In this document: positions 1 through 64,000 of the stretch, one piece after another
Layout of the letters: each line of letters starts with the position of its first letter
Position numbering within the stretch: the first letter of the stretch is position 1
Assembly: GCF_029581195.1 (NCBI RefSeq)
Contig: NZ_CP120737.1
Coordinates: 2,046,001 to 2,110,000, forward strand
From: Solwaraspora sp. WMMD791
GTDB lineage: Bacteria; Actinomycetota; Actinomycetes; Mycobacteriales; Micromonosporaceae
Direction: 5' to 3'
Length of the DNA stretch: 64,000 nt
Notes under the pieces: generated by a model
Database searches by the model: none
The model's input: only the letters and a program-made list of their open reading frames with translations
What the model was told of the DNA's origin: nothing
Translations under genes and position numbers: made by a program

Positions 1-1614
1 CTCTGCGCATCGCGGTGCCTTTCTGCCGGTGGCCGACCTGTTGGACGATTCCGCCCCGTGCGGTGTTTCCGGCGGCCGGGCCGCACCCGCGTCGACCGCC
101 ACGGCCAACTCGGCCGCCGCGCCCGCCTCGGCGAAGTAGCTGAGTTCGAGGACCTCGCGCACGTCGGTGACCAGGCGTCGGTGCGCCCGTGGGGTACGGC
201 TCTCCAGGCTCCGCCACCGCCGGGTCAGTTCCCGCAACCGGTCGCGCAGCTCAGCGGGGGTGTCGGCGGCGAGCCCGAATCGCTCGACGGTGGTGCGTCC
301 GCTGACCAGGTCGCGCAGGTGCCCCGACGCGTCCTCGGGCAGCACGAGGTCGCCACGGACGTGCGCTTGGAGTACGTCGGCCAGGGCGACCCGACGCAGT
401 TCGGGCTCTCGGGCCAGCCGGGCGAACGTCTCGCGCAGCGCCTGACGCCCCGGCCCGTCCGCGACCGAGACCGGCGTACGGGCCAGGGCCGCCCGCACCT
501 GCTCCAGCGCCGAGTGGGCGCGCAGCGGGTCGGCGACCGAGATGAACCGGTCCCGCAGGGTGCCCACCACCTGCTCGATGCCGCATCGGTGCGCGAGCAC
601 GGCGAGCAGGTCCGGGGTGTCCGCCACGCCGGAGTCGAGGACGGACAGTGCCTCCCGGATGCCGAACCGGCCGAGCAGGTCCAGCAGTTCGCGGCAGTCC
701 TCGACGGGAACCGGGATCGGCAGCTGCCCCAGTCGACCGAGGAACCGTTGGTCGTCGACGTCGAGCAGCCGGGCGCGGGCGGGTTCGTCGAGCCCGGCCA
801 GGCCGCGCAGCGCGGTCGCGTGCCGCTCGGTGAAGTCCACGCCCCGGGCGGTCTGCGCCACCAGGCCGGCGACCGGCAGTACCTCGGCGACCAGGCCGGC
901 CAGCCGCTGGGCGGCGCGGGCGGCGAGCCGGTGCGCGTCGGCACGCCGCTGATCCGGCGGCCGGTCGTCGCTGACCGCGTCCATCCGGCTCAGCACGCCG
1001 AGCACGTTGCGCGCGGGCAGCCCCGCGCCGGTGACGGTGGCCTGGAACTCTTCGAGCGCCTGCCGGTCGACCTCACCGGGGCTGTGCATGACGTACAGCA
1101 GCACGTCCGCCTGCCGTACGGCCGCCATCGCGTAGTCGTCCAGATGTGTCGGGGAGTCACTACCCGGGGTGTCGATGAGGACGAACTCCCGGTCGATCCG
1201 GCGGTCCGGGGTCCGGACGGTCAGATGACTGACCTGGCGGTGGTCGACGGGCAGGTCGACCGGCACCCCACCACCCGGCCCGGCGGCGACCAGGGTCGAC
1301 GTTCCGTCCACCAGGTGCACGGTCACGCCGGGCAACGGGTGGTACCGGAACCAGACGTTCACGGTGGTGCGCTCGGTAGCTCCACTGGCAGCGAGGCGCT
1401 GCCCCAGCAACGCGTTGACCAGCGTCGACTTTCCGGCGTTGAGTCGCCCCCCGACGGCGACCCGGATCGTGCGGTCCGCCAGCCGGCGCGTCACGGCCTC
1501 GACGTCGGTCCGCAGTGGGCCATCGGGCAGCAGCTCGACGGCCCAGCGCAGTTGCGCCGCCGTACGGGCGCACAGCGGCGCCGCCTCGTCGCTGGCGTAC
1601 GGCACGGAGGTCAC
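1..1614 (-). CDS. Dynamin-like GTPase, 3' end outside window
   Basis: Large GTP-binding protein of the dynamin/GTPase type; about 538 residues are visible and the frame is still open at base 1, so the C-terminus is missing. The start is a GTG whose TG is shared with the TGA stop of the upstream cyclase-like gene (GTGA overlap), implying translational coupling. The G1 loop GRLNAGKST lies at about residue 53, followed by a G3 DTPG motif (DTPGSDSP) and a long helical region. Sequence and motif spacing closely match the GTPase at 9752-11221, so the two are paralogs in opposite arms of one divergent cluster. No transmembrane segment is seen in the visible part. The same frame read on the other strand is also open, but has no recognisable motif. 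GTPase fold confident; cellular role unknown. Confidence 0.85.
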   Translation of the reverse strand, partial: MTSVPYASDEAAPLCARTAAQLRWAVELLPDGPLRTDVEAVTRRLADRTIRVAVGGRLNAGKSTLVNALLGQRLAASGATERTTVNVWFRYHPLPGVTVHLVDGTSTLVAAGPGGGVPVDLPVDHRQVSHLTVRTPDRRIDREFVLIDTPGSDSPTHLDDYAMAAVRQADVLLYVMHSPGEVDRQALEEFQATVTGAGLPARNVLGVLSRMDAVSDDRPPDQRRADAHRLAARAAQRLAGLVAEVLPVAGLVAQTARGVDFTERHATALRGLAGLDEPARARLLDVDDQRFLGRLGQLPIPVPVEDCRELLDLLGRFGIREALSVLDSGVADTPDLLAVLAHRCGIEQVVGTLRDRFISVADPLRAHSALEQVRAALARTPVSVADGPGRQALRETFARLAREPELRRVALADVLQAHVRGDLVLPEDASGHLRDLVSGRTTVERFGLAADTPAELRDRLRELTRRWRSLESRTPRAHRRLVTDVREVLELSYFAEAGAAAELAVAVDAGAARPPETPHGAESSNRSATGRKAPRCAE

Positions 1615-2612
1615 GTCGGATCCGACCCGGACATGCCGTACCCGTGATCGACGCTGTGGTGGTGGTCCCCGTCGTCACCGTTCCAGCTGCTCGTGGTGTC
1701 TGCTTCCAGTGCCCGGTGCCCACCGACCGGCTCGTGGCCGGTGGCGTCGTGGCCGGCGGGGTCGTGGCCGGCGGGGTCGTGGTCGTGCACGTCGTAGCCG
1801 GTCGGATCGTGGTCTGCATAGTCGTAGCCGGTCGAATCGTGGTCGGAGTAGTCGTAGCCGGCGGTGTCGTCGAGCAGGTCGAGCAGCTCGGCGGCGGTGA
1901 TCGCCGCGAGGGCGCCGACGGCCGCGCTGCCGATCGCGGCGCCCCCGATCGCGAGCACCGTGCCGAAATCGACGTCCGGCGCGGCCGGGTCGTCCAGTCG
2001 GGACCGTCGCCCGGCGGCGTGTGGCGGACGGCCCGGTACCTGGATCCACGCGGAGGCCTGGAACTGTTTCTCCTCGATGACCACCTCGACCGGCCGGAAC
2101 GACCGCGCGTACAGTCCGCCGTACTCCTGCTCGACGATGCTGTGGAAAAGGGTGTCGTCGACGATCAGGGCGAGGTCGCTGTTCTGGTGTTCGACGAGCG
2201 CCGTACGCAGCACCGCCGAGTCGAGCAGTCGGCAGGCGTGCACCACCGCGTCGCCGGCGTACCCGGTCGCGGCGACGTGCACGATTCCCTGGCTGAGCGC
2301 CGCCCGCAGCCGGATCCGCCCGCCCGGGCCGGGCCGGTCGTTGGCGTCGTACAGTGCCTCGTTGAGGCAGTGCAGGAAGCCGGGTACCACCTTGCTCTCG
2401 TCGATCCCGGCAGGCAGGACGATGAGCAGACCGTCGCCGCGGTCCTGCCGGCCGGAGCGGGACAGGTCGATGCCGGCGTCGGCGCAGGCGCGCCGCACCA
2501 CCAGCAGCAGGCGTCGCTGTACGTCGATCTGCTGTGGATGTAGTCGGCGGGTGTAACCCTCGATGTCGACGACGACACAGAGTCGCCGCACGCCGGGCGG
2601 TTGGGGTGGCAT
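1611..2612 (-). CDS. Nucleotidyl-cyclase-like protein with Asp/His repeat tail
   Basis: 333-residue protein. The start at 2612 is chosen because GGAGGT lies 5 bases upstream; a longer frame would run into the sigma factor gene. The N-terminal ~190 residues resemble the class III nucleotidyl cyclase fold (opening VVVDIEGYTR, later GDGLLIVLP), of the degenerate type found beside regulators and conflict NTPases; I cannot tell whether it is catalytic. Around residues 225-255 is a single Ala/Gly-rich hydrophobic stretch that may be a membrane helix. The C-terminus is a Tyr/Asp/His repeat of about 12 residues per unit (GYDYxDHDxT). It sits 37 bases behind the ECF sigma gene and overlaps the GTPase gene after it, so the three form an operon. 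It might sense a nucleotide or metal; this is inference. Confidence 0.7.
   Translation of the reverse strand: MPPQPPGVRRLCVVVDIEGYTRRLHPQQIDVQRRLLLVVRRACADAGIDLSRSGRQDRGDGLLIVLPAGIDESKVVPGFLHCLNEALYDANDRPGPGGRIRLRAALSQGIVHVAATGYAGDAVVHACRLLDSAVLRTALVEHQNSDLALIVDDTLFHSIVEQEYGGLYARSFRPVEVVIEEKQFQASAWIQVPGRPPHAAGRRSRLDDPAAPDVDFGTVLAIGGAAIGSAAVGALAAITAAELLDLLDDTAGYDYSDHDSTGYDYADHDPTGYDVHDHDPAGHDPAGHDATGHEPVGGHRALEADTTSSWNGDDGDHHHSVDHGYGMSGSDPT
1728..1866 (-). repeat. In-frame tandem repeat coding Asp/His-rich tail
   Basis: Imperfect in-frame tandem repeat inside the cyclase-like gene. It encodes units of the form GYDYxDHDxT and then shorter GHDPA units. Repeat number probably varies between strains. 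Confidence 0.75.
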
Positions 2613-2649
2613 CGGACCTCCGTCGGGTCGGTGAGCGTCGGTGGCCGGC

Positions 2650-3243
2650 TCACGCCGGCTCGGTGGCCCCCAGGGCGGCACGCAGCGCCCGCCGCGCCCG
2701 CCAGAGCCGGGACCGGACGGTCGCTTCCGGGATTCCGCACAGTTGCGCGATCTCGGCGTACGGGTAGCCGAGCTTGTCGGCCAGGACGCTGACCGTCCGG
2801 TACGGCGCCGGCAGTCCGGTGATCGCCCAGTTCAGGTGCGCCCGGTCGACGATCGCCTGCTCCGGCGAGACATCTGATCCGGAACGGTCGGTCTGCGGAT
2901 CGAACGGCGTCGCGGCGCGCGCCTGGCGGCGATATTCGTCGATGGCCGCGTTCGCGACGATCCGGTACAGCCAGGTCCTGACGCTCGACCGATTGTCGAA
3001 CTGACCGATCCGTCGCCACGCCTTGATCATCGATTCCTGGAGGAGATCGTCACGGTCGTGCTGGTCGTGGAAGTAGCGCTGACAGAACGCCACCATGTCG
3101 GGCCGGTAGCGGCTGATCAGTGTGTCGAATGCGGACCCGTCACCCTCGGCGCTCCGGCTGATCAGCGCCTCGTCGGTGACGTCGTGGTCGTGCCGGCCCT
3201 GGCTCCGGTGGCGCGTCGCCAGCAGTGGCGATGTCGTGGTCAT
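2650..3243 (-). CDS. ECF-type RNA polymerase sigma factor
   Basis: 197-residue sigma-70 family protein of ECF size. Region 2 is visible as FDTLISRYRPDMVAFCQRYF, then the DDLLQESMIKAWR segment and the conserved RTWLYRIVANAAIDEYRR. Region 4 near the C-terminus has a helix-turn-helix (YPYAEIAQLCGIPEATVRSR). The start has AGGAGGG just upstream. It is first in a leftward operon and faces the Hsp70/GTPase operon across a 220-base intergenic region, so it probably directs transcription of one or both arms. No anti-sigma gene with a zinc motif is adjacent; the cyclase-like protein directly downstream may take that role, which is inference. Confidence 0.93.
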   Translation of the reverse strand: MTTTSPLLATRHRSQGRHDHDVTDEALISRSAEGDGSAFDTLISRYRPDMVAFCQRYFHDQHDRDDLLQESMIKAWRRIGQFDNRSSVRTWLYRIVANAAIDEYRRQARAATPFDPQTDRSGSDVSPEQAIVDRAHLNWAITGLPAPYRTVSVLADKLGYPYAEIAQLCGIPEATVRSRLWRARRALRAALGATEPA

Positions 3244-3272
3244 CGCGTCCCTCCTGCGTACCGGCCGCCGAC

Positions 3273-3296
3273 CCGTCCGGCGGGGGTGCCGGACGG
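3273..3296 (-). promoter_or_regulatory. Perfect hairpin in sigma factor 5' leader
   Basis: CCGTCCGGC pairs perfectly with GCCGGACGG across a 6-base G-rich loop. It lies about 30 bases upstream of the sigma factor start on the leftward transcript, so it may form in the leader mRNA or be a protein-binding site. Confidence 0.4.
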
Positions 3297-3393
3297 ATGC
3301 AGCTGCCTACCGGCAGGTTAGGAATCGGCGCGGTCTTCGGATCTCGTCAAACGAGGGGATTCGCTGCGGGATGTCGCGGTGCCGACATTCGGC

Positions 3394-3418
3394 GGGAAAC
3401 AACGACGGCGAATCCGTC
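3394..3418 (+). promoter_or_regulatory. Candidate ECF-type promoter for the Hsp70/GTPase operon
   Basis: GGGAAAC (3394-3400) is followed after 14 bases by CGTC (3415-3418), resembling the GGAAC/CGTC elements of ECF promoters. Transcription would begin roughly 40 bases upstream of the Hsp70 start. The sigma factor encoded on the opposite strand is the obvious candidate. Short motif; tentative. Confidence 0.3.
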
Positions 3419-3463
3419 GTCCAACACATCGCCACACCACCGACGGCGGAAGGAGGGGATCCA

Positions 3464-4681
3464 GTGGGTTCGTGGTCCCTTGCGATCGACTTCGGCACCA
3501 GCTTCACCACCGCTGCGGCAAAAATGTCCGACGGCGTCCCGGAACTGCTCGAAATCGAGAATAGTAGATACTTTCCGTCGCTGGTCTGCCTGGACACCGA
3601 TGGGACCCTGTTGAGCGGCAGCGCCGCCCGCCAGCTCGCGGCGCAACTGCCCGGCCACGCCGAGCGCTCCCCCAAACGGGCGCTGGCCAGCGCTGCGCAG
3701 GTGCGGCTGGCTGGGCGCAGCGTCGCGACGACCGACCTGGTGGCCGCCGTACTGGCCCGGGTCCACACCGAGGCGGTCCAGCGGTACGGCGGACCACCCG
3801 CCGACGTGGTGCTGACCCATCCGGCGGCCTGGTCGACGGAGGAGCTGGCCCTGCTGCGGACTGCGGCACGGACCGCCGGGATGCCGGACGTCACGCTGGT
3901 CAGCGAACCGGTCGCGGCGGCGCTGCACTACGCCACCGGCAAGCCGGCCCCGATCGGCAGCCACCTGGCGATCTACGACCTCGGCGGCGGCACCTTCGAC
4001 ACCGCGGTCGTCCGCCGTACGCAGGACCCGCCCGGTCTCGTCGTGGTCGGCGCACCGGGAGGGGACCCCTTCCTCGGCGGCGAGGATTTCGACGAGGCAC
4101 TCCGCGACCTGGTGGGTGCGCTCGCCGTGACCCGGGACCCCGGGCCGTGGGAGGCGCTGTGGTCGGGCACCGACCGACCGGCGCTGCGGGCCCAGCGGAT
4201 GCTGCGCCGGGACGTCACCGAGGCCAGGGAGACGTTGTCGACCAGGACGACGGTGCAGCTGCACGTACCGGGCTACGCCGATCTGCTGGTGGTCCACCGA
4301 CCCCAGTTCGAGGCGGCGATCGACCCGCTGCTGCGACGCAGTGTCGACGAGTTGCTGTCCACCGTCTCGGGTGCCGGGCTGCACGTGGACGACCTCGCCG
4401 CCGTGGTGCTCACCGGCGGCGCGAGCCGGACGCCCAGGGTGTCGGACCTGATCGCCGAGCGACTCGGTCGGTTGCCGGACGCCGCGCCGGATCCGAAGGG
4501 GGTCGTCGCCCTCGGCGCCCTGCTCGGGGACCACGCACCGGCACCGGCGCACCGGTCGCCGGGCCGGCCGACGCCACAGCCGGGGCGGCGGCCACTGATC
4601 CACCTGGGAATGGAACGCGACCTGTTCAGCGACGACCCGCCGCATCCGGCGACCGACGGGAGGAATCCATGGAGATCGTGA
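3464..4681 (+). CDS. Hsp70-family ATPase lacking a substrate-binding domain
   Basis: 405-residue protein with the actin/Hsp70 ATPase fold: phosphate-1 motif AIDFGTSFTT near residues 7-16, DLGGGTFDTAV from residue 172, and adenosine motif GGASRTP near residue 319. A GTG start at 3464 is chosen because AGGAGGGG lies 5 bases upstream; the open frame extends further but has no support. The family norm (about 600 residues) includes a beta-sandwich peptide-binding domain and lid. Here the chain ends soon after the ATPase domain with a Pro-rich tail, so it is unlikely to be a classical chaperone. It is the first gene of the rightward operon and overlaps the next gene by 13 bases. In NTPase-centred bacterial conflict systems such Hsp70-like ATPases accompany GTPases; a sensor or switch role is inference. 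Confidence 0.88.
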   Translation: MGSWSLAIDFGTSFTTAAAKMSDGVPELLEIENSRYFPSLVCLDTDGTLLSGSAARQLAAQLPGHAERSPKRALASAAQVRLAGRSVATTDLVAAVLARVHTEAVQRYGGPPADVVLTHPAAWSTEELALLRTAARTAGMPDVTLVSEPVAAALHYATGKPAPIGSHLAIYDLGGGTFDTAVVRRTQDPPGLVVVGAPGGDPFLGGEDFDEALRDLVGALAVTRDPGPWEALWSGTDRPALRAQRMLRRDVTEARETLSTRTTVQLHVPGYADLLVVHRPQFEAAIDPLLRRSVDELLSTVSGAGLHVDDLAAVVLTGGASRTPRVSDLIAERLGRLPDAAPDPKGVVALGALLGDHAPAPAHRSPGRPTPQPGRRPLIHLGMERDLFSDDPPHPATDGRNPWRS

Positions 4682-5562
4682 TGCTGGGCCACAGCGCCGC
4701 CGGCAAGACCACCTACGTCTCACTGATGTACGCGTTGATGCACACCGGCTACGGCGGATTCTCGCTGCGGGCCGCTGACCAGGGCGACCACCAGAGCCTG
4801 ATCGGTGCCGCCGAGTGGATCCTCGCGGGCCGCTACCCGCCAGCGAGCGACCAGCGCGCGGTGTTCGAGCTGGTCCTGCGGCACGACGGCGCCGACGTGT
4901 TTCCGTTCAGCTGGCGCGACTACCGGGGCGGCACCCTCAGCGAACGCTCGGACAGCCCGCAGGCGGCGCAGCTGCACGCGGACCTGCGGTCCGCCGGCGG
5001 CATCGTCATCTTCTGCGACTCGGCGACGCTGCTCACCGACCGACGGGCCGGCCGCGACGTACGGACCATCGTCAGCCACGTGCAGCGGGCGCTCGACGCG
5101 CGGGGCGACGAGATCACTCCCCTGGTGATCGTGCTGACCAAGGCAGACCTGGTGGATCTCGACGACGAGAAGGTCACCGAACAGTTGGGCGCCCCGTTCA
5201 TGCCGTTGATCGAGGCGGTGGCCAGGACGAGCCACATCATCGGCACCCTGGTCCCGGTGGCCTGTGGTCCGCGACCGATGAACGTCGCGGTGCCGGTGCT
5301 GTGGGCACTGCGCTTCGGCATCATCGGCCGGGCCCGGTCGCTGGCCGCGTCGGTCGACCGCAGCGTCGCCGCGGCCGACCGGGCGGCCGCTGGCGACACC
5401 CTCGGCAACCGCTTCCTCAGCTGGCTCAACGACGAGACCCCGAACTGGCGCATCAGCCTGCGGCACCGCCAGGAGGCCGAGGCCGAACGGGCGCGGTACG
5501 CCCCGCTCGTCGCGCCGGCCGAGCGCCTCGGCGAACTGCTCGACGGATTCCCCGGATTCTGA
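4669..5562 (+). CDS. Small P-loop GTPase, first of a pair
   Basis: 297-residue P-loop GTPase. The Walker A motif GHSAAGKT lies at residues 7-14, directly after the first strand; FSWRDYRGG may supply the G3 region; the G4-like motif is LTKAD. The C-terminal third is charged and helical. ATG 4669 overlaps the end of the Hsp70 gene and has GGAGG upstream, indicating coupled translation. It resembles the paired double-GTPase families described in predicted conflict systems, where two GTPases are encoded side by side, as here with the next gene. That assignment is from memory of family architecture and needs a profile search. No signal peptide or membrane segment is evident. Confidence 0.75.
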   Translation: MEIVMLGHSAAGKTTYVSLMYALMHTGYGGFSLRAADQGDHQSLIGAAEWILAGRYPPASDQRAVFELVLRHDGADVFPFSWRDYRGGTLSERSDSPQAAQLHADLRSAGGIVIFCDSATLLTDRRAGRDVRTIVSHVQRALDARGDEITPLVIVLTKADLVDLDDEKVTEQLGAPFMPLIEAVARTSHIIGTLVPVACGPRPMNVAVPVLWALRFGIIGRARSLAASVDRSVAAADRAAAGDTLGNRFLSWLNDETPNWRISLRHRQEAEAERARYAPLVAPAERLGELLDGFPGF

Positions 5563-5589
5563 GCATCCCACCCATGACGGGAGACGAGA

Positions 5590-6675
5590 GTGGACACACC
5601 CACGATCACCTTGACCTTGCTGGGGGCCAGCGGCTCCGGCAAGACCCTGTTCCTGCACGGCATGTACGCCACCCTGTCTGCCGGGGTCGCCGGCTACTTC
5701 GTCTACACCCGCGACCCGGACGACGACGTGGACCTGATGGACGTCTGGGACCGGCTCAACGACAAAGGCACGCTGCCGCCGCCGACCGACATGGACGGGC
5801 AGAAGTCCTACGAGTTCGTCTTCACCCACGGCATCGATCCGCTGCTGCACATCGACTGCGTCGACTTCCGGGGTGGAGCGACCGACGGCAAGAGCGGTGA
5901 CGCTGACGACTCCCAGGCGATCCACGACCGGCTCCTCGTGTCGGACAGCATCTACCTCGTGCTCGACGGCGAGCATCTGGCCAACTGGGTGCTGGCGATC
6001 AGGGATCTCGACGACGTGGGCGCGTCACGGCCGAACCGCAGCCGAGACCCGATGAAGGTCGCCGGACTGAGCCGCCTGATCTACACGGCGGTCAAGGCCC
6101 GGCAGGAGCAGGGCAAGCTGCCGCCGTCGCTGGTGCTGCTGATCACCAAGTCGGACCTGATCGAGCCGATCACCGGCATGTCACGCGGCACGGCACTGAG
6201 CATCGCCGCCCGGCACATGAAGGCACTCGTACCGATCGCGTACAGCGACGGCATGACCTCGCTCGTCTGTCCGGTGCAGATCGGTCGACTCGGCACCGAA
6301 CTGCACGGCACGGTGGATCCGGACGCTCTGGATCCGGTCGGCCTGCACCGCCCGTTCGTCTTCTCGCTCTGGTACTACCTGGTGGAGCAGATCCAGAACA
6401 ACCGGACGGCCCTCAGCTACCTGCGCGAGCAGCGCTCCGATGCCCGCCAGACGGTAGACGAGCTACGGAGCCGGCTCGGCGGGACGCTCCTGCACCGCGG
6501 GAAGATCCGCGCGGGGGAACGCACGGTAGGCACCCGCGACCAACAGATCCAGGAGGTCGAACGGGAGCTGGCCGCGTTGCAGTCGCTGGCCGACAAGCTG
6601 ATCGCCGAGTTGGGTCGACTGCCGATCGTCACCGACGGACGGGCCCGCCTGGTTCTGGAAGAGGTGCAGCGGTGA
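5590..6675 (+). CDS. P-loop GTPase with coiled-coil tail, second of the pair
   Basis: 361-residue GTPase with Walker A GASGSGKT near residues 12-19, a DFRGGATDG segment in the G3 position and a G4 motif TKSD. The last ~90 residues are predicted coiled coil (many Glu, Gln, Arg and Leu in heptad-like spacing), suggesting dimerisation or binding to a partner. GTG start, with GGGAGA about 7 bases upstream and 27 bases after the previous gene. The stop overlaps the next gene's GTG (GTGA). Together with the preceding GTPase it forms an adjacent pair, so the two may act as a heterodimer. Substrate and effector unknown. Confidence 0.75.
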   Translation: MDTPTITLTLLGASGSGKTLFLHGMYATLSAGVAGYFVYTRDPDDDVDLMDVWDRLNDKGTLPPPTDMDGQKSYEFVFTHGIDPLLHIDCVDFRGGATDGKSGDADDSQAIHDRLLVSDSIYLVLDGEHLANWVLAIRDLDDVGASRPNRSRDPMKVAGLSRLIYTAVKARQEQGKLPPSLVLLITKSDLIEPITGMSRGTALSIAARHMKALVPIAYSDGMTSLVCPVQIGRLGTELHGTVDPDALDPVGLHRPFVFSLWYYLVEQIQNNRTALSYLREQRSDARQTVDELRSRLGGTLLHRGKIRAGERTVGTRDQQIQEVERELAALQSLADKLIAELGRLPIVTDGRARLVLEEVQR

Positions 6676-7856
6676 CGCCTGGGGCGGGACCTCCGACGTC
6701 CGGGCCCGGTCCGACCGTGCCCGGGGCGGACGCAGCGGATCGGTACTGGGCACCGGTGGTGTACGGCCGCACCGGCACCGCCGACTTCTGGTGGCGCGCG
6801 GTGCCGGAGCACCTGGCCCATCACCGTGGCTGGCTGGAGTCGAGCGTGCGGGCGGTGGTGGGCGGCGGCACCGGCCTCGACCGACCCCGCTTCGTGCTCA
6901 GCTGCGACGGCGACCACCTGTTGGTCGGCGTCGCCTGCCACGCCGACCAGCTCAACGACCGGATGAACTCCCACCAGGGGCGCAGGCTCTACTGCTTCGT
7001 CGGCTGGATGGCACCCGGTGGCGCCGGGCGAGCCGCCCGGTCGGCACCGGGACTCAACGAGTTGCTCCGCAGGTGGCGCGCCTGGGCCGGCCCGGTCTAC
7101 GAGGAGTGGGTCGGCCGCGACTGGCAGCAGCACCCCAGCGATGTGCGACGGCCGCACCGCAGCGTCGCTGCGCCGGCACCGTGGGCGGAGGATCTGGACA
7201 ATCGTGACAGGCCGGCGGTGTGGCGCACCTCCGACGGCAAGCTCTACCGGCTCACCAGCAGGTCGGGGCAGGTGTATCTGGTCCAGCCGGACGAGGCCGC
7301 CGCCCTGTGGGAGCTCGGGTTACGCGAGTTCACCGAATTCACGCTGGTGTCGGGCTGGACATCGGCCGCGCGGGCCGAACTGGCTTCGGTGACCCACCTG
7401 AGCGCCGACGACGTGACCCGCTCCGACTACATCGAGGTCCCCGGGGCGTCGTGCGCCGCGTCGCCCTCGTCACCGCCGAACCCGTCCAGGTCGCCAGCCA
7501 CCGACCGCAACGCCGGCGGCGGCCCAGGTACGTCAGGCAGCCCGACGGCAGCCGGCGACGCGGTCATCGGTGGGCCTCGGGTAGCGCGGGATCTGCCCAG
7601 GTACGGGAGTATCCCTGGGGCAGGTCTCGTCCTCGATGTCGGGCGATGGGTCGGACGGCGCTTGACGTCAGCCGGGCGCACCGTACCGGCCGACGATACG
7701 GACCGGGCGCGACCGGGCACGACGCCCGCGTCGGCAGACCATGACTACTACGGCGGTCTCGGCAGGGCGCATGGTCCCCGGCCGACACCCGCGCTGCCCG
7801 ACGATCGCGGCAGCACCGACCCGACGACCGCCAACTACGACGGTTCCTGGGACTGA
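6672..7856 (+). CDS. Unknown protein of GTPase operon
   Basis: 394-residue protein, not recognised. Residues 1-25 are Pro/Gly-rich. A compact Trp/Tyr-rich region (about 25-250) contains RYWAPVVYGRTGTADFWWRAVP and a later LYRLTSRSGQVYLVQPDEA segment that looks like a second small beta-rich domain. The last ~130 residues are low-complexity, rich in Pro, Gly, Ser and Thr, probably disordered. No signal peptide, membrane helix or catalytic motif is seen. The GTG start overlaps the stop of the second GTPase (GTGA), so it is made with that protein and is a likely GTPase-binding partner or adaptor; this is inference from position only. Confidence 0.6.
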   Translation: MTPGAGPPTSGPGPTVPGADAADRYWAPVVYGRTGTADFWWRAVPEHLAHHRGWLESSVRAVVGGGTGLDRPRFVLSCDGDHLLVGVACHADQLNDRMNSHQGRRLYCFVGWMAPGGAGRAARSAPGLNELLRRWRAWAGPVYEEWVGRDWQQHPSDVRRPHRSVAAPAPWAEDLDNRDRPAVWRTSDGKLYRLTSRSGQVYLVQPDEAAALWELGLREFTEFTLVSGWTSAARAELASVTHLSADDVTRSDYIEVPGASCAASPSSPPNPSRSPATDRNAGGGPGTSGSPTAAGDAVIGGPRVARDLPRYGSIPGAGLVLDVGRWVGRRLTSAGRTVPADDTDRARPGTTPASADHDYYGGLGRAHGPRPTPALPDDRGSTDPTTANYDGSWD

Positions 7857-7889
7857 CCGATGACCACGACCGCAGCCGAGGAGACCGTG

Positions 7890-9755
7890 ATGCCATCTAC
7901 CGAGACACCGGCCGACCGGGCCGCCCATCCGCTGGGCACGGCGGTGGTCGGATGCTGTACGTCCGCCGCCGACCTGGTGGCCCGGCTCGGTGACCCGCAG
8001 GAGCAGGCGGCGGTGCCGCTGCTGCGCGCGGAGTGCGACCGGATCCACGGTGGTGCCGCGACCCTGGTGGTCGTCGGTGAGAAGAAGCGCGGCAAGAGTT
8101 CGCTGATCAATGCGCTGATCGGCCACGACGGCCTGCTGCCGGTCGACTTCGACGTCGCCACCGGGGTCCATTTGACCGTCGCCGACGCCGCGCGACTGAC
8201 CGCGACCGCGTACCTCGACTCGGTGCCGACCGGGACGCCGATCGAGGTCGGGCAGGTCCACGAGTACGCCGCCGTCGATCCGCAGACCCAGCAGCCGTAC
8301 CGCGACGACGTGCAGCGGGTGGAGCTGGGGGTGCCGTCCGACCTGCTCGCCCGGGGGCTCGTGCTGATCGACACACCGGGGGTCGGTGGCCTGGTGGCCG
8401 GGCACACCGAGATCACCATGGCGACGTTGAGTCGGGCGGACGCGCTCGTCCTCGTGGTCGACGGTTCGAGCGAGCTGACCCGCTCCGAGCTGCATTTCCT
8501 GGAGCGGGCCAGCAGCCGGGTCGACACGGTCCTGTTCGTGCTGACGAAGATCGACATGTACGACGCCTGGCCGCAGATCCTGCAGCGCAACCAGGAGCTG
8601 CTCCGCCAGCACGCGCCCCGCTACGGGTCGGCACCGTGGTTCGCGGTCAGCAGCCGAGCCAAGCTGGATGCGGACGCCGCCGGCCGCGACGGCGACGACG
8701 ACACCGCGGCCGCGCGACTCGCGGAGAGCAACTTCACCCCGCTGGTCGACGCCCTCGTCGACGAGGTCGCGCAGCAGGCCGAGGCGATCCGGCTGCGCAA
8801 CGCCCTGTACGTGGCAGCGACGGTGGTGGAGCCGGTGCGGGCCCGTCACCACCGTACGGTGCGTTCCCTGGCGCAGGATCCGACGCTGTCGGCCGAGGTC
8901 ACTGCCCGGGAGGCGGCGCTGGACCGGCTCCGCCGCCAGGACGCCCACTGGCGCAAACTGCTCAGTGGTCGGATGAAGGAGCTGGAAGGCGTCCTGCGAC
9001 TGGGATTCCAGCGGCACGTGAACGATCTGCGGGCGCTCGCCGAGGAGAAGATCAACACTTCGAAGTCTGACGGGTTGACCGAGGTGCCGGACGATCTCGA
9101 GGCGGGCATCCGGGGCATCTGGATGCAGCTGGAGAACGCCGCGCAGGACGGCCTGACCCGGATCACCACGGAGTTGGCGCAGGAGTTCGGCGAGGCCGGG
9201 ATCGCGGAGTTGGCGGCGGAGCTGGAGCTGCCGGAGCGGATTCAGCGGCTTCCCGGCCTGGTCGAGCAGGCACACGACAGCCGGGGACTGTTCGCCGGAC
9301 TGGAGCGGCTCTTCCCGGCCGCCAGCGCCGGCACGTTGGTGTTCACCGTCCTGTCCGTGCTGACCGGGGGATTGCTCATCCCGGCCGTCGCCGGTATCGG
9401 TCTCATCGCCGGCCTGATGGGGCGGCGCAAGCGCCGGGAGGAGCTCGCGCGCCGCCGGGGCGACGCCAACCGGTACCTGAACCGGGTGATCAGCGAGCTG
9501 CACACCGAAGTGCCGCCCAAGATCCATGAGAGCCTGGTCGCCGCCGGGCGGGCCCTGGCCGAGTCGCTGTCCGGGTGGCTCACCAACGAACAGGAGAAGG
9601 TTCGCGCCGAGCTGGCCGAGCATCAGCAGGATCTGGCCGCCGCCGCCGCGGACCTCGCGGCGCGACGTGCACAGGCCACCGCCGACCTCGCCGAACTGAC
9701 TGAGGTTTCCCGACGGATCACCGAGCTGCGCGGCTATCTCGGGGCCACCGGATGA
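7890..9755 (+). CDS. Membrane-anchored dynamin-family GTPase
   Basis: 621-residue dynamin-like GTPase. G1 GEKKRGKSS lies near residues 63-71, G3 DTPGVGG near 161 and G4 TKID near 219. Long helical segments follow. A hydrophobic hairpin near residues 480-512 (TLVFTVLSVLTGGLLIPAVAG onward) ends at the basic MGRRKRREE and would insert in the membrane like the paddle of bacterial dynamins. The C-terminal 110 residues are an Ala/Glu/Arg coiled coil. ATG 7890 is preferred because GAGGAG lies 7 bases before it; ATG 7860 would add 10 residues. The stop overlaps the next gene (ATGA), a second GTPase, as in other bacterial dynamin pairs. Likely role: nucleotide-dependent membrane binding or remodelling. 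Confidence 0.88.
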   Translation: MPSTETPADRAAHPLGTAVVGCCTSAADLVARLGDPQEQAAVPLLRAECDRIHGGAATLVVVGEKKRGKSSLINALIGHDGLLPVDFDVATGVHLTVADAARLTATAYLDSVPTGTPIEVGQVHEYAAVDPQTQQPYRDDVQRVELGVPSDLLARGLVLIDTPGVGGLVAGHTEITMATLSRADALVLVVDGSSELTRSELHFLERASSRVDTVLFVLTKIDMYDAWPQILQRNQELLRQHAPRYGSAPWFAVSSRAKLDADAAGRDGDDDTAAARLAESNFTPLVDALVDEVAQQAEAIRLRNALYVAATVVEPVRARHHRTVRSLAQDPTLSAEVTAREAALDRLRRQDAHWRKLLSGRMKELEGVLRLGFQRHVNDLRALAEEKINTSKSDGLTEVPDDLEAGIRGIWMQLENAAQDGLTRITTELAQEFGEAGIAELAAELELPERIQRLPGLVEQAHDSRGLFAGLERLFPAASAGTLVFTVLSVLTGGLLIPAVAGIGLIAGLMGRRKRREELARRRGDANRYLNRVISELHTEVPPKIHESLVAAGRALAESLSGWLTNEQEKVRAELAEHQQDLAAAAADLAARRAQATADLAELTEVSRRITELRGYLGATG

Positions 9756-11221
9756 CCGCACCGGGTACGGGCGGGGCCGGGCTGGCCGACCGGGTCGCCG
9801 CAGCGGCCCGGTCGGCCCGGCCCGGCGTGCCCGCCGGCCCGGTCGCCGACGCCGTGGACGCCGTCGTCGACCGGCTGGCCGACCGGCGGCTGCGGATCGC
9901 GGTGGGTGGACGGATGAACGCCGGCAAGTCGACGCTGATCAACGCGCTGGTCGGCCAGCGGGTAGCGGCCACGGCGGCGACCGAGTGCACCAGGCTCGTC
10001 GCCTGGTTCCGGGGGTCGCACCAGAACCGGATCGAGGTACGGCGGACCGATGGCACCAGCTACCACGTACCAGGGCGACCCGGCGGTGGCGTACCCGATG
10101 ACCTGACCCTGCTGGGCGCCGACCGCGCGTCGGTCCGCGAGCTCGTGGTGGAGGTGGTCAACGACCGGCTCGACCAGCGTTACACCATCGTCGACACGCC
10201 GGGCATGGATTCCCTCAGCGGCCTCGACGAGATCGCGATGGCGGCGTTGGCGCGCGCCGACGCGCTGCTCTACGTGATGCCGCACCCCGGTGCGGGTGAC
10301 ACGGCCGCCATCGAGGCGTTGCGCCGACAGGCCGGGGAGCGGCTGACCGCCGCCAACGTCCTCGGCGTGTTGAGCCGGGTCGACGAGTTGGGCGACGGCG
10401 TCGGTGATCCCTGGCCCCGCGCCCGCCGCCTCACCTCGACGTACGGGGCCCGCCTGCGCGGAGTCGTCGGCGACGTCGTACCGGTCGTCGGGCTGCTGGC
10501 GGCGACGGCGGCGGGCGACACCTTCACGGAGGACGACGCCGCGCTGGTCCGGCGACTCGCGGTAGCCGACGCCGAGGCGCTGGGCCGCGCCCTCTACTCA
10601 GGAAGGACTTTCCGCGCCTGGTCCACCGGTCCGCTGTCGTCCGACGAACGCGATCTGCTCGCGGCCCGGCTCGGCCGCTACGGCATCACGGTCGCGACCG
10701 ACGCGTGCCGGAAGGGGATCTCCGGTGCCGCCCCGCTGCTCGCCGAACTCCGCCGCCACAGCGGCATCGACGCGCTCGAGTCGGCCATCACCGACCGGTT
10801 CGTCGCGGTCGCGGACCGGCTGCGGGCCGGTTTCGCGATCAGTACGCTCGAACGTGTCGTCCGAGCGGCGCCACCCGGGCCGCCGGCCCTGGTCACACTG
10901 GCGACGACGCTGGCGACCCTGCGCCGGGATCCCCGGCTGCGCCAGGCGGACCTGGGAACGGCGCTGGTCGACCTCGGTGCCGGTCGGCTGCGGCTGACGG
11001 ACGAGGATGCCGCCGCTCTCGTCACCCTGGCGACTGCCGCCGACCCGGCGGGATGTGTCGGCCTCGACGCCGACGCAAGTGCCGAGCAGCTGCGGCAGGC
11101 CGCCGATCGGGAGATCCTGCGCTGGCGTCGACGTGAGGACGATCCGTCGCGGCTGGTCCAGCGGCACGCCCGGACCGCCCGCGAGGTCTGTGAGGCGATC
11201 TTCTTCAGCGTCACCTCGTAG
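9752..11221 (+). CDS. Dynamin-like GTPase, paralog of the 1-1614 gene
   Basis: 489-residue GTPase with G1 GRMNAGKST at about residue 53, G3 DTPGMDS near 148 and a G4-like LSRVDELG near 207; the rest is helical. G1 sits at the same residue as in the leftward GTPase at 1-1614 and the flanking sequence is alike (GQR followed by A/T-rich segments, then WFR), so the two are paralogs. No membrane hairpin is visible, unlike its upstream partner; it may work as the soluble half of a two-dynamin complex. The start overlaps the preceding stop (ATGA). It is the last gene of the rightward operon. Confidence 0.85.
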   Translation: MTAPGTGGAGLADRVAAAARSARPGVPAGPVADAVDAVVDRLADRRLRIAVGGRMNAGKSTLINALVGQRVAATAATECTRLVAWFRGSHQNRIEVRRTDGTSYHVPGRPGGGVPDDLTLLGADRASVRELVVEVVNDRLDQRYTIVDTPGMDSLSGLDEIAMAALARADALLYVMPHPGAGDTAAIEALRRQAGERLTAANVLGVLSRVDELGDGVGDPWPRARRLTSTYGARLRGVVGDVVPVVGLLAATAAGDTFTEDDAALVRRLAVADAEALGRALYSGRTFRAWSTGPLSSDERDLLAARLGRYGITVATDACRKGISGAAPLLAELRRHSGIDALESAITDRFVAVADRLRAGFAISTLERVVRAAPPGPPALVTLATTLATLRRDPRLRQADLGTALVDLGAGRLRLTDEDAAALVTLATAADPAGCVGLDADASAEQLRQAADREILRWRRREDDPSRLVQRHARTAREVCEAIFFSVTS

Positions 11222-11253
11222 CCGGCACCCGGCAACAACCTCAAGTTCGCCAA

Positions 11254-11266
11254 TGAAACGTTTTCA
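11254..11266. promoter_or_regulatory. Possible LacI-type operator upstream of the subtilisin
   Basis: TGAAACGTTTTCA is a near-palindrome centred on CG with a perfect AAACGTTT core, the shape of LacI-family sites. It lies about 60 bases before the protease start. Confidence 0.25.
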
Positions 11267-11326
11267 TCGCACTTCATCGATGTTTCTCTGTCCAGGACGG
11301 ATCAGGTCCCGGAGAGGAGCAGATCG

Positions 11327-13558
11327 ATGGTGTCAACACGTTCCAGGGTGCTGGTGGTGGCGGCGGCGCTGCTGGCCCTGGCACCGGCCGTACCGGCGGT
11401 CGCCGCCGTACCCGAAGCGACGGTCCACGCGGTCGGCGGCCCGACCGCCGTCACCAACTCCTACATCGTCGTCCTCACCGACACCGCAACCACGGTCGCC
11501 ACAGTGGACCGTACGGCGCACGCGGTGGCCGACCGACACGGCGGCACCGTCGCCCGCACCTGGCGCCACGCCCTGCACGGCTTCGAAGCCCACCTGACGC
11601 CGCGCCAGGCCCGCCGGCTCGCCGCCGACCCCCGCGTCGACTCGGTCACCCAGAACCACACCGTGACCGCCGCCGACATCCAGTCCCCCGCGCCGTCCTG
11701 GGGACTGGACCGGATCGACCAACGCAGCCAGCCACTCGACGGCACCTTCAGCTACCCCCCGGTCGCGCCGATCGTCCGGGTGTACGTCATCGACAGCGGG
11801 ATCCGGATGTCGCACACCGAGTTCACCGGCCGGGTCCGGGCCGGCCGCGACACGATCGACAACGACGACGACCCGACCGACTGTCGTGGACACGGCACGC
11901 ACGTCGCCGGTACGGTCGGCGGCACCACGTACGGTGTGGCCAAGAACGTGGAGCTGGTCGCGGTACGGGTGCTCGACTGCAACGGCAACGGCAACGTCGC
12001 CACCGTGATCACCGGCATCGACTGGGTGACCGCCGATCATGATCCGGGTGAGCCGGCGGTGGCGAACATGAGCCTCGGCGGGCCCGCCTACGATCCGATG
12101 GACGAGGCGATCGCCCGCTCCACCGCCGACGGCGTCACCTACGTCGTCTCCGCCGGGAACGACAGCGGCGCCGACGCATGCGCCTACTCCCCTGCCCGGG
12201 CCCCGCAGGCGATCACCGTCGCCGCCACCGGCCCGGACGACACCCGCGCGGCGTTCTCCAACATCGGCGGCTGCGTCGACGTCTTCGCCCCCGGTGTCGA
12301 CATCGTCTCCGCCGGCATCACCGACGACACCGCAGCCCGTCCGGCCAGCGGCACCTCGATGGCCGCCCCGCACGTCGCCGGCGCGGCCGCGCTGATCCTC
12401 GCCGAACACCCCGACCACACCCCCGCCCAGGTCACCGCCGCACTCCTCGGCAACGCCACCCCCGGGGTGGTCGGCAACCCCGGCGCCGGCACGACCGACC
12501 GGCTCCTCTACGTCGACGACACCATCCCCGGTCACGACTTCACCCTCGCCGCCGGCCCGGCCCACACCACGGTCACCGCCGGCGGCACCGCCACCACCAC
12601 CATCACCGCGACCGTCACCGCCGGCACGGTGCAGACCGTCTCCCTGAGCGCCGCCGGCTTGCCTCGCGGTGCCACCGCCACCTTCACCCCACCCACCATC
12701 GACTCGACCGGCACCACCACGCTGACCGTCTCCACGACAGCGACCACCGCCGCCGGCACGTACCCGATCGTGGTCTTCGGCACCGGCACCACCGCCACCC
12801 GGATGGCCAGGTTCACCCTCACCGTCGAGGCGCTCCCGGGCTGCGTCGGGGCGAACGACACCGACATGCCGCTGCCGTTGTTCGGCGGAACCGTCGACGT
12901 TCCGATCACCATCGCCGGCTGCGCCGGCAACGCCGCCCACAACAGCACCGTCGCGGTCCGCATCGTGCACAGCGGAATCCATGATCTGAAGGTGGACCTG
13001 TACGCCCCGGACGGCACCCGGCACTTCCTGCTGTCCCGCACCGGATTGTGGGCAGGCCCGGACGTGGACCACACGTTCACCTACGATCTGTCCGGCGCGG
13101 TGGCCAACGGGACCTGGATCCTGCGGGTCAGCGACGAGGGTCCGGTGGGCACCGGGTTCTTCGACTCCTGGACGCTGAACCTCGCCGGCACCGACCTGCC
13201 CGTCCCGGTCTGCGGCGGGCTGGCCACCGCCGACGTGCCGATCGGGGACGTCAGCACCGTCGAGAGCCCGATCACGGTGACCGGGTGTTCCCGGGCCGCG
13301 AGCCGCAGCGGCTACGTCGACGTCCGCGTGGTGCACCCGTGGTCGCGGCATCTCAGTTTCGACCTCGTCGCCCCGGACGGTCAGGTGTTCGAACTGCAGG
13401 GTGTCAACGGCATGGGAATACCGAACATGATCCGGACCTTCGTCGTCGACCTGTCTGGGTACGCCACCGCCAACGGCACCTGGAAGCTGCGGGTCGCCGA
13501 CCACTACTGGGGCGGGTCGGGCCCGGCGTACATCGACAGTTGGCGGCTCACTCTCTGA
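11327..13558 (+). CDS. Secreted subtilisin-like protease (S8) with two P-domains
   Basis: 743-residue secreted serine protease. An Ala-rich Sec signal peptide covers about residues 1-27. An I9-type inhibitor propeptide (NSYIVVLTD to the SVTQNHTV junction) covers roughly 44-115. The catalytic triad is visible: Asp156 (VIDSG), His189 (GHGTHVAG) and Ser344 (SGTSMAAPHV). A Thr-rich beta-sandwich segment follows at about 418-500, then two copies of a proprotein-convertase P-type domain (about 510-620 and 625-743, each ending FxDSWxLxL or YIDSWRLTL). GAGAGGAG precedes the ATG. Most actinomycete S8 proteases stop after the catalytic domain; tandem P-domains suggest help with folding or binding to a surface or polymer. 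It is monocistronic between the GTPase operon and the fucosidase gene. Confidence 0.93.
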   Translation: MVSTRSRVLVVAAALLALAPAVPAVAAVPEATVHAVGGPTAVTNSYIVVLTDTATTVATVDRTAHAVADRHGGTVARTWRHALHGFEAHLTPRQARRLAADPRVDSVTQNHTVTAADIQSPAPSWGLDRIDQRSQPLDGTFSYPPVAPIVRVYVIDSGIRMSHTEFTGRVRAGRDTIDNDDDPTDCRGHGTHVAGTVGGTTYGVAKNVELVAVRVLDCNGNGNVATVITGIDWVTADHDPGEPAVANMSLGGPAYDPMDEAIARSTADGVTYVVSAGNDSGADACAYSPARAPQAITVAATGPDDTRAAFSNIGGCVDVFAPGVDIVSAGITDDTAARPASGTSMAAPHVAGAAALILAEHPDHTPAQVTAALLGNATPGVVGNPGAGTTDRLLYVDDTIPGHDFTLAAGPAHTTVTAGGTATTTITATVTAGTVQTVSLSAAGLPRGATATFTPPTIDSTGTTTLTVSTTATTAAGTYPIVVFGTGTTATRMARFTLTVEALPGCVGANDTDMPLPLFGGTVDVPITIAGCAGNAAHNSTVAVRIVHSGIHDLKVDLYAPDGTRHFLLSRTGLWAGPDVDHTFTYDLSGAVANGTWILRVSDEGPVGTGFFDSWTLNLAGTDLPVPVCGGLATADVPIGDVSTVESPITVTGCSRAASRSGYVDVRVVHPWSRHLSFDLVAPDGQVFELQGVNGMGIPNMIRTFVVDLSGYATANGTWKLRVADHYWGGSGPAYIDSWRLTL

Positions 13559-13568
13559 CCCGATGCCG

Positions 13569-13602
13569 TTGACACTCATCGATCTATTTCGTTAGCGTTA
13601 AC
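13569..13602 (+). promoter_or_regulatory. Promoter with overlapping LacI-type operator, GH95 gene
   Basis: A perfect -35 TTGACA (13569-13574) is followed after 18 bases by TAGCGT (13593-13598), which fits an actinomycete -10. The imperfect palindrome GTTAGCGTTAAC (13591-13602; 10 of 12 positions symmetric) covers the -10, the position of a LacI-family operator that would repress the glycosidase without inducing sugar. No regulator gene is adjacent. Confidence 0.5.
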
Positions 13603-13713
13603 AACGACGGACTTCATTGGGGAATGAGGGATCGGCCGGCCCGGTCTCCGCCGTACGGCCTCGGGCAGGGGTCGGTCGGTGAGAGCGCACACACGGGCTG
13701 TCCGGCCGGTGTC

Positions 13714-13747
13714 GTCGCGGACCCGCCTCATCGCGCGGGTCCGCGAC
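13714..13747 (+). promoter_or_regulatory. 13-bp perfect hairpin in GH95 5' leader
   Basis: GTCGCGGACCCGC pairs perfectly with GCGGGTCCGCGAC across an 8-base loop, 45 bases before the GH95 start and downstream of its likely promoter. It could attenuate transcription, stabilise the mRNA or hinder initiation. There is no T-run after it. Confidence 0.5.
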
Positions 13748-13792
13748 GGCCCGTCGGTCCGCCGCAGCGCCCCCGCACCCTTGGAGACCACG

Positions 13793-16630
13793 ATGTCTGA
13801 CATCACCCGACGGAGACTCCTCACCGCTGGCGCGGCCGGCGCGGGGGCCATGCTGCTGCCGACGGGGTGGACGGCCCTCGCCCGCGCCGATCCGGCGACG
13901 CCGGCGCAGGTGCTCGCCGCCGGTGACCTGGCACTCTGGTACGACGAGCCCGCCGGCACCGACTGGCTGCGCGCGTTGCCCGTCGGCAACGGCAGACTCG
14001 GCGCGATGGTCTTCGGCAACGTCGACACCGACCGGCTCCAGCTCAACGAGGACACCATCTGGGCCGGCGGCCCCTACGACTCCGCCAACCCGCGCGGCGC
14101 GGGCGCGCTGGCCGAGATCCGCCGGCTGGTCTTCGCCGACCAGTGGAGTCAGGCACAGAACCTGATCAACCAGACGATGATGGGCACCCCCGGCGGACAA
14201 CTGGCCTACCAGCCGGTCGGCAACCTACGGCTGGCCTTCGGAAACGCCAGCGGTGTGTCGCAGTACCACCGCACCCTCGATCTCACCACGGCGGTCGTCA
14301 CCACCAGCTACGTACAGAACGGTGTGCGGTACCAACGGGACGTGTTCGCCAGCGCCCCGGACCAGGTGATCGTCACCCGGCTCACCGCCGACCGGGCCAA
14401 CGCGATCACCTTCACCGCCACCTTCGACAGCCCACAGCGGACCACCGTATCCAGCCCGGACTCCACCACGATCGCCCTCGACGGCATCTGCGGCACCATG
14501 GAGGGCGTCACCGGCAGGGTACGGTTCCTCGCTCTGGCGAACGTCGTCGCCACCGGCGGTACGGTCAGCAGCTCCGGCGGCACGCTGCGGGTGTCCGGTG
14601 CCACCAGCGTCACGGTGCTGGTGTCGATCGGCTCCAGCTACGTCAACTTCCGCACCGTCGACGGCGACTACCAGGGCAGCGCCCGCAACCGGCTGGCCGC
14701 CGCCCGTACCGTCGGGCACGACCAGCTGCGCAGCCGGCACCTCGCCGACTACCAGGCACTGTTCAACCGGGTGTCGATCGACCTGGGCCGTACGGCGGCG
14801 GCCGACCAGCCCACCGACGTCCGGATCGCCCAGCACGCGAGCGTCGACGACCCGCAGTTCTCCGCGTTGCTGTTCCAGTACGGCCGCTACCTGCTGATCT
14901 CCTCGTCGCGGCCCGGTACCCAGCCGGCCAACCTGCAGGGCATCTGGAACGACTCGATGACCCCGCCGTGGGATTCGAAGTACACGATCAACGCGAACCT
15001 GCCGATGAACTACTGGCCCGCCGACACGACGAACCTCTCCGAATGCTTCCTGCCGGTCTTCGACCTGGTCCGGGACCTGGCAGTGAGCGGTGCCCGCACC
15101 GCGCAGGCACAGTACGGCGCGGGTGGCTGGGTGACCCACCACAACACCGACGGGTGGCGGGGCTCCTCGGTCGTCGACGGCGCGTTCTGGGGCATGTGGC
15201 CCACCGGTGGCGCGTGGCTGGCCAGCCTCGTCTGGGAGCACTACCAGTTCACCGGTGACGTCACGTTCCTGCAGACCAACTACCCGGCGATGAAGGGCGC
15301 GGCCCAGTTCTTCCTCGACACCCTGGTCACCCATCCGACCCTGGGATATCTGGTCACCAACCCGTCGAACTCCCCCGAGATCGCCCACCACGGCGACGCC
15401 AGCGTCTGCGCCGGACCCACGATGGACAACCAGATCCTGCGGGACCTGTTCGAGGGCGTCGCCCGGGCCAGCGAGGTCCTCGGCGTGGACCCGACGTTGC
15501 GGACCCAGGTACGGGCGGCCCGGGACCGGCTGGCGCCGATGCGGATCGGCTCCCGGGGCAACATCCAGGAGTGGCTGTCCGACTGGGTCGAGCCGGAACG
15601 CAACCACCGGCACGTCTCCCACCTCTACGGACTGCACCCCAGCAACCAGATCACCCGACGGATCACGCCGACGCTGTTCGAGGCCGCCCGCCGGACCCTG
15701 GAGATCCGGGGCGACGACGGCACCGGCTGGTCACTGGCCTGGAAAATCAACTTCTGGGCCCGGCTGGAGGACGCCGCCCGCGCCCACAAGCTGCTCCGCG
15801 ATCTGGTCCGCACCGACCGGCTGGCGCCGAACATGTTCGACCTGCACCCGCCGTTCCAGATCGACGGGAACTTCGGCGCGACCTCCGGCGTCGCCGAGAT
15901 GCTGCTGCAGAGCCACAACGGCGAACTGCACCTGCTGCCGGCGCTGCCGAGCGCCTGGCCGACCGGGCAGGTGGCCGGGCTGCGCGGCCGGGGCGGCTAC
16001 ACGGTCGCGATGCGGTGGCGCGACGGCCAGGCCGACGAGTTCCACGTCCGCGCCGACCGCGACGGCACCGTACGGCTGCGGGCCCGGCTGTTCACCGGCG
16101 GCTTCACCCTCACCGACGTCGACGACGGCAGCACGCCGGTCAGCACCCGGCCCGAGGGCGACGTGGTCGCGTTCGCCGTCCGCGCCGGACGCACCTACCG
16201 GCTCGCCCGCCCCGGTGCGTCACCGTCACCGACGCCGACCCTGTCACCGAGCCCGACCGTGAGCCCGTCGCCGTCGGTGTCGCCGACGTTCTCACCCACC
16301 CCTGGCCCGACCAGTCCGCCGCCGACCACCGGGGCGCGGGCGACGTACGCGGTCACCGGCTCGTGGCCCGGTGGCTTCCAGGGCGAGGTCACGGTCACCG
16401 CCGGGGCCGCACCGATCCAGGGCTGGGCCGTCACCTGGACCTTCACCAACGGGCAGGTCATCAACCAGCTCTGGAGCGGCACCCACACCCAGAACGGCGC
16501 GAACGTGCGGGTCACCAACGCCGCCTACAACGGGTCGCTGCCGGCCGGCGGCTCCACCACGTTCGGCTTCATCGCCAGCGTCAGCGGGACGAACGACCCG
16601 CCGACCAACATCACCGCTACGGCGACCTGA
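13793..16630 (+). CDS. Tat-exported GH95 alpha-L-fucosidase-type enzyme with CBM2
   Basis: 945-residue secreted glycosidase. ATG 13793 is chosen over upstream frames because GGAG precedes it and a Tat signal (TRRRLLTAGAAGAGAMLLP) follows at once. GH95 landmarks: N-terminal beta-sandwich with LPVGNGRLGAMVFG, then the (alpha/alpha)6 barrel with INANLPMNYWP (Asn400, Asn402), IQEWLSDW (Glu593) and QIDGNFGATSG (Asp691), matching the Asn/Asn/Glu/Asp set known for family 95 fucosidases. A Ser/Pro/Thr linker (about 813-845) leads to a C-terminal CBM2 of about 100 residues (GWAVTWTF, AAYNGSLPAGGSTTFGF). Such enzymes remove terminal L-fucose (some family members act on L-galactose) from plant or mucin glycans; CBM2 would tether it to cellulose or chitin. 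The promoter region suggests sugar-responsive control. Confidence 0.92.
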   Translation: MSDITRRRLLTAGAAGAGAMLLPTGWTALARADPATPAQVLAAGDLALWYDEPAGTDWLRALPVGNGRLGAMVFGNVDTDRLQLNEDTIWAGGPYDSANPRGAGALAEIRRLVFADQWSQAQNLINQTMMGTPGGQLAYQPVGNLRLAFGNASGVSQYHRTLDLTTAVVTTSYVQNGVRYQRDVFASAPDQVIVTRLTADRANAITFTATFDSPQRTTVSSPDSTTIALDGICGTMEGVTGRVRFLALANVVATGGTVSSSGGTLRVSGATSVTVLVSIGSSYVNFRTVDGDYQGSARNRLAAARTVGHDQLRSRHLADYQALFNRVSIDLGRTAAADQPTDVRIAQHASVDDPQFSALLFQYGRYLLISSSRPGTQPANLQGIWNDSMTPPWDSKYTINANLPMNYWPADTTNLSECFLPVFDLVRDLAVSGARTAQAQYGAGGWVTHHNTDGWRGSSVVDGAFWGMWPTGGAWLASLVWEHYQFTGDVTFLQTNYPAMKGAAQFFLDTLVTHPTLGYLVTNPSNSPEIAHHGDASVCAGPTMDNQILRDLFEGVARASEVLGVDPTLRTQVRAARDRLAPMRIGSRGNIQEWLSDWVEPERNHRHVSHLYGLHPSNQITRRITPTLFEAARRTLEIRGDDGTGWSLAWKINFWARLEDAARAHKLLRDLVRTDRLAPNMFDLHPPFQIDGNFGATSGVAEMLLQSHNGELHLLPALPSAWPTGQVAGLRGRGGYTVAMRWRDGQADEFHVRADRDGTVRLRARLFTGGFTLTDVDDGSTPVSTRPEGDVVAFAVRAGRTYRLARPGASPSPTPTLSPSPTVSPSPSVSPTFSPTPGPTSPPPTTGARATYAVTGSWPGGFQGEVTVTAGAAPIQGWAVTWTFTNGQVINQLWSGTHTQNGANVRVTNAAYNGSLPAGGSTTFGFIASVSGTNDPPTNITATAT

Positions 16631-16661
16631 CCCGCCTCCCGGGGCGGGCCGGCCCCGGCGG

Positions 16662-18383
16662 TCAGCGGCGGTAGATCGTGATCGAGTGACCGACCTGGTC
16701 GATCGGCTCACTGCTGTCGATCAGCTCGCGCAGCTCACCGCCGGTGGTCGCCACCCAACTGTTCGACACCACCAGCAGGCCGCGTACCTCCTCGGACGGC
16801 ACCTCACGCGGGTCGCCGGCGGTGATGCCGTAGTACTCCGGCACGCCGGCACCCTTGTAGGCCAGCCACACCCGCTCGTCCGGGTAGCGCTGCCGCAGCC
16901 GGTCGGCCAGCCGCGCCAGGTCCTGCCCCCAGTCCACGTTCGAGTCGTGCAGATGCTGGTAGGTGCGGGCCGGTCCACCGAACGCCTCGTTGGCGTACGG
17001 CAGGTAGAACGGGAACGCGCGGACCGAGCTGATCGCGACCAGCGCGACCAGCACGGCCGCCGCCGGGCGGGCGAACCGGGCGGCGACGGCCGGCGACCGT
17101 ACGGCGGTCACGGCCGCCGCCGCCACGGCCAGGAACACCGGGACGAAGATCGCGTACCGCACGCCGAGGTCACGGTCGCTGGTCATCGCGGCGGCCAGCA
17201 GGACCGCCGCCGGTGCCAGCAGGTACGCGGCGGCCGTACGCAGCCGGGGCAGCGCCACCATCGCCGCCGCACCGACCAGCCACAGCACCAACGCCCCGAG
17301 TGGCGTCTTCACCAGCAGCGCCGCCGGCAGGTAGTACCAGAGCGAACCGGAGTACGTCTCACCGAACAGGTAGCCGCCCCACACCCAGTCCTCGAAGCCG
17401 AACTGGATCAGCATGCCGTCGCGGAACGAACCGGGAAACGGCAGCCAGTCGACCACCGTCGCGCGCAGCCCGTCGACCGTCGGCACCGCGTCCGGTGCCG
17501 GCCGCCGCAGGCGCGGGTCGACGACCAGGTAGCTGACCCAGACCGTGGCCACCGCGAGCAGCCCGGTCGCGGTCGCCGCCGCGCCAGCGACGGCGAGCCG
17601 CCGGGCCCGCGACGATCCCGCCCGTACGTGCCACACCGACCAGGCGGCCAACGCCAGCAGCACCGGCACCGCCGCCAACGCGCTCATCTTGGTGGCCAGC
17701 GCCGCGCCGAGCGCCAGGCCGGCGGCCGGCAGGTAGAACCAGGGCCGCCGGCGGGCCCGCCACAGCAGCCAGGCCGAGGTCAGCAGGAAACCAGCGGTCG
17801 GTACGTCGAGGGTCGCCAGCGAGCCGTGCGCGATCACGTCGGGGGTGAACGCGTACACCGCCAGGGCCACCAGGGCGCCGGCCCGGCCGGTCAGGTCCCG
17901 GGCGAACGCGAGGACCACCAGGCCGAAGGCAAGGGTCAGCCCGATCATCGGCAGCCGGGCCAGCAACAGCAGCTGGTCGGCGTCGTTGCCCGCCTCGTAC
18001 AGCACGTGCCGGCCGAGGTCGGACTGGTTGCCCCGGAAGGTGGGGTCGATGTGGGGGTCGGCGAACACCAGACCGGCACCGATGATCAGCTTGCCCAGCG
18101 GCGGATGTTCCGGGTTGACCTGCAGGCCGCCGCCCTGCTGGTACAGCGCGGCCGCTCCCACGTACACCGGCTCGTCGATGGTCGGTGCCTGCGCCAGCGC
18201 GGTGGTGACCATCGCGAACGCCATCTGGCCCAGCAGCACGACCACGACCAGCGGATACCACCAGCGCCGGTGACGCCGCAGCCAACCGGGCCGGTCCGAG
18301 TCCTGCTCCGCCGGGGCCGGGCGGCCGTCCGGGACGAGGGGTACATCCCGGTCGAGGACTCCCGGCTTGCGCAAATGACTCAC
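16662..18383 (-). CDS. Membrane glycosyltransferase, PMT/ArnT-like (GT39/GT83 type)
   Basis: 573-residue polytopic membrane protein with about ten hydrophobic helices. The first periplasmic loop contains the acidic DEPVY (ALAQAPTIDEPVYVG), the conserved Asp-Glu pair of GT-C enzymes, followed by NPEHPPLGKL, the typical region binding a lipid-phosphate sugar. The C-terminal region has SNVDWGQDL and a soluble tail, as in predicted dolichyl-phosphate-mannose-protein mannosyltransferases. It probably transfers a sugar from a polyprenyl-phosphate donor to protein or envelope glycan on the outer membrane face; substrate unknown. GTG start 11 bases after the preceding leftward gene's stop, so probably one transcript with it. 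The start has only weak SD support. Confidence 0.85.
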   Translation of the reverse strand: MSHLRKPGVLDRDVPLVPDGRPAPAEQDSDRPGWLRRHRRWWYPLVVVVLLGQMAFAMVTTALAQAPTIDEPVYVGAAALYQQGGGLQVNPEHPPLGKLIIGAGLVFADPHIDPTFRGNQSDLGRHVLYEAGNDADQLLLLARLPMIGLTLAFGLVVLAFARDLTGRAGALVALAVYAFTPDVIAHGSLATLDVPTAGFLLTSAWLLWRARRRPWFYLPAAGLALGAALATKMSALAAVPVLLALAAWSVWHVRAGSSRARRLAVAGAAATATGLLAVATVWVSYLVVDPRLRRPAPDAVPTVDGLRATVVDWLPFPGSFRDGMLIQFGFEDWVWGGYLFGETYSGSLWYYLPAALLVKTPLGALVLWLVGAAAMVALPRLRTAAAYLLAPAAVLLAAAMTSDRDLGVRYAIFVPVFLAVAAAAVTAVRSPAVAARFARPAAAVLVALVAISSVRAFPFYLPYANEAFGGPARTYQHLHDSNVDWGQDLARLADRLRQRYPDERVWLAYKGAGVPEYYGITAGDPREVPSEEVRGLLVVSNSWVATTGGELRELIDSSEPIDQVGHSITIYRR

Positions 18384-18394
18384 GGGCAGTCAGC

Positions 18395-19027
18395 CTACCG
18401 CGCGGCGGTGCCGGGTCTGCCTTGTCCACGTTGCGGCGGTATCCCGTAGATTCCACCGTCGACGGCGTCATCGATCGTGCGCGGATCGACACTCCAGCGC
18501 CCGGCTATCGCCAGCACCGTCCACTCCGACGGACCGGCGTCGACCCAGGCGTCCCACTCCTCCTCCGACCAGTGCTGGCTCTCCGGCCCCGGTTCGCCGA
18601 CGCTCACCCCCAGCTCGATCTCGTCGACGGACGGTTCGCCGACGCACAGCGCCGCCTCCTGCCGGCTGTAGTCGAAGCAGTACGCGCGCAGGATCACGCC
18701 GGCAACGGCGCGGGCCCACACGTGGTATTCGGAAACCCGTTCGGTGGCGAAGAACTGCACCTCGCCAAGCCGCTGGCTGAGCCCGCTCAGCCACTGCGGA
18801 AAGGCCCGATCGGTGGCGTCGAACCCGGGCGGAAGCTGCGTCCGACCGTGCGCGAGGGTCCAGCCCGGCACCGGTGCGGTCACGTACACACCCCGGCGGT
18901 ACGCCAGGTCGGTGCCGGCGGCCCAGTCGGCGCTCGCCCTCTCCCGCAGGTCGAGCGCGTCGGCCACCTCGTCCGGGGTCCGGTCCCGGACCGCCAACCA
19001 CGAGGTCTTGTAACTGAACCCGGCCAT
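18395..19027 (-). CDS. Conserved-looking hypothetical protein
   Basis: 210-residue soluble acidic protein, not recognised. It begins MAGFSYKTSWLAVRDRTPDEVADAL; mid-protein has FFATERVSEYHVWARA, and an acidic stretch WSEEEWDAWVDAGPSEW lies near the C-terminus. Rich in Trp and Tyr; no signal peptide or membrane helix. The ATG at 19027 is preferred because the preceding 50 codons look non-coding; SD weak. It lies 11 bases upstream of the glycosyltransferase gene and likely shares its mRNA. Function unknown. Confidence 0.6.
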   Translation of the reverse strand: MAGFSYKTSWLAVRDRTPDEVADALDLRERASADWAAGTDLAYRRGVYVTAPVPGWTLAHGRTQLPPGFDATDRAFPQWLSGLSQRLGEVQFFATERVSEYHVWARAVAGVILRAYCFDYSRQEAALCVGEPSVDEIELGVSVGEPGPESQHWSEEEWDAWVDAGPSEWTVLAIAGRWSVDPRTIDDAVDGGIYGIPPQRGQGRPGTAAR

Positions 19028-19076
19028 ACCGCTGATGATCGCACCACCGTCCGGCCGGCCACGGACGGCAAGATGC

Positions 19077-19108
19077 GGCCCGGTGACCGCTCGCGCGGTC
19101 ACCGGGCC
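19077..19108 (-). terminator. Hairpin terminator after secreted repeat protein
   Basis: GGCCCGGTGACC pairs perfectly with GGTCACCGGGCC around an 8-base loop, 25 bases downstream of the leftward gene ending at 19134. There is no T-run, as usual in actinomycetes. Confidence 0.6.
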
Positions 19109-19133
19109 TGCCGGGATCATCGGGGCCGTCGGT

Positions 19134-19997
19134 TCAGGCGCAGACCGCCTGGATCGCCAGCCCGTCGGTGGGCACACCGGTCAGCGACAGTCGGACCGAG
19201 GTGAGACCGGCGTCCGGGTAGAGCGAGCTCAGGAAGGTCTGCCCGGCGGCGCCCGGTCCGGTCGCCCCGCCGACCGAGTGCACCTGCTCGGTGCTGGACG
19301 CGCAGGAGTAGCTGGCCGAGGCGACCCCGGTCCGCACCGTTCCTTCGGCCTGCGCACCCACCGGGTCAGCGCAGATGGCGTACGCGGTGACCTGCCAGTT
19401 GCCGGAGTAGGCGCCGGCCTCGGCGGCGGCGGCCCGGGCGATGTCGAGTGGGCCGGAGGCCCGGGACATCTGCAGGCCGACGTTGCCGAACCCGCCACCG
19501 GCGATGCTGGCCCCGCTGCCGATCACCCGCTGGCTGCCGGAGCAGCCCGCCGCGGTGCTGCGGGTCGCGGCCGACGAGTAGCCGGAGCCCTGCGCGACGA
19601 TGGTGTAGCCGGGCACCGAGGCCGCCGGCGCGCAGATGGCGTACCCCTCCAGCGCCCAGTTGCCGCTGATGCCGCCCGGCGGCTCGTCGGCCCAGACCTC
19701 GTACCGGTCGGTCTGACCGGGACCGCTGACCGGCTGCAACGCGCTCAGCCGGATCGAGTTGGCGGCCGGGCCGCTGACCCGGGCGCCGCCGCCGATCACC
19801 CGCATCCCGTTCGGGCATTCGGCCGCCCGGAACTTCGGTGACTGCGAGTCGGTGGCGGTGGCGACGTGAGTGGTGCGGATCAGGCCGCTGACCGCCGCGG
19901 CCGGGCCGGCCACGGCGAGCTGGCCGGCCGCACCGACGGTCAGGGTGGCGAGCACTGCCGCCAGCCGCAGACCGGTACGTCGGTGGTTCGTGTTCAT
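19134..19997 (-). CDS. Secreted protein with internal repeats
   Basis: 287-residue exported protein. A Sec signal peptide covers about residues 1-36 (basic start, Leu/Ala core, GPAAAVS cleavage region). The mature part holds two full and one partial copy of a ~90-residue unit with the signature RVIGxGAxxxG, a central stretch, then SGNWxxxxYAICA; each unit has two or three Cys that could pair. Such proteins are common in actinomycete exoproteomes but I know no function. It diverges from the AfsR-type regulator at 20131 across 133 bases, so that regulator may act on this gene; this is only inference from position. Confidence 0.75.
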   Translation of the reverse strand: MNTNHRRTGLRLAAVLATLTVGAAGQLAVAGPAAAVSGLIRTTHVATATDSQSPKFRAAECPNGMRVIGGGARVSGPAANSIRLSALQPVSGPGQTDRYEVWADEPPGGISGNWALEGYAICAPAASVPGYTIVAQGSGYSSAATRSTAAGCSGSQRVIGSGASIAGGGFGNVGLQMSRASGPLDIARAAAAEAGAYSGNWQVTAYAICADPVGAQAEGTVRTGVASASYSCASSTEQVHSVGGATGPGAAGQTFLSSLYPDAGLTSVRLSLTGVPTDGLAIQAVCA

Positions 19998-20130
19998 CGC
20001 TCCTCATTTCGATTGATCGAGGTGACTGGCGGATGCCGTCGAACCAGACAGTGGCCGGTGGACCTTCGGAAAAGTTTCGGCAGTCGTTAAATAGGCTGCT
20101 CAACCGCGCGATGCGGAGGACCCTGCAGGG

Positions 20131-23016
20131 ATGGACACTGCGCGGAACCGGGTCGAGATGTTGGTCCTCGGTGAGGTGACGGCGCGGGTCGACGGGGTCG
20201 ATCTCGACCTGGGGCACGCCCGGCAACGCGCCGTCCTGGTCGCGCTGCTGGTCGACGCGGGCCGGCTGGTGCCCACCGACCGGCTGCTGGACCGGGTCTG
20301 GGGCGACCGGCCACCGCAGCGGGCCCGCAACGCGCTCGCCGGCTACCTGTCCCGGCTGCGGCAGGTGCTGGCCCCGGCCGACCAGGTGCGGATCGTCCGC
20401 CGGCCCGGCGGCTACCTGCTGCAGGTCGACCCGACCCAGGTCGACCTGCACCTGTTCGGCCAGCTGGTCCGGCGGGCCAGGGCCGCCGCGGCACCCGCGC
20501 GGACCGGCGGGACGCCGGCCGCCGACGATCCGGTGGCGCTGCTGACCCGGGCGCTGTCGCTGTGGCGCGGTACGCCGTTCGGCACCCTGGAATCGGCCTG
20601 GCTGGACACGGTACGCGGCGCGTTGGTCGCCGACCGGCTCGCCGCCCAACTGGACCTGGTCGACCTACGGTTGGCCGCCGGTGGACACGCCGACCTGCTC
20701 GGCGAGTTGACCACGCTGGCGGCGGAGCATCCGCTGGACGAGCGGATCGCCGGTCAGCTGATGCGGGCGCTGTACGGGGCGGGCCGCCAGGCGCAGGCGT
20801 TGCGGCACTACCAGGTGGTCCGGGCCCGGCTCGCCGACGAGCTGGGCACCGACCCGGGGGCGGCGCTGCGGCAGACGTACCACCGGATCCTGACCGCGGA
20901 CCCGGCACTGGGGACGGCGGCCGCACCACCGGCCGCGCCACCGGCCCCACGCGGCGCGCCGGAGCAGGTGGCGGGAAGCAAGCCGGCGGCGGGACGTGGG
21001 CCGGCGGCTGAGGTGCCGCGTCAGCTGCCGGCCGCGCCGACCGGCTTCACCGGCCGGGCCGCCGCCCTCGCCGCGCTGGACGCGATGGTCGACGACGCGG
21101 CGCCGCTGGCGCTGGTGACCGGCACCGCCGGGGTCGGCAAGAGCAGCCTGGTGCTGCACTGGGCACACCGGCGCGTCGACCGGTTCCCCGACGGACAGCT
21201 GTACGTGAACCTGCGCGGGTTCGACCCGGCCGGCGCGGCGCTGGACCCCGCCGAGGTGGTACGCGGATTCCTGGCCGCCCTCGGGGTCGCCCCGCAGCGG
21301 ATGCCGATCGGGCTGGCCGCGCAGACCGCCCGCTACCGCAGCCTGGTCGCCGGCCGGCGGCTGCTGATCGTGCTGGACAACGCCCGCGACGCCGACCAGG
21401 TCCGCCCGCTGCTGCCCGGCGCGCCAGGCTGTGTCACCGTGGTGACCAGCCGGGGGCAGCTGGGTGGACTGGTCGCCGTCGACGGGGCCCGGCCGGTCGC
21501 CCTGGACCTGTTCACCGACGCCGAGGCCCGACGGCTGCTGGCGACCCGGCTGGGGCGGGCCCGGGTCGACGCGGAGCCGGCCGCCGCGCAGGAGATCGTC
21601 GACCGCTGTGCCCGGCTGCCGCTGGCGCTCGCCGTCGCCTCGGCGCGGGTGCTGGTGAACCCGGCGGTCACCCTGACCGATCTGGCCGGCGAGCTGACCG
21701 AGGCCGGTGCCGGGCTCGACGCCTTCGACGGCGACGACCCGGCGGCCGACGTACGGGCGGTGTTCTCCTGGTCGTACCGGGCCCTCGACCCGGGCGCCGC
21801 TGGGCTGTTCCGGCTGATCGGGCTGCATCCGGGGCCGGAGCTGACGGTGCCGGCGGTGGCGAGCCTGGCCGGTGTCACGGTGTCCGCCGCCCGCCGGGGG
21901 TTGGCGGTGCTGACCCGCGCCAGCCTGCTCACCGAGCAGGCTCCCGGCCGGTACGTGCTGCACGACCTGCTGCGGGCGTACGCCGCCGAGCTGGCCGAGG
22001 CGCAGGAGCCGGCGGCCCGGCGACGGGCCGCGACCGCTCGGCTGCTCGACCACCTGCTGCACACCGCGTACGCCGCCGACCGGCTGCTCTACCCGCACCG
22101 CGACCCGATCATGCTGGACTGCCCGGCGTCCGGGGTGGTGGTGCCGGCGTTGGCCGACGGCGCGGCGGCGATGCGCTGGCTGGTGGCCGAGCACCGGGTG
22201 CTGCTCGGCGCGGTCGACCTGGCGGCCCGCGACCGGTGGGACCGGCACGCCTGGGAGCTCGCCTGGAGCCTGACCAGCTACGTCAACCTGCGGGCGTTGT
22301 GGCACGACCAGCTGACCGTGCAGGGTGCCGCGGTGCCGTCGGCGGTGCGGCTGGGCGACCGGGCGGCGCAGGCGCACCTGCACCGCAATCTGGGTCGGGC
22401 GTTGACCCAGCTGGACCGCACCGACGAGGCGGCCGGGCACCTGACGCAGGCCCTGGCCGGGTTCGTGGCCGTCGGGGACCGGGCCAACCAGGCGCAGACC
22501 CACGTGAACATCGCCCGGCTGCGGGAACGGCAGGGCCGCGACGTCGAGGCCCTCGACTACGACCTGCGGTCGTTGGAGCTGTACCGGCAGGCCGGGCACC
22601 TGACCGGGCAGGCGCGGGCGATGAACAACATCGCCTGGACCCGGATCCGGCTCGGCGAGCCCGAGCAGGCCCGTGAGCTGTGCCGGCAGGCGCTGGCCAT
22701 CAACACCGAGCTCGGCAACCGGCACGGAGCGGCCACCAACTGGCGTACCGCCGGTTGTGCCGAGGCGGCGGCGGGTGAGCATCGCGCGGCGGTCGACTGC
22801 CACGAACGGGCGCTGCGGTTGTTCCGCGCGATCGGTGACCGGGGCGGCGAGGCGGACACCCTGGCCGACCTCGGCGACGCCCGGTACGCCTGTGGCGAGG
22901 TCGACGCGGCCCGGATCGCCTGGGCGGCGGCGTTGGTGCTGCTGGAGGCGGCCGGCCATCCGGACGCCGCCGCCGTGCGCGCCCGGCTGACGCACCACGC
23001 CGCCCCGGTCAGCTGA
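20131..23016 (+). CDS. AfsR/SARP-family transcriptional regulator
   Basis: 961-residue regulator. The N-terminus has an OmpR-like winged helix (LGEVTARVDG, then PPQRARNALAGYLSRLR) and a bacterial transcriptional activation domain (to about residue 270). A Pro/Ala linker leads to an NB-ARC/STAND ATPase with Walker A GTAGVGKSS at 331-339 and a Walker B-like LLIVLDNARD near 411. The C-terminal ~250 residues form TPR repeats (RNLGRALTQLDRTDEAAGHL and similar). AfsR-type proteins integrate signals to activate secondary metabolism or local clusters; no biosynthetic cluster is adjacent. It diverges from a secreted-protein gene and converges on the MmyB-like regulator. Its stop lies in a tandem repeat shared with that neighbour. 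Confidence 0.92.
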   Translation: MDTARNRVEMLVLGEVTARVDGVDLDLGHARQRAVLVALLVDAGRLVPTDRLLDRVWGDRPPQRARNALAGYLSRLRQVLAPADQVRIVRRPGGYLLQVDPTQVDLHLFGQLVRRARAAAAPARTGGTPAADDPVALLTRALSLWRGTPFGTLESAWLDTVRGALVADRLAAQLDLVDLRLAAGGHADLLGELTTLAAEHPLDERIAGQLMRALYGAGRQAQALRHYQVVRARLADELGTDPGAALRQTYHRILTADPALGTAAAPPAAPPAPRGAPEQVAGSKPAAGRGPAAEVPRQLPAAPTGFTGRAAALAALDAMVDDAAPLALVTGTAGVGKSSLVLHWAHRRVDRFPDGQLYVNLRGFDPAGAALDPAEVVRGFLAALGVAPQRMPIGLAAQTARYRSLVAGRRLLIVLDNARDADQVRPLLPGAPGCVTVVTSRGQLGGLVAVDGARPVALDLFTDAEARRLLATRLGRARVDAEPAAAQEIVDRCARLPLALAVASARVLVNPAVTLTDLAGELTEAGAGLDAFDGDDPAADVRAVFSWSYRALDPGAAGLFRLIGLHPGPELTVPAVASLAGVTVSAARRGLAVLTRASLLTEQAPGRYVLHDLLRAYAAELAEAQEPAARRRAATARLLDHLLHTAYAADRLLYPHRDPIMLDCPASGVVVPALADGAAAMRWLVAEHRVLLGAVDLAARDRWDRHAWELAWSLTSYVNLRALWHDQLTVQGAAVPSAVRLGDRAAQAHLHRNLGRALTQLDRTDEAAGHLTQALAGFVAVGDRANQAQTHVNIARLRERQGRDVEALDYDLRSLELYRQAGHLTGQARAMNNIAWTRIRLGEPEQARELCRQALAINTELGNRHGAATNWRTAGCAEAAAGEHRAAVDCHERALRLFRAIGDRGGEADTLADLGDARYACGEVDAARIAWAAALVLLEAAGHPDAAAVRARLTHHAAPVS

Positions 23017-23105
23017 GCGGCTGGGCGTCCCGGTCAGCTGACGCAGCTGGGCGTCCCGGTCAGCTGACGCAGCTGGGCGTCCCGGTCAGTGCAGCGGCTG
23101 GGCGC
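23004..23105. repeat. 26-bp tandem repeat across convergent stop codons
   Basis: Two exact 26-bp units (23020-23045 and 23046-23071, beginning GCTGGGCGTCCCGG) are flanked by partial copies on both sides. Each unit carries the palindrome GTCAGCTGAC, which reads as TGA on both strands. The stop of the AfsR-type gene and the stop of the convergent regulator both fall in copies of the unit. Confidence 0.85.
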
Positions 23106-23931
23106 CGATGACGGACAGCAGGTGCAGCTTGTCGTGGCTTTCGCTGCCGGGGATGGCCGTGTAGACCAGCAGCGAGTGGGCCTGTCCGGGGTCGACCAGC
23201 CGTTGGCAGGTCAACTCCAGGGCGCCGACCTGCGGGTGGACGAAGTGTTTGACGTCGTGCGGGCGGACGCCGATCTCGTAGGCGTCCCACGCCTGGCGGA
23301 ACTCCTCGTTGGAGTCGAGGAGCAGCTCGGCCAGGTGCGCCGCCCGGGAGTCGGGGCCGCGCAGGGTGACGATCTGCCGCAGGCCCGAGGCGTACATCCG
23401 GGTCAGGAACGGGTGTTCCTGCGGCGCGTAGCGGTCCCGGGCGGTCGGATCGGTGAACCACCGGTAGCCGACGCTGCGGGCCGGCCCGGTGAACCGGGTG
23501 GTGTCGCCGGTGAGGGCGACCCCCAGCGGGGTCTGCCGCAGCGTCTCGCCGAGTTCGGTGACGATCTCCGCCGGGGTGTCGACCAGCCGGTCGAGGACCC
23601 GCAGCAGGCCGGGGCTGATGTGTTCGTTGATCCCGCCGCCGCCACGGGTCGGCGGCTGGTGTCCGGCGAGGCGGAACAGGTGGTCCCGTTCGTCGAGTGA
23701 CAGGTGCAGGCCCTGGGCGATCGAGGCGAGCATCTGACCCGACGGCTGCGGCCCGCGTTCGCGCTCCAGCCGGGAGTAGTAGTCGGTCGACATGTGGCAC
23801 AGGGCCGCGACCTCCTCGCGCCGCAGCCCGCTGGTGCGTCGGCGGGGGCCACGCGGCAGGCCGACGTCCTCCGGTTGCAGCGCCTCGCGGCGGCTGCGGA
23901 GGAACTCGGCCAGCCCGGCGCGGTCGATCAT
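23086..23931 (-). CDS. HTH regulator with MmyB-like ligand-binding domain
   Basis: 281-residue regulator. An Xre-type helix-turn-helix (LAEFLRSRREAL to TSGLRREEVAALCHMSTDYYSRLE) occupies residues 5-70; the rest matches the MmyB-like PAS-type ligand-binding domain, including DPTARDRY and a C-terminal QVGALELTCQRLVDPGQAHSLLVYTA. ATG 23931 is chosen for AAGGAGG 7 bases upstream. The gene diverges from a short-chain dehydrogenase at 24132, a very common pairing in which the regulator represses the dehydrogenase until a small ligand binds. The intergenic region (about 200 bases) should hold the operator; I see no clear palindrome. Confidence 0.9.
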   Translation of the reverse strand: MIDRAGLAEFLRSRREALQPEDVGLPRGPRRRTSGLRREEVAALCHMSTDYYSRLERERGPQPSGQMLASIAQGLHLSLDERDHLFRLAGHQPPTRGGGGINEHISPGLLRVLDRLVDTPAEIVTELGETLRQTPLGVALTGDTTRFTGPARSVGYRWFTDPTARDRYAPQEHPFLTRMYASGLRQIVTLRGPDSRAAHLAELLLDSNEEFRQAWDAYEIGVRPHDVKHFVHPQVGALELTCQRLVDPGQAHSLLVYTAIPGSESHDKLHLLSVIGAQPLH

Positions 23932-24131
23932 CAGGGTGCCTCCTTCGCGGTCCTGCCCCGTTTCTACCGTCCGTCGCCGGCGGTAACCACGGATCGCCGA
24001 TCCACCCCTGCGGCGGAACGGACGGGCCGGCAGACCGATGGGGGGGCGGCCGGGGCCGGGGATCGGCAGGCCGTGGTTGCGGTGCCGGCGACGCCTGAGG
24101 ATCGGTGGGTACCCGACGAAGGAGACGCACC

Positions 24132-25073
24132 ATGGCACGGCGAACGATCGACATCACGATTCCCGACCTGTCCGGGAAGCGGGCGCTGGTCACCGGCGCG
24201 AGTGACGGGATGGGCCTGGTGATCGCCACCCGGCTGGCCGCCGCCGGCGCGGAGGTGATCATGCCGGTACGGAATCGCCGCAAGGGCGAGGCGGCGATGT
24301 CGGTGATCCGGTCGACGGCCCCGCGCGCGGACGTCTCACTGCGCGATCTCGACCTGTCCAGCCTCGCGTCGGTCACCGCGCTCAGCGAGAGCCTGCTCAC
24401 GGAGGACCGGCCGATCAACATCCTGATCAACAACGCCGGGGTGATGACACCACCGCAGCGGCAGACGACGACGGACGGGCACGAGCTGCAGTTCGGCACG
24501 AACCATCTCGGGCACTTCGCGCTGGTCGGCAACCTGCTGCCGCTGCTGCGGGCGGGGCGGGCCCGGGTGACCTCGCAGATCAGCATCGCGGCCCGCAGCG
24601 GCACCATCAACTGGGACGATCTGGACTGGAAACGCGGCTACCACGGGCAGCACGCCTACAGCCAGTCCAAGATCGCGTTCGGGTTGTTCGGGCTGGAGCT
24701 GGACCGCCGCAGCCAGGCCGAGGGCTGGGGCATCACCAGCAACCTGTCCCACCCCGGGGTGGCCCCGACCAGCCTGCTCGCCGCCCGCCCGGAGGTCGGT
24801 CGCGGTAAGGACACCCCGCAGGTACGGCTGATCCGTGCCCTGTCGGCCCGGGGCATCCTGCTCGGCACCGTCGAGACCGCAGCCCTGCCGGCGCTGCTCG
24901 CCGCGACGTCGCCCACCGCGAAAGGCGGTGTGCTGTACGGGCCCAGCGGCCTGGGCAACCTCGGCGGCCCGCCGGTGGAGCACCGGACCTTCTCCCCACT
25001 GCTCACCGGAGACGCCGCCCGGGTGTGGCAGGTCTCGGAGCAGCTGACCCGGACCAGGATCCCGGCCGGCTGA
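24132..25073 (+). CDS. Short-chain dehydrogenase/reductase
   Basis: 313-residue NAD(P)-dependent SDR. Cofactor motif [12 protein letters not shown] after strand 4, Ser in SQISIAA, and the catalytic YSQSK (Tyr176, Lys180) are present. The length and the NHLGHFAL and [10 protein letters not shown] segments match the retinol-dehydrogenase/WW-oxidoreductase-like subgroup. ATG 24132 follows GAAGGAGAC. It is paired divergently with the MmyB-like regulator, so expression is probably ligand-controlled. Substrate unknown. The stop codon is part of a 13-bp tandem repeat. Confidence 0.92.
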
Positions 25074-25106
25074 CCTCGCCGACTGACCTCGCCGACTGAC
25101 CTCGCC
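25070..25106 (+). repeat. 13-bp tandem repeat at dehydrogenase stop codon
   Basis: CTGACCTCGCCGA occurs at 25070-25082 and 25083-25095 with 11 of 13 bases again at 25096-25106. The first unit contains the TGA stop of the dehydrogenase, so the stop is present three times. Confidence 0.8.
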
Positions 25107-25156
25107 TGCGGTCGCCCGGCGGCGAGGTCAGCCGGCGGCGGTGGATGCTTACCGGC

Positions 25157-25222
25157 ATGGATCGCAACCCGCTGGCCGCCGCCGGGTACGTCGCGACAGG
25201 TTCCCGGGGCGGTGCCGCATGA
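25157..25222 (+). CDS. Possible 21-residue leader ORF before the HxlR gene
   Basis: ATG 25157 opens a 21-codon frame whose TGA overlaps the HxlR start as ATGA. The peptide (MDRNPLAAAGYVATG onward) has no known motif and no clear SD, so it would be leaderless or a coupling ORF. Speculative. Confidence 0.2.
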   Translation: MDRNPLAAAGYVATGSRGGAA

Positions 25223-25563
25223 GCGACTTCGACGTGTTCCTCGCCGACTGCCCCGCCCGTACGACGCTGAACCTGGTGGCCGACACCTGGTCGGTCGTCG
25301 TGGTGTTCGGGCTGGGGCGCGGCCCGCTACGGTACGGCGAGCTGCACGAGCGGATCGGCGGGATCAGCAAGAAGATGCTCACCCAGACGCTGCGCAAGTT
25401 GGAACGCGGCAACCTGGTCACGCGGCGGACCCTGGCGACCGCACCGGCCGGGGTGGAGTACCGGCTGACCGACCTCGGTCAGAGCCTGCTCGAACCGGTG
25501 TCGGTGCTGGCCCGGTGGGCCGAGGAGCACGCCGACGAGCTCGCCGGGGACGACGGCTCCTGA
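25219..25563 (+). CDS. HxlR-family transcriptional regulator
   Basis: 114-residue winged-helix regulator typical of HxlR/MarR-like proteins in length and order: a Cys near the N-terminus (FLADCPARTTLNLVADTW), recognition helix region RIGGISKKMLTQTLRKLE, and wing YRLTDLGQSLLEPV. Many HxlR proteins sense electrophiles or disulfide stress through that N-terminal Cys. Start at ATG 25219; a frame opening at GTG 25141 would add 26 residues of unlikely sequence. It is 74 bases upstream of an oxidoreductase gene in the same direction, its likely target or operon partner. Confidence 0.9.
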   Translation: MSDFDVFLADCPARTTLNLVADTWSVVVVFGLGRGPLRYGELHERIGGISKKMLTQTLRKLERGNLVTRRTLATAPAGVEYRLTDLGQSLLEPVSVLARWAEEHADELAGDDGS

Positions 25564-25637
25564 CCCGGACCGGCCCGCACTCACGGCGTTGCCGCAGGGA
25601 ACCGGTTGGTGCCCCACGCCCGCCTACCGTCGGCGGC

Positions 25638-26297
25638 ATGAGGATCGGAATCATCGGCGCGGGGGCGATGGCCGCCGCGCTCGGCACCCGGTGGGCGGCG
25701 GCCGGCCACGAACTGATGGTCGCGGGCCGCACCGCCGGCAAGGCGGACGAGTTGGCCCGCAGGTGGGGCGGCCGGTCGGCGACCGTACCGGAGGTGGCCG
25801 CCTTCGGTGACGTCGTGCTCGTCGCGGTCCGCTACCAGCAGGTGCCGGCGGTGCTGGCCGCCATCGGCGACACGCTGCACGGCACTCCGGTCGTCGACTG
25901 CACCAACCCGGTGGAGACCACACACTTCACTCTGGTCACCGAGCCGGGACGGTCGATGGCGCAGGAGATCGCCGAGGCGACCGGGGGGCACGTCGTGAAG
26001 GCGTTCAACCTCTGCGAAGCGCGCGTGTGGCAGCTGGACCCGCCGATGTTCGACGGTCGCCGGCTGACCGTTCCCTACTGCGGCGACAATGCCGCCGCGC
26101 TGGAGCTGACCCGGCGGCTCATCGCCGACCTCGGTGGTGACCCGCTGCCGGTCGGCGACCTGCGGCACGCCCACCACCTGGAGGCCATGGCGGCGATCGT
26201 GATCTCGCTGCTGTTCGGTGGGCACGATCCGTACACGGTGTTCAATCTCGTCACGACGGACCCCGGACACCGGCACCCGGCCCAGCCCGCGAGGTGA
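25638..26297 (+). CDS. F420-type NADP reductase-like oxidoreductase
   Basis: 219-residue Rossmann protein. N-terminal GIIGAGAMAAALG is the dinucleotide-binding motif, followed by VAGRTAGKADELARRWG, VVDCTNPVE, and the VVKAFNL strand typical of the NADPH-dependent F420 reductase/6-phosphogluconate-like family. It probably moves hydride between NADP and a deazaflavin or another small molecule; F420 dependence is not proven by sequence. ATG 25638 chosen because the Rossmann strand begins immediately. Follows HxlR and converges on the response regulator with only 20 bases between. Confidence 0.82.
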   Translation: MRIGIIGAGAMAAALGTRWAAAGHELMVAGRTAGKADELARRWGGRSATVPEVAAFGDVVLVAVRYQQVPAVLAAIGDTLHGTPVVDCTNPVETTHFTLVTEPGRSMAQEIAEATGGHVVKAFNLCEARVWQLDPPMFDGRRLTVPYCGDNAAALELTRRLIADLGGDPLPVGDLRHAHHLEAMAAIVISLLFGGHDPYTVFNLVTTDPGHRHPAQPAR

Positions 26298-26317
26298 CCG
26301 GCGCGGGCCGGCAGGGG

Positions 26318-26959
26318 TCAGAGTTCGTCGGTGGTGATCAGCCCGTCCTGCAGGGCCCGGGCCACCAGGGCGGCCTTGGTCGGCGCCTCCCGGCCGACGT
26401 TGGCGTACTTGACCCGGACCCGTTCCAGGCAGGAGTTGACCCGGTGCACGGTCAGGCGCAGCCGGTGGGCGACCATCTCCTTCGACTCGGAGTGGAACCA
26501 TTCGATCAGCACCTGATGTTCACGCGGCGACAGCCGGGGACGTTGCGGGCGTTCGTCGGTGCCGAACGCCCCGGCCAGCGCCGGCGAGGTGTACGGCGTA
26601 CCGGCTGCGGCGGCGGTGACCGCGGCGACCAGGTGATCGGCGCCCTCGGCCTTGGTGAGGTAGGTGAACGCGCCGATGTCCAGGGCGGTCAGGGCGCTGT
26701 CCCGGTCGTCGCGCATGCTGTACACGACGACCTGACGGCCGGCGTCGACGAGCCGTTTCAGATCGCCGTACGCCGGTCCGGTGACGTCGAGCTGCAGGTC
26801 GAGGACGACCACGTCGGCACTCGCGCCGGGGTCGAGCCAGGCGACGGCGACGGTGGGGCCGGCGGCGACGACCTCGATCGGCGGGTCGGCCAGTGCGCAC
26901 CAGGCACGCACCCCGGCGACGACGACGGGGTGGTCGTCCACGACTACCGCAGTGATCAT
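26318..26959 (-). CDS. LuxR/NarL-type response regulator
   Basis: 213-residue two-component regulator. The receiver domain begins ITAVVVDDHPVVVAG, with acidic pocket, phospho-acceptor Asp in VVVLDLQLD and the conserved Lys in YLTKAEG. The C-terminal helix-turn-helix is LSPREHQVLIEWF to VNSCLERVRVKYANVG, somewhat divergent from the usual LuxR consensus. The ATG at 26959 overlaps the stop of the kinase gene (ATGA); the longer frame from 26992 lies inside the kinase. Forms a coupled pair with the kinase. Target genes unknown; the HtrA-like operon divergent to the kinase is a candidate. Confidence 0.9.
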   Translation of the reverse strand: MITAVVVDDHPVVVAGVRAWCALADPPIEVVAAGPTVAVAWLDPGASADVVVLDLQLDVTGPAYGDLKRLVDAGRQVVVYSMRDDRDSALTALDIGAFTYLTKAEGADHLVAAVTAAAAGTPYTSPALAGAFGTDERPQRPRLSPREHQVLIEWFHSESKEMVAHRLRLTVHRVNSCLERVRVKYANVGREAPTKAALVARALQDGLITTDEL

Positions 26960-29199
26960 TGTTCTCCTTGCCAGGTGGCCTGGATCCAGCACCGACCGCC
27001 GGTGACCATGGTGGACAGCTGGACCCCGTCGGCGGTGGGCGTCGGCGGCGGGGGCGGGCAGACGGCGACGACGCTGACGGTCACCGACCGGCCGGTGCTG
27101 GCCACGGTGAGCCGGGCCGCCGTACCGCTGCGGGCGGTGGCGAGGGCGGCGATCGCCGGCTCGACGAGCCGCCGGCGCACCGGCGGCGGCAGCTCGCGGC
27201 GGGTGCCCCGGTCGGCGAAGGTCACCGTGACCCCGTTGCGTTCGGCCAGTTCGATGCAGGCCCGTAGTTCGTGGGCGAGGGAGTCGGCGGTGCCGGTGTC
27301 CTCGGCGACGAGCCGACGCATCCGGGCGGCTTCGGCCGCACAGGACCGGCGGACCGCCTCGTCGCCGGGGTCAAGCTCGTCGCGGGCCAGGCCGTCGAGC
27401 AGCGGTACGGCGGTGGCCGCCAGCGCCGACATCCGGTCGGTGCGGTCGGCGTGCAGGTGCCGGGCGACCGCCTCGGCGGTGCGTACCTGCTCGGCGGCGC
27501 CCAGCGCCTTCGCCGACGAGGTCGCCATGGCGCGCAGCACGGCGGCGATCATCGCGATCGCGAGCTGGAAGGCGAGCACCGCCCAGGTGGCGCTGACCGC
27601 ACCGGCGACGCTCAGGGCGGCCTCGCCGGCGAGAGCGGCCTGCCCGAACGTCATCAGGTACTGGGCGGCGAGGACGGCAGCGAAGGCTGCGACCCGGGTG
27701 TCCAACATCAACAGCACGACCTGCCAGCCGGCGTCGCCTTCGGACCAGTGCGCCGGGCCGAGCAGGTACGCCGGGCGCACCGAGGAGGTCGCCAGCGCGG
27801 ACAGCCCGAAGACCAGCGCGAGCAGCGGCAGCCGCCACCGGCCGAGCGGGCGGTCGCGCCAGGTGGCGACGCCCACGACCAGGGTCACCGCCGTCAGGCC
27901 GGCCCAGGTGAGCAGTTGCGGCCAGAGCGAGGTGTACGCCTCGCGGCTGGCCAGCAGCCGGGGCAGGTCGAGCAGCAGCAGGATCGCCAGGCTCAGCACG
28001 ACGACGGCCCAGCGCAGTCCCCGCTGGAACGAGGCGGCGATGACGTCCTGGTCGGTGCCGACGACCTCGGACACCGTCCGGGGGCAGGTCAGGGTGACGG
28101 TGGTGCCGTGGCCGGGGCGGGCGTCGATCCGGGCCTGACCGCCGATGCGGGTCATCCGCTCGGCAAGGGAGCGGGTCACCCCGTACCGGTCGGGGCGGAC
28201 CTGGGCCGGGTCGAAGCCGACGCCCCGGTCGATGATCGACACGGTGACCTGGTCGGGGCTCTGGTCGGCCCGGACCTCGGCCCGGTCGGTACCGGCGTGC
28301 CGGGCCACGTTGGTCAGCGCCTCGCGGACGCTGCGGCTGAGCGCCACGGCGTCGGCGGCCGGCAGCGACAGTCGGTCGGGGGTGTGCCAGGTGACCTGTA
28401 CGGCGGCGGTGGCGGCGTCACGCAGCAGCGGGACCAGGTCGGTCTCGCCCTGGGCGACGTCCGCGGAGCGTCGCAGTTCCCGCAGGTCGCGGCGGGCCTG
28501 GTCGGCGAGCCACTGCGAGTTGCCGGTCAGTACGCCGTTGCCGACCATCAGCAGGGTCGCGGCGGCGGTGTCGTGCAGCGCCGCGAGGTACTCCCGTTCG
28601 TCGCGCCGGCGGGCCGCCGCGATCGCCGCCGCCCGGCGCAGCTGCGCGGCGCGGTCGACGGCCCGGTCGGCGGCGCGGGCACCGCGCCGGACGAACCGGT
28701 ACAGCCCCCAGGAGAGCGCCGCCTGCGCCGCCGTCCAGGGACCGATCGCCGGGTCGGCGAGCCAGCCGCCCGGGTCGGCCAGGGTCGCGCCGACGAAGTA
28801 GGCGGCCACGATCGCGACGGTGCCGCTGGCGAGCAGCGGCCAGTCGACCTGCCAGGGGTAGGTGACGACGACCAGGTTCACGACGACGAGGACCCAGGTC
28901 GATCCGCCGCGCGGGTCCGACACGACGGTCCAGGTCTGGGTGAGGCAGGCACCGCAGACCACCGCGACGTCGACCAGCGGCAGCCATCGACGGGCCCGGC
29001 GGGAGCCGCGTGCCAGGGCGACGGCGTAGCCCAGACTCCAGCCGTTGAGCGCCAGCACCACGGCCACGGCCACCGCCGGGTCGGGTGCGGCGCCGACGGC
29101 CAGGTAGACCGCGCTGGACAGTCCGATCACGACCGTACGCAGACCGAGCGCGTACCGCAGCCCGTGACGGAGAAGCCGCTGTTCCACCGCGCCCGGCAC
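26956..29199 (-). CDS. Double-module membrane sensor histidine kinase
   Basis: 747-residue kinase with two similar halves. Module 1: about five membrane helices (residues 20-170), a dimerisation/phospho-acceptor helix with His209 (EYLAALHDTAA), N-box SVREALTNVARHAG (290-303), G1 DRGVGF (324-329) and G2 GHGTTVTL. Module 2 begins near 395 with about five further membrane helices, then a helix AVARHLHADRTDRM near 575-590 and a C-terminal ATPase-like region that lacks clear N, G1 and G2 boxes and ends in a Pro-rich loop. Typical NarL-partner kinases of this family are 350-450 residues, so this looks like fusion or duplication with a degenerate second half, perhaps sensory or autoinhibitory. Overlaps its response regulator by 4 bases. 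Confidence 0.87.
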   Translation of the reverse strand: MPGAVEQRLLRHGLRYALGLRTVVIGLSSAVYLAVGAAPDPAVAVAVVLALNGWSLGYAVALARGSRRARRWLPLVDVAVVCGACLTQTWTVVSDPRGGSTWVLVVVNLVVVTYPWQVDWPLLASGTVAIVAAYFVGATLADPGGWLADPAIGPWTAAQAALSWGLYRFVRRGARAADRAVDRAAQLRRAAAIAAARRRDEREYLAALHDTAAATLLMVGNGVLTGNSQWLADQARRDLRELRRSADVAQGETDLVPLLRDAATAAVQVTWHTPDRLSLPAADAVALSRSVREALTNVARHAGTDRAEVRADQSPDQVTVSIIDRGVGFDPAQVRPDRYGVTRSLAERMTRIGGQARIDARPGHGTTVTLTCPRTVSEVVGTDQDVIAASFQRGLRWAVVVLSLAILLLLDLPRLLASREAYTSLWPQLLTWAGLTAVTLVVGVATWRDRPLGRWRLPLLALVFGLSALATSSVRPAYLLGPAHWSEGDAGWQVVLLMLDTRVAAFAAVLAAQYLMTFGQAALAGEAALSVAGAVSATWAVLAFQLAIAMIAAVLRAMATSSAKALGAAEQVRTAEAVARHLHADRTDRMSALAATAVPLLDGLARDELDPGDEAVRRSCAAEAARMRRLVAEDTGTADSLAHELRACIELAERNGVTVTFADRGTRRELPPPVRRRLVEPAIAALATARSGTAARLTVASTGRSVTVSVVAVCPPPPPTPTADGVQLSTMVTGGRCWIQATWQGEQ

Positions 29200-29331
29200 G
29201 GCCCTGATCGTATCGACGCCGCGCCACGCTCCGGAGCGTCGATGGGGGTCGAACGACCATCACCGACCCCCCACCAGCGCACTTACGCTCGATCACACAG
29301 GTGGGACGGTGAGTGGTCTCATGGGGGTGTC

Positions 29332-30153
29332 ATGGCAACGGGGATGCTGCGCTGGGCCGCCGCGACAGGGCTCACGGCCGTACTGATCGCGCTCACGGTG
29401 ACCGTCACCGTCCAGGCGGGGCAGATCGATCAGCTGCGCGACGATCTGGCCGGGGCGCAGCGGACCGCGCAGGACACCGCCGACGGCACCGACCAGCGGC
29501 TGGACAGCCTGGCCGGCCGGCTCGCCGCAGTCGAGGACGACGCCCAGCAGGCCTTCGACCCGCCGGCGGTCGCCGCCGCCGTGCTGCCCAGCGTCTTCCA
29601 GGTGATCGCCGACGACTTCTCCGGCAGCGCCTTCGCCGTCGCCCGACCTGGGGAGGCAGGGTCCGGTGAGAGCGCGTCCGGAGGCACCGGCCGGACCAAC
29701 GTGCTGACCGCCTTCCACGTGATCGAGTCGGTGTGGACGGCCGACGGCAGGTCGGTGCAGCTGGAACGCGACGGCAAGCGGTACACGGCGGTGATCGCCG
29801 ACGTGGATCCGTCGCAGGACATCGCCCTGCTGAAGGTCGACACCACCTTCGCCGGGCTGCCGGCCGCCGCCGGTCCTCCCGGCCCCGGCGAGAGCGTCCT
29901 GGTCGTCGGCGCGCCGCTCGGGCTCACCCAGACCATCACCACCGGCGTGGTCAGCGCGGTCCGGGACCGCACCGACGGCCCCGGATCAGTGATCCAGTTC
30001 GACGCGCCGGTCAACCCCGGCAACTCCGGCGGCCCGGTCATCAACACCCGCAAGGAGGTCGTGGGGATCGCCACCGCGAAGGCCCGCGACGCGGAGGGCA
30101 TCGGACTCGCCGTACCGATCCGGACCGCCTGCGAGACCTTCCACGTCTGCTGA
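29332..30153 (+). CDS. Membrane-anchored HtrA/trypsin-like serine protease
   Basis: 273-residue protein. An uncleaved signal-anchor (about residues 5-28) is followed by a short coiled coil (GQIDQLRDDLAGAQRTAQD) and a trypsin-fold domain with His129 (AFHVIE), Asp163 (SQDIALL) and Ser232 (PGNSGGPV), the HtrA pattern. The usual PDZ domain is absent. It probably cleaves or senses damaged proteins outside the membrane. ATG 29332 starts right before the hydrophobic segment. The next two genes also encode one-helix extracytoplasmic proteins with short spacing, so the three likely form an operon; divergent to the double-module kinase. Confidence 0.88.
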   Translation: MATGMLRWAAATGLTAVLIALTVTVTVQAGQIDQLRDDLAGAQRTAQDTADGTDQRLDSLAGRLAAVEDDAQQAFDPPAVAAAVLPSVFQVIADDFSGSAFAVARPGEAGSGESASGGTGRTNVLTAFHVIESVWTADGRSVQLERDGKRYTAVIADVDPSQDIALLKVDTTFAGLPAAAGPPGPGESVLVVGAPLGLTQTITTGVVSAVRDRTDGPGSVIQFDAPVNPGNSGGPVINTRKEVVGIATAKARDAEGIGLAVPIRTACETFHVC

Positions 30154-30174
30154 TCGATCTCATCGGAGGAACCG

Positions 30175-30804
30175 ATGTCGTACCCGTACGGGCCGGACGA
30201 CGCCCAGTACCGTCCCCCCACGGCCCCCGTCCCCGCCCCGGCCCCTGTCCCGCCGATCTCCGCCCCGACCTCCGCCCCGCCGACCCAGCCCTTTCCGGTG
30301 CAACCGACGTACGGGCCGGGCCCGGCGCCGATGCCGCCGTACGCACCCACCTCGCCGCCGGTGCCGCCGTACGCACCCACCTCGCCGCCGGTGCCGCCGA
30401 CGGCCCCGAAGGGGCGCGCCACCATCGTGCTCGCCGTCGTGTCGGTGCTGCTGCTCGCTCTCGGCGCGGTCGGCTTCGGCCTGTACGCCAACGAGCGCGG
30501 CGAGCTGCGCGACACCCGGTCCGACCTGACCAACCAGCTGCAGGAGCAACGCGACATCGTCACCGAGCAGGAGGAGAAGATAGCCGAGACCGAGGCGCGG
30601 GTCGGCGAGCTGACTACCGAGCTCGACACCACCAAGGAGAACCTGGCCGGGGTCACCGAGGAACGAGACGTGCTGCTGCCGTGCATGCGACGGGCGCAGG
30701 AAATGTTCGACGCCGCCCGCGCCGGCAACGAGAGCAAGTTGGACACCGCGCTGCGCCAGGCCGACACCGCCTGCAGCAGGGCACAGGCCGGAGTGGATTC
30801 CTGA
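30175..30804 (+). CDS. Pro-rich single-pass membrane protein with coiled coil
   Basis: 209-residue protein: a cytoplasmic Pro/Tyr/Ala-rich region (residues 1-80) containing a duplicated PPYAPTSPPV, one membrane helix (about 83-103, TIVLAVVSVLLLALGAVGFG), then an external coiled coil rich in Glu, Asp and Thr (about 106-165) and a helical tail with two Cys (LLPCMRR, DTACSRAQ). The SD is ideal (GGAGGAACC before ATG 30175), and the gene follows the protease stop by 21 bases. Perhaps an adaptor for the neighbouring protease; not recognised by name. Confidence 0.75.
   Translation: MSYPYGPDDAQYRPPTAPVPAPAPVPPISAPTSAPPTQPFPVQPTYGPGPAPMPPYAPTSPPVPPYAPTSPPVPPTAPKGRATIVLAVVSVLLLALGAVGFGLYANERGELRDTRSDLTNQLQEQRDIVTEQEEKIAETEARVGELTTELDTTKENLAGVTEERDVLLPCMRRAQEMFDAARAGNESKLDTALRQADTACSRAQAGVDS
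30334..30393 (+). repeat. Two exact 30-bp units in Pro-rich coding region
   Basis: A 30-base unit (30334-30363) is repeated exactly at 30364-30393, coding PPYAPTSPPV twice. In-frame, so only protein length changes. Confidence 0.85.
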
Positions 30805-30805
30805 A

Positions 30806-31312
30806 ATGACGATCATGCGTGAAAGACGCCGCTCCCCGATGACGGGTCTCGCCGTGGCCGGCGCGGTGATCGTGATACTCGCCGTGGTCACCGCCGTGCT
30901 GGTGGTGGCGGTGACCAGGAGCGGCGGACCCGTCGACGAGTTCGAGCAGGCCGCCGAGCAGTTCCACAGCCGCTACGAGCCGTTGGCGCGCCAGCTCGAG
31001 ACCAACCTGGACCGGGCCGGGGCCGGGATGTTCGACCCGGGGCTGGCGACCGCGCAGCAGGACGCCCGGGCCCTGGCCGACCTGTTCGACGAGTACGGCA
31101 CGGCGCTGGCCGGCATCGAGTTCCCCGCCGACGCCGAGCCGGCCGCGACCCAGCTGGCGAACGCGGTCGAGGCCGGCAAGGTGTTGTGGGTCAACGCCGC
31201 TGGGTTCTTCGACAAGGGCCCGATGGAGTCGCTCATCGACGAGCTGCGGCCGCAGACCGAGGCGGCGATCGCCGAACGCGAGGAGTCGCTGCGTCAGGCG
31301 CTCAGCGGGTAG
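30806..31312 (+). CDS. Membrane-anchored helical hypothetical protein
   Basis: 168-residue protein with a short basic N-terminus, one membrane helix (about residues 13-36, LAVAGAVIVILAVVTAVLVVAV) and an external all-helical domain with many Ala, Glu and Leu. ATG 30815 is an alternative start inside the frame. It follows the preceding stop by 1 base and completes the likely operon of protease, coiled-coil protein and this protein. The 3' end overlaps the convergent oxidoreductase gene by 19 bases. Function not recognised. Confidence 0.7.
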   Translation: MTIMRERRRSPMTGLAVAGAVIVILAVVTAVLVVAVTRSGGPVDEFEQAAEQFHSRYEPLARQLETNLDRAGAGMFDPGLATAQQDARALADLFDEYGTALAGIEFPADAEPAATQLANAVEAGKVLWVNAAGFFDKGPMESLIDELRPQTEAAIAEREESLRQALSG

Positions 31313-32478
31313 CGTACGCGGTGGCGGCGGGTCGGCAGCCGCAGCGTCGGGTTGGCGACGCCCCAGGCGGCACCCTTGCAGACCAGCTCCTTGTAGCCGG
31401 CGGCGAGTCGCCCGGTGAGCACCGCCGGCCGGGCGCGATCGTCGGCGGTGACGTACTGGATCAGGCCGTCGCGGCGGCCCAGCGAGATGCACTGGTTGTA
31501 GTAGCGGATCGGCACGTTCGGCGGTTTGCCGCCGGTCAGCCGGGCGGCGATCGCGTCGGCGGCCTGCCACGCGGTCGGCACCCCGGAGGCGCACGACATC
31601 CGCAGCGGTTTCTCGCCGGGTCCGACCACGAAGGCCGCGTCGCCGACGACGGAGACGTCCGGGTGCGACACCGACCGCATCATGTCGTCGACGACGATCT
31701 GGCCGCTGTCGGCCAGCTTCAATCCGGTGGTACGGGCGAGCGGGTGCACGGCGAACCCGGTGGTCCAGACGGTGACGGCGGCCGGGAGGGTGCCGCCGTC
31801 GGCGGTGGTGACCCGGTCGGCGGCGACGCCGGTGACGGTGGTGTGCTCGTACCCGGTGATGTCGAGTCTGTCGAGGACGACGCGCAGGTGGGCGCGGCCC
31901 TTCGGCGCGAGGGTGTCGCCGAGACCGTCGCGGACGACGAGGGCGACGGCGAGGTCCGGGCGGGCCTCGGCGATCTCCGTCGCCGCCTCCAGGCCGGTCA
32001 GCCCGCCGCCGACCACGACGACCGGCTGTCCGGCGGTGAGGCGGGCGAGGCGGTCCCGTAGCCGCAGCGCTCCCGCCCGGCTGGCGATCTCGTCGGCATG
32101 TGCGGCGACGCCGGGGACGTCACCGGGGTCCCAGCCGCTGCCGAGGGCGTAGACGAGGGTGTCGTAGCCGAGGGTGTCGGTCTGGTCCGCTCCGGGGCTG
32201 GTGTGGTCGGTGACCGTGACCGTCCTGGCGTCGACGCCGACGCCGGTGACGGTCGCGATCCGCACCTCGACGCCGGTGCCGGCGAACATCTGGCGCAACG
32301 GCCGGGGTGTGAGGTCCTGGCCGGTCGCCAGCTGGTGCATCCGTACGCGTTCGACGAAGTCGGGTCCGGCGTTGACGACGGTGATGTCGACGTCTGCGGG
32401 GTCGAGCCGCCGGGCGAGGCGGCCGGCGGCGACGGCTCCGGCGTAGCCGGCGCCGAGGACGATGATGCGGTGCCGCAT
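31294..32478 (-). CDS. NAD(P)/FAD-dependent oxidoreductase (NDH-2-like)
   Basis: 394-residue pyridine-nucleotide-disulfide oxidoreductase family protein. FAD-binding IIVLGAGYAGAVAAGRLA starts at residue 4; NAD-binding VVVVGGGLTGLEAATEIAE is mid-protein; the C-terminal FAD-contact motif is VSVVGDAAFV. This matches type II NADH dehydrogenase-like flavoproteins (YjlD/NdhB-like), which pass electrons from NADH to a quinone or other acceptor. ATG 32478 has AGGAGC 7 bases upstream. It lies just downstream of an ECF41 sigma factor gene in the same direction; ECF41 factors characteristically control adjacent oxidoreductase/decarboxylase/epimerase genes, so it is the probable target. I could not identify a convincing ECF41 promoter in the 101-base gap. 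Confidence 0.9.
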   Translation of the reverse strand: MRHRIIVLGAGYAGAVAAGRLARRLDPADVDITVVNAGPDFVERVRMHQLATGQDLTPRPLRQMFAGTGVEVRIATVTGVGVDARTVTVTDHTSPGADQTDTLGYDTLVYALGSGWDPGDVPGVAAHADEIASRAGALRLRDRLARLTAGQPVVVVGGGLTGLEAATEIAEARPDLAVALVVRDGLGDTLAPKGRAHLRVVLDRLDITGYEHTTVTGVAADRVTTADGGTLPAAVTVWTTGFAVHPLARTTGLKLADSGQIVVDDMMRSVSHPDVSVVGDAAFVVGPGEKPLRMSCASGVPTAWQAADAIAARLTGGKPPNVPIRYYNQCISLGRRDGLIQYVTADDRARPAVLTGRLAAGYKELVCKGAAWGVANPTLRLPTRRHRVRYPLSA

Positions 32479-32579
32479 GTCCTGCTCCTGTCTGTCTGCA
32501 CGGGGTGTGACGCCACCTGAACCGGGCAGCCCCGCGGTTGCTGACACGACAGCGGCGTGAAGCAGCTCACACGGCGTGG

Positions 32580-33524
32580 TCAGAAGGCGGTGAACAGCGG
32601 TTCCCCGTGGTCGACGGCCGCCCAGGACGCGGTCGCCCGGTGCAGCTTGTCCGGGTTGACCTGGCTGCGGATCACCGCGACCCCGTCGGCGGTGACCTGC
32701 AGACAGATGACGCCGATGACCCGGGCGTCGACGACGACCACGACGGCCGGGTCACCGTTGGCGGTCCAGGCGTACAGCTCGGGTGAACCGCCGAGCAGCG
32801 CGCGCTTGGCCGCACCCGGGGTGAACAGGCCGCGCAGGAACTTCGCGACCGCGACGGCACCGACCACCGGGGCGACCCGGGCCGGGACGTGCCCGCCGCC
32901 GTCACCGATCGAGACGGCGTCGGCGGTGAGCAACTGGACCAGCGGCTCGACCCGGCCGCTGGTGGCGGCGGCCAGGAACTCCGCGACGACCCGCCGGGCT
33001 GCGGCCCGGTCGACCTCGGTACGGGCCCGGCCGTCGGCGACGTGCTGCCGGGCCCGGTGCAGGAGCTGCTGGCTGGCGGCCTCGGTGACGCCGAGGATGC
33101 CGGCAATGTCGCGGTGCGGGTAGTCGAACGCCTCCCGCAGGACGTACACGGCCCGCTCCTGTGGCGACAGCCGTTCCATCAGGGCCAGGACGGCGTACGA
33201 GACGGATTCGCGCTGTTCGACGGTGTCGGCCGGGCCGAGCATCGGGTCGCCGGCGAGCAGCGGCTCCGGCAGCCACTGCCCGACGTACGTCTCGCGGCGG
33301 GCCCGCGCGGAGGTCAACTGGTTGAGGCACAGGTTGGTGAGGACCTTCGTCAGCCAGGCCTCGGGGACGTCGATCCGGTCGACGTCGGCGGCCTGCCAGC
33401 GCAGGAACGTCTCCTGTACGGCGTCCTCGGCCTCGCTGGCGGAGCCGAGCAGGCGGTAGGCGATCGCCGCCAGGCGCGGCCTGGCCGCCTCGAACCGGTC
33501 GACGTCGTCCCCCGTCAGGGCCAT
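32580..33524 (-). CDS. sigJ: ECF41-type sigma factor (SigJ-like) with SnoaL-like C-terminus
   Basis: 314-residue sigma factor. Region 2 (AAIAYRLLGSASEAEDAVQETFLRW) and region 4 (LSPQERAVYVLREAFDYPHRDIAGILGVTEAASQQLLHRAR) are followed by a ~110-residue SnoaL/NTF2-like domain with the NPDKL motif, the ECF41 hallmark that modulates sigma activity in place of an anti-sigma. The start at ATG 33524 follows from the first sigma-like residue and the divergent gene at 33574. Likely directs the flavoprotein oxidoreductase directly downstream. Signal unknown. Confidence 0.93.
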   Translation of the reverse strand: MALTGDDVDRFEAARPRLAAIAYRLLGSASEAEDAVQETFLRWQAADVDRIDVPEAWLTKVLTNLCLNQLTSARARRETYVGQWLPEPLLAGDPMLGPADTVEQRESVSYAVLALMERLSPQERAVYVLREAFDYPHRDIAGILGVTEAASQQLLHRARQHVADGRARTEVDRAAARRVVAEFLAAATSGRVEPLVQLLTADAVSIGDGGGHVPARVAPVVGAVAVAKFLRGLFTPGAAKRALLGGSPELYAWTANGDPAVVVVVDARVIGVICLQVTADGVAVIRSQVNPDKLHRATASWAAVDHGEPLFTAF

Positions 33525-33573
33525 GGAGCCGATCGTAGGCCCGGCCGTCGACCGGTCGTTAGACTCGCCGGCC

Positions 33574-34131
33574 ATGGGCCTGCTCACCTTCAGCCTCAAC
33601 GTCACCCTGGACGGTTGCGTCGACCACCGGGAGGGGATCGCCGACGACGAGACGCACGCCCTCTTCACCCGTCTCATGGAGGCCAGCGGGGCGATGCTGT
33701 GGGGTCGCGTCACCTACGAGATGATGGAGAGCTACTGGCCGGCCGTCGCCTGCGGCGACGAGGAAGCACCGCCGGCAGTGCGGGAGTGGGCGGTCAAGCT
33801 GGAGACCAAACCCAAGTACGTGGTGTCGTCGACGCGCACCGACTTCCCGTGGGCCAACAGCCACCACATCGCCGGTAATCTGCGTGAGGGCGTGCAGAAG
33901 CTCAAGGACGCGACCCCGGCCGGGGTCCTCGTCGGCAGCGGCACGCTCGCGACCGCGCTGGACCGGCTGGACCTGATCGACGAGTACCAGTTGCTCGTCC
34001 ATCCCATGATCGCCGGCCACGGCCCGACGCTGTACCAGGGCGGGCTGCCCGGCACCCGCCGGCTCGAACTGCTCTCAGCGCAGCCGCTGCGCAACGGCGC
34101 GGTGCTCCTGCACTATCGCCGCGCGCGCTGA
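33574..34131 (+). CDS. Dihydrofolate reductase-family (RibD C-terminal) protein
   Basis: 185-residue protein of the RibD-C/DHFR-like superfamily: N-terminal TFSLNVTLDGCVDH, central MLWGRVTYEMMESYWP, KYVVSSTRTDFPW, VGSGTLATALDRLDLIDEY and GHGPTLYQGG. These are NADPH-binding reductases, mostly of unknown substrate, not true folate enzymes. ATG 33574 is preferred over 33523, which overlaps the divergent sigma gene region. Stands alone between the divergent ECF41 gene and the convergent MOSC gene. Confidence 0.88.
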   Translation: MGLLTFSLNVTLDGCVDHREGIADDETHALFTRLMEASGAMLWGRVTYEMMESYWPAVACGDEEAPPAVREWAVKLETKPKYVVSSTRTDFPWANSHHIAGNLREGVQKLKDATPAGVLVGSGTLATALDRLDLIDEYQLLVHPMIAGHGPTLYQGGLPGTRRLELLSAQPLRNGAVLLHYRRAR

Positions 34132-34151
34132 TTCACCGGGCACGGGTACGG

Positions 34152-35015
34152 TCAGCAGAACTCGACCGGGTCACCGGAGCGGATGACGCCGGCCTCCAGC
34201 GGACGCGCGTACACCCCGGCGCACGGCAGAACGCCGACATCCGCCAGACGCAGCCGGTTGTGCCGGCTCAGCACCTGCAGCAGCGCGACGTCCGGCTCGC
34301 CGTCACCGTGCCGCAGCGCCGGCACCACGCACCGTGGGGTCGCGACGACGACCTCGGCGACCACGTCGGGGCCGATCCGTAGCCGACGCCCCGGCCAGAG
34401 GTTTTCGACGAAGCCGGCAGTCGGGTCGGGCACCTCGACGACGATGTTGGGTCGGAAGCGCTTACTCTCGACCGGCCGACCCGAGTGGGCCGCGAGGCCG
34501 GCCAGCGTCGCGGTCGTCATCAGGTGCAGGGGCGCGAAGTCGAAGAACGTACCCGGTGGGGAGCCGGCAGCCAGCACGGAGCTGGCGATCTGCGCGCGCG
34601 ACAGGTCGTCGTCGGTGCGTACCTGGTCCGGGTCCATCCGCTCGATGGTCGCGCCCGGCCCGGCCCGGTCGAGCAGGCGCACGTCCCGACCCAGCAGCGT
34701 GGACAGCCCCGGATCGGGGCGGCCGGTGACCGTCACCGTCCCGGTCGTACCGTCCGCCATGGTCAGCTGGACCGCCGGGGTGCCGGCGGCGTCGGGGGGC
34801 GCCAGCGTGGACCGTACGGTCAGCATGTCCCGCCACCGGCGCGGGTTCTTGGCGCTGGCCACCTTGCCGGTAAGGCAGTCGAGCACCGCGAAGGCCCGGT
34901 CGCCGGCGATGCCCGCCTCGTCGACGTACGCCCGGTCCAGGTCCTCTCCGAGCATCGACTTGACCGGGTAGCGCGACAGCTGCCGCACCCTGCCCACCTG
35001 ACGATCGTGGCCCAT
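34152..35015 (-). CDS. MOSC domain protein with N-terminal beta-barrel
   Basis: 287-residue protein with the MOSC_N beta-barrel (VGRVRQLSRYPVKSMLGEDLDRAYV) and C-terminal MOSC domain (KRFRPNIVVEV, then TPRCVVPALRHGDGE with the conserved Cys, and GVYARPLEAGVIRSGDPV). MOSC proteins bind the molybdenum cofactor, or carry sulfur to it; several reduce N-hydroxylated compounds (mARC type). Reductase activity cannot be read from sequence. ATG 35015; monocistronic and convergent with the reductase at 33574. Confidence 0.9.
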   Translation of the reverse strand: MGHDRQVGRVRQLSRYPVKSMLGEDLDRAYVDEAGIAGDRAFAVLDCLTGKVASAKNPRRWRDMLTVRSTLAPPDAAGTPAVQLTMADGTTGTVTVTGRPDPGLSTLLGRDVRLLDRAGPGATIERMDPDQVRTDDDLSRAQIASSVLAAGSPPGTFFDFAPLHLMTTATLAGLAAHSGRPVESKRFRPNIVVEVPDPTAGFVENLWPGRRLRIGPDVVAEVVVATPRCVVPALRHGDGEPDVALLQVLSRHNRLRLADVGVLPCAGVYARPLEAGVIRSGDPVEFC

Positions 35016-35052
35016 GGCCGTAGAACCTAGCCGAAGGATCTGCAGCGGTCGG

Positions 35053-35934
35053 TCAGCTCGTCGTGAGGTTGGTGACGAGGGTGCGCAGCCAGGGTTGCGC
35101 GAGTGCGTGGTCGCGTCCCACGGCGCGGGCGACGGCGTGGCGACCGGTCCGACTACGGCCGTACGCCACCAGCGCGGCGGCCTCGGTGAGGGCCTGCCGG
35201 GTGCGTTCGTCGCGGCCGGGTCCGGTGTCTTCGGCCAGCCACCGGTCGGGGTAGAACGAGCGGGTCAGCTTCACCTGATTGTCACCGAAGTGCGACCAGA
35301 CCCAGGGATGCATCGACACGTTGGTCACGGCGGCGGCGGGCAGCGTCCGGGTCCAGGTGGCGTGCTGCTGCCACCGGTACGTGTTCGGGCTGGTCCTGGT
35401 CCGGCTGGTGACGCCGAGGAAGCGCAGCTTGCGGCGGATGACCGGCCACGGCTCGCGGTCGGCGTCGATCCAGTCGCGCAGCAGGGTGAACAGTTCAGTG
35501 AACGTCCCACCCCGGTGCACGACGTCGACCAGCACCGCGGGCCGGTCCCGCCTGGCGAGCGCGTGTGGCGTCAGCCCGACCGCGCCGAGGAACCGTCGCC
35601 CCTGGGTCACCTCGGCGCGGGTCAACGGACGCCGCCGCCACCGGCCCCCGGAGCTGACCCATGGACGCTGGAACGACAGCGGCAGCCGATGAAGCCGCTG
35701 TCCACCGACGGGTCCGGCGAGGACTCCGCCGAGCAGGTCGAACATCGAATCCAATGATCTGCCGACGAAGTACAGGTCACCGTTTCCGCTACGGGCCAGC
35801 ACCTTCCCCGTGCAGGTGACGAGCTCGTCGAGGAACCACAGGTCCGGCGGTACGGCACCATCGAGCAACGTTCCGAGCTGGTCCGGCGTGACCAGGTCCC
35901 ACCGGAACGGCACACTCTCCTGCCAGGTCCGCAC
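35053..35934 (-). CDS. Unknown protein with PRTase-like loop
   Basis: 293-residue protein, not recognised. A segment LYFVGRSLDSMFDLLGGVLAG followed ~85 residues later by AVLVDVVHRGGTFTELF resembles the strand-loop order of phosphoribosyltransferases, where the Asp and Gly/Thr loop binds PRPP; the acidic pair is incomplete (DV rather than DD), so the link is weak. The C-terminal half is helical, with HPWVWSHFGDNQVKLTRSFYPDRW. The GTG start shares one base with the TAG stop of the preceding repeat-protein gene (TAGTG), so translation is coupled. No signal peptide, so it acts in the cytoplasm although its partner is exported. Confidence 0.6.
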   Translation of the reverse strand: MRTWQESVPFRWDLVTPDQLGTLLDGAVPPDLWFLDELVTCTGKVLARSGNGDLYFVGRSLDSMFDLLGGVLAGPVGGQRLHRLPLSFQRPWVSSGGRWRRRPLTRAEVTQGRRFLGAVGLTPHALARRDRPAVLVDVVHRGGTFTELFTLLRDWIDADREPWPVIRRKLRFLGVTSRTRTSPNTYRWQQHATWTRTLPAAAVTNVSMHPWVWSHFGDNQVKLTRSFYPDRWLAEDTGPGRDERTRQALTEAAALVAYGRSRTGRHAVARAVGRDHALAQPWLRTLVTNLTTS

Positions 35935-37061
35935 TACCAGGTGAAGCCGACCGTGAACGGGGTGTTGACCGGGGTGCCGGCACTGTTCAGGCAGGTCACA
36001 CCGACCTTCATGTCAGTGGTGCCGACCGGGTGCCAGTACTGCACGTGGCAGTGGGCGTCCTGGTAGCCGAGCGCGTACGCGACGGCGTGCCCGGAGTAGT
36101 CGATGATCTGCGGGAACACCATCTCGTACCGTCCGGTCCCGGTGCGGGTCACGGCGTAGTCGCCGCTCACCGAGCTGCCGTTGGTCCAGGTGATCGCCGG
36201 TACCGGCCCACCCGACGGGTACGTGTCGCCGACCGTGGCCAGCGCCGTCGGGGCGATCTGCTGCAGCAGGTTGTGGATCGTCCAGGTGATCGTGAACCGG
36301 GAGTCGACGAAGGCTCCGGAGGCGTCCCGGCACAGCACCCGGGCGATCCCGTCCGCGAGGTAGCCGACCACCTTGCACTTCACGGCCGCCGACGTGTAGG
36401 CCGTGACCTGGTAGAAGGTGTCCTGCGTCTGGGCGGCCGAGGCGGGCAGCTTCACCGCGTACGAGCCGGGCGCGTCCCGCGCCACCCACGGTGTGCCGCC
36501 GCCGGCGTCGTGGCGGTACCAGCTGCTCGGGGTGTACATCGGCGAGGTCGGATCGTTCGACCAGAGGTACGACACCCCGTCGGCGGCGAGCGTGGAGCCG
36601 CTGGCCTCGACGAAGTTCGCCACGAACGTCGAGTCCTGCCGGGTGCCGTTGGCCCCGAAGCAGTAGACGGCGACCAGCAGGTCGGTGCCGGACGGATACC
36701 AGGAGCCGACGGTGCAGAACCGGGCCGCCGCGCCGTACGCCTGGGCGTGTGCCACTCCCCCGCCGCCGGTCACCAGCGACCCGAGCCCACCGAACCGCAC
36801 CAGGTAGGAACCGGCACCGGACCGGGTCACGGTGATCGGCCCGCCGCCGGGATTCTTCGCGTACGAGTAGTAGGGGTGGCCGCCGGAGGTCCACATCGGC
36901 ACCGTGTAGCTCGCGGTGGTGGGGCTGCTGGCCCACACGTAGCTGGTGACGGCCGGGGTGACGGCCGCCGCAGCCGGCGCTGCCGCCGTGACGGTGCCGG
37001 CCAGGCCGACTGCCGCAGCACCGAGGACGGTCGCGATTCGCCGAAGAAGCCCACTGGTCAT
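35934..37061 (-). CDS. Secreted protein with three ~110-residue repeats
   Basis: 375-residue exported protein. A signal peptide of about 33 residues (basic MTSGLLRRIA, Ala/Gly core, AAAPAAAA) precedes three divergent repeats, each opening with a Tyr/Trp-rich strand (SYVWASSP, SYLWSNDP), a central SGxYxVxF/L strand, two Cys about 25 residues apart, and a closing FxVxW or FVANF strand. Conserved Cys pairs suggest disulfides. No known domain recognised; possibly a cell-surface beta-sandwich adhesin. An extended frame to 37166 is not supported. Ends one base into the next gene. Confidence 0.75.
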   Translation of the reverse strand: MTSGLLRRIATVLGAAAVGLAGTVTAAAPAAAAVTPAVTSYVWASSPTTASYTVPMWTSGGHPYYSYAKNPGGGPITVTRSGAGSYLVRFGGLGSLVTGGGGVAHAQAYGAAARFCTVGSWYPSGTDLLVAVYCFGANGTRQDSTFVANFVEASGSTLAADGVSYLWSNDPTSPMYTPSSWYRHDAGGGTPWVARDAPGSYAVKLPASAAQTQDTFYQVTAYTSAAVKCKVVGYLADGIARVLCRDASGAFVDSRFTITWTIHNLLQQIAPTALATVGDTYPSGGPVPAITWTNGSSVSGDYAVTRTGTGRYEMVFPQIIDYSGHAVAYALGYQDAHCHVQYWHPVGTTDMKVGVTCLNSAGTPVNTPFTVGFTW

Positions 37062-37141
37062 GCGCCCGACGCTAACCACCGCCGTCAACCGCCCGCGCCA
37101 GCCATGTCGCGTTCCGCGCGTCCGTCCCATAAGGCCTGGCG

Positions 37142-37939
37142 TCAGGCGGGGTTGGGGCAGTTGCACCGAAGCAACGGGTCAAGTTGCTTGGTGCGCAGAT
37201 GACGAATGGCGTGTGCGTGATGGTCGACCTGTCGCAGCTGGTCGGCGGTCAGCCGGCGGGCCGACCAGATCAGCTCGGCGGCTTCGGCCGCGTCCGGGTG
37301 GGCCGGCTGGTCGACCCCGGTCAGGTCGATCCCCGTCAACGCACTGAGGTCGTCCCGGGGGATGTCGATGAACGCGGCGAACCCGGCGAGCAGCTCAGGT
37401 GTCAACGTCTTCTCGGCACCGCCGATCAACCCGATCGTCGACGCCGACAGCATCGGACCCTTGCCGATGCCGAACAGGTACTTGGCGGAGCCGGGCAGGC
37501 CCAGGTTCCGGTTGTGCAGCAGGCGCACCACCAGGCCGCCGGGGCCGCGCAGGCGCCGGTGGCGCGGTGGCTCCGGCTGCGGCGGGGCCGGGCGGGGTTG
37601 CTGCGGCATCGCGCGGACGAGCTGGTGCAGTTCCGGTACGGCACCCGGCAGGTACGTCAGCGACCAGGCCAGCGATCCGAGCGTGCTCGACGCGGTGGCG
37701 TCCAGCGGGGTGAGATTGTCCGGCACCGGCTGACCGGCGATCACGAACAGGTCGCTCCGATGCAGGCCGAGGGCGGGTCCGAGCCGGCGCAGCAGCGACG
37801 GGTCGGGCTCGCCACCGTCGAGCACCGACGTGATCACGGCGTCGGCGGTGTCCGTACTGCGGGCAAGCTCGCCGGCATCGAGGCCGCGCCGCCCGGCCAG
37901 CAGCGCCAACGGCAGTCCAAACGCCGGCAGCTCCCGCAT
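37142..37939 (-). CDS. Putative HTH (Xre-like) regulator
   Basis: 265-residue cytoplasmic protein. An N-terminal helical region (FGLPLALLAGRRGLDAGELARSTDTADAVITSVLDGGEPDPSLLRRLGPALGL) has the length and pattern of an Xre helix-turn-helix. A second similar region lies near residues 165-205 (KYLFGIGKGPMLSASTIGLIGG, LAGFAAFIDIPRDDLSALTGIDL). The C-terminus carries HHAHAIRHLRTKQ and ends with Cys-Asn-Cys-Pro. ATG 37939 was chosen because upstream codons overlap the divergent HNH gene region. It lies upstream of the repeat-protein gene in the same direction (80-base gap) and diverges from the HNH gene at 38045. Function uncertain. Confidence 0.6.
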   Translation of the reverse strand: MRELPAFGLPLALLAGRRGLDAGELARSTDTADAVITSVLDGGEPDPSLLRRLGPALGLHRSDLFVIAGQPVPDNLTPLDATASSTLGSLAWSLTYLPGAVPELHQLVRAMPQQPRPAPPQPEPPRHRRLRGPGGLVVRLLHNRNLGLPGSAKYLFGIGKGPMLSASTIGLIGGAEKTLTPELLAGFAAFIDIPRDDLSALTGIDLTGVDQPAHPDAAEAAELIWSARRLTADQLRQVDHHAHAIRHLRTKQLDPLLRCNCPNPA

Positions 37940-38044
37940 AGTCCCGCATCCAACCGCGCACGGCCCGCGCTGGCAAGGTGCACTCTCGACTGTCGGCCGG
38001 TCGGCCCATTCCGGGCTGCGCCGCCTGCCGAGCAAGATGACCGG

Positions 38045-38974
38045 GTGAAAGCGTTCGTGGGGGTCACCGACGGCGAGTGGCGCAGCTTCCTCGCCACCCG
38101 GCCGCAGATCAACGAGGTCAACTTCTGGCGGCCCGGCGGCGGCAGCTTCAAGACCCTCACCCCCGGCGAGCCGTTCTTCTTCAAGAGTCGCTACCCGCAC
38201 AACCGGATCGTCGGCGGCGGCTTCTTCAGCGGTTTCGCGAAGCTACGGCTCTCGGAAGCCTGGGGGCTGTTCGGCGAGGCCAACGGCGCGGGCTCCCTCG
38301 CCGATATGGCCCGCGACATCGGCAAGTACCGCAAGGATCCGATCGGCCCCGGCGAAGACCCGGTGATCGGCTGCATCTTCATCCGCGACACCGTCTTCTT
38401 CCCCGAGGGCCGGCAGCCGGAGCCGCCGCCGGAGTTCTCGTCGAACCTCACCCAGGGCAAGACCTACGACCTGTCGTCGGGCACGCACTTCGACTACTTC
38501 GAGCAGCTGACGAAACTGCTGCTCGACGGCGAGGTGCGGGTCGACCCGGAAGGCTCCTGGCACCGGCCGGGTCCGGTGTTCGGCGACCCCCGGCTCCGGC
38601 CGCAACGCCTCGGGCAGCAGTCGTTCAAGGCGGTCGTCCTCGACACGTACTCCCGGCGCTGCGCGATCACCGACAGCAAGTTGCGGCCGGCGCTGCAGGC
38701 CGCGCACATCCGCCCGGTGGCTGCCGGCGGCGAGCACCGCATCGACAACGGCATGCTGCTGCGGGCCGACGTACACATCCTCTTCGACCAGGGCTACCTG
38801 GGCGTCGACCCGAAGTATCGGCTGCTGGTCAGCCGACGCCTGCGCGACGACTTCGGCAACGGCGAACAGTTCTACGCCCGCGCCGGCACCCAGATCGCCG
38901 TACCCGAGCAGAAGGCCCGCCGCCCCGATCACGACCTGCTCGAATGGCACACTGACACGGTCTTCCAGCACTGA
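38045..38974 (+). CDS. HNH endonuclease
   Basis: 309-residue putative restriction-type nuclease. The C-terminal third has the HNH (beta-beta-alpha metal) motif: Cys in SRRCAITDS, AAHIRPVAAGG (His near residue 221), IDNGMLLRADVHILFDQG with the Asn and second His. The N-terminal ~190 residues contain FFFKSRYPHNRIVGGGFFSGF and match the DNA-recognition region of YeeC/HsdR-like stand-alone HNH proteins. GTG 38045 is the best start; no strong SD. This opens the accessory island; next gene is the low-GC HEPN-type protein. It could be a solitary restriction enzyme against modified or foreign DNA. Confidence 0.87.
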   Translation: MKAFVGVTDGEWRSFLATRPQINEVNFWRPGGGSFKTLTPGEPFFFKSRYPHNRIVGGGFFSGFAKLRLSEAWGLFGEANGAGSLADMARDIGKYRKDPIGPGEDPVIGCIFIRDTVFFPEGRQPEPPPEFSSNLTQGKTYDLSSGTHFDYFEQLTKLLLDGEVRVDPEGSWHRPGPVFGDPRLRPQRLGQQSFKAVVLDTYSRRCAITDSKLRPALQAAHIRPVAAGGEHRIDNGMLLRADVHILFDQGYLGVDPKYRLLVSRRLRDDFGNGEQFYARAGTQIAVPEQKARRPDHDLLEWHTDTVFQH

Positions 38975-39294
38975 CGGTCACGTGCGAGGCCGTTGTTAGA
39001 TGCGACAGGAAGCGTTCGCGTTCGGCGGTCGCGATCGAGGCCGCAAGATTGTCGGCAGGCACGAACCAAGCGGAGGTTCAGCCTAAGTTGCTGGTACCGC
39101 CGCTGAGGGGTCGTCAGGGCCGCCGCAGGCCATAGCCCCACAACCATCAAACACGGAAGGCGACTAACCAAACACAGCGCGCGTAGCCAAATGTCCTTTA
39201 TGGCCACTTAGACCACTAAGCGAAAAATGCACTCGCAAAGTATGACCACTGGAGGGCTGCCACCCAGCCGACCACTGCACTAACCTTACCGACC
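38975..39294. other. Gene-free stretch, GC drop at island boundary
   Basis: No convincing gene. Base composition falls visibly from about 39050 onward. It holds an AT-richer upstream region for the following gene but no clear -35/-10 pair, tRNA or attachment repeat that I can see. Confidence 0.4.
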
Positions 39295-41694
39295 ATGATG
39301 GAACCCAAGAGCCGCGATGAGTTGTTCGAACTGTACGGCAATGATTCGACCACCAGCACCCTGCGTGAATTCTTGGACATCCGACACCTTCTGGGTACAT
39401 GCATCATAGATTCACAGTATCGCGTTGATCGCGAGATGCACGAGTCCCTTACACTAACCCCACTCGGCGAACGCATGCGTGAAGCCTTCACGAAAAAGGG
39501 AATAAAATATCCAGAAGCACGATTCATTTGCTTTCTTGAAGTATTTCAAAAAGATCTACTCATTGACCTCAACGAGTCAAGCTATGACAAACTTGCAAGC
39601 GTCGTAAGCGAGGAGATTCGTTCCCGCAAGATACTTTTCCCATACACCTATGGGCGACTATTGTATGACAAGCTAAATGCGATGCCGTTACGGGCAGGGC
39701 GGTCAGTTCTAACCGCATCCGAGACCCAGGAAGTTCTTGCGGGCACACCTCAAGGCGTGTTTCAAATGGGAAGGTACGTGACAGGCCCGTATGGGCTCCT
39801 TCTCAGTAACCACCGCAGGATGATTTCCCCCCGAGATTCGGTCCCTTACCACTGCGCCGACATCCGCTGCACAGAAACCCACGATCGAACTCTGGTTTCT
39901 GACAGCTCGGCTGCAATAAATCAGGCACGCTCGACAGCAGTAAGGATGCTGGATAAGGATAGTCATGACCACAGCGACTGGCGAGGCTTTTTTGAAAGGT
40001 CGGGACTACGCGCAAGCGACCCCTATGACGACCTTTCCGGCGACTGCATTCCCTTTCTCCTAGGTGATTCACTTGCATTATCGGAGCTCAGGTCGCTTGT
40101 TGCATGGCTACTGGACCACACAGGGAACGAGGTTCGGCAGGTTGCAACAAAGGTTGGAATCCGCCCCGCCCAGGCAGCTCAGATGACCGCAGGGTTAGGC
40201 GAAGCCGAACTCCTGCAACTGGTTCTTATGGCATCAAACAAAGATATCTTCTCGGGACTTGATCACCTCGTCCGCGAGAATCTCATTCCAGTTCCGCCGG
40301 GTGAAGTCCGCAGGCCGGTGGTAAACGCAGATGTAGAAGTGGGCACTTATGCCCTCAAAGCAGAACTCGGACGCTTTGGCGTACGCATAAGGTCCGATGT
40401 CTATCCCCTTGCACCGCTCCGCCTTAAGCGCTTGGTTGGCCAGATGTATAGACTTGACGACGAAGCCGACCGACAAGATCTCGAATGGCAACTCAGAGGT
40501 GAGGAATCCGCGAATCTCGAGGCTAAGATCGAAAGCTATCTCCAAAACGGAGATCCAAGCACGGTCATCTCCGCACTTCTTCTCGCTCGGCGAAGCAATT
40601 TCATAGTCGCTTCCTCTCACCTCGGACTAGCAGAGGATAATTTGCGCACCGACGAAGACAGAGTCAACGCAGTCATGTGGAAGCTCGGATTTCCAGTAGA
40701 GGGAACCTTGGACCCACACCGAAGCTTTTGGAATCTTTTCGACACCCTGAATCAGTCTATCCGTCAGTCCCCACTGACGCTCGCCCCGCAAGATGTTGAT
40801 CGAATCAGAGGCCACGCTGGCGCATTTTTTCCCGTGCTTGAGTCAGTCCTTCGTGATTCGCTTTTCTATGTCACCTGGGCACTCACAACAGATCACCCAT
40901 CAACGGCCAGGCCCTTTGTCTATCGTCCACACATTGATGAGGAGTACTCCCGCCTGCGCCTTGATGAAGCAGGAAAGACCACCAACGTCGATCACCAGGT
41001 CCGATTCACGGAGAAGACTGACCTATACGCTCTCATGCGGGGCTATCAGCTGCTTGCCGATATTCTGGACCAGCAATCTATCGACTCCGAATCTTATCTC
41101 CGGCCGAACCACGAAATACCCGACTGGGCAATCCAACAGGAATTGCAGAAGTTTGCCTTCAATCACACGTCGCCCTACCTCGATCTATTGCCAGAAAGCC
41201 AGAAGCTTATCCTGAAGAATCTTCGAGGCATAAGCACTCGCTTGATCTCGACGGAAGCTTACGAAGCACGTAACGAGTGGGCCCACGGAAGACAGGGAAC
41301 GCCCAATCTGGATATTCTGAAAATTGGCATGGACGCAATCCGCGAAGCAGTTATTTGGATTGAAGACGCTGGGTTCTCTCGCCAGATATTTCGACGGGTA
41401 CGCTCAGTCCGGGACGAAGCGGATAGGTCGACAGTTGTCCTGGCAAACAAAAATAAGCGAGAACTGGCCTTCCATAGACCATCAATGTTCGGTTGGCTCG
41501 ACATGCCACCGCTGAGCGAGCCACAGCACGTACTGTCGGCGGCCAGGTTCGCTGAACCTAATGAAGTATTACGGTTTCAAACGGAGAGCGATTCACCGTT
41601 CTCACGACTTTGGCGCGACTACCCTGTCCGCACAGGTGATCCGTCTACGTCGATAAACTCTCAACACTCACATGTTACTCAGGCTCGCCAATAG
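39295..41694 (+). CDS. Large low-GC protein with C-terminal HEPN-like RNxxxH motif
   Basis: 799-residue protein of unknown family. G+C is near half by eye, with A/T at third positions, unlike every neighbour, so it was acquired recently. The N-terminal 130 residues are helical with LTLTPLGERMREAF; the middle (about 250-450) is mixed alpha/beta. Near the C-terminus YEARNEWAHGR puts Arg659-Asn660 and His664 in the R-N-x3-H arrangement of HEPN RNase active sites, set in helices (LKNLRGISTRLI before; LDILKIGMDAIREAVIWIEDAG after) as expected for that fold. HEPN domains are RNases in many toxin and defence systems. Together with the nearby HNH nuclease and transposon remnant, this suggests a defence gene. 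No close homolog recognised; profile search decisive. Confidence 0.65.
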   Translation: MMEPKSRDELFELYGNDSTTSTLREFLDIRHLLGTCIIDSQYRVDREMHESLTLTPLGERMREAFTKKGIKYPEARFICFLEVFQKDLLIDLNESSYDKLASVVSEEIRSRKILFPYTYGRLLYDKLNAMPLRAGRSVLTASETQEVLAGTPQGVFQMGRYVTGPYGLLLSNHRRMISPRDSVPYHCADIRCTETHDRTLVSDSSAAINQARSTAVRMLDKDSHDHSDWRGFFERSGLRASDPYDDLSGDCIPFLLGDSLALSELRSLVAWLLDHTGNEVRQVATKVGIRPAQAAQMTAGLGEAELLQLVLMASNKDIFSGLDHLVRENLIPVPPGEVRRPVVNADVEVGTYALKAELGRFGVRIRSDVYPLAPLRLKRLVGQMYRLDDEADRQDLEWQLRGEESANLEAKIESYLQNGDPSTVISALLLARRSNFIVASSHLGLAEDNLRTDEDRVNAVMWKLGFPVEGTLDPHRSFWNLFDTLNQSIRQSPLTLAPQDVDRIRGHAGAFFPVLESVLRDSLFYVTWALTTDHPSTARPFVYRPHIDEEYSRLRLDEAGKTTNVDHQVRFTEKTDLYALMRGYQLLADILDQQSIDSESYLRPNHEIPDWAIQQELQKFAFNHTSPYLDLLPESQKLILKNLRGISTRLISTEAYEARNEWAHGRQGTPNLDILKIGMDAIREAVIWIEDAGFSRQIFRRVRSVRDEADRSTVVLANKNKRELAFHRPSMFGWLDMPPLSEPQHVLSAARFAEPNEVLRFQTESDSPFSRLWRDYPVRTGDPSTSINSQHSHVTQARQ

Positions 41695-41742
41695 ACGTCA
41701 ACGGGATGTGATCGCACCGGTCTCGTGAGCGTCGCGGATGTT

Positions 41743-42490
41743 CTATTCACCGCAGTTATCTACAAGTTGTCTTCGTAACTCGGTGATCGCGTTAGCGGTC
41801 GGCGCCATCCCGCCAGGATGATGTTGTGGAGGTCGGCGATGCCGGAAGCGGTGTTCGGTGAATGTGTGGGCGGCGCGGCGGTGGTCGCGCAGGATCTTGA
41901 AGGTCTTCATTCGGGCCAAGGCGTGTTCGACCTAGGATCGGACGGTGCAGTGATGCTTGTTCAGGGTGGTCTTCCAGTAGGGCAGTTCGCTTCCGTCGGT
42001 GGGTTTGCAGTAGGAAATGATCACCTCGGGGCTGCCACGGTAGGCGCCGTCGGCCATGACCGGACGTCCGGCGAGTTGGCATCGACGCCGGAGATGCGGT
42101 AGACGATGGTGTCATTGCGGTTGCCTGGCTGCGGGTCACCGAGGGCGACGAATAGGCGGGTGAGGGCGTCGATGGCGACATGGTCGACCCGCCGTCGAAG
42201 TGCCGGGGCCAGAGCGAGCAGGGGCCGAGGGTGTCGATGACCCGTGCGCGGCGGAGTGCGACACCCCGAACAGCGGGCCGATCTGGCGCATGGTCAGGTT
42301 CGTGCGCCAGTACGCGGCCACCAGCAGTACCCGGTCGGCAAGGTCGGATGAACAGGGGGCCGTCCCAACCCGGCCATCGGCGATCGCGTCCCCGCCGCGT
42401 TCGGCGACCAGCCGAACCAGCCTGCGGAACTGGGCGGGCTGCAGCCCTGTGAACGGGAAGATCCCACTCCGGGCGGGCCACGGTGATCAC
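41743..42490 (-). pseudogene. Decayed IS5-family transposase
   Basis: Reading leftward, pieces of one IS5-family DDE transposase appear in changing frames: FTGLQPAQFRRLVRLVAERG, YWRTNLTMRQIGPLFGVSHS, then RVIDTLGP, GDPQPGNRNDTIVYR, KPTDGSELPYWKTTLNKH, and VEHALARMKTFKILRDHRR. At least four frameshifts (near the start, after SHSAAH, in RVIDTLGP, after GVDA) interrupt it; roughly 27 codons around the first catalytic Asp are missing, and a TAG replaces a codon just before VEHALARMK. The end is set at the TAG near 41743. Not functional. Terminal repeats not identified. An old insertion bordering the low-GC gene. Confidence 0.85.
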
Positions 42491-42808
42491 CTGCACCACG
42501 ACACCCATCCAGAAGGACGTGCACCGGACTGCGGGACGGTCCCCTAGCAGCCCAGGCCTGGGTATCCACGGTCGGCCAGGTTTGCAAACCTCACTTATAG
42601 AACCAGCACAGGCGACGAGGGTGCGATCGTGGTCTGCCACGACGTCTCAGCAAGAAGGCTGGTACTGGACGGGAATCAAGATCGCTAAGACCTGCGCGGC
42701 CAGTCTCCCCGGCTGGCTGACCTGCCAGCACGCGGACTCGCGTGCTGGCAACATTACTCCGAACTCTGCACGAGCAGACCACCGCGATATGGCGTGTAGG
42801 GCCGGTGA
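42491..42808. other. Remnant region between transposase and GntR gene
   Basis: No intact gene. On the minus strand near 42548-42595 the frame FANLADRGYPGLG resembles the segment before the C-terminus of another transposase (LADRGYxGxG) but stops directly after, so it may be a fragment of a second element. A perfect hairpin lies at 42723-42750. Rest unassigned. Confidence 0.3.
42723..42750 (-). terminator. Perfect 12-bp hairpin after GntR gene
   Basis: TGCCAGCACGCG pairs perfectly with CGCGTGCTGGCA over a 4-base loop, 59 bases past the GntR stop on its strand. No T-run; candidate terminator, otherwise an operator-like palindrome. Confidence 0.5.
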
Positions 42809-43042
42809 TCAGGCTTCTTCCGATCGGTCGGCGACGAACACGCCGAGGCCCTGCCTGCCGATGAGTTCGCCGGACTCGATCATCGAGTCGACGGCGCGGC
42901 GCACGGTGGCCGATGTCGTCGAGTGCTGCTCCATCAGCTTCCGAGTTGTCGGAATCCTGTCGCCCGGTTTCAGCAGTCCTGCCCTGATCTGCGCGCGGAG
43001 ATCATCTCGGATGGATCTCCACAGCGGCACGGCGTAGGGCAT
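42809..43042 (-). CDS. Small GntR-family regulator
   Basis: 77-residue protein that is essentially only the GntR winged helix: PLWRSIRDDLRAQIRAGLLKPGDRIPTTRKLMEQHSTTSATVRRAVDSMIESGELIGRQGLGVFV. Family members carry an additional effector domain (YtrA types about 120 residues), so this is a minimal form. It diverges from a three-gene operon starting at 43236. Three CTAG sequences at 9-bp spacing between them are the likely binding site, giving autoregulation and control of the operon. Confidence 0.88.
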   Translation of the reverse strand: MPYAVPLWRSIRDDLRAQIRAGLLKPGDRIPTTRKLMEQHSTTSATVRRAVDSMIESGELIGRQGLGVFVADRSEEA

Positions 43043-43083
43043 GGGCCGATGCCATCACCTGAGCAGCACCGCTGGACATCCAA

Positions 43084-43110
43084 CCCTAGGTTTGCTAGTA
43101 ATGCTAGGAC
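43084..43110. promoter_or_regulatory. CTAG triplet, 9-bp period, candidate GntR operator
   Basis: CTAG occurs at 43086, 43095 and 43104, exactly 9 bases apart, in an AT-richer stretch between the GntR gene and the divergent operon. CTAG is generally rare in bacterial genomes. Confidence 0.5.
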
Positions 43111-43235
43111 ACATTCAGTCGATCGAGTTCGACCGACTCGACACGCTCACGAGGCAACCCGACCGTCAGGACCAGCGCAAACGTCAGAACTTCCAGCAGT
43201 AGTGCCATCTCCACGCGTACGGGAGGCAACGTCCG

Positions 43236-43577
43236 GTGACACCCGACCCCCACCCCACCCCGACCGTCCCACCGCCACCCACCCGGCAGCGCCCGGCCGG
43301 CGACCAGCGATCCGCGACCTACTACACCCGGTACGCCCGCGCCCGCGTCGTCGAGGCGCAACGCACCATCGACAGTCACACCACCTCGGCGTACACCGGG
43401 TGTTGTCTCGGCTGTGGACGGCCCGGACCGTGCGCGGACCTGACCGAAGCCGAAGCGACGATGCGCCGCTACCACCGGCTGCCCTTCCGCCGGCCCGGCG
43501 CGACCCTGCTCGACCCCCACCGGGTCGCCGACACCGCCGACCGGCCCCGGTTCTCCTGGCTGAGCAGGTCGGCATGA
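43236..43577 (+). CDS. Hypothetical protein with Cys motif
   Basis: 113-residue protein. Pro/Thr-rich N-terminus, then TYYTRYARARVVEAQRTIDSH and a Cys cluster TGCCLGCGRPGPCAD (four Cys within 12 residues) that could hold zinc. GTG 43236 has GGGAGG about 10 bases upstream. It overlaps the next gene by 4 bases (ATGA), first of three co-directional genes divergent from GntR. This gene set resembles accessory modules seen with small GntR regulators in related actinomycetes; function unknown. Confidence 0.7.
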   Translation: MTPDPHPTPTVPPPPTRQRPAGDQRSATYYTRYARARVVEAQRTIDSHTTSAYTGCCLGCGRPGPCADLTEAEATMRRYHRLPFRRPGATLLDPHRVADTADRPRFSWLSRSA

Positions 43578-44308
43578 GCACCCGGGAGAACGCCGCCGAC
43601 GCCGCGGCCCTGCAGGTCGCCGCCGACACGATCGGCGCGCTACGGGCGGTCTGCCTGGCCCTGGAGACCGCCGTCACCCACGTCACCGAACAACTCGGCG
43701 ACGCCCACACGCTCGCCCCGGACGCCCGGCTCGCCGTCGACCGCTACGAGGAAGCCCTGCACCAGGCGTGGGAGGCGTACGGCGACGTCTTCGACGCGGT
43801 CGCCGCCGCCCGCCGGCACCTGCCCGGCAGCCGACCCGTCGGCGTCGCCAGCGTCCTGCACGGGTTGCGGACCGCCCGCGACCAGGCCGGGCACGCCGCC
43901 GCGACGGTCTTCGACGCCCGACCACGACTGCTGGCCGCCGCCGACTGGCTGCACCGCAGCGACGACCGGCACGCCCAGGCGGCCGCCGCCCGGCTGCGGC
44001 AGTCGCTGACCCGGCTGCACCGGGTCGAGACCAGCCTGAACGTCGCCACCAACGCCGTCGAACGCTACCTCGACGCCCTCGACACCGACCAGGATCCGCC
44101 GCAGCAGCGCCGGCAGCGGCTGGCCCGGCTGCGGGCGATCGCCACCGGCCCCGGACATCCCCGACCGCCCGCCGAGGTGCTGACCGTCGCCGCCGGCACC
44201 GCCGTCGCCCTGGTCGTCGCCGGCCGGCAACACATCCGGTTCCGCACCGAACGGCAACTCTTCCTGCAGGCCTTCTGGGAAGACGCCACCCGAAACTGGA
44301 GGATCTGA
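43574..44308 (+). CDS. Helical hypothetical protein
   Basis: 244-residue, almost entirely helical Ala/Arg/Leu-rich protein (VAADTIGALRAVCLALETAVTHVTEQLGD and a long string of amphipathic helices), with no membrane segment or known motif. Starts inside the upstream stop (ATGA) and ends TGATG with the next gene, so all three genes are translationally coupled. Not recognised. Confidence 0.65.
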   Translation: MSTRENAADAAALQVAADTIGALRAVCLALETAVTHVTEQLGDAHTLAPDARLAVDRYEEALHQAWEAYGDVFDAVAAARRHLPGSRPVGVASVLHGLRTARDQAGHAAATVFDARPRLLAAADWLHRSDDRHAQAAAARLRQSLTRLHRVETSLNVATNAVERYLDALDTDQDPPQQRRQRLARLRAIATGPGHPRPPAEVLTVAAGTAVALVVAGRQHIRFRTERQLFLQAFWEDATRNWRI

Positions 44309-44773
44309 TGCCCACCGCCCGCGCCGCCACCCCCGCCGCCGCGCCCGCTGCCGCCCTGACCCAGCTGATCGCCGGCCAGACCGGCGCCCACCAGCGGCAA
44401 CTCGCCCGCTTCGACGACACCCAGTGGCAGCTACTATCTCGACCTGCTCAGCGCGCTGTTCGTCCTCGTCGTGCACCGGCGCTTCCGCCCCGGCGACCCG
44501 GCGGCGGTCATCCGCTACGTCGCCAGCGTCCGCGAACGCTTCGACCCCGCCGGCACCGGCATCGAGCCGACCACCGCCGAAACCCTGCTGTACGCCGCCC
44601 TCGGCCAGCATGACACCCTGCCCGCCACCGCCGAGACCATCGCCATCCAGACCACCCTCGTCGTCGCCCTCGTCAACGACGAAGGACTCAGCGCCGCCGG
44701 CCTGGCCAACCTGATCGACGACACCAACGAGTTGATCGCCCTACACGCCGAACCCCCCGACCGGCAGCAGTGA
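44308..44773 (+). pseudogene. Frameshifted small helical protein
   Basis: The reading frame starts at ATG 44308 and is good to about residue 41 (RFDDTQWQ). From there the natural continuation, YYLDLLSALFVLVVHRRFRPGDPAAVIR to the end at 44773, lies in the +1 frame; C44431 must be skipped. The protein would have about 155 residues. The break is one base, so it could be a mutation, a sequencing error or, less likely, programmed slippage; no obvious slip sequence is present. Third gene of the small operon; a strong hairpin terminator follows. Confidence 0.75.
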
Positions 44774-44804
44774 ACCGCCTCCGGCATCGGGTCGGCCGGC
44801 AGCC

Positions 44805-44846
44805 GGCAGGACGCCCGGCAGGAGTCAACCTGCCGGGCGTCCTGCC
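44805..44846 (+). terminator. 18-bp perfect hairpin terminator
   Basis: GGCAGGACGCCCGGCAGG pairs perfectly with CCTGCCGGGCGTCCTGCC across a 6-base loop, 31 bases after the frameshifted gene and 36 before the protease gene. Confidence 0.8.
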
Positions 44847-44882
44847 TGTCACCCCACACCAGACGTTGCTTGACTCAGCGTC

Positions 44883-46397
44883 ATGGTATCAATTCGAAAA
44901 GCGATCACCCTTGGGGTGGTCGCCGGGGCAATGGTCAGCGCGACCGTGCTCACCAGCCCCGTCTCCGCCGACGCGGAGTCCCGCCAGCCAGCGCCGACCG
45001 AGGCCGTCGAGTCCATCCTCGACATCATCCCGGCGCAGACCCTCGAACGGATGGTCGCTCAGGCGCCGCTGGTCGACGCGGCCAACGTCATCCGTACGGC
45101 GGTGGAACGTGCGCCGGACCGCGGCTACGCCGGCATCGGCCTGGTCGACGACCACGTCACCCTGTGGTGGAAGGGCGCGCTGCCCGCCGACATCGCCGTA
45201 GCCGTCGCCGCCGCCCGCCGCACCGCGCCGGTCGAGGTGGCCCGGGCCACCTACTCCCGCGCCGAGCTGCGCAAGGCCGCCGCCAGGCTCACCCCGGTGG
45301 TGCAGGCCGACCCGTCGGACGCCAGCCACTCGGTCCGGCTGCGTACGGACGGCTCCGGAATCGACATCGCCGTCGACTACACCGTGGGCGCCAGGGTGCC
45401 GAAGCTGCCAGCCACCGGTGTCCGTACCAGGATCGTCGAACGCGACCAGATGGTCGAACGGTCCCGAGCCAACGACGCCGCGCCGTTCGACGGCGGGGCC
45501 GGCATCGGCTTCACCACACCCGGATGCACCGCCGGCTTCGGCGTACGCAACGCGGACACCGACGCCGGGTACATCCTCACCGCCGAACACTGCGGAGCCA
45601 TCGGCTCCCCCTGGCACGTCGGCTGGGACACCACCACCGGCACCGGCACGCTGGTCGGCTACGCGGTCGACAGCAACGACGACCACGACACGATGATCAT
45701 TTCGACGTCGACCCCCGGCGACCACATCTACGTCGGCGGTCAGCACGACGAGGTCCGCGCCCAGGTCGTCGGCTGGACCGAGGTCATCCCAGGCCAGCTG
45801 CTGTGCCAGTCCGGGTACACCTCCGCGGGTGAGATCGGCGGTCCCGTCTGCAACCTGCGGGTCGACTACCACTACACCGACATCGAAGACCTGGTCGAGG
45901 CCACCCAGCTCGACGGCGACGAGGCCGCCCGGGGCGGCGACAGCGGCGGCCCGGTCTACTTCGTCAACGCCGACGGCACCGTGCTCGCCGCCGGCACCAC
46001 CACCCGGTCGGGCGGCGCAGGATTCGGGTTCCAGGACTTCGCGACCGCCCGCGACGACTACGGCAACCTGGTGCCGGCGACGGCGATCGCCAGCACCTGC
46101 CGGGTCTCCTTCGTGGTCACCGACTCGTGGAGCACCGGCTACACCGCCAGCGTCACCGTCTACAACGACGGCCCGGCCATCACCGGCTGGTCGGTGGGCT
46201 GGGCCTTCCCCGGCGGGCAGGTCCTCCAGGGCCACTGGAACGGCGTCTTCCAGCAGACCGGCCCGGCGGTGACCGTCACCAACGAAAACTACAACGCCAG
46301 CATCCCGACCGGCGGTGCCGTCAACTTCGGCTTCACCGCGAACGGCTCCCCCGCCACCCCGGCACCGTTCACCCTCAACGGGACCACCTGCAACTGA
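44883..46397 (+). CDS. Secreted S1 (chymotrypsin-fold) protease with CBM2
   Basis: 504-residue secreted protease of the alpha-lytic/streptogrisin type. Signal peptide about residues 1-31; a long propeptide (roughly 32-200) with the helix/sheet pattern of S1E pro-regions; catalytic domain with His236 (TAEHC), Asp269 (DHDTM) and Ser354 (GGDSGGP). The C-terminal ~100 residues are a CBM2 with the flanking Cys pair (CRVSF and TTCN) and Trp residues of the binding face (GWSVGWAF). A carbohydrate-binding module on a protease is uncommon; it would localise activity to plant or fungal wall material. ATG 44883 is about 36 bases after a strong terminator, so it has its own promoter. Confidence 0.92.
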   Translation: MVSIRKAITLGVVAGAMVSATVLTSPVSADAESRQPAPTEAVESILDIIPAQTLERMVAQAPLVDAANVIRTAVERAPDRGYAGIGLVDDHVTLWWKGALPADIAVAVAAARRTAPVEVARATYSRAELRKAAARLTPVVQADPSDASHSVRLRTDGSGIDIAVDYTVGARVPKLPATGVRTRIVERDQMVERSRANDAAPFDGGAGIGFTTPGCTAGFGVRNADTDAGYILTAEHCGAIGSPWHVGWDTTTGTGTLVGYAVDSNDDHDTMIISTSTPGDHIYVGGQHDEVRAQVVGWTEVIPGQLLCQSGYTSAGEIGGPVCNLRVDYHYTDIEDLVEATQLDGDEAARGGDSGGPVYFVNADGTVLAAGTTTRSGGAGFGFQDFATARDDYGNLVPATAIASTCRVSFVVTDSWSTGYTASVTVYNDGPAITGWSVGWAFPGGQVLQGHWNGVFQQTGPAVTVTNENYNASIPTGGAVNFGFTANGSPATPAPFTLNGTTCN

Positions 46398-46404
46398 CCC
46401 TGTC

Positions 46405-46456
46405 CGCCGACACCGGGTCCCGCCGCATTACCGGCGGGGCCCGGTCCGTGTCGGCG
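46405..46456. terminator. Long hairpin between convergent genes
   Basis: CGCCGACAC at 46405 pairs with GTGTCGGCG ending at 46456; a GC-rich inner stem (GGTCCCGCCG with CGGCGGGGCC) lies inside. It probably ends the protease transcript and possibly the convergent regulator transcript. Confidence 0.6.
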
Positions 46457-46546
46457 CGGGTCAGGACGCGGGCATCGTCCGCGCGGTCAGGCGCGCGCCG
46501 TCGGCGCGGGTCAGGACGCGGGCGTCGGCTGCGGTCAGGACGCGGC
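46451..46546 (-). repeat. Direct repeats at 3' end of the HTH/NB-ARC gene
   Basis: A 23-base sequence (46451-46473) recurs exactly 50 bases later (46501-46523). Its core GGTCAGGACGCGG appears a third time at about 46533, where its TCA is the stop codon of the leftward regulator gene. Confidence 0.75.
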
Positions 46547-48984
46547 CAGTTCGCGGCGCAGGGTGACCCGCAGGGTCCGCACCTGCGGGGCGTCCAGTTC
46601 GCCGCACCGGTCGAGCGCCCGCTGGCGCAGCAGACGGGCAGCCGCCGTCTCCGACGCCGCGTCGGCCAGCGCCGCGAGCGCGTACAGCATCTGCGCCTCC
46701 CACCACGGGCAGGACAGGGCCGCATACAGGGCCAGCGCCGCCCGCAGCGCCTCGCCGGCCGCGTCGACCTCACCCAACGCCTGAAGCGCCAGCCCGTACC
46801 GGTGGATGGCGGCGGCCTCGCTGAACGTCGCACCACACCGGTGGAACACCTGCCGGGCGCGGGCGTACACCTCGGCGGCATCCCGCCAACGGCCCAACCC
46901 GGCAAGATCCGCCCCGAGGCTCATCATCGCGCCGGCCTGCGCCACCGCCGCGCCGGTCCGGCTGAGACCGTTGCCCTGGCCGTAGAACGCCAACACGTCG
47001 CGGTGCAACTCGGCCGCCTCGGCGAACCGGCCGAGCGCGGCCAGCGCCCCGCCCTGTGCGCTCGCCGCGCCGTACTCGCCGAGGGCGTACCCGATCTCGC
47101 GGAACAGGCCGACCGCCCGGCGGCTGTGGTCGACGGCCGACTCCGCGCGGCCCATCCGGACCAGGATCACGGCGATGTAGGTCAGCGCCCACGCCTGCTC
47201 CCGGCGGTCCCCGATCCGCCGGGCCAGCTCCCGCGCCCGGACGAGGGCGGCCAGCCCGTCGAGGTTGCGGTCCTGGCAGAAGTACCGGGCCCAACCCACG
47301 AAGTTCAGCAGTACGGCCTCGTCGTGCGGTTTGCCGGCGGCCTGGGCGGCGGCGGCTCCCAGCGAGAAGATCTCCTCCCAGGGGTGCCGGTGACTGTTGG
47401 CGTCGGAGTACCAGTGCAGTGCCCGGCCGACCGCGATCACGTCGGCGTGCCGACCGCGCCGGGCCGCGTCGCGCAGCGCCGCCAGCCAGTTGCCCGATTC
47501 CCGGTCCAGCCAGTACGCCGCCGCCCGGTCGTCGTCGAACGGGGAGTCGGCCCGGCCGGCGTCCGGTTCGAACATGGCACCGGCCTGCCGGACCCGCCGC
47601 AGCAGCCAGTCGACCAGCTGATCGTGCGCCCCTGCCCGGCTGGCCGGTTGCTCCTCGACGTCGAGGCGTTCCCGGGCGTAGAGCCGGACCAGGTCATGGA
47701 ACTGGTACCGGTCCCCGACGGTCAGCAGGACACCGGCCTCGACCAGCTCCTCCAGGGCCGCCGCCGCGGTCTCCTCGTCGGTGCCGGCCGCGACGGCGAC
47801 CAGCGTGGGTGCGAAGTCGGGGCTGGGAATCAGCGACGCCCGCCGGAACACGCGCGCGGTCACCGGGTCCAGTTGCCGGTACGAGACCTCGAACGCGGAC
47901 CGCACGCCCACATCTCCAGCGGTCAGCACGGTCAGCCTTCGGCGCTCGTCACGGAGCAGGTCCACCAGCCAGGCGATTGACCACTGTGGTCGGCTGGCGA
48001 GCCGGTTGCCGGCGATCCGCACGGCCAGCGGCAGCCGGCCGCAGAGCTCGACGAGCTGGTCCGCGGCGGCCGGCTCGGCGGCGACCCGGTCGGCACCGAC
48101 GATCGCCGCGAGCAGCGCCCGACCGGCCGCCGGGGCGAGCACGTCGAGCGGCTGGCGGACCGCGCCGGCGAGGCCGGTCAGCGGACGCCGGCAGGTGACC
48201 AGCGCCAGGCATCCCCGCCCGGCCGGCAGCAGCGGACGCACCTGGGCCTCGCTCGCGGCGTTGTCCAGGATCACCAGCATCGGCCGGTCCCGGGTCAGGG
48301 TGCGGAACAGGCCGCCCCGCTCCGCCAGCGACACCGGCACCCTGCTGTCCGGCACCCCGAGCGACCGCAGCAGTCCGGCCAGCGCCTCGGCCGGGTCGAG
48401 CGGTCCGTCCGGCGCGGCACCCTGCAGGTCGACGAAGAGGCCCAGCTGAGTCGATGGCCGGCCGCGACGGCCAGGCTGGTCTTGCCGATCCCCGGCGGCC
48501 CGTGCAGCACCACCACCGAGGAGGTGTCCGGCCGCCCGGCGGCGACCTCGGCGGCCAAAGTCGCCAGCCGTTGCAGGATCTCCGCCCGGCCGGCCAGGTC
48601 CGGAACGGCGGAGGGCAGTTCTCCGGGTACGACCACCGCCAGGCGCCCGTGCAGCACCTCCGGTCGGTCGTGCGGCACCTCCGGTCGGTCGTGCGGCGCC
48701 GCCACGCCGTCGTACGGCACCGCCGGGCTGTTGTGTGGCTGCCACTCGGCCCGCGCCAGGGCGACGAAACGGTCGCGGTCCGCCCCGGCCAGCCGCAGGG
48801 CATCGGCGAGCAGCACCACCGTGCGTCGTTGCGGGCTGCGTACCCGGCCGCGCTCCATCTCCCGGATGCTGCGGACGCTGGAACCGGCCGCCTCAGCAAG
48901 CTCCTCCTGGGTCAGCCTCCGCTCGAGGCGGAGGGTTCTGAGCAGATCTCCGAACTGGTCATGCTGCACCTGACCGATTGGCAT
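46535..48984 (-). pseudogene. Frameshifted HTH/NB-ARC/TPR regulator
   Basis: From ATG 48984 (GGGGAAG upstream), an Xre-type helix-turn-helix (FGDLLRTLRLERRLTQEELAEAAG) and a STAND ATPase with Walker A GPPGIGKTS are in one frame to about 48450. The continuation (QLGLFVDLQGAAPDGPLDPAEAL, then ILDNAASEAQVRPLLPAG, NB-ARC and C-terminal TPR-like region) is in the next frame, down to 46535. One missing base near 48448-48454, right after AAGHR, accounts for it. Full protein would be about 815 residues. Either a recent pseudogene or a sequencing error, since the rest has no other damage. Intact relatives sense signals and control adjacent genes. Confidence 0.82.
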
Positions 48985-49150
48985 GCTTCCCCAACCACTC
49001 AACGCCCTGACTCATCTGACGTGCGTCGTCGCTCGCGCGTACGTCACCAGAATCGACGACAATGTGCACAGAGTGTGATCGCCGCCATGACAAATCCGTG
49101 ACGAGTCATCAGGGCCCGGCGTACGCCGGCACCGGCTTCCCGCCGCTCGA

Positions 49151-50476
49151 TCAGGTGAGCAGCGGCGGCTGACCGGTGGCCTCCAGGACCGACAACCACA
49201 GGTCGCCGTACGGGTCGACCTGGTTACGGGAGCTCACCACCAGCGGCATCGGCACATGCACGAACCTGCCCCGCCACCGGCCCACCACCAGGTCCGTCCG
49301 ACCGGCCATCGCCGCGTGCACCGCCGCATGCGCCAACCGAATACAGTAGACACTGTCGTACGGGTTGGCCGGCACCCCACGGATCGTGTAACTCGGATCG
49401 ATGTACTTCACACTCGCCTCGCGCCCGGCCGCGGCGAAGTCCTCGACGATCCGCTGCCGCAGATAGCGGCCGAAATCGTGCAGCCGCAGATTGCCGGACG
49501 CGTCGTGGCCGACAGGTTCGCCGGCCAGATGCTCCTGGCCGGCGCCCTCGGCGGCGACGACCGTCGCGTGCCCCCGCTCGGCGACCCGGCGACGCAGGTG
49601 CGCCAGGAAACCACCCGGGCCGTTCAGGGCGAACGGCACCTCGGGCACCAGGACGAAATCGGCGTCGTGGGTGGCCAGGGCCGCGTAACAGGCGATGAAA
49701 CCCGAGTGCCGGCCCATCAGCTGTACGAGCCCGATCCCGCCCGGGAACGCGGTGGCCTCCACATGCGCGGCCCGGATCACGTCGGTGGCGTGCGCGACCG
49801 CCGTCTGAAAACCAAAGCTCTGATCGATGTACGGGATGTCGTTGTCGATCGTCTTGGGCACCCCGACGACGGCGACCGGCCGGCCCCGTCGGGCGAGCAC
49901 CTCGGTGATCCGCGACGCGCCGCGCATCGAACCGTCGCCACCGATCACGAACAGGATGTCGATGCCGTGCTCGTCGAGGGTGTCGGCGATCTCCTCCGGA
50001 TCCTGGTTGCCCCGCGACGTGCCGAGGATCGTGCCGCCGTACTCGTCGATCCGGTCCACGACGGCCGGGGTCAGCGGGACCGGGTCGTGGCCGTACCGGG
50101 CGACCAGCCCCTGATAGCCGTTGCGGAAACCGACGATCTGCCGCACCCCGTAGCCGGTGGTCAGCTCCAGCACCAGGGCCCGGATGACATTGTTGAGGCC
50201 GGGGCAGAGCCCACCGCAGGTGACGATCCCGACCCGGGTCCGGGCCGGCTCGAAGAAGATCTTCTGCCGGGGTCCGCCCGGTTCGAGGCTGGGCAGCTCG
50301 TCGATGGGCAGACCCCGACCAGTGAGCATCCCGACGGTGTCGTCGAGCAGCACCCGGTCGGACTCGTCGACGTAGTGCCAACTGGTGTTGCGCCCGAGCA
50401 GCAGTCGGGCCAGCGGCGAGTCGAACAGGCACCCGCCCAGCGTCCGGATCTCCAGTCGCACCGGCTCGTCGGCCAT
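49151..50476 (-). CDS. pfkA: 6-phosphofructokinase, long bacterial/protist type
   Basis: 441-residue enzyme phosphorylating fructose 6-phosphate to the 1,6-bisphosphate. Key motifs: GIVTCGGLCPGLNNVIR, GGDGSMRGA, PKTIDNDIPYIDQSFGF, LMGRHSGFIACYAA and SYTIRGVPAN. GGDG (rather than GGDD) indicates ATP as phosphoryl donor, while PKTIDND (Lys) is typical of the PPi-related clade; this combination is found in the long ATP-dependent group (e.g. trypanosomatid type). The ~90-residue N-terminal extension (LEIRTLGGCLFDSP, YVDESDRVLLDD) also fits that clade. ATG 50476. Monocistronic. Not part of any local cluster. Confidence 0.9.
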   Translation of the reverse strand: MADEPVRLEIRTLGGCLFDSPLARLLLGRNTSWHYVDESDRVLLDDTVGMLTGRGLPIDELPSLEPGGPRQKIFFEPARTRVGIVTCGGLCPGLNNVIRALVLELTTGYGVRQIVGFRNGYQGLVARYGHDPVPLTPAVVDRIDEYGGTILGTSRGNQDPEEIADTLDEHGIDILFVIGGDGSMRGASRITEVLARRGRPVAVVGVPKTIDNDIPYIDQSFGFQTAVAHATDVIRAAHVEATAFPGGIGLVQLMGRHSGFIACYAALATHDADFVLVPEVPFALNGPGGFLAHLRRRVAERGHATVVAAEGAGQEHLAGEPVGHDASGNLRLHDFGRYLRQRIVEDFAAAGREASVKYIDPSYTIRGVPANPYDSVYCIRLAHAAVHAAMAGRTDLVVGRWRGRFVHVPMPLVVSSRNQVDPYGDLWLSVLEATGQPPLLT

Positions 50477-50591
50477 CCGCCCATGGTCCCGGCCATAGTT
50501 TTCAACGGCGTTACCGAAAGTTACGCCTTGCTCGCACGAGGATACGGCCCCAGACGCTACAACATCGGCGGGCGAGCCCGAGCCGGTCGAC

Positions 50592-51560
50592 TCAGAACTC
50601 GTCGAGTTGAAGGAAGACCAGCAGCAGAAGGATCGAGGCGGCGGCGCCGGCGAAACTGATCAGGAACCCCAGCTTCGGGAACCGGGGACCGCCGTCGGTC
50701 TCCAGCCGGGACCGCCCCCACTTGCTGATCACGAAGTACGCGGCGAAGAACCCCATCGCCGGGAAGCCGGTGCAGGACCAGATGAACTTGGTGCTGACGT
50801 CGACAGTGGCGGCGAACGGGTTCAGGAAGATGGCGAACTGCAGGGCGGCGACGGCAGCGGCGAACCCCAGGTAGACGGTGACCGCCCGGGCCAGCGGTGT
50901 AAAGCCGGGCAGCAGCGGCGGGCGGGCCGCCGCCTGCTCCGCCTCGGTGGCGGCGGCATCGGCCTCGTCGAGCTGGCGGCGGGCCGCCTCCAGCTCCTGC
51001 TCCGCGTCCGGCGGAAACCCGCCGACGGCCGCCGGGTCACCGGAGACCGGCGCGGCCGAGACCGGGCCGGCCGCGCCCGCGCCGACGCCGTACGGCTGCA
51101 CCTGCTCGGCCTGCGCGGACGGCCCGAACGCCCCGGCGGACAGCGGCACCGGTTGTTCGCTGGTGGCCAGCTCGGGGCGGCGCGGCGGTGGCGGCAGCCC
51201 GGCCGGCCCCGGCCCCGCCTGACCCGGCATCGCCCGGCCCGGTGGTGGCGGTGGCGGTGGCGGCCACGGGACACCGGCCGGCGAGGCACCGTACCCGCCG
51301 GATCGTTGCTGGCCCGGCGCGTTGCCGGCAGCCGGGGTCGCAGCGATGGGCGGCGGCGCGGGTGGAGCCGGCTCGCCGGCGGCCTGAGCGATCGCCGCCA
51401 GCCGCTGCCACTGGGCGTACAGCCGCTGACCGAGCTGGTCGGCGTAGCCGGTGAGCCGCTGCCGGCGGGTCTGGTGCTGCGCCGAGCCGGCCTGACCGGT
51501 GCGGTGCAGGTCGTGCAGGTGCCGGGCCAGGGCGGCGTACTCGTCGAAGTCGCTGCTCAC
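50592..51560 (-). CDS. Pro-rich coiled-coil membrane protein beside FtsK-like ATPase
   Basis: 322-residue protein: helical N-terminus (residues 1-62, YAALARHLHDLHRTGQAG), a long Pro/Gly/Ala-rich disordered region (about 63-180), a coiled coil (QELEAARRQLDEADAAATEAEQAAA) and three membrane helices near the C-terminus (AVTVYLGFAAAVAALQFAIF, TGFPAMGFFAAYFV, FLISFAGAAASILLLLVF). GTG 51560 with GGAAGG upstream. It follows the FtsK-type ATPase gene by 5 bases, and is likely its membrane partner. Not recognised by name. Confidence 0.7.
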   Translation of the reverse strand: MSSDFDEYAALARHLHDLHRTGQAGSAQHQTRRQRLTGYADQLGQRLYAQWQRLAAIAQAAGEPAPPAPPPIAATPAAGNAPGQQRSGGYGASPAGVPWPPPPPPPPGRAMPGQAGPGPAGLPPPPRRPELATSEQPVPLSAGAFGPSAQAEQVQPYGVGAGAAGPVSAAPVSGDPAAVGGFPPDAEQELEAARRQLDEADAAATEAEQAAARPPLLPGFTPLARAVTVYLGFAAAVAALQFAIFLNPFAATVDVSTKFIWSCTGFPAMGFFAAYFVISKWGRSRLETDGGPRFPKLGFLISFAGAAASILLLLVFLQLDEF

Positions 51561-51565
51561 CGCGC

Positions 51566-54163
51566 TCAGCCTTCCTCGTCCAGCTCACGGCCGGGCAACG
51601 CGAACGGCACGATCAGCCGGGTCCGCTGGTCGTGCCGGTCGATCAGCAACGCCCGGTTCGGCCGCGGCCGGTACGCCAGGTCGTGGGTGCCCAGGTAGGA
51701 GCCGAGCTCCCCGCCGGGCACGTTCATCGCCACCAGGCAGGCCAGGTCGTCGCGGTTGTGTGAGCCGCCCAGGTCGTCGGCGAGCCGGCGCAGCCCACGC
51801 CACCACCCCAGCAGGTGTACGCCGTGGCCGGGCCCCTGACGCAGCACCACCTGCAGGTCGTCCAGCCCGGACTTGTACATCTCGTCCTTCGCGCCGAGCA
51901 CCCCGGCGGCGGCGTCCATTCCGAACACCACCAGGTACGTCCGACCACCGTCGGCCGGCGCGGCGGTGCCGTCCGGGTTGGCCAGCCGGCGCAGCTCCTC
52001 ACGCAGCTCGGCGGCGGTCAGCCGGGTGATCGAATGCCCGAAGGTGTGCAGCGCGTCGGCGGTTTCCTCGGCGACCTCGTCGGCGGAGGCGACCAGCGGT
52101 GCCAGCAGGAACCGGGCGTGGCCGGCCGGCTCCTGCCGGGCCAGGCTGACCGTGGCGGCGTGCAGCACGTCGGCGGCGTGGCCGGTGGTGCCGACCACGG
52201 CGATGTGCCGGCCCGGGGTGGCGTCCAGCGGGAACACCGCCGAGCTGAGGTCCACGTCGACCTGCCGGCCGACCATCGCCAGGGGGCGCCGTCCGCCGGG
52301 GGCCAGTGAGCGGTACGTCGGATCACCGTCGAGGTGCGCCGCCTCGTACCCCTTGAAGATCGCCGGCGGGCGGGCGCCGGCGGCGCGGGCCTGCCACAGC
52401 TCGTGGCGCAGCGCGGCGATCCGCCGCGCCCCGCCGTGCGCGTCCGGGAACCGGATGACCGTGTTGGCGTTGGCGATGCCGGCCGAGGCGTTGACGATCG
52501 CCTGCCCGACCGGCAGCCCACCGGCGGCCTGGTTGAGCGGGTCGAGGACCCCGTTGCCGCCGGGCAGCGCCACCCGCAGCGGGAACTGGCCGAAGATCGA
52601 GTCGGTCTTGCCGTAGAGCGCGTCGATGCCGGACATGCTCTGGCTGGCCAGGACCAGGTGTACGCCGTACGACCGGCCCTTGCGGGCCAGCTCCTCCAGC
52701 AGGGCAGCGGCCTCCCGGGCGACCGAGTCGTTGCCCTCGAACAGCACATGGAACTCGTCGATCACGGCGACGGTACGCGGCGTCGGGGTGCCGTCGCGGG
52801 GCAGGTCGGCCAGCTTCGTCACGCCGTGGCGTTTCATCGCCGCCGCCCGCCGGTTCAGCTCGCGGCGCAGCTCCCGCAGCACGGCGACGCCGTACTCCCG
52901 GTCGGATTCGATGCCGACGGCGCGGGCGTGTGGAATCCACGACGGGTCGCGGCCGGTCGGCACGAACTCGGTGAAGCTGACACCCTCCTTGAAGTCGAGC
53001 AGGTAGAGGGCCAGCTCGTCGGGTGCGTAGCGGGCGGCGAGGCTGTAGAGCAGGTCGAGCAGGAAGACGGTCTTGCCGGAGCCGGTGCGCCCACCGACGA
53101 GCCAGTGCGGGGTGACGTCGTCGAAGGCGAGGATCGCCGGTTCGCGGCCGGCCCGGCCGACGATGGTGTGCAGGCCGGCGGTGGCCGACTCGGTCCAGAT
53201 CCGGGGCGGCAGCAGGTCGGCGAAGTCCAGGGTGGATTCGCGTCGGTGGATCTCGCCGAGCCGGCCGGCGAGGGTTTCGACCACCCGGGCCGGCGGGTCG
53301 CCGTCGAGGGCGACCGGCGCGGCCAGCCCGGAGCCGTCGGCGCTGAACGGCTGCCCCGGTGGGTCGCCGACGAAGGCCCGGTTGCTGTCCAGCCTGATCA
53401 GGGTGGTGGCACCCAGCGTCGGCGGCGCCACCCCGGTGCCGGCCGGTGGGTAGCCGGCGACGATCACGCAGACCCGGGCGGACGCCCCGGCGTGGGTGAG
53501 CGCGGCGAGGCGCATCAGCTCGGCCCGCCCGTCGGGCAGCGCCCCGGCGACCACCACCAGCAGCTCCCCCGCCGTCTGGCCTGCGGAGCCGGCCCGGTCG
53601 CCGGTGCGGGCCTGGGCGGCCCGCACGTGCTGGTCGGCGTCGTCGAGGCGCTCCTTGGCTTCGGCGTCGGTGGCGGCCGGCGGTGCCAGCACACCGGCTT
53701 CGACCAGCGGCCGCAGCGGCAGGAACGTGGCACCCATCGACGTGGTGTCCAGCGCGGTCACCCGTACCGTGCCGGGTGGAGCGGCCGCGAGCAGCCGGAC
53801 CACCAGGCTGCGCAGCAGCGCGGCGACCTTCGGTTGCCGGGCGTCGGCGTCGATGGCCAGGTGCGCGCCGGCGCCGAGCGGCACCAGCGCCGGGAACTCG
53901 ACCGGGTCACCGGTGCCGGCCAACCCGACCGGGCGGGCCAGGCCGACCCGGACCGGGGCCGGGCCGGCGGCCAGGTCCCGGGTGGCGCTGGTGGCACCGG
54001 TGGTGAGGGTTTCGCCGACGCGGCGCAGCCGGTCGGTGACGTCGCCGAGATCCGGTGGCGGTGGTGCCGGGCTGTCCGCTATGGCCGATCGCGCGGTGGT
54101 CAGATGGGTCACGGCCTGCCGGTGGGCGGCCAGCGCCCGGCGGTACGCGGCACCGAAGCTCAT
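51566..54163 (-). CDS. FtsK/SpoIIIE-HerA-type P-loop ATPase
   Basis: 865-residue ATPase. Two N-terminal regions (coiled coil 10-60; alpha/beta 65-320) are followed by the FtsK/SpoIIIE core: HWLVGGRTGSGKTVFLLDLL (Walker A about residues 355-363) and AVIDEFHVLFEG (Walker B near 464), then LVLASQSMSGID. A third degenerate ATPase-like domain fills the C-terminus (IAVVGTTGHAADVLHAA). No transmembrane segment, so it is not an FtsK DNA translocase at the septum. Similar soluble proteins occur in T7-secretion-like and conflict clusters. ATG 54163 has GGTGGGGGTGGG directly upstream; GTG 54193 would add 10 residues. Diverges from the channel-like gene across 193 bases; no ESX-type WXG100 gene nearby. 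Confidence 0.82.
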   Translation of the reverse strand: MSFGAAYRRALAAHRQAVTHLTTARSAIADSPAPPPPDLGDVTDRLRRVGETLTTGATSATRDLAAGPAPVRVGLARPVGLAGTGDPVEFPALVPLGAGAHLAIDADARQPKVAALLRSLVVRLLAAAPPGTVRVTALDTTSMGATFLPLRPLVEAGVLAPPAATDAEAKERLDDADQHVRAAQARTGDRAGSAGQTAGELLVVVAGALPDGRAELMRLAALTHAGASARVCVIVAGYPPAGTGVAPPTLGATTLIRLDSNRAFVGDPPGQPFSADGSGLAAPVALDGDPPARVVETLAGRLGEIHRRESTLDFADLLPPRIWTESATAGLHTIVGRAGREPAILAFDDVTPHWLVGGRTGSGKTVFLLDLLYSLAARYAPDELALYLLDFKEGVSFTEFVPTGRDPSWIPHARAVGIESDREYGVAVLRELRRELNRRAAAMKRHGVTKLADLPRDGTPTPRTVAVIDEFHVLFEGNDSVAREAAALLEELARKGRSYGVHLVLASQSMSGIDALYGKTDSIFGQFPLRVALPGGNGVLDPLNQAAGGLPVGQAIVNASAGIANANTVIRFPDAHGGARRIAALRHELWQARAAGARPPAIFKGYEAAHLDGDPTYRSLAPGGRRPLAMVGRQVDVDLSSAVFPLDATPGRHIAVVGTTGHAADVLHAATVSLARQEPAGHARFLLAPLVASADEVAEETADALHTFGHSITRLTAAELREELRRLANPDGTAAPADGGRTYLVVFGMDAAAGVLGAKDEMYKSGLDDLQVVLRQGPGHGVHLLGWWRGLRRLADDLGGSHNRDDLACLVAMNVPGGELGSYLGTHDLAYRPRPNRALLIDRHDQRTRLIVPFALPGRELDEEG

Positions 54164-54308
54164 CCCACCCCCACCTGCCACTCGGGTAGCCACCGGAACA
54201 CTATCCGAATCGGGCAGGCCCTGTTAACCCGGCCGTCGTGGTGCGGCCGGCGCGACCCGGCCGACACTCCGGACCGGGCGATAGGGCGACCGCACACCCG
54301 AAATGCCC

Positions 54309-54316
54309 TTATTATT
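54309..54316 (+). promoter_or_regulatory. Possible -10 element of channel/CHAT operon
   Basis: TTATTATT, with TATTAT matching TATAAT in five of six positions, is the most AT-rich spot in this divergent region and lies about 45 bases before the channel-like start. No good -35 upstream. Confidence 0.3.
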
Positions 54317-54356
54317 CGTCATTGGAGTGTCACCACCACCGTCGGAAGTGCGATCG

Positions 54357-55127
54357 ATGCGACCTGGCGACAACGACGACACCGACGGCACCGACGGCAC
54401 CGAGACCGGGCAGGACGCCCGCGACGGAAGGGAGCACGACCAGACCGAGCGCGACGAAATGCTGCGCCGGTTCGCCGACCGGCTCGACAAGCCACTCGGC
54501 ATCCTCGGCGTGCTGTTCCTGCTCCTGGTGATCGGGCAGTTCGTCACCACCCATCCGCCGACGGCCGCCGTGCTCGGCGTGGCCAGCTGGGTGCTGTGGG
54601 TGGTCTTCGTCGCCGAGTTCTCGCTGCGGGCCTGGTTGGGCCGCCATCACCCCGGCCGGTTCTGGCGGCGCAACTGGTGGCAGCTGCTCTTCCTCGCCGT
54701 ACCGGTGCTGCGCTTCGCCCGGGTGGCGCTGGCGCTGCGGACGGCCCGCGCCGGCGCGGCGATCTCCGCCGCCGTACGGGGTTCACGCTCCGCCGGCCGG
54801 TTGCTCACCGACCGGCTCGCCTGGCTCGTCGCGGTGACGGTGAGCCTCATCCTCGCCGCCGGCCAGCTGCTCGTCGTCTCCGGCTCATACCCGAGCTACG
54901 CGCAGGCGCTGCACGACGTCACGCTCACCACGATCACCGGTCAGCGGATGGCCGCACGGGACCCGTTCGCCCAGGTTCTGGAGCTGATTCTGGCCGCGTA
55001 CTCGGTCGTCGTCTTCGGCACCCTGGCCGGCGCGCTCGGTGCCTACTTCCTCAGCAACCGGCCGGCATCCGATGGCGACGACGACCGGGGCGACGACCGG
55101 GACGGCACCGGCACCGGCTCAGGTTGA
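54357..55127 (+). CDS. Voltage-gated channel-like membrane protein without GYG filter
   Basis: 256-residue protein. An acidic Asp/Thr/Gly/Glu-rich N-terminus is followed by membrane helices resembling the six-helix voltage-gated cation channel layout: two helices near 45-95, a basic segment (RRNWWQLLFLAVPVLRFARVALALR, S4-like with spaced Arg), a further helix around 160, a pore-like loop VTLTTITGQRM (about residues 188-198) and a last helix (LILAAYSVVVFGTLAGALGAYFL). Where potassium channels have TVGYG this protein has TITGQ, so a selective pore is not implied; it may be a sensor or nonselective channel. Acidic C-terminus. ATG 54357 chosen for GGAAG upstream; ATG 54303 is the alternative. Confidence 0.7.
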   Translation: MRPGDNDDTDGTDGTETGQDARDGREHDQTERDEMLRRFADRLDKPLGILGVLFLLLVIGQFVTTHPPTAAVLGVASWVLWVVFVAEFSLRAWLGRHHPGRFWRRNWWQLLFLAVPVLRFARVALALRTARAGAAISAAVRGSRSAGRLLTDRLAWLVAVTVSLILAAGQLLVVSGSYPSYAQALHDVTLTTITGQRMAARDPFAQVLELILAAYSVVVFGTLAGALGAYFLSNRPASDGDDDRGDDRDGTGTGSG

Positions 55128-55207
55128 CCGGACCGGGCATAGTGGAGTGGACCGTTCGCGGTCGGTACGCGCGGCGGCACGCCCGGTCGACTGGTACGGA
55201 GGCCACA

Positions 55208-55600
55208 GTGAATGAACTGGTGCGGGTCGCCCGGCTGCTGCGCGGCTACCTGCCGACGCTGCTCGACGCGGCCGAGGCCGCCGCGTACGACCAGCGGATC
55301 GCCGAGCTGCTCGCCGCGGACCGCGCCGGCCTACCGATCGACGACGACCTCGTCGAGCTGGTCGCGTCGTCGCCGGCGCTGCACACCTGGGTCGCCCGCG
55401 TCCTGGAGAGTCCGTGGCTGCTGCCGCAGGAGGTCAGCGAGCGCTACACCCCGCTGGCCGGCGACCGGGCCGGGTCCGACCTGCAGCGGTACGCCTGCCC
55501 GGTCGACGGCGACGTCGAGTGGTACCGCGTCTCCCTGTCGGATCCGGTGCCGATCTGCCCGCAGCACGGCAAGGCCCTCGTGCTGGCCGGGCCGGCATGA
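55208..55600 (+). CDS. Small helical protein with zinc-binding-like C-terminus
   Basis: 130-residue protein. The N-terminal ~85 residues are helical (VARLLRGYLPTLLDAAEAAAYDQRIAELLAADR), a small adaptor-like domain. The C-terminus YACPVDGDVEWYRVSLSDPVPICPQHGKALV offers Cys97, Cys117 and His120, a zinc-ribbon-like arrangement seen in actinobacterial proteins encoded beside CHAT or STAND effectors. GTG 55208 has CGGAGG upstream; the frame is closed by the next gene's start overlapping its stop (ATGA). Likely an adaptor joining sensor and protease; inference. Confidence 0.65.
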   Translation: MNELVRVARLLRGYLPTLLDAAEAAAYDQRIAELLAADRAGLPIDDDLVELVASSPALHTWVARVLESPWLLPQEVSERYTPLAGDRAGSDLQRYACPVDGDVEWYRVSLSDPVPICPQHGKALVLAGPA

Positions 55601-56574
55601 TCGACGTCGTCACCGAGGCGGTCGCCGGCCGGCTGGCGGAACGGGCGGTGACCCGGCTCGGCCCGGCGCTGATCTTCTGGTCCGGCGGGGCACTGGCCTG
55701 GCTGACCGGCAACGGCGGCTGGGCCGGCCTGGTCCGGCTCGGCGAGCAGGCCGCCGAGCTGCCCGGCCTGGTGCAGCTGGCACTGCTCGCCGGCGTACTC
55801 GTCGTGGTGTCCGCCTCGGCGCTGCTGGTGGCACGGCTGACCCGGCCGGTGCTACGGCTGCTCGAAGGCTACTGGCCGCGACCCGCCGGCTGGCTGCGCG
55901 ACCGGCTGGTGACGCGGACGGCCGCCCGACGGGCCGCGCTGGCAGCCGAGCTGCGCCAGCTCGCCGGACCGGTCGACAGTGGACAGGCCAGCACGGCGCA
56001 GACCGCCCGGTACGCCCACTGCGAGGCCGCGCTGCACCGATTGCCGGCCGAGCGGTGGCTGCTGCCGACGCCGGTGGGCAACCTGCTGCGGGCCGCCGAG
56101 GTCGGCCCGACCGAGAAGTACGGTGTGGACGCGGTCGCGGTGTGGCCGCACCTGTGGTGCGTACTGCCGGAGCCGGTGCGTACCGACCTGGCGCGCGCCC
56201 GGGTCGGGGTGGACAACGCCGTCGCGGCGGTGATCTGGGGTCTGGGTTTCGTCGCCTTCGCCGGCTGGAACGCCTGGGCGGTGCCGGCCGGTCTGCTGCT
56301 GGCCGGGTGTGCCGCCGGGTGGTGGGTCCCGGCGCGGGCCGCCAGCTACGCCGACCTGCTGACCGCCGGCTACGACCTGTACCGGGGTGAGCTGTACCGG
56401 CAGCTACGGTGGCCGCTGCCGGACAACCCCGACGACGAACGGCGGTCCGGCCGGCAGCTGACCACCTATCTGGTCCGTGGCCTGGCCGGCACCGCGCCGA
56501 CGTTCGTTCCCGCTCCCCCACCGACGTTCGTTCCCGCTCCCCCACCGACGGACACCGCAGCCGGGGCGACGTGA
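55597..56574 (+). CDS. Membrane protein of CHAT cluster
   Basis: 325-residue protein with about four membrane helices: an N-terminal pair (LIFWSGGALAWLTG; LVQLALLAGVLVVVSASALLVA) and a later pair (AAVIWGLGFVAFAGWNAWAV; GLLLAGCAAGWWVPARA), separated by a ~100-residue cytoplasmic region with WLLPTPVGNLLRAAEVGPTEKYGVDAVAVWPHLW. This layout suggests a membrane receptor or scaffold. The C-terminal tail has a duplicated PTFVPAPP. Begins in the preceding stop (ATGA) and ends in the next start (GTGATG). Not recognised. Confidence 0.7.
   Translation: MIDVVTEAVAGRLAERAVTRLGPALIFWSGGALAWLTGNGGWAGLVRLGEQAAELPGLVQLALLAGVLVVVSASALLVARLTRPVLRLLEGYWPRPAGWLRDRLVTRTAARRAALAAELRQLAGPVDSGQASTAQTARYAHCEAALHRLPAERWLLPTPVGNLLRAAEVGPTEKYGVDAVAVWPHLWCVLPEPVRTDLARARVGVDNAVAAVIWGLGFVAFAGWNAWAVPAGLLLAGCAAGWWVPARAASYADLLTAGYDLYRGELYRQLRWPLPDNPDDERRSGRQLTTYLVRGLAGTAPTFVPAPPPTFVPAPPPTDTAAGAT
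56497..56544 (+). repeat. Exact 24-bp direct repeat in coding sequence
   Basis: A 24-base unit at 56497-56520 is repeated at 56521-56544, coding PTFVPAPP twice at the C-terminal tail of the membrane protein. Confidence 0.85.
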
Positions 56575-57533
56575 TGTGGCGCCGCGTTCGTGCCTCGGTC
56601 GCCCTCGGCGTACGGATGACGCGCATCGACCGGGCCGACAAGGCCTTCGCCGCCACCGGCGACCCCCGCCACCTCGACGTCGCGATCGACGAGGGCCTCG
56701 CCCTGCTGGACGACCACCACCTGCGCGACCAGCAGCCGCTGCGGGCGGCGATGGCCTGGGAGGTCGGCCGGACGGTCCGCACCCGCATCGACCTGCGGCT
56801 ACGGAACCTGATCGGACTCGCCGGGCCAGCGCCGGTCGACCTGGACCCGCAGGCGTGGGACCCGGCCGGGCGGGCCGCCGTCGCCGCCGACGTCGACCTG
56901 TTCATCCGGCTGATGCGGCTGCCGGTCGCCGGGCTGCCGGAGCACTCCGCCTACCGCGACAGCGTCCGGATCGACCTCGCCGACGGGCACACCCGGCGCT
57001 ACCAGCTGACCCGGGCACCCGACGAGCTGGACACCGGCATCCGGCTCTACCGGGAGGCGCTCGAACTGAGCCAGGGCCCCGACCACAACCTGGTCATCTG
57101 TCTGCTCGGCCTGGCCGACCTGCACCAGGAGCGGTACGGCTGGCACCGCGACCCGGCCGACCTGGCCGCCGCCGTCACCCACGCCGAGCAGGCTCTACGG
57201 CTGCCCGGCCTCAGCGAGCCGCACCGGTTGGAAGTCACCGGGATCCTCGCCGACGCCCTCGTCGAGCAGGTCGAGCAGGGTGCGGTCCCGGACGACGCCC
57301 GGCTGTCGACCATCGACACGGCCATCGGGCACTACGAGGACCTGCTGAGTCGGCCCGTCGCCGACGACGTCAGTCAGGAGCTGCCCCGGCTGCGCACCAA
57401 TCTTGCGTACGCGCGGCGGCTGCGCTACCGGCTCGGCGGTGACCCGGCCGACCTGGACCGGCAGATCGATCTGCTCACCGACGCGCTCGCGGGAACCGAT
57501 GCGGGCGCGGGGCCCGGCGAGCGCGTCGGGTAG
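56574..57533 (+). CDS. TPR-like helical protein
   Basis: 319-residue helical protein with TPR-like pairs, e.g. LDTGIRLYREALELSQGPDHNLVICLLGLADLHQERY and DLAAAVTHAEQALRLPGLSEPHRLEVTGILADALVEQ, resembling the repeats in front of CHAT domains. ATG 56574 overlaps the previous stop (TGATG); GTG 56571 one codon earlier is possible. Lies just before the CHAT gene with a 10-base gap. It may be a regulatory subunit bound to the CHAT protease or an N-terminal part split from it. Confidence 0.7.
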   Translation: MWRRVRASVALGVRMTRIDRADKAFAATGDPRHLDVAIDEGLALLDDHHLRDQQPLRAAMAWEVGRTVRTRIDLRLRNLIGLAGPAPVDLDPQAWDPAGRAAVAADVDLFIRLMRLPVAGLPEHSAYRDSVRIDLADGHTRRYQLTRAPDELDTGIRLYREALELSQGPDHNLVICLLGLADLHQERYGWHRDPADLAAAVTHAEQALRLPGLSEPHRLEVTGILADALVEQVEQGAVPDDARLSTIDTAIGHYEDLLSRPVADDVSQELPRLRTNLAYARRLRYRLGGDPADLDRQIDLLTDALAGTDAGAGPGERVG

Positions 57534-57543
57534 GAGGGTGATG

Positions 57544-60126
57544 ATGCTGCGCCGACGACGCCAGCCGCCGCGGCCGGTGCTGCTGCGGCTGCAACTGGCC
57601 GACGCGCTGCTGGAACGGGCCGCTCTGACCCGCTCCGCCGGTACCGGCGCGCACCTCGACCGGGCCCGCGACGACCACCACCGGGGAGTCGCCGGCCTGC
57701 TGCTGGCCGCCCGGGACGCCGAGCTGACCGTCACCGACCTGCCGTACCTGGTGGACCTCGTGGTCCGGTGGGTCGACGAAATCACCCCACGCGGCGAGCT
57801 GGTCGCCCTGCTGGACGCGACGATCGCCCAGATCGAGCAGCACCTGCCCCAGCTGGACCGGCCGGCCCACCCGCTGACCGCCGTCGAGACCGACGGGATC
57901 GCCGCGCTGGAGGCGCAGCTGCGGGAGGCGCTGTTCCAGCTGTCACTCAAACGGATGGTAACCAGCGGTGCCGATGTGCATCTGGCGCACGCCGTCGCGC
58001 TCAGCCAGTCGATGGTGGCGGCACCGCAGCCGGGGCGGTCGGGCCGTCAACGCCGGGACAGCGCCGCGTTGGCGCTGCTGGCCCGAGCGGACGCGGCCAC
58101 CAGCGAGGCCGACGCGGACGCCGCCGTCGCGCTGCTGCGGGCCAACCTGACGCCGGCCGAGCTCGCCGGCGACGATCCGCCGGACGAGGCCGAGATCGCC
58201 ACCACGACGGTCAACCTGGCGTTCGCGCTGCTGCAGCGGCACCGTGTACGCGGTGACGACGACACACTGCACGAGGCCCGCGAGCTGATCGAGGCCGCGC
58301 TGCGGCGGGCCGAGGAGCACGGCGTACGGACGCCGGAGCTGGCGCACGCGGCGGCCAATGCGTACCTGGTGGTGTTCGACGAGGTCAGCCGGCAGCGGGC
58401 CCGGCAGCTGCTGGCCGAGGCAGACGGAGAGTCCTTCTCCGCCGCGTTCGCCCTGGCCATGCTCGACCACTACGCGGCGGACCCCACCCGCCGCGCGGAC
58501 GTGGCCCGGCAGTTGGAGTCGCTGCTGACGGCCGAGCCGGGCCTGCCGCCGATGCTCGGCGCGCACCTGCGGCGGGAGCGGGGCCGGTTGGCGCTGCTCG
58601 ACGGCGAGTGGCGGGCCGCCGCCGGGTGGTTCGCCGACGCCCGGACGGCCTTCGGTGACCTGTACGACGCGCAGGCGCTGCTGACCAGCCGCGAACGGGT
58701 CCTCGGCTTCCGCGACGACCTCGCGGTGCTGCACGGGCTGGCGTTGGCCCGCGCCGGGGACTGTGAGGCGGCGGTCGGCATGCTGGAGGAGAGCCGGGCC
58801 CGGCTGCTCAACGAGGCGCTCGAACTGTCCCAGGTCGCCCTCGAGCAGGTGCCCACGGAGCTGGTCGACGCGTACCGGGCGGCAGCCGCCCAGGTACGGG
58901 ACCTCACCACCGCCGACCGGCGGACGGCCGACCCGCTGCGGGTGGAGCCGGCACGGGCCGCGTTGCGGCAGGCAGTCGCGGCGATCCGGGCCGAGCCCGG
59001 CAGCGGGTCGTTCCTGCAGCCGTCGGGCCTGACCGAGGCACGGCAGGCCGCCGCCGACGGTACGCCGCTGGTCTACCTCGCCGCCGCCGAGACCACCGGG
59101 TACGCGCTGATCGTCCACGCCGACGCCGTGGATCTGGTGGAGCTGCCGGAGCTGAGCACCGACGACGCCAAGGCTCACGCCCTCGATCATCTGATCAGCT
59201 GCCACACCCGCTCCGGTGACTGGTCGGCACAGTTGACGCGGTTCCTCGGCTGGCTCGGGGCGTCGGTGCTGGGTCCGGTGCTGGCGGCGCTGCCGGCGGT
59301 GGACGCGGTGGCCGTCGTACCGATGGGGGTGCTCGGTCTGTTGCCGTTGCACGCCGCGCGGCTGGCCGACGGTACGCACGTCCTCGACCGGCTCACTGTC
59401 ACGTACGTACCGAATGCGCGGGCGCTGGTCGCCGCCCGGCACGCGGCCGGGGACGGTCCGACGCCGGGGCATCTGCTGGTGGTCGACGACCCGCAGCCGG
59501 TGGCCGCACCGTTGGCCCACGCCGCCGCCGAGGCCGACCGGGTGCAGTCGCACTTCGCCGACACGGTCCGCTTCCCCGGCCCGACGGCGACCCGGGCGGC
59601 GGTGCTCGCCGCGCTGGGCGACCGCGACGTGCTGCACTTCGCCTGCCACGGGGCGGCGGACGTGGCCGATCCCCGGTCCAGCGGGGTCCGGTTGGCCGAC
59701 GGGATGCTGACCGTGGCCGACCTGCTGCGTACCCCGTTGCGGTGCCGGCTGGCCGTGCTCGCCGCCTGCGAAACCGCGATGATCGGCCTGGACGCGCTCG
59801 ACGAGGTCGTCGGGTTGCCGGCCGGGCTGATGCAGGCGGGCTGCGCCGGGGTGGTCGGCACCGGGTGGGCGGTGGACAGCGCGGCGGCGGCACTGGTCGT
59901 CAGCCGGTTCTACGACGCGTGGCGGGTCGACGGCTGCGCTCCGGCCGAGGCGCTGCGGGTGGCGCAGCGGTGGCTGCGGGACTGCACCAATGCCCAGGCG
60001 CACGACCGGTATCCGACCCTGCGGCCACGACCGGACCGGTCGGCGGCGGCAGTGCGGCTGTGGGAGTCGGCCCGGCCGTTCGCCGACGCCCGCTACTGGG
60101 CAGCGTTCAGCTACGTCGGGATCTGA
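57544..60126 (+). CDS. TPR-CHAT caspase-like protease
   Basis: 860-residue protein: N-terminal TPR-like repeats (about 1-480) followed by a C-terminal CHAT (caspase HetF-associated with TPRs) peptidase. The dyad is His702 (HFACHG) and Cys742 (LAACET), with YLAAAETTGYALIVHADAV at the domain start and GTGWAVDSAAAALVVSRFYDAW near the end, all as in active CHAT proteins. CHAT proteases cut specific partner proteins after a sensor is triggered, and several known examples act in cell-suicide defence. ATG 57544 chosen because GGAGGG ends 5 bases upstream; ATG 57541 is the near alternative. Last gene of the rightward arm, which suggests an effector. Confidence 0.88.
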   Translation: MLRRRRQPPRPVLLRLQLADALLERAALTRSAGTGAHLDRARDDHHRGVAGLLLAARDAELTVTDLPYLVDLVVRWVDEITPRGELVALLDATIAQIEQHLPQLDRPAHPLTAVETDGIAALEAQLREALFQLSLKRMVTSGADVHLAHAVALSQSMVAAPQPGRSGRQRRDSAALALLARADAATSEADADAAVALLRANLTPAELAGDDPPDEAEIATTTVNLAFALLQRHRVRGDDDTLHEARELIEAALRRAEEHGVRTPELAHAAANAYLVVFDEVSRQRARQLLAEADGESFSAAFALAMLDHYAADPTRRADVARQLESLLTAEPGLPPMLGAHLRRERGRLALLDGEWRAAAGWFADARTAFGDLYDAQALLTSRERVLGFRDDLAVLHGLALARAGDCEAAVGMLEESRARLLNEALELSQVALEQVPTELVDAYRAAAAQVRDLTTADRRTADPLRVEPARAALRQAVAAIRAEPGSGSFLQPSGLTEARQAAADGTPLVYLAAAETTGYALIVHADAVDLVELPELSTDDAKAHALDHLISCHTRSGDWSAQLTRFLGWLGASVLGPVLAALPAVDAVAVVPMGVLGLLPLHAARLADGTHVLDRLTVTYVPNARALVAARHAAGDGPTPGHLLVVDDPQPVAAPLAHAAAEADRVQSHFADTVRFPGPTATRAAVLAALGDRDVLHFACHGAADVADPRSSGVRLADGMLTVADLLRTPLRCRLAVLAACETAMIGLDALDEVVGLPAGLMQAGCAGVVGTGWAVDSAAAALVVSRFYDAWRVDGCAPAEALRVAQRWLRDCTNAQAHDRYPTLRPRPDRSAAAVRLWESARPFADARYWAAFSYVGI

Positions 60127-60177
60127 CCCGGCACCTTTTTGGCGCGGACGGTTCAACCGGTCCGGTCCTGCCGGTCC

Positions 60178-60230
60178 GTGGCGGCCGGACCTGCCTGTCC
60201 GTGGCGGCCCGGTACGCCGCTGTGGCGGCC
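60178..60230. repeat. GTGGCGGCC repeats at 21-23 bp spacing
   Basis: GTGGCGGCC occurs at 60178, 60201 and 60222 in the convergent intergenic region following the CHAT gene. Confidence 0.55.
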
Positions 60231-60264
60231 CGGTCCCCGTGGTGAGGTCGGGGACCGGACCGCC
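60224..60264. terminator. 15-bp hairpin between CHAT and GDSL genes
   Basis: GGCGGCCCGGTCCCC (60224-60238) pairs with GGGGACCGGACCGCC (60250-60264), with one mismatch and an 11-base loop; likely shared terminator for two convergent genes. Confidence 0.65.
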
Positions 60265-60281
60265 AGGTACGCCGATGACCG

Positions 60282-61085
60282 TCAGCTGGTGACCGAGTTG
60301 AGCGCGGCCAGATAGCCGTCGCGGTAGCCGGCGGCGTTCGGGTGGTACGCGGCGATCAGCGCCGAGAAGTCGTTGATCCACGGGGTGGCTCCACAGACCC
60401 CGTGCCCGGCGAACTGGTCCCGGGTGTCCACGAAGGTCGCGCCGGCGGCGGCGGCCCGGTCGGCGGTGACCTCGGCGAGCAGGTCGGCGGCGTCGTTGAT
60501 GATGGTGCGCTTGGTCAGGCTGACCGCGAACAGCCCACAGTTGCGGACCTCCTCGAACAGTCGCGGGTACCCGAGCACGATCAGCTCGGCGTTCGGGGCC
60601 CGCTGCTTGATCGCGGCGTAGGTGGTGTCGAGCCGGCCGGGCAGCTGGGTGGTGGCGAACTCGCGGGCCCGGTTGACGGCGCTGGCGCAGGAGGATTCGC
60701 TGCCGAGCCGGCAGTTGAGCACGACGTCGGCGAATCCGGCGTCGTTGCCGCCGATGGTGATGGTGACCATCGTCGTGTTGGCGTCCAGTACGGACAGTTG
60801 GTTGTCGAGCACGTCGGCGGTGACCGCGCCGCCGCAGGCGACGAAGCGGAAGCTGGCCGGCGAGTTGGCTGCCGCCCACAGTGGGGCGTACGAGCGGTTG
60901 CTGCGCAGGCAGGTGGTCTCGTAGGGGGCGGCACCGACGCCGGAGGAGAACGAGTCGCCGAGGGCGGCGTAGTGAACGGCAGGGGCGGCCTGGGCGGGGG
61001 CGGCGGCCGCGAGGGTGCCGGCGCCGACGGCGCCGAGGGTGACGGCCAGCGCGAGCGCGGCGCGGGCCAGGGGGCGAAGGATCAT
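60282..61085 (-). CDS. Secreted SGNH/GDSL-family esterase or lipase
   Basis: 267-residue secreted hydrolase. Signal peptide about 1-34 (Ala-rich, ending AQAAPA). Block I GDSFSSG (Ser45), block III GGND (Asn114), and block V DFSALIAAYHPNAAG (Asp239/His248) complete the SGNH triad; six Cys are spread as in streptomycete extracellular lipases, which form three disulfides. Probably cleaves acyl esters outside the cell. ATG 61085. It converges with the CHAT gene across the hairpin at 60224; gltD upstream is separate. Confidence 0.92.
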   Translation of the reverse strand: MILRPLARAALALAVTLGAVGAGTLAAAAPAQAAPAVHYAALGDSFSSGVGAAPYETTCLRSNRSYAPLWAAANSPASFRFVACGGAVTADVLDNQLSVLDANTTMVTITIGGNDAGFADVVLNCRLGSESSCASAVNRAREFATTQLPGRLDTTYAAIKQRAPNAELIVLGYPRLFEEVRNCGLFAVSLTKRTIINDAADLLAEVTADRAAAAGATFVDTRDQFAGHGVCGATPWINDFSALIAAYHPNAAGYRDGYLAALNSVTS

Positions 61086-61217
61086 GGACGGACCTCACGA
61101 AGGACGGGGGGATCCTTGGGGCCGCGCGCGTGGCCGTGGGGAGTAACTGTTGTTACTAGCCGGTAATGCTATCGAAACATCTGCATCTCCGAAAGAGCAC
61201 CCGTCGCGCCATGATCA

Positions 61218-61281
61218 CGACGATCTTGCACTTACCGATGGACAAGTCGGACATATTTTCTCGATAAGCGCAAGATCGTCG
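61218..61281. repeat. 12-bp inverted repeat with 40-base AT-rich core
   Basis: CGACGATCTTGC (61218-61229) and GCAAGATCGTCG (61270-61281) are exact inverse copies with an AT-rich spacer that holds ATATTTTC. It lies between the GDSL gene and gltD; could be a gltD terminator, a promoter operator, or a small remnant element. Confidence 0.55.
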
Positions 61282-61334
61282 CGGGGAGTCGGCGTCGCGG
61301 AATCGGCGTCGCGGGGAGTCGGCGTCGCGGAGCC
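61278..61334 (-). repeat. Tandem GTCGCGG repeats at gltD 3' end
   Basis: Units GTCGCGGGGAGTCGGC (61278 and 61308) alternate with GTCGCGGAATCGGC (61294), and a fourth begins at 61324. The array ends 9 bases before the gltD stop. Confidence 0.65.
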
Positions 61335-61342
61335 AGCGGCGG

Positions 61343-62821
61343 TCAGCGGGCGGCGAGAGGCTGCATGGCGGGGGTCACCGGGGCCGGCAGGTCCCCCACC
61401 CCGCCGAGGTACGAGTGGATCGCGGCCGCCGCCGCCCGCCCCTCGGCGATCGCCCACACGATCAGCGATGCGCCCCGGTGCATGTCCCCGGCGACGAAGA
61501 CGCCCTTGGTCGCGGTCTGCCACTGCCCGTCGGAGTCGACCGCGCCCCGCCGGTTGCGGACCAGCCGCAACTGCTCCAGCAGCGGCTGCTCCTCGGTGCC
61601 CTCGAAGCCGATCGCCAGCAGCACCAGGTCCGCCGGCAGCTCCCGCTCCGACCCCGGGACCACCGTCAGGATCCGCTCACCGTCGACCTTCGTGACCGTC
61701 ACCTCGGCGATACGCACCGCCTTCACCGCGCCGGTGCCGTCGTCGACGAACTCCTGTACGGCGACGGCGAACACCCGCTCGCCGCCCTCCTCGTGCGCCG
61801 GGTACTCGCGCAGCAGCCACGGCCAGGTCGGCCACGGGTCGCGGGCCTCGTCGCGGGCGCTCGGCGGCTGCGGGTACAGGTCCAGCTGGTAGACCCCGGC
61901 CGCGCCCTGGCGGTGCGCCACCCCGAGACAGTCGGCGGCGGTGTCACCGCCACCGATGATCACCACATGCTTGCCGGCCGCGTCGACCGCCGGCTGCCCC
62001 GCCCCGGCGGCCACCACCCGATTCGACTCGACCAGATGCTCCATCGCCAGGTGCACCCCGCGCAGCGCCCGGCCCGGCGTCGCCGGGGTGTCCCGGCCGG
62101 CGAGCGCGCCGCAGGCCAGCAGCACCGCGTCGTGGTCGGCCCGCAGCTGCGCGGCGGTGACGTCGACCCCGACGTTCACCCCGGTCTGGAACTGCACGCC
62201 CTCGGCCGCCAACTGGGCCAACCGCAGGTCGATGTGCTGCTTTTCCAACTTGAAGTCGGGGATGCCGTAGCGCAGCAGCCCACCGATCGCGTCGTCACGT
62301 TCGAAGACGGTCACCGCGTGCCCGGCCCGGGCCAGCTGCTGCGCGGCGGCCAGCCCGGCCGGGCCGGAGCCGACCACAGCGACCCGCCTACCCGACGGCG
62401 CCGGCACCTCCTGCGGAGTGATCAGCCCGGCGTCGACCGCCCGGTTGATGATCTCCACCTCGACCTGCTTGATGGTCACCGGCGCGCCACCGCCAATGCC
62501 CAGTACGCAGGCCGCCTCACACGGAGCCGGGCAGAGCCGGCCGGTGAACTCCGGGAAGTTGTTGGTGGCGTGCAGCGACTCGATCGCCGCTGCCCAGCCG
62601 CCGGTGCGGACCAGGTCGTTCCAGTCCGGGATGCGGTTGCCCAGCGGGCAGCCGTCGTGGCAGAACGGGATCCCGCAGTCCATGCAGCGGGTCGCCTGCT
62701 CGCGGATCAGCTCGTCGGTGGCCGGCGGGTAGACCTCCCGCCAGTCGGAGATCCGCACCGGTACGGGGCGGCGCTGCGGCAGTCGCCGGTCGAACCGCAG
62801 GAATCCGGTCGGGTCAGGCAC
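61343..62821 (-). CDS. gltD: Glutamate synthase small subunit
   Basis: 492-residue NADPH-dependent GOGAT small subunit, supplying electrons to GltB for making two glutamates from glutamine and 2-oxoglutarate. N-terminal Cys motifs for 4Fe-4S clusters ([18 protein letters not shown], later [12 protein letters not shown]), FAD motif [22 protein letters not shown] motif [15 protein letters not shown], and the C-terminal FAD contact [12 protein letters not shown] are present. GTG 62821 is chosen for GGAGGT upstream; it overlaps the gltB stop by 8 bases, so coupled translation. A longer frame to 62854 lies inside gltB. Confidence 0.97.
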
Positions 62822-64000
62822 GAGCCACCTCCATGACGGCCTCATCCACGTCACGGCCGGCAGCTTCGGCGGCCCTCATCGCTTCCAACACCCGCTTGTA
62901 GTCGCGCGGCACCACGACGGCGAACTCCTCCACCGCCTCCGGCCAGCGCTTGAGCAGTGCCTCGGCCACCGCCGAGTCGGTCTCGGCGAGATGCCGCTCG
63001 ACCAGTTCCCGCAGCATCGGCTCGGCCTCGGCCGACACCGGCTCCAGGTCCACCAGCTCCCGGTTGACCAGCCGCTCGTCGAGTCGCCACAGGTACGCCG
63101 TACCGCCGGACATGCCGGCGGCGAAGTTGCGCCCGGTGGGGCCGAGCACCACGACCGTACCGCCGGTCATGTATTCGCAGCCGTGGTCGCCGACTCCCTC
63201 GACGACCGCAGCGGCGCCCGAGTTGCGCACCGCGAACCGTTCGCCGACCCGCCCGCGCAGGAACAGCTCACCGGCGGTGGCCCCGTACAGGATGGTGTTG
63301 CCGGCGATGATCTGCTCCTCGGCGCCGGCGCCGCCAGGGGCGGCGAACGGTGCCGCCGCGTCCGGGCGCACGATCAGCCGACCCCCGGACAGGCCCTTGC
63401 CGACGTAGTCGTTGGCGTCGCCGTGCAGCCGCAGCGTCACCCCGCGCGGCAGGAAGGCCCCGAACGACTGCCCGGCGGTGCCGGTGAGGGTGAACTCGAT
63501 GGTGTCGTCGGGCAGCCCGGCCCCACCGACCCGACGGGTCACCTCGCCGCCGAGCATCGCGCCGACGCTGCGGTGCTCGTTGCGCACCGTCACCGACGCC
63601 TTGACCGGGGTCCGGTCAGTCAGTGCCGGTGCGGCGAGCGCGATCAGCTCGTTGTCGAGGGCCTTGTCCAGGCCGTGGTCCTGGGCCCGGATGCCGCGCA
63701 GCGACGCCCCGGCCGGCAGGGTCGGCACGTGCAGCACCGCCGACAGGTCCAGCCCCTTGGCCTTCCAGTGGTCCACCGCCGGGGCGGTGTCGAGCAGGTC
63801 GGCCCGGCCGATCGCCTCGTCGATCGACCGGAACCCCAGCTCGGCGAGGTAGCCACGGACCTCCTCGGCGAGGAACAGGAAGAAGTTCTCCACGAACTCC
63901 GGTTTGCCGGTGAAGCGTTCCCGCAGCACCGGGTTCTGGGTGGCGATGCCGACCGGGCAGGTGTCCAGGTGGCAGACCCGCATCATCACGCAGCCCTCGA
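62814..64000 (-). CDS. gltB: Glutamate synthase large subunit, C-terminal part
   Basis: Only the last 395 codons of the ~1500-residue GltB are present; the gene continues past base 64000. The very edge of the window shows the 3Fe-4S cysteines ([27 protein letters not shown]); the remainder is the C-terminal glutamate synthase alpha-domain beta-helix with [56 protein letters not shown] and [16 protein letters not shown]. Upstream of gltD in the same operon, 8-base overlap. Confidence 0.97.

Follow-up and report, generated by a model that had tools for sequence, protein, structure and literature searches.

A fused pair of histidine kinase and predicted pseudokinase from Solwaraspora, also encoded as separate adjacent genes in related actinobacteria

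Introduction

Histidine kinases usually work as homodimers. In one reported survey, non-hybrid kinases that carry two transmitter domains came to 2 of 15,704 (PMC3018481). The Fas system of group A Streptococcus, as described in PMC12675982, comprises two adjacent kinase-like membrane proteins, FasB and FasC, and one regulator, FasA; the two form a heterodimer by two-hybrid analysis and one partner is proposed to be a pseudokinase, with the working ATP domain located on FasB and the key histidine, His246, on FasC. Among actinobacteria, AbrC1/C2/C3 of Streptomyces coelicolor likewise combines two kinases, reported to be 57% identical, with one regulator (PMC3098853). Enterobacterial RcsC, an active kinase, shares one regulator with RcsD, which resembles it in structure but has an inactive kinase domain; the two are described as separate homodimers, and RcsD as the carrier of a phosphate-relaying Hpt domain (PMC13317618). 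CqsS, from the quorum-sensing system of Vibrio harveyi, is described as one six-helix receptor kinase, whose membrane part can substitute for that of adenylyl cyclases (PMC4821796, PMC12414865). Two further accounts (PMC7516205, PMC12623338) concern ordinary two-component systems.

Here we analyze a sensor kinase encoded within a 64,000-nucleotide stretch of Solwaraspora sp. WMMD791 DNA (the window). Compared by description, it departs from Fas in that its first half (module 1) has both the histidine and the ATP domain and its second half (module 2) has neither, and in that the partners in its family can be a single chain. An AbrC-type three-component system was rejected, given halves that are about 22% identical rather than 57% and a module 2 devoid of catalytic residues. 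Unlike RcsD as described, module 2 has no Hpt domain by Pfam, and the likeness to CqsS, again by description, lies in the six-helix receptor build. A literature search, with subscription journals largely outside its reach, found no published description of this family. We conclude that the chain is a fused kinase-pseudokinase pair, which probably works as a pseudo-heterodimer.

Results

The chain comprises two homologous halves

The original prediction placed a 747-residue kinase with two membrane bundles at 26956-29199. The open reading frame proved real at these coordinates, lies on the minus strand and opens with a GTG codon. A frameshift or chance read-through joining two genes was rejected because 17 further loci keep the same single frame (51-69% identity). 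An AlphaFold model of the whole chain supports the two bundles, with six helices per half: residues 4-35, 41-64, 67-86, 102-116, 120-141 and 152-220 in module 1, and 384-417, 426-447, 453-472, 490-498, 503-523 and 531-605 in module 2. Confidence in this model is middling (pTM 0.56; pLDDT 60-76 across residues 481-560, averaged by tens of residues). Plain hydropathy at a cut-off of 1.6 gives fewer separate membrane regions than the model, with six overlapping stretches in module 1 that merge into three regions (17-63, 75-93 and 121-141) and four stretches in module 2. Pfam searches of the whole chain returned HATPase_c and HATPase_c_2 as the sole families above cut-off and neither a receiver nor an Hpt domain, and a hybrid histidine kinase was rejected on this basis.

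Single-sequence BLASTP of module 1 against module 2 was not significant (E 0.21), so profiles were needed. Profile comparison with hhalign aligned the halves over 344 columns with 99.4% probability (E 1.5e-20; 47-row profiles) and, in a second set, over 276 columns with 98.3% probability (E 2.4e-14; 19-row profiles). This confirms a duplication beyond chance, and the observation holds that the chain consists of two homologous halves, each combining a predicted membrane bundle with a coiled coil and a core like that of histidine kinases.

Among 17 close fused orthologs, some of which are near-copies of one another, module 2 exceeds module 1 in identity to the window protein in every case (mean 61.9% vs 53.9%; module 2 range 55-72%). 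When the membrane and cytosolic parts of each module were compared separately, the membrane part of module 2 had the highest identity to the window protein of all four, with a mean of 64% as against 50% for the membrane part of module 1; the dimerisation helices are level (67% in module 2, 65% in module 1). A general rule that module 2 surpasses module 1 in conservation was rejected: in a broader 19-row set, 12 of 18 rows have module 2 as the closer half to the window protein and 6 have it as the more distant one.

Module 1 has the marks of a complete histidine kinase

Module 1 (residues 1 to about 380) carries the full His/N/G1/G2 set attributed to it, with His209 at the claimed position, and judged by its sequence is a complete histidine kinase. 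Its membrane part of six AlphaFold helices (residues 1-172; 28684..29199, minus strand) leads into a coiled coil and the dimerisation/phosphotransfer helices (residues 173-250; 28450..28683, minus strand), which contain the conserved His209-Asp210-Thr211 (28567-28575, minus strand). The catalytic ATP-binding domain follows (residues 251-375; 28075..28449, minus strand), with Asn297 as N box, Asp324/Gly326/Gly328 as G1, and Gly340 and Gly363/Gly365 as G2. HATPase_c matches residues 283-374 (E 2.1e-11), and PF02518 matches all 19 module 1 members searched. Across 68 systems, from which the duplicate loci L057, L060 and L063 had been removed before counting, His209 and Asp324 are present in all, Asp210 (with one Glu), Thr211 and Asn297 in 67 each, and the catalytic residues as a whole are each kept in 64 to 68.

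The HDT motif, which we take to be a HisKA_3-type mark, and the presence of DesK and VraS among the structural matches are the basis for labeling module 1 as HisKA_3; the HisKA_3 family itself is absent from the Pfam matches to the whole protein listed at E <=10, a search in which HMMER filters drop weak matches. In kinases with a DxxxQ motif after the phosphohistidine, the glutamine is the phosphatase residue. Its position is Ala214 in the window protein and glutamine in none of the 68 systems, which bears on phosphatase activity only. The best NCBIfam match was the MacS family sensor kinase model NF047322 (residues 20-373, E 5.9e-27). Membership of that family was rejected, the score being 94.8 bits against a curated cut-off of 300 and the match stopping short of module 2.

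Module 2 lacks the catalytic residues and has conserved residues of its own

The membrane part of module 2 (residues 384-556; 27532..28050, minus strand), again of six AlphaFold helices, includes the loop motif HWSEGDAGW (residues 484-492; 27724..27750, minus strand), which all 18 fused orthologs share without change and which is predicted to sit outside the membrane. Next, as placed by BLASTP and profile alignment of the halves, come a coiled coil and pseudo-dimerisation helices (residues 557-639; 27283..27531, minus strand), and then a pseudo-catalytic domain (residues 640-747; 26959..27282, minus strand) whose predicted fold is that of histidine-kinase CA domains.

Whether module 2 is ATPase-like, the point by which the original prediction could have been refuted, was addressed by structure prediction, and the claim stood: the cytosolic part, predicted alone (pLDDT 85), has a kinase-core fold. 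Foldseek gave histidine kinases or kinase-family proteins, including DivL and a bacteriophytochrome, as 49 of the 50 matches listed, the remaining one being labeled a phosphotransferase. With VIA-align, 47 of 50 listed matches were histidine kinases and three plant phytochromes, the best listed being the CA domain of Mtb DosS (Z 12.7, rmsd 2.3 over 106 residues). At the sequence level, no kinase model of Pfam or NCBIfam matched any of 19 module 2 members at E 0.01; family-based annotation thus probably misses the kinase likeness. Single matches to histidyl-tRNA synthetase and to siroheme synthase, in one member each, were taken as chance. A search of module 2 against the sequences of solved structures matched no kinase, and two matches to a human receptor (E 0.18 and 0.33) were likewise set down to chance.

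Remnants of the catalytic set had been proposed for this half. In the window protein none remain: Ala594, Thr688 and Ala712/Cys714/Pro716 occupy the H, N and G1 positions of the alignment, and the pseudo-catalytic domain lacks N, G1 and G2 residues altogether. Over the 68 systems, the aligned positions hold His in two, Asn in none and the G1 Asp in none. What survives of the proposal is a possible trace in relatives, where the column following the G1 Asp (Val713 in the window protein) is Asp in 40 of 68 and Glu in 11 of 68, and where a DxGxG string falls within the last 130 residues of four of 68. Module 2 of these relatives may thus keep traces of catalysis.

A different set of residues is held nearly constant, i.e. 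Trp485 (65 of 68 systems), Trp492 (62), Arg628 (68) and Trp743 (66). In addition, all 18 close orthologs keep His583, which lies 11 residues ahead of the aligned phosphohistidine position. The alignments and predicted fold support module 2 as a maintained pseudokinase with a signature of its own, comprising the HWSEGDAGW loop, Arg628 and Trp743, and because of this signature it is not simply decaying.

The halves occur fused or as adjacent genes, usually beside a response regulator

The family occurs in Micromonosporaceae, Pseudonocardiaceae and further actinobacterial families. With the own genome counted and in overlapping genome samples, module 2 was detected in 29 of 150 genomes of the order and in one of 149 across the phylum, namely the window's own (E <=1e-15 for both), and the whole protein in 30 of 200 genomes of the order (E <=1e-30) and six of 148 of the class (E <=1e-25). 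The order sample yielded 35 module 2 hits, five of which (L038 and four weaker ones) fell outside the pairing loci. Thirty loci were examined for pairing, after removal of a weak own-genome hit (L090); the whole-protein search had already turned up some of them, including that of the window. In all 30, module 1 lies directly upstream of module 2.

Of the 68 systems, 28 are fused and 40 are encoded as separate adjacent genes. Judged by the closest candidate start of module 2, 38 of these 40 split systems show an overlap of 4 to 14 bases with the module 1 stop, a layout that 1:1 partners would be expected to have; among 2000 control positions inside module 2 the figure was 28%. The fused or split state has changed at least three times in the family tree, and the 18 fused rows of the window's group nest among split rows (SH-aLRT 99 to 100).

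The response regulator of the window (26318..26992, minus strand) is of the NarL/LuxR type (Response_reg E 3.2e-11; GerE below cut-off). Its sequence makes an ATG at 26959, overlapping the kinase stop codon (ATGA), the likely true start. Each of the 30 module 2 loci examined has a same-strand regulator match. The regulator is missing from the 5 kb flanks of five of 18 close fused kinases (four from Kibdelosporangium and one from a record titled Rhodococcus), and in these genomes the regulator that matches is found elsewhere, at a locus of the split kind. L081, a related regulator, has no neighboring kinase of this family. The regulator thus usually belongs to the unit, and the adjacent one would be the cognate partner of the kinase. 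ORF clustering over 18 loci gave no other trustworthy shared neighbor, mainly antisense noise of GC-rich DNA.

The predicted chain resembles membrane adenylyl cyclases in build

The top structural matches to the whole model were the membrane adenylyl cyclases AC9, AC8 and AC5, which share with the window protein tandem six-helix bundles continued by long helices into two homologous cytosolic halves. For AC9, Z was 19.3 with an rmsd of 4.4 over 355 residues. In the model, the two bundles and also the coiled coils are packed as in these cyclases. The cyclase cytosolic domains are unrelated to the kinase domains, and the likeness, that of a predicted model at 10-13% identity, carries no claim of common descent. 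A class III adenylyl cyclase was rejected, as the Pfam families listed at E <=10 include no cyclase. Membrane adenylyl cyclases have been described as pseudo-heterodimers (PMC9433096). That the window protein is their counterpart, a 12-helix pseudo-heterodimeric receptor kinase with one catalytic and one regulatory half, is a tentative idea that we put forward as possible rather than probable.

Discussion

Module 2 is conserved and always found with module 1, which suggests a half-dead pair acting as one sensor. On balance we lean towards a sensor of an actinobacterial three-part unit whose halves pair as a pseudo-symmetric heterodimer, the parts being a six-helix membrane histidine kinase, a paralogous pseudokinase of the same build and a usually adjoining NarL-type response regulator. 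Pairing would occur inside the chain or, where the genes are separate, in trans, with both the membrane bundle and the four-helix dimerisation core receiving their second half from module 2. Module 2 should neither bind ATP normally nor carry phosphate; as module 1 provides the sole recognizable phosphohistidine and ATP site, its phosphorylation of His209 would stay within that half. The 12-helix membrane part may perceive a signal, the HWSEGDAGW loop being the best candidate site, and this signal would switch module 1 on or off via the paired coiled coils, after which phosphate would pass to the regulator. The heterodimer, the in-half phosphorylation, the regulatory role, the signal and the side of the membrane on which the loop lies are what we infer. 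Of the intramolecular regulator originally proposed, joint action is backed by the pairing of the modules in one chain or in overlapping genes; regulation of module 1 by module 2 is the inferred part. FasB and FasC, which heterodimerise and of which FasC is a proposed pseudokinase, offer a precedent (PMC12675982). As counter-examples, a truncated ChrS pseudokinase is reported to form no heterodimer by two-hybrid analysis (PMC9491836), and the active and inactive Rcs kinases are described as homodimers, a 1:1 heterodimer being thought unlikely (PMC13317618).

An alternative is a more conventional dimer, as proposed for RcsC/RcsD: each module would pair with its like, and module 2 would serve as an attached accessory sensor. 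We regard this as unlikely, if by no means negligible. Histidine kinases are normally homodimers, as this arrangement would have it. For RcsC/RcsD, cryo-EM is reported to support homodimers, and heterotetramers are predicted by the authors (PMC13317618). Two layers of homodimers sit less well with the predicted membrane bundles, which pack like a pseudo-dimer (in a prediction whose input was a single chain), and with the overlapping genes and repeated changes between fused and split states, which fit a 1:1 pair.

The pattern of conservation within module 2 speaks to two further readings. It might be mainly a membrane receptor or scaffold that holds the regulator or another protein near module 1 without helix pairing, a role for which its membrane part, the closest to the window protein (64% mean, 17 close orthologs), the conserved residues of its pseudo-catalytic domain and the example of DivL, described as a pseudokinase that senses a regulator (PMC4211667), could all be cited. 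We think this improbable, as the pseudo-dimerisation helices match their module 1 counterparts in degree of conservation (67 vs 65%) and Arg628, present in 68 of 68 systems, would fit a helix-helix contact. The loss of catalytic residues might also mark a functionless, decaying duplicate, a reading that is already contradicted by the conservation of module 2 and that we give almost no credence: this half has invariant residues of its own and 55-72% identity in 17 orthologs, had module 1 with it in each of 30 loci, and has long persisted as an open gene of its own in 40 of 68 systems.

With the paired kinase and pseudokinase as the preferred reading, this actinobacterial family presents an active kinase constantly accompanied by a dead partner, and nature supplies the two both fused and split. 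The split versions allow the halves to be made separately and mixed, so that the role of the pseudokinase half becomes cleanly testable. What the tandem six-helix bundles do in mammalian adenylyl cyclases has been called an open question (PMC12414865). If the resemblance to these enzymes holds, the family would offer a tractable bacterial parallel to them, and a 12-helix receptor kinase, if true, would permit a direct bacterial test of what such tandem bundles respond to and of the use to which asymmetry is put.

A kinase gene encoding two halves of the same build

The kinase gene (26956-29199, minus strand) encodes a 747-aa protein in which Pfam recognizes a single kinase ATPase domain (residues 283-374), while the best NCBIfam match, to the MacS kinase family, spans residues 20-373 and scores well below the family cut-off. 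Residues 384-747, here termed module 2, gave no above-cut-off match in either Pfam or NCBIfam. The next gene downstream (26318-26992, minus strand) codes for a response regulator (Response_reg, E = 3.2e-11) whose LuxR-type HTH remained below the Pfam cut-off (12.4 versus 23.5); if the ATG at 26959 is its true start, it overlaps the kinase stop codon as ATGA. Divergent from the kinase, a trypsin-like protease gene (29314-30153, plus strand; Trypsin_2, E = 4.1e-24) lies within a longer spurious ORF, and positions 20131-23016 (plus strand) encode a large regulator that resembles SARP/AfsR proteins and contains BTAD, NB-ARC-like and TPR segments.

Structure prediction for the full-length protein (mean pLDDT 78.5, pTM 0.56) indicated two sets of six membrane helices, each with a long helix and a kinase core, in line with the two membrane bundles of the original prediction. 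Profiles of modules 1 and 2 built from 47 loci aligned over almost their full length (probability 99.4%, E = 1.5e-20, 344 columns, 22% identity), and a second pair of alignments with 19 rows per half gave 98.3% (E = 2.4e-14, 276 columns). Plain BLASTP of half against half gave only a weak ungapped match spanning the histidine, short of significance and in register, with His209/Ala594, Asp210/Ala595 and Thr211/Thr596 opposed.

When the cytosolic portion of module 2 was modeled by itself (residues 572-747; pLDDT 85.4), histidine kinases led the Foldseek list (CusS, DesK, AdeS), with DivL at rank 15. VIA-align, which re-ranks Foldseek's own first 1000 chains and no others, matched this model to the catalytic ATP-binding (CA) domain of Mtb DosS (Z 12.7, rmsd 2.3, 106 residues); 47 of the 50 rows listed were histidine kinases and three were plant phytochromes. 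In predicted fold, module 2 is thus ATPase-like, and the outcome that would have refuted the original proposal, a module 2 unlike an ATPase, did not emerge. With the whole-chain model, 11 of the first 12 VIA-align rows were membrane adenylyl cyclases and the remaining one was the VraS CA domain; kinase ATPase domains made up the lower-ranked rows. The alignments to AC9 (7pde; Z 19.3, rmsd 4.4, 355 residues), AC8 (Z 18.9, 391 residues) and AC5 (Z 16.9) cover residues 1 to ~575-590, i.e., both membrane bundles and coiled coils. Because mostly helical models may, by VIA-align's own note, score Z 13-14 without known kinship, we read this likeness between predicted and known structures as one of arrangement and no proof of descent.

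Catalytic residues are kept in module 1 and largely lost in module 2

A genome search yielded 68 distinct systems, 28 with both modules in one chain and 40 with module 1 and module 2 encoded, in that order, by neighboring genes. Module 1 retains His209 and Asp324 in all 68, Asp210 and Asn297 in 67, and its glycines in 67 (Gly326, Gly328, Gly340, Gly363) or 64 (Gly365), bearing out the complete His/N/G1/G2 set ascribed to the first half. In module 2, the column aligned with the phospho-His holds Ala in 21 systems, Leu in 12 and His in just two, and those aligned with Asn297 and Asp324 contain Asn and Asp, respectively, in 0/68. A DxGxG string occurs in 67/68 module 1 rows versus 4/68 within the last 130 residues of module 2. 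HATPase_c was matched by 19/19 module 1 members, and kinase families of Pfam and NCBIfam (E up to 0.01) by 0/19 module 2 members. In the column following the Asp324-aligned one, however, 40 of the 68 systems have Asp and 11 have Glu, perhaps a vestige of the G1 Asp displaced by one position; the remnants originally proposed for module 2 may thus survive in relatives, with Val713 at this position in the protein itself. The DxxxQ glutamine is the usual phosphatase residue. Module 1 has it at residue 214 (28558-28560) in 0/68 systems but carries Thr215 in 67/68, and its phosphatase activity may differ.

Module 2 has a conserved set of its own, comprising Trp485 (65/68), Trp492 (62), Pro611 (66), Arg628 (68), Arg675 (64) and Trp743 (66). 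Among 18 close fused orthologs, the loop HWSEGDAGW (484-492) shows no variation, and His583 (27451-27453), a residue at another alignment position than the phospho-His, is invariant. Module 2 was more similar than module 1 to the window protein in 17/17 close orthologs (means 61.9 vs 53.9%), with the largest gap in the membrane part (64.2 vs 49.5%), and in 12/18 rows of a wider set.

Fused and split systems

In 40/40 split systems, the stop codon of module 1 falls within the open reading frame of module 2, and in 38/40 the nearest possible module 2 start lies 4-14 bases upstream of the stop codon's end. Since choosing the nearest start favors overlap, 2000 positions drawn from within module 2, with the frames unchanged, served as a control, and 28% of them showed such overlap. 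A quick tree built from the concatenated halves requires at least three changes between the fused and split states. The 18 close fused kinases nest beside split systems (SH-aLRT 99-100), which, on this tree without a known root, suggests a fusion event in their lineage.

Module 2 was present in 29/150 genomes of the order. Across the phylum, the window's own genome was the sole match among 149, and the family therefore seems restricted to a portion of the class; within that genome, the module 2 profile hit, besides its own locus, a single very weak site (E = 8.7e-4). In 30 strong hits with 1.5 kb fetched on each side, module 1 lay directly upstream in 30/30 (broken into two frames in one, L102), a regulator match was on the same strand in 30/30, and module 2 without module 1 was not seen.

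A regulator was absent from the fetched 5 kb flanks of 5/18 close fused kinases. The records of these five hold a 74-75% identical regulator elsewhere, adjoining a split pair; the fused kinases may feed that distant regulator or be orphans. Two versions per genome (loci L010, L012, L014, L023, L025; L074-L078) occur in four Kibdelosporangium and a record titled Rhodococcus: a fused kinase without a nearby regulator and, elsewhere, a split pair accompanied by a regulator, another regulator and an additional small kinase. A related regulator in Kibdelosporangium persicum (L081) has no adjacent kinase of this family. The Rhodococcus rhodnii NRRL B-16535 record (L014, genome G339, 12.4 Mb), whose kinase nests inside Kibdelosporangium, is probably a misnamed strain. 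Five Saccharopolyspora loci (L016, L018, L020, L021, L024) carry, after the regulator, a second one that is 32-34% identical, along with a short kinase (~220-245 aa) matching only in the kinase core. A further genome (G168) has two split systems ~6.5 kb apart (L086) and a third elsewhere (L043).

Possible pairing of the two modules

Kinase pseudo-partners and three-part systems are already known; a description of a conserved one-chain kinase-pseudokinase tandem with a module 2 unrecognized by Pfam and NCBIfam was not found in the part of the literature searched. Published reports offer precedents for either kind of pairing. Evidence for heterodimers rather than homodimers exists for the adjacent kinase-like proteins FasB/FasC (PMC12675982), and the native actinobacterial kinases ChrS/HrrS form heterodimers, although the same assay showed none for the truncated ChrS pseudokinase (PMC9491836). 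The alternative, paired homodimers, is exemplified by RcsC/RcsD (PMC13317618). We somewhat favor modules 1 and 2 pairing as a heterodimer. Since a recognizable phospho-His and ATP site are found in module 1 alone, module 1 would, in such a 1:1 pair, phosphorylate its own His, and module 2 could act via the shared helix bundle and the membrane part.
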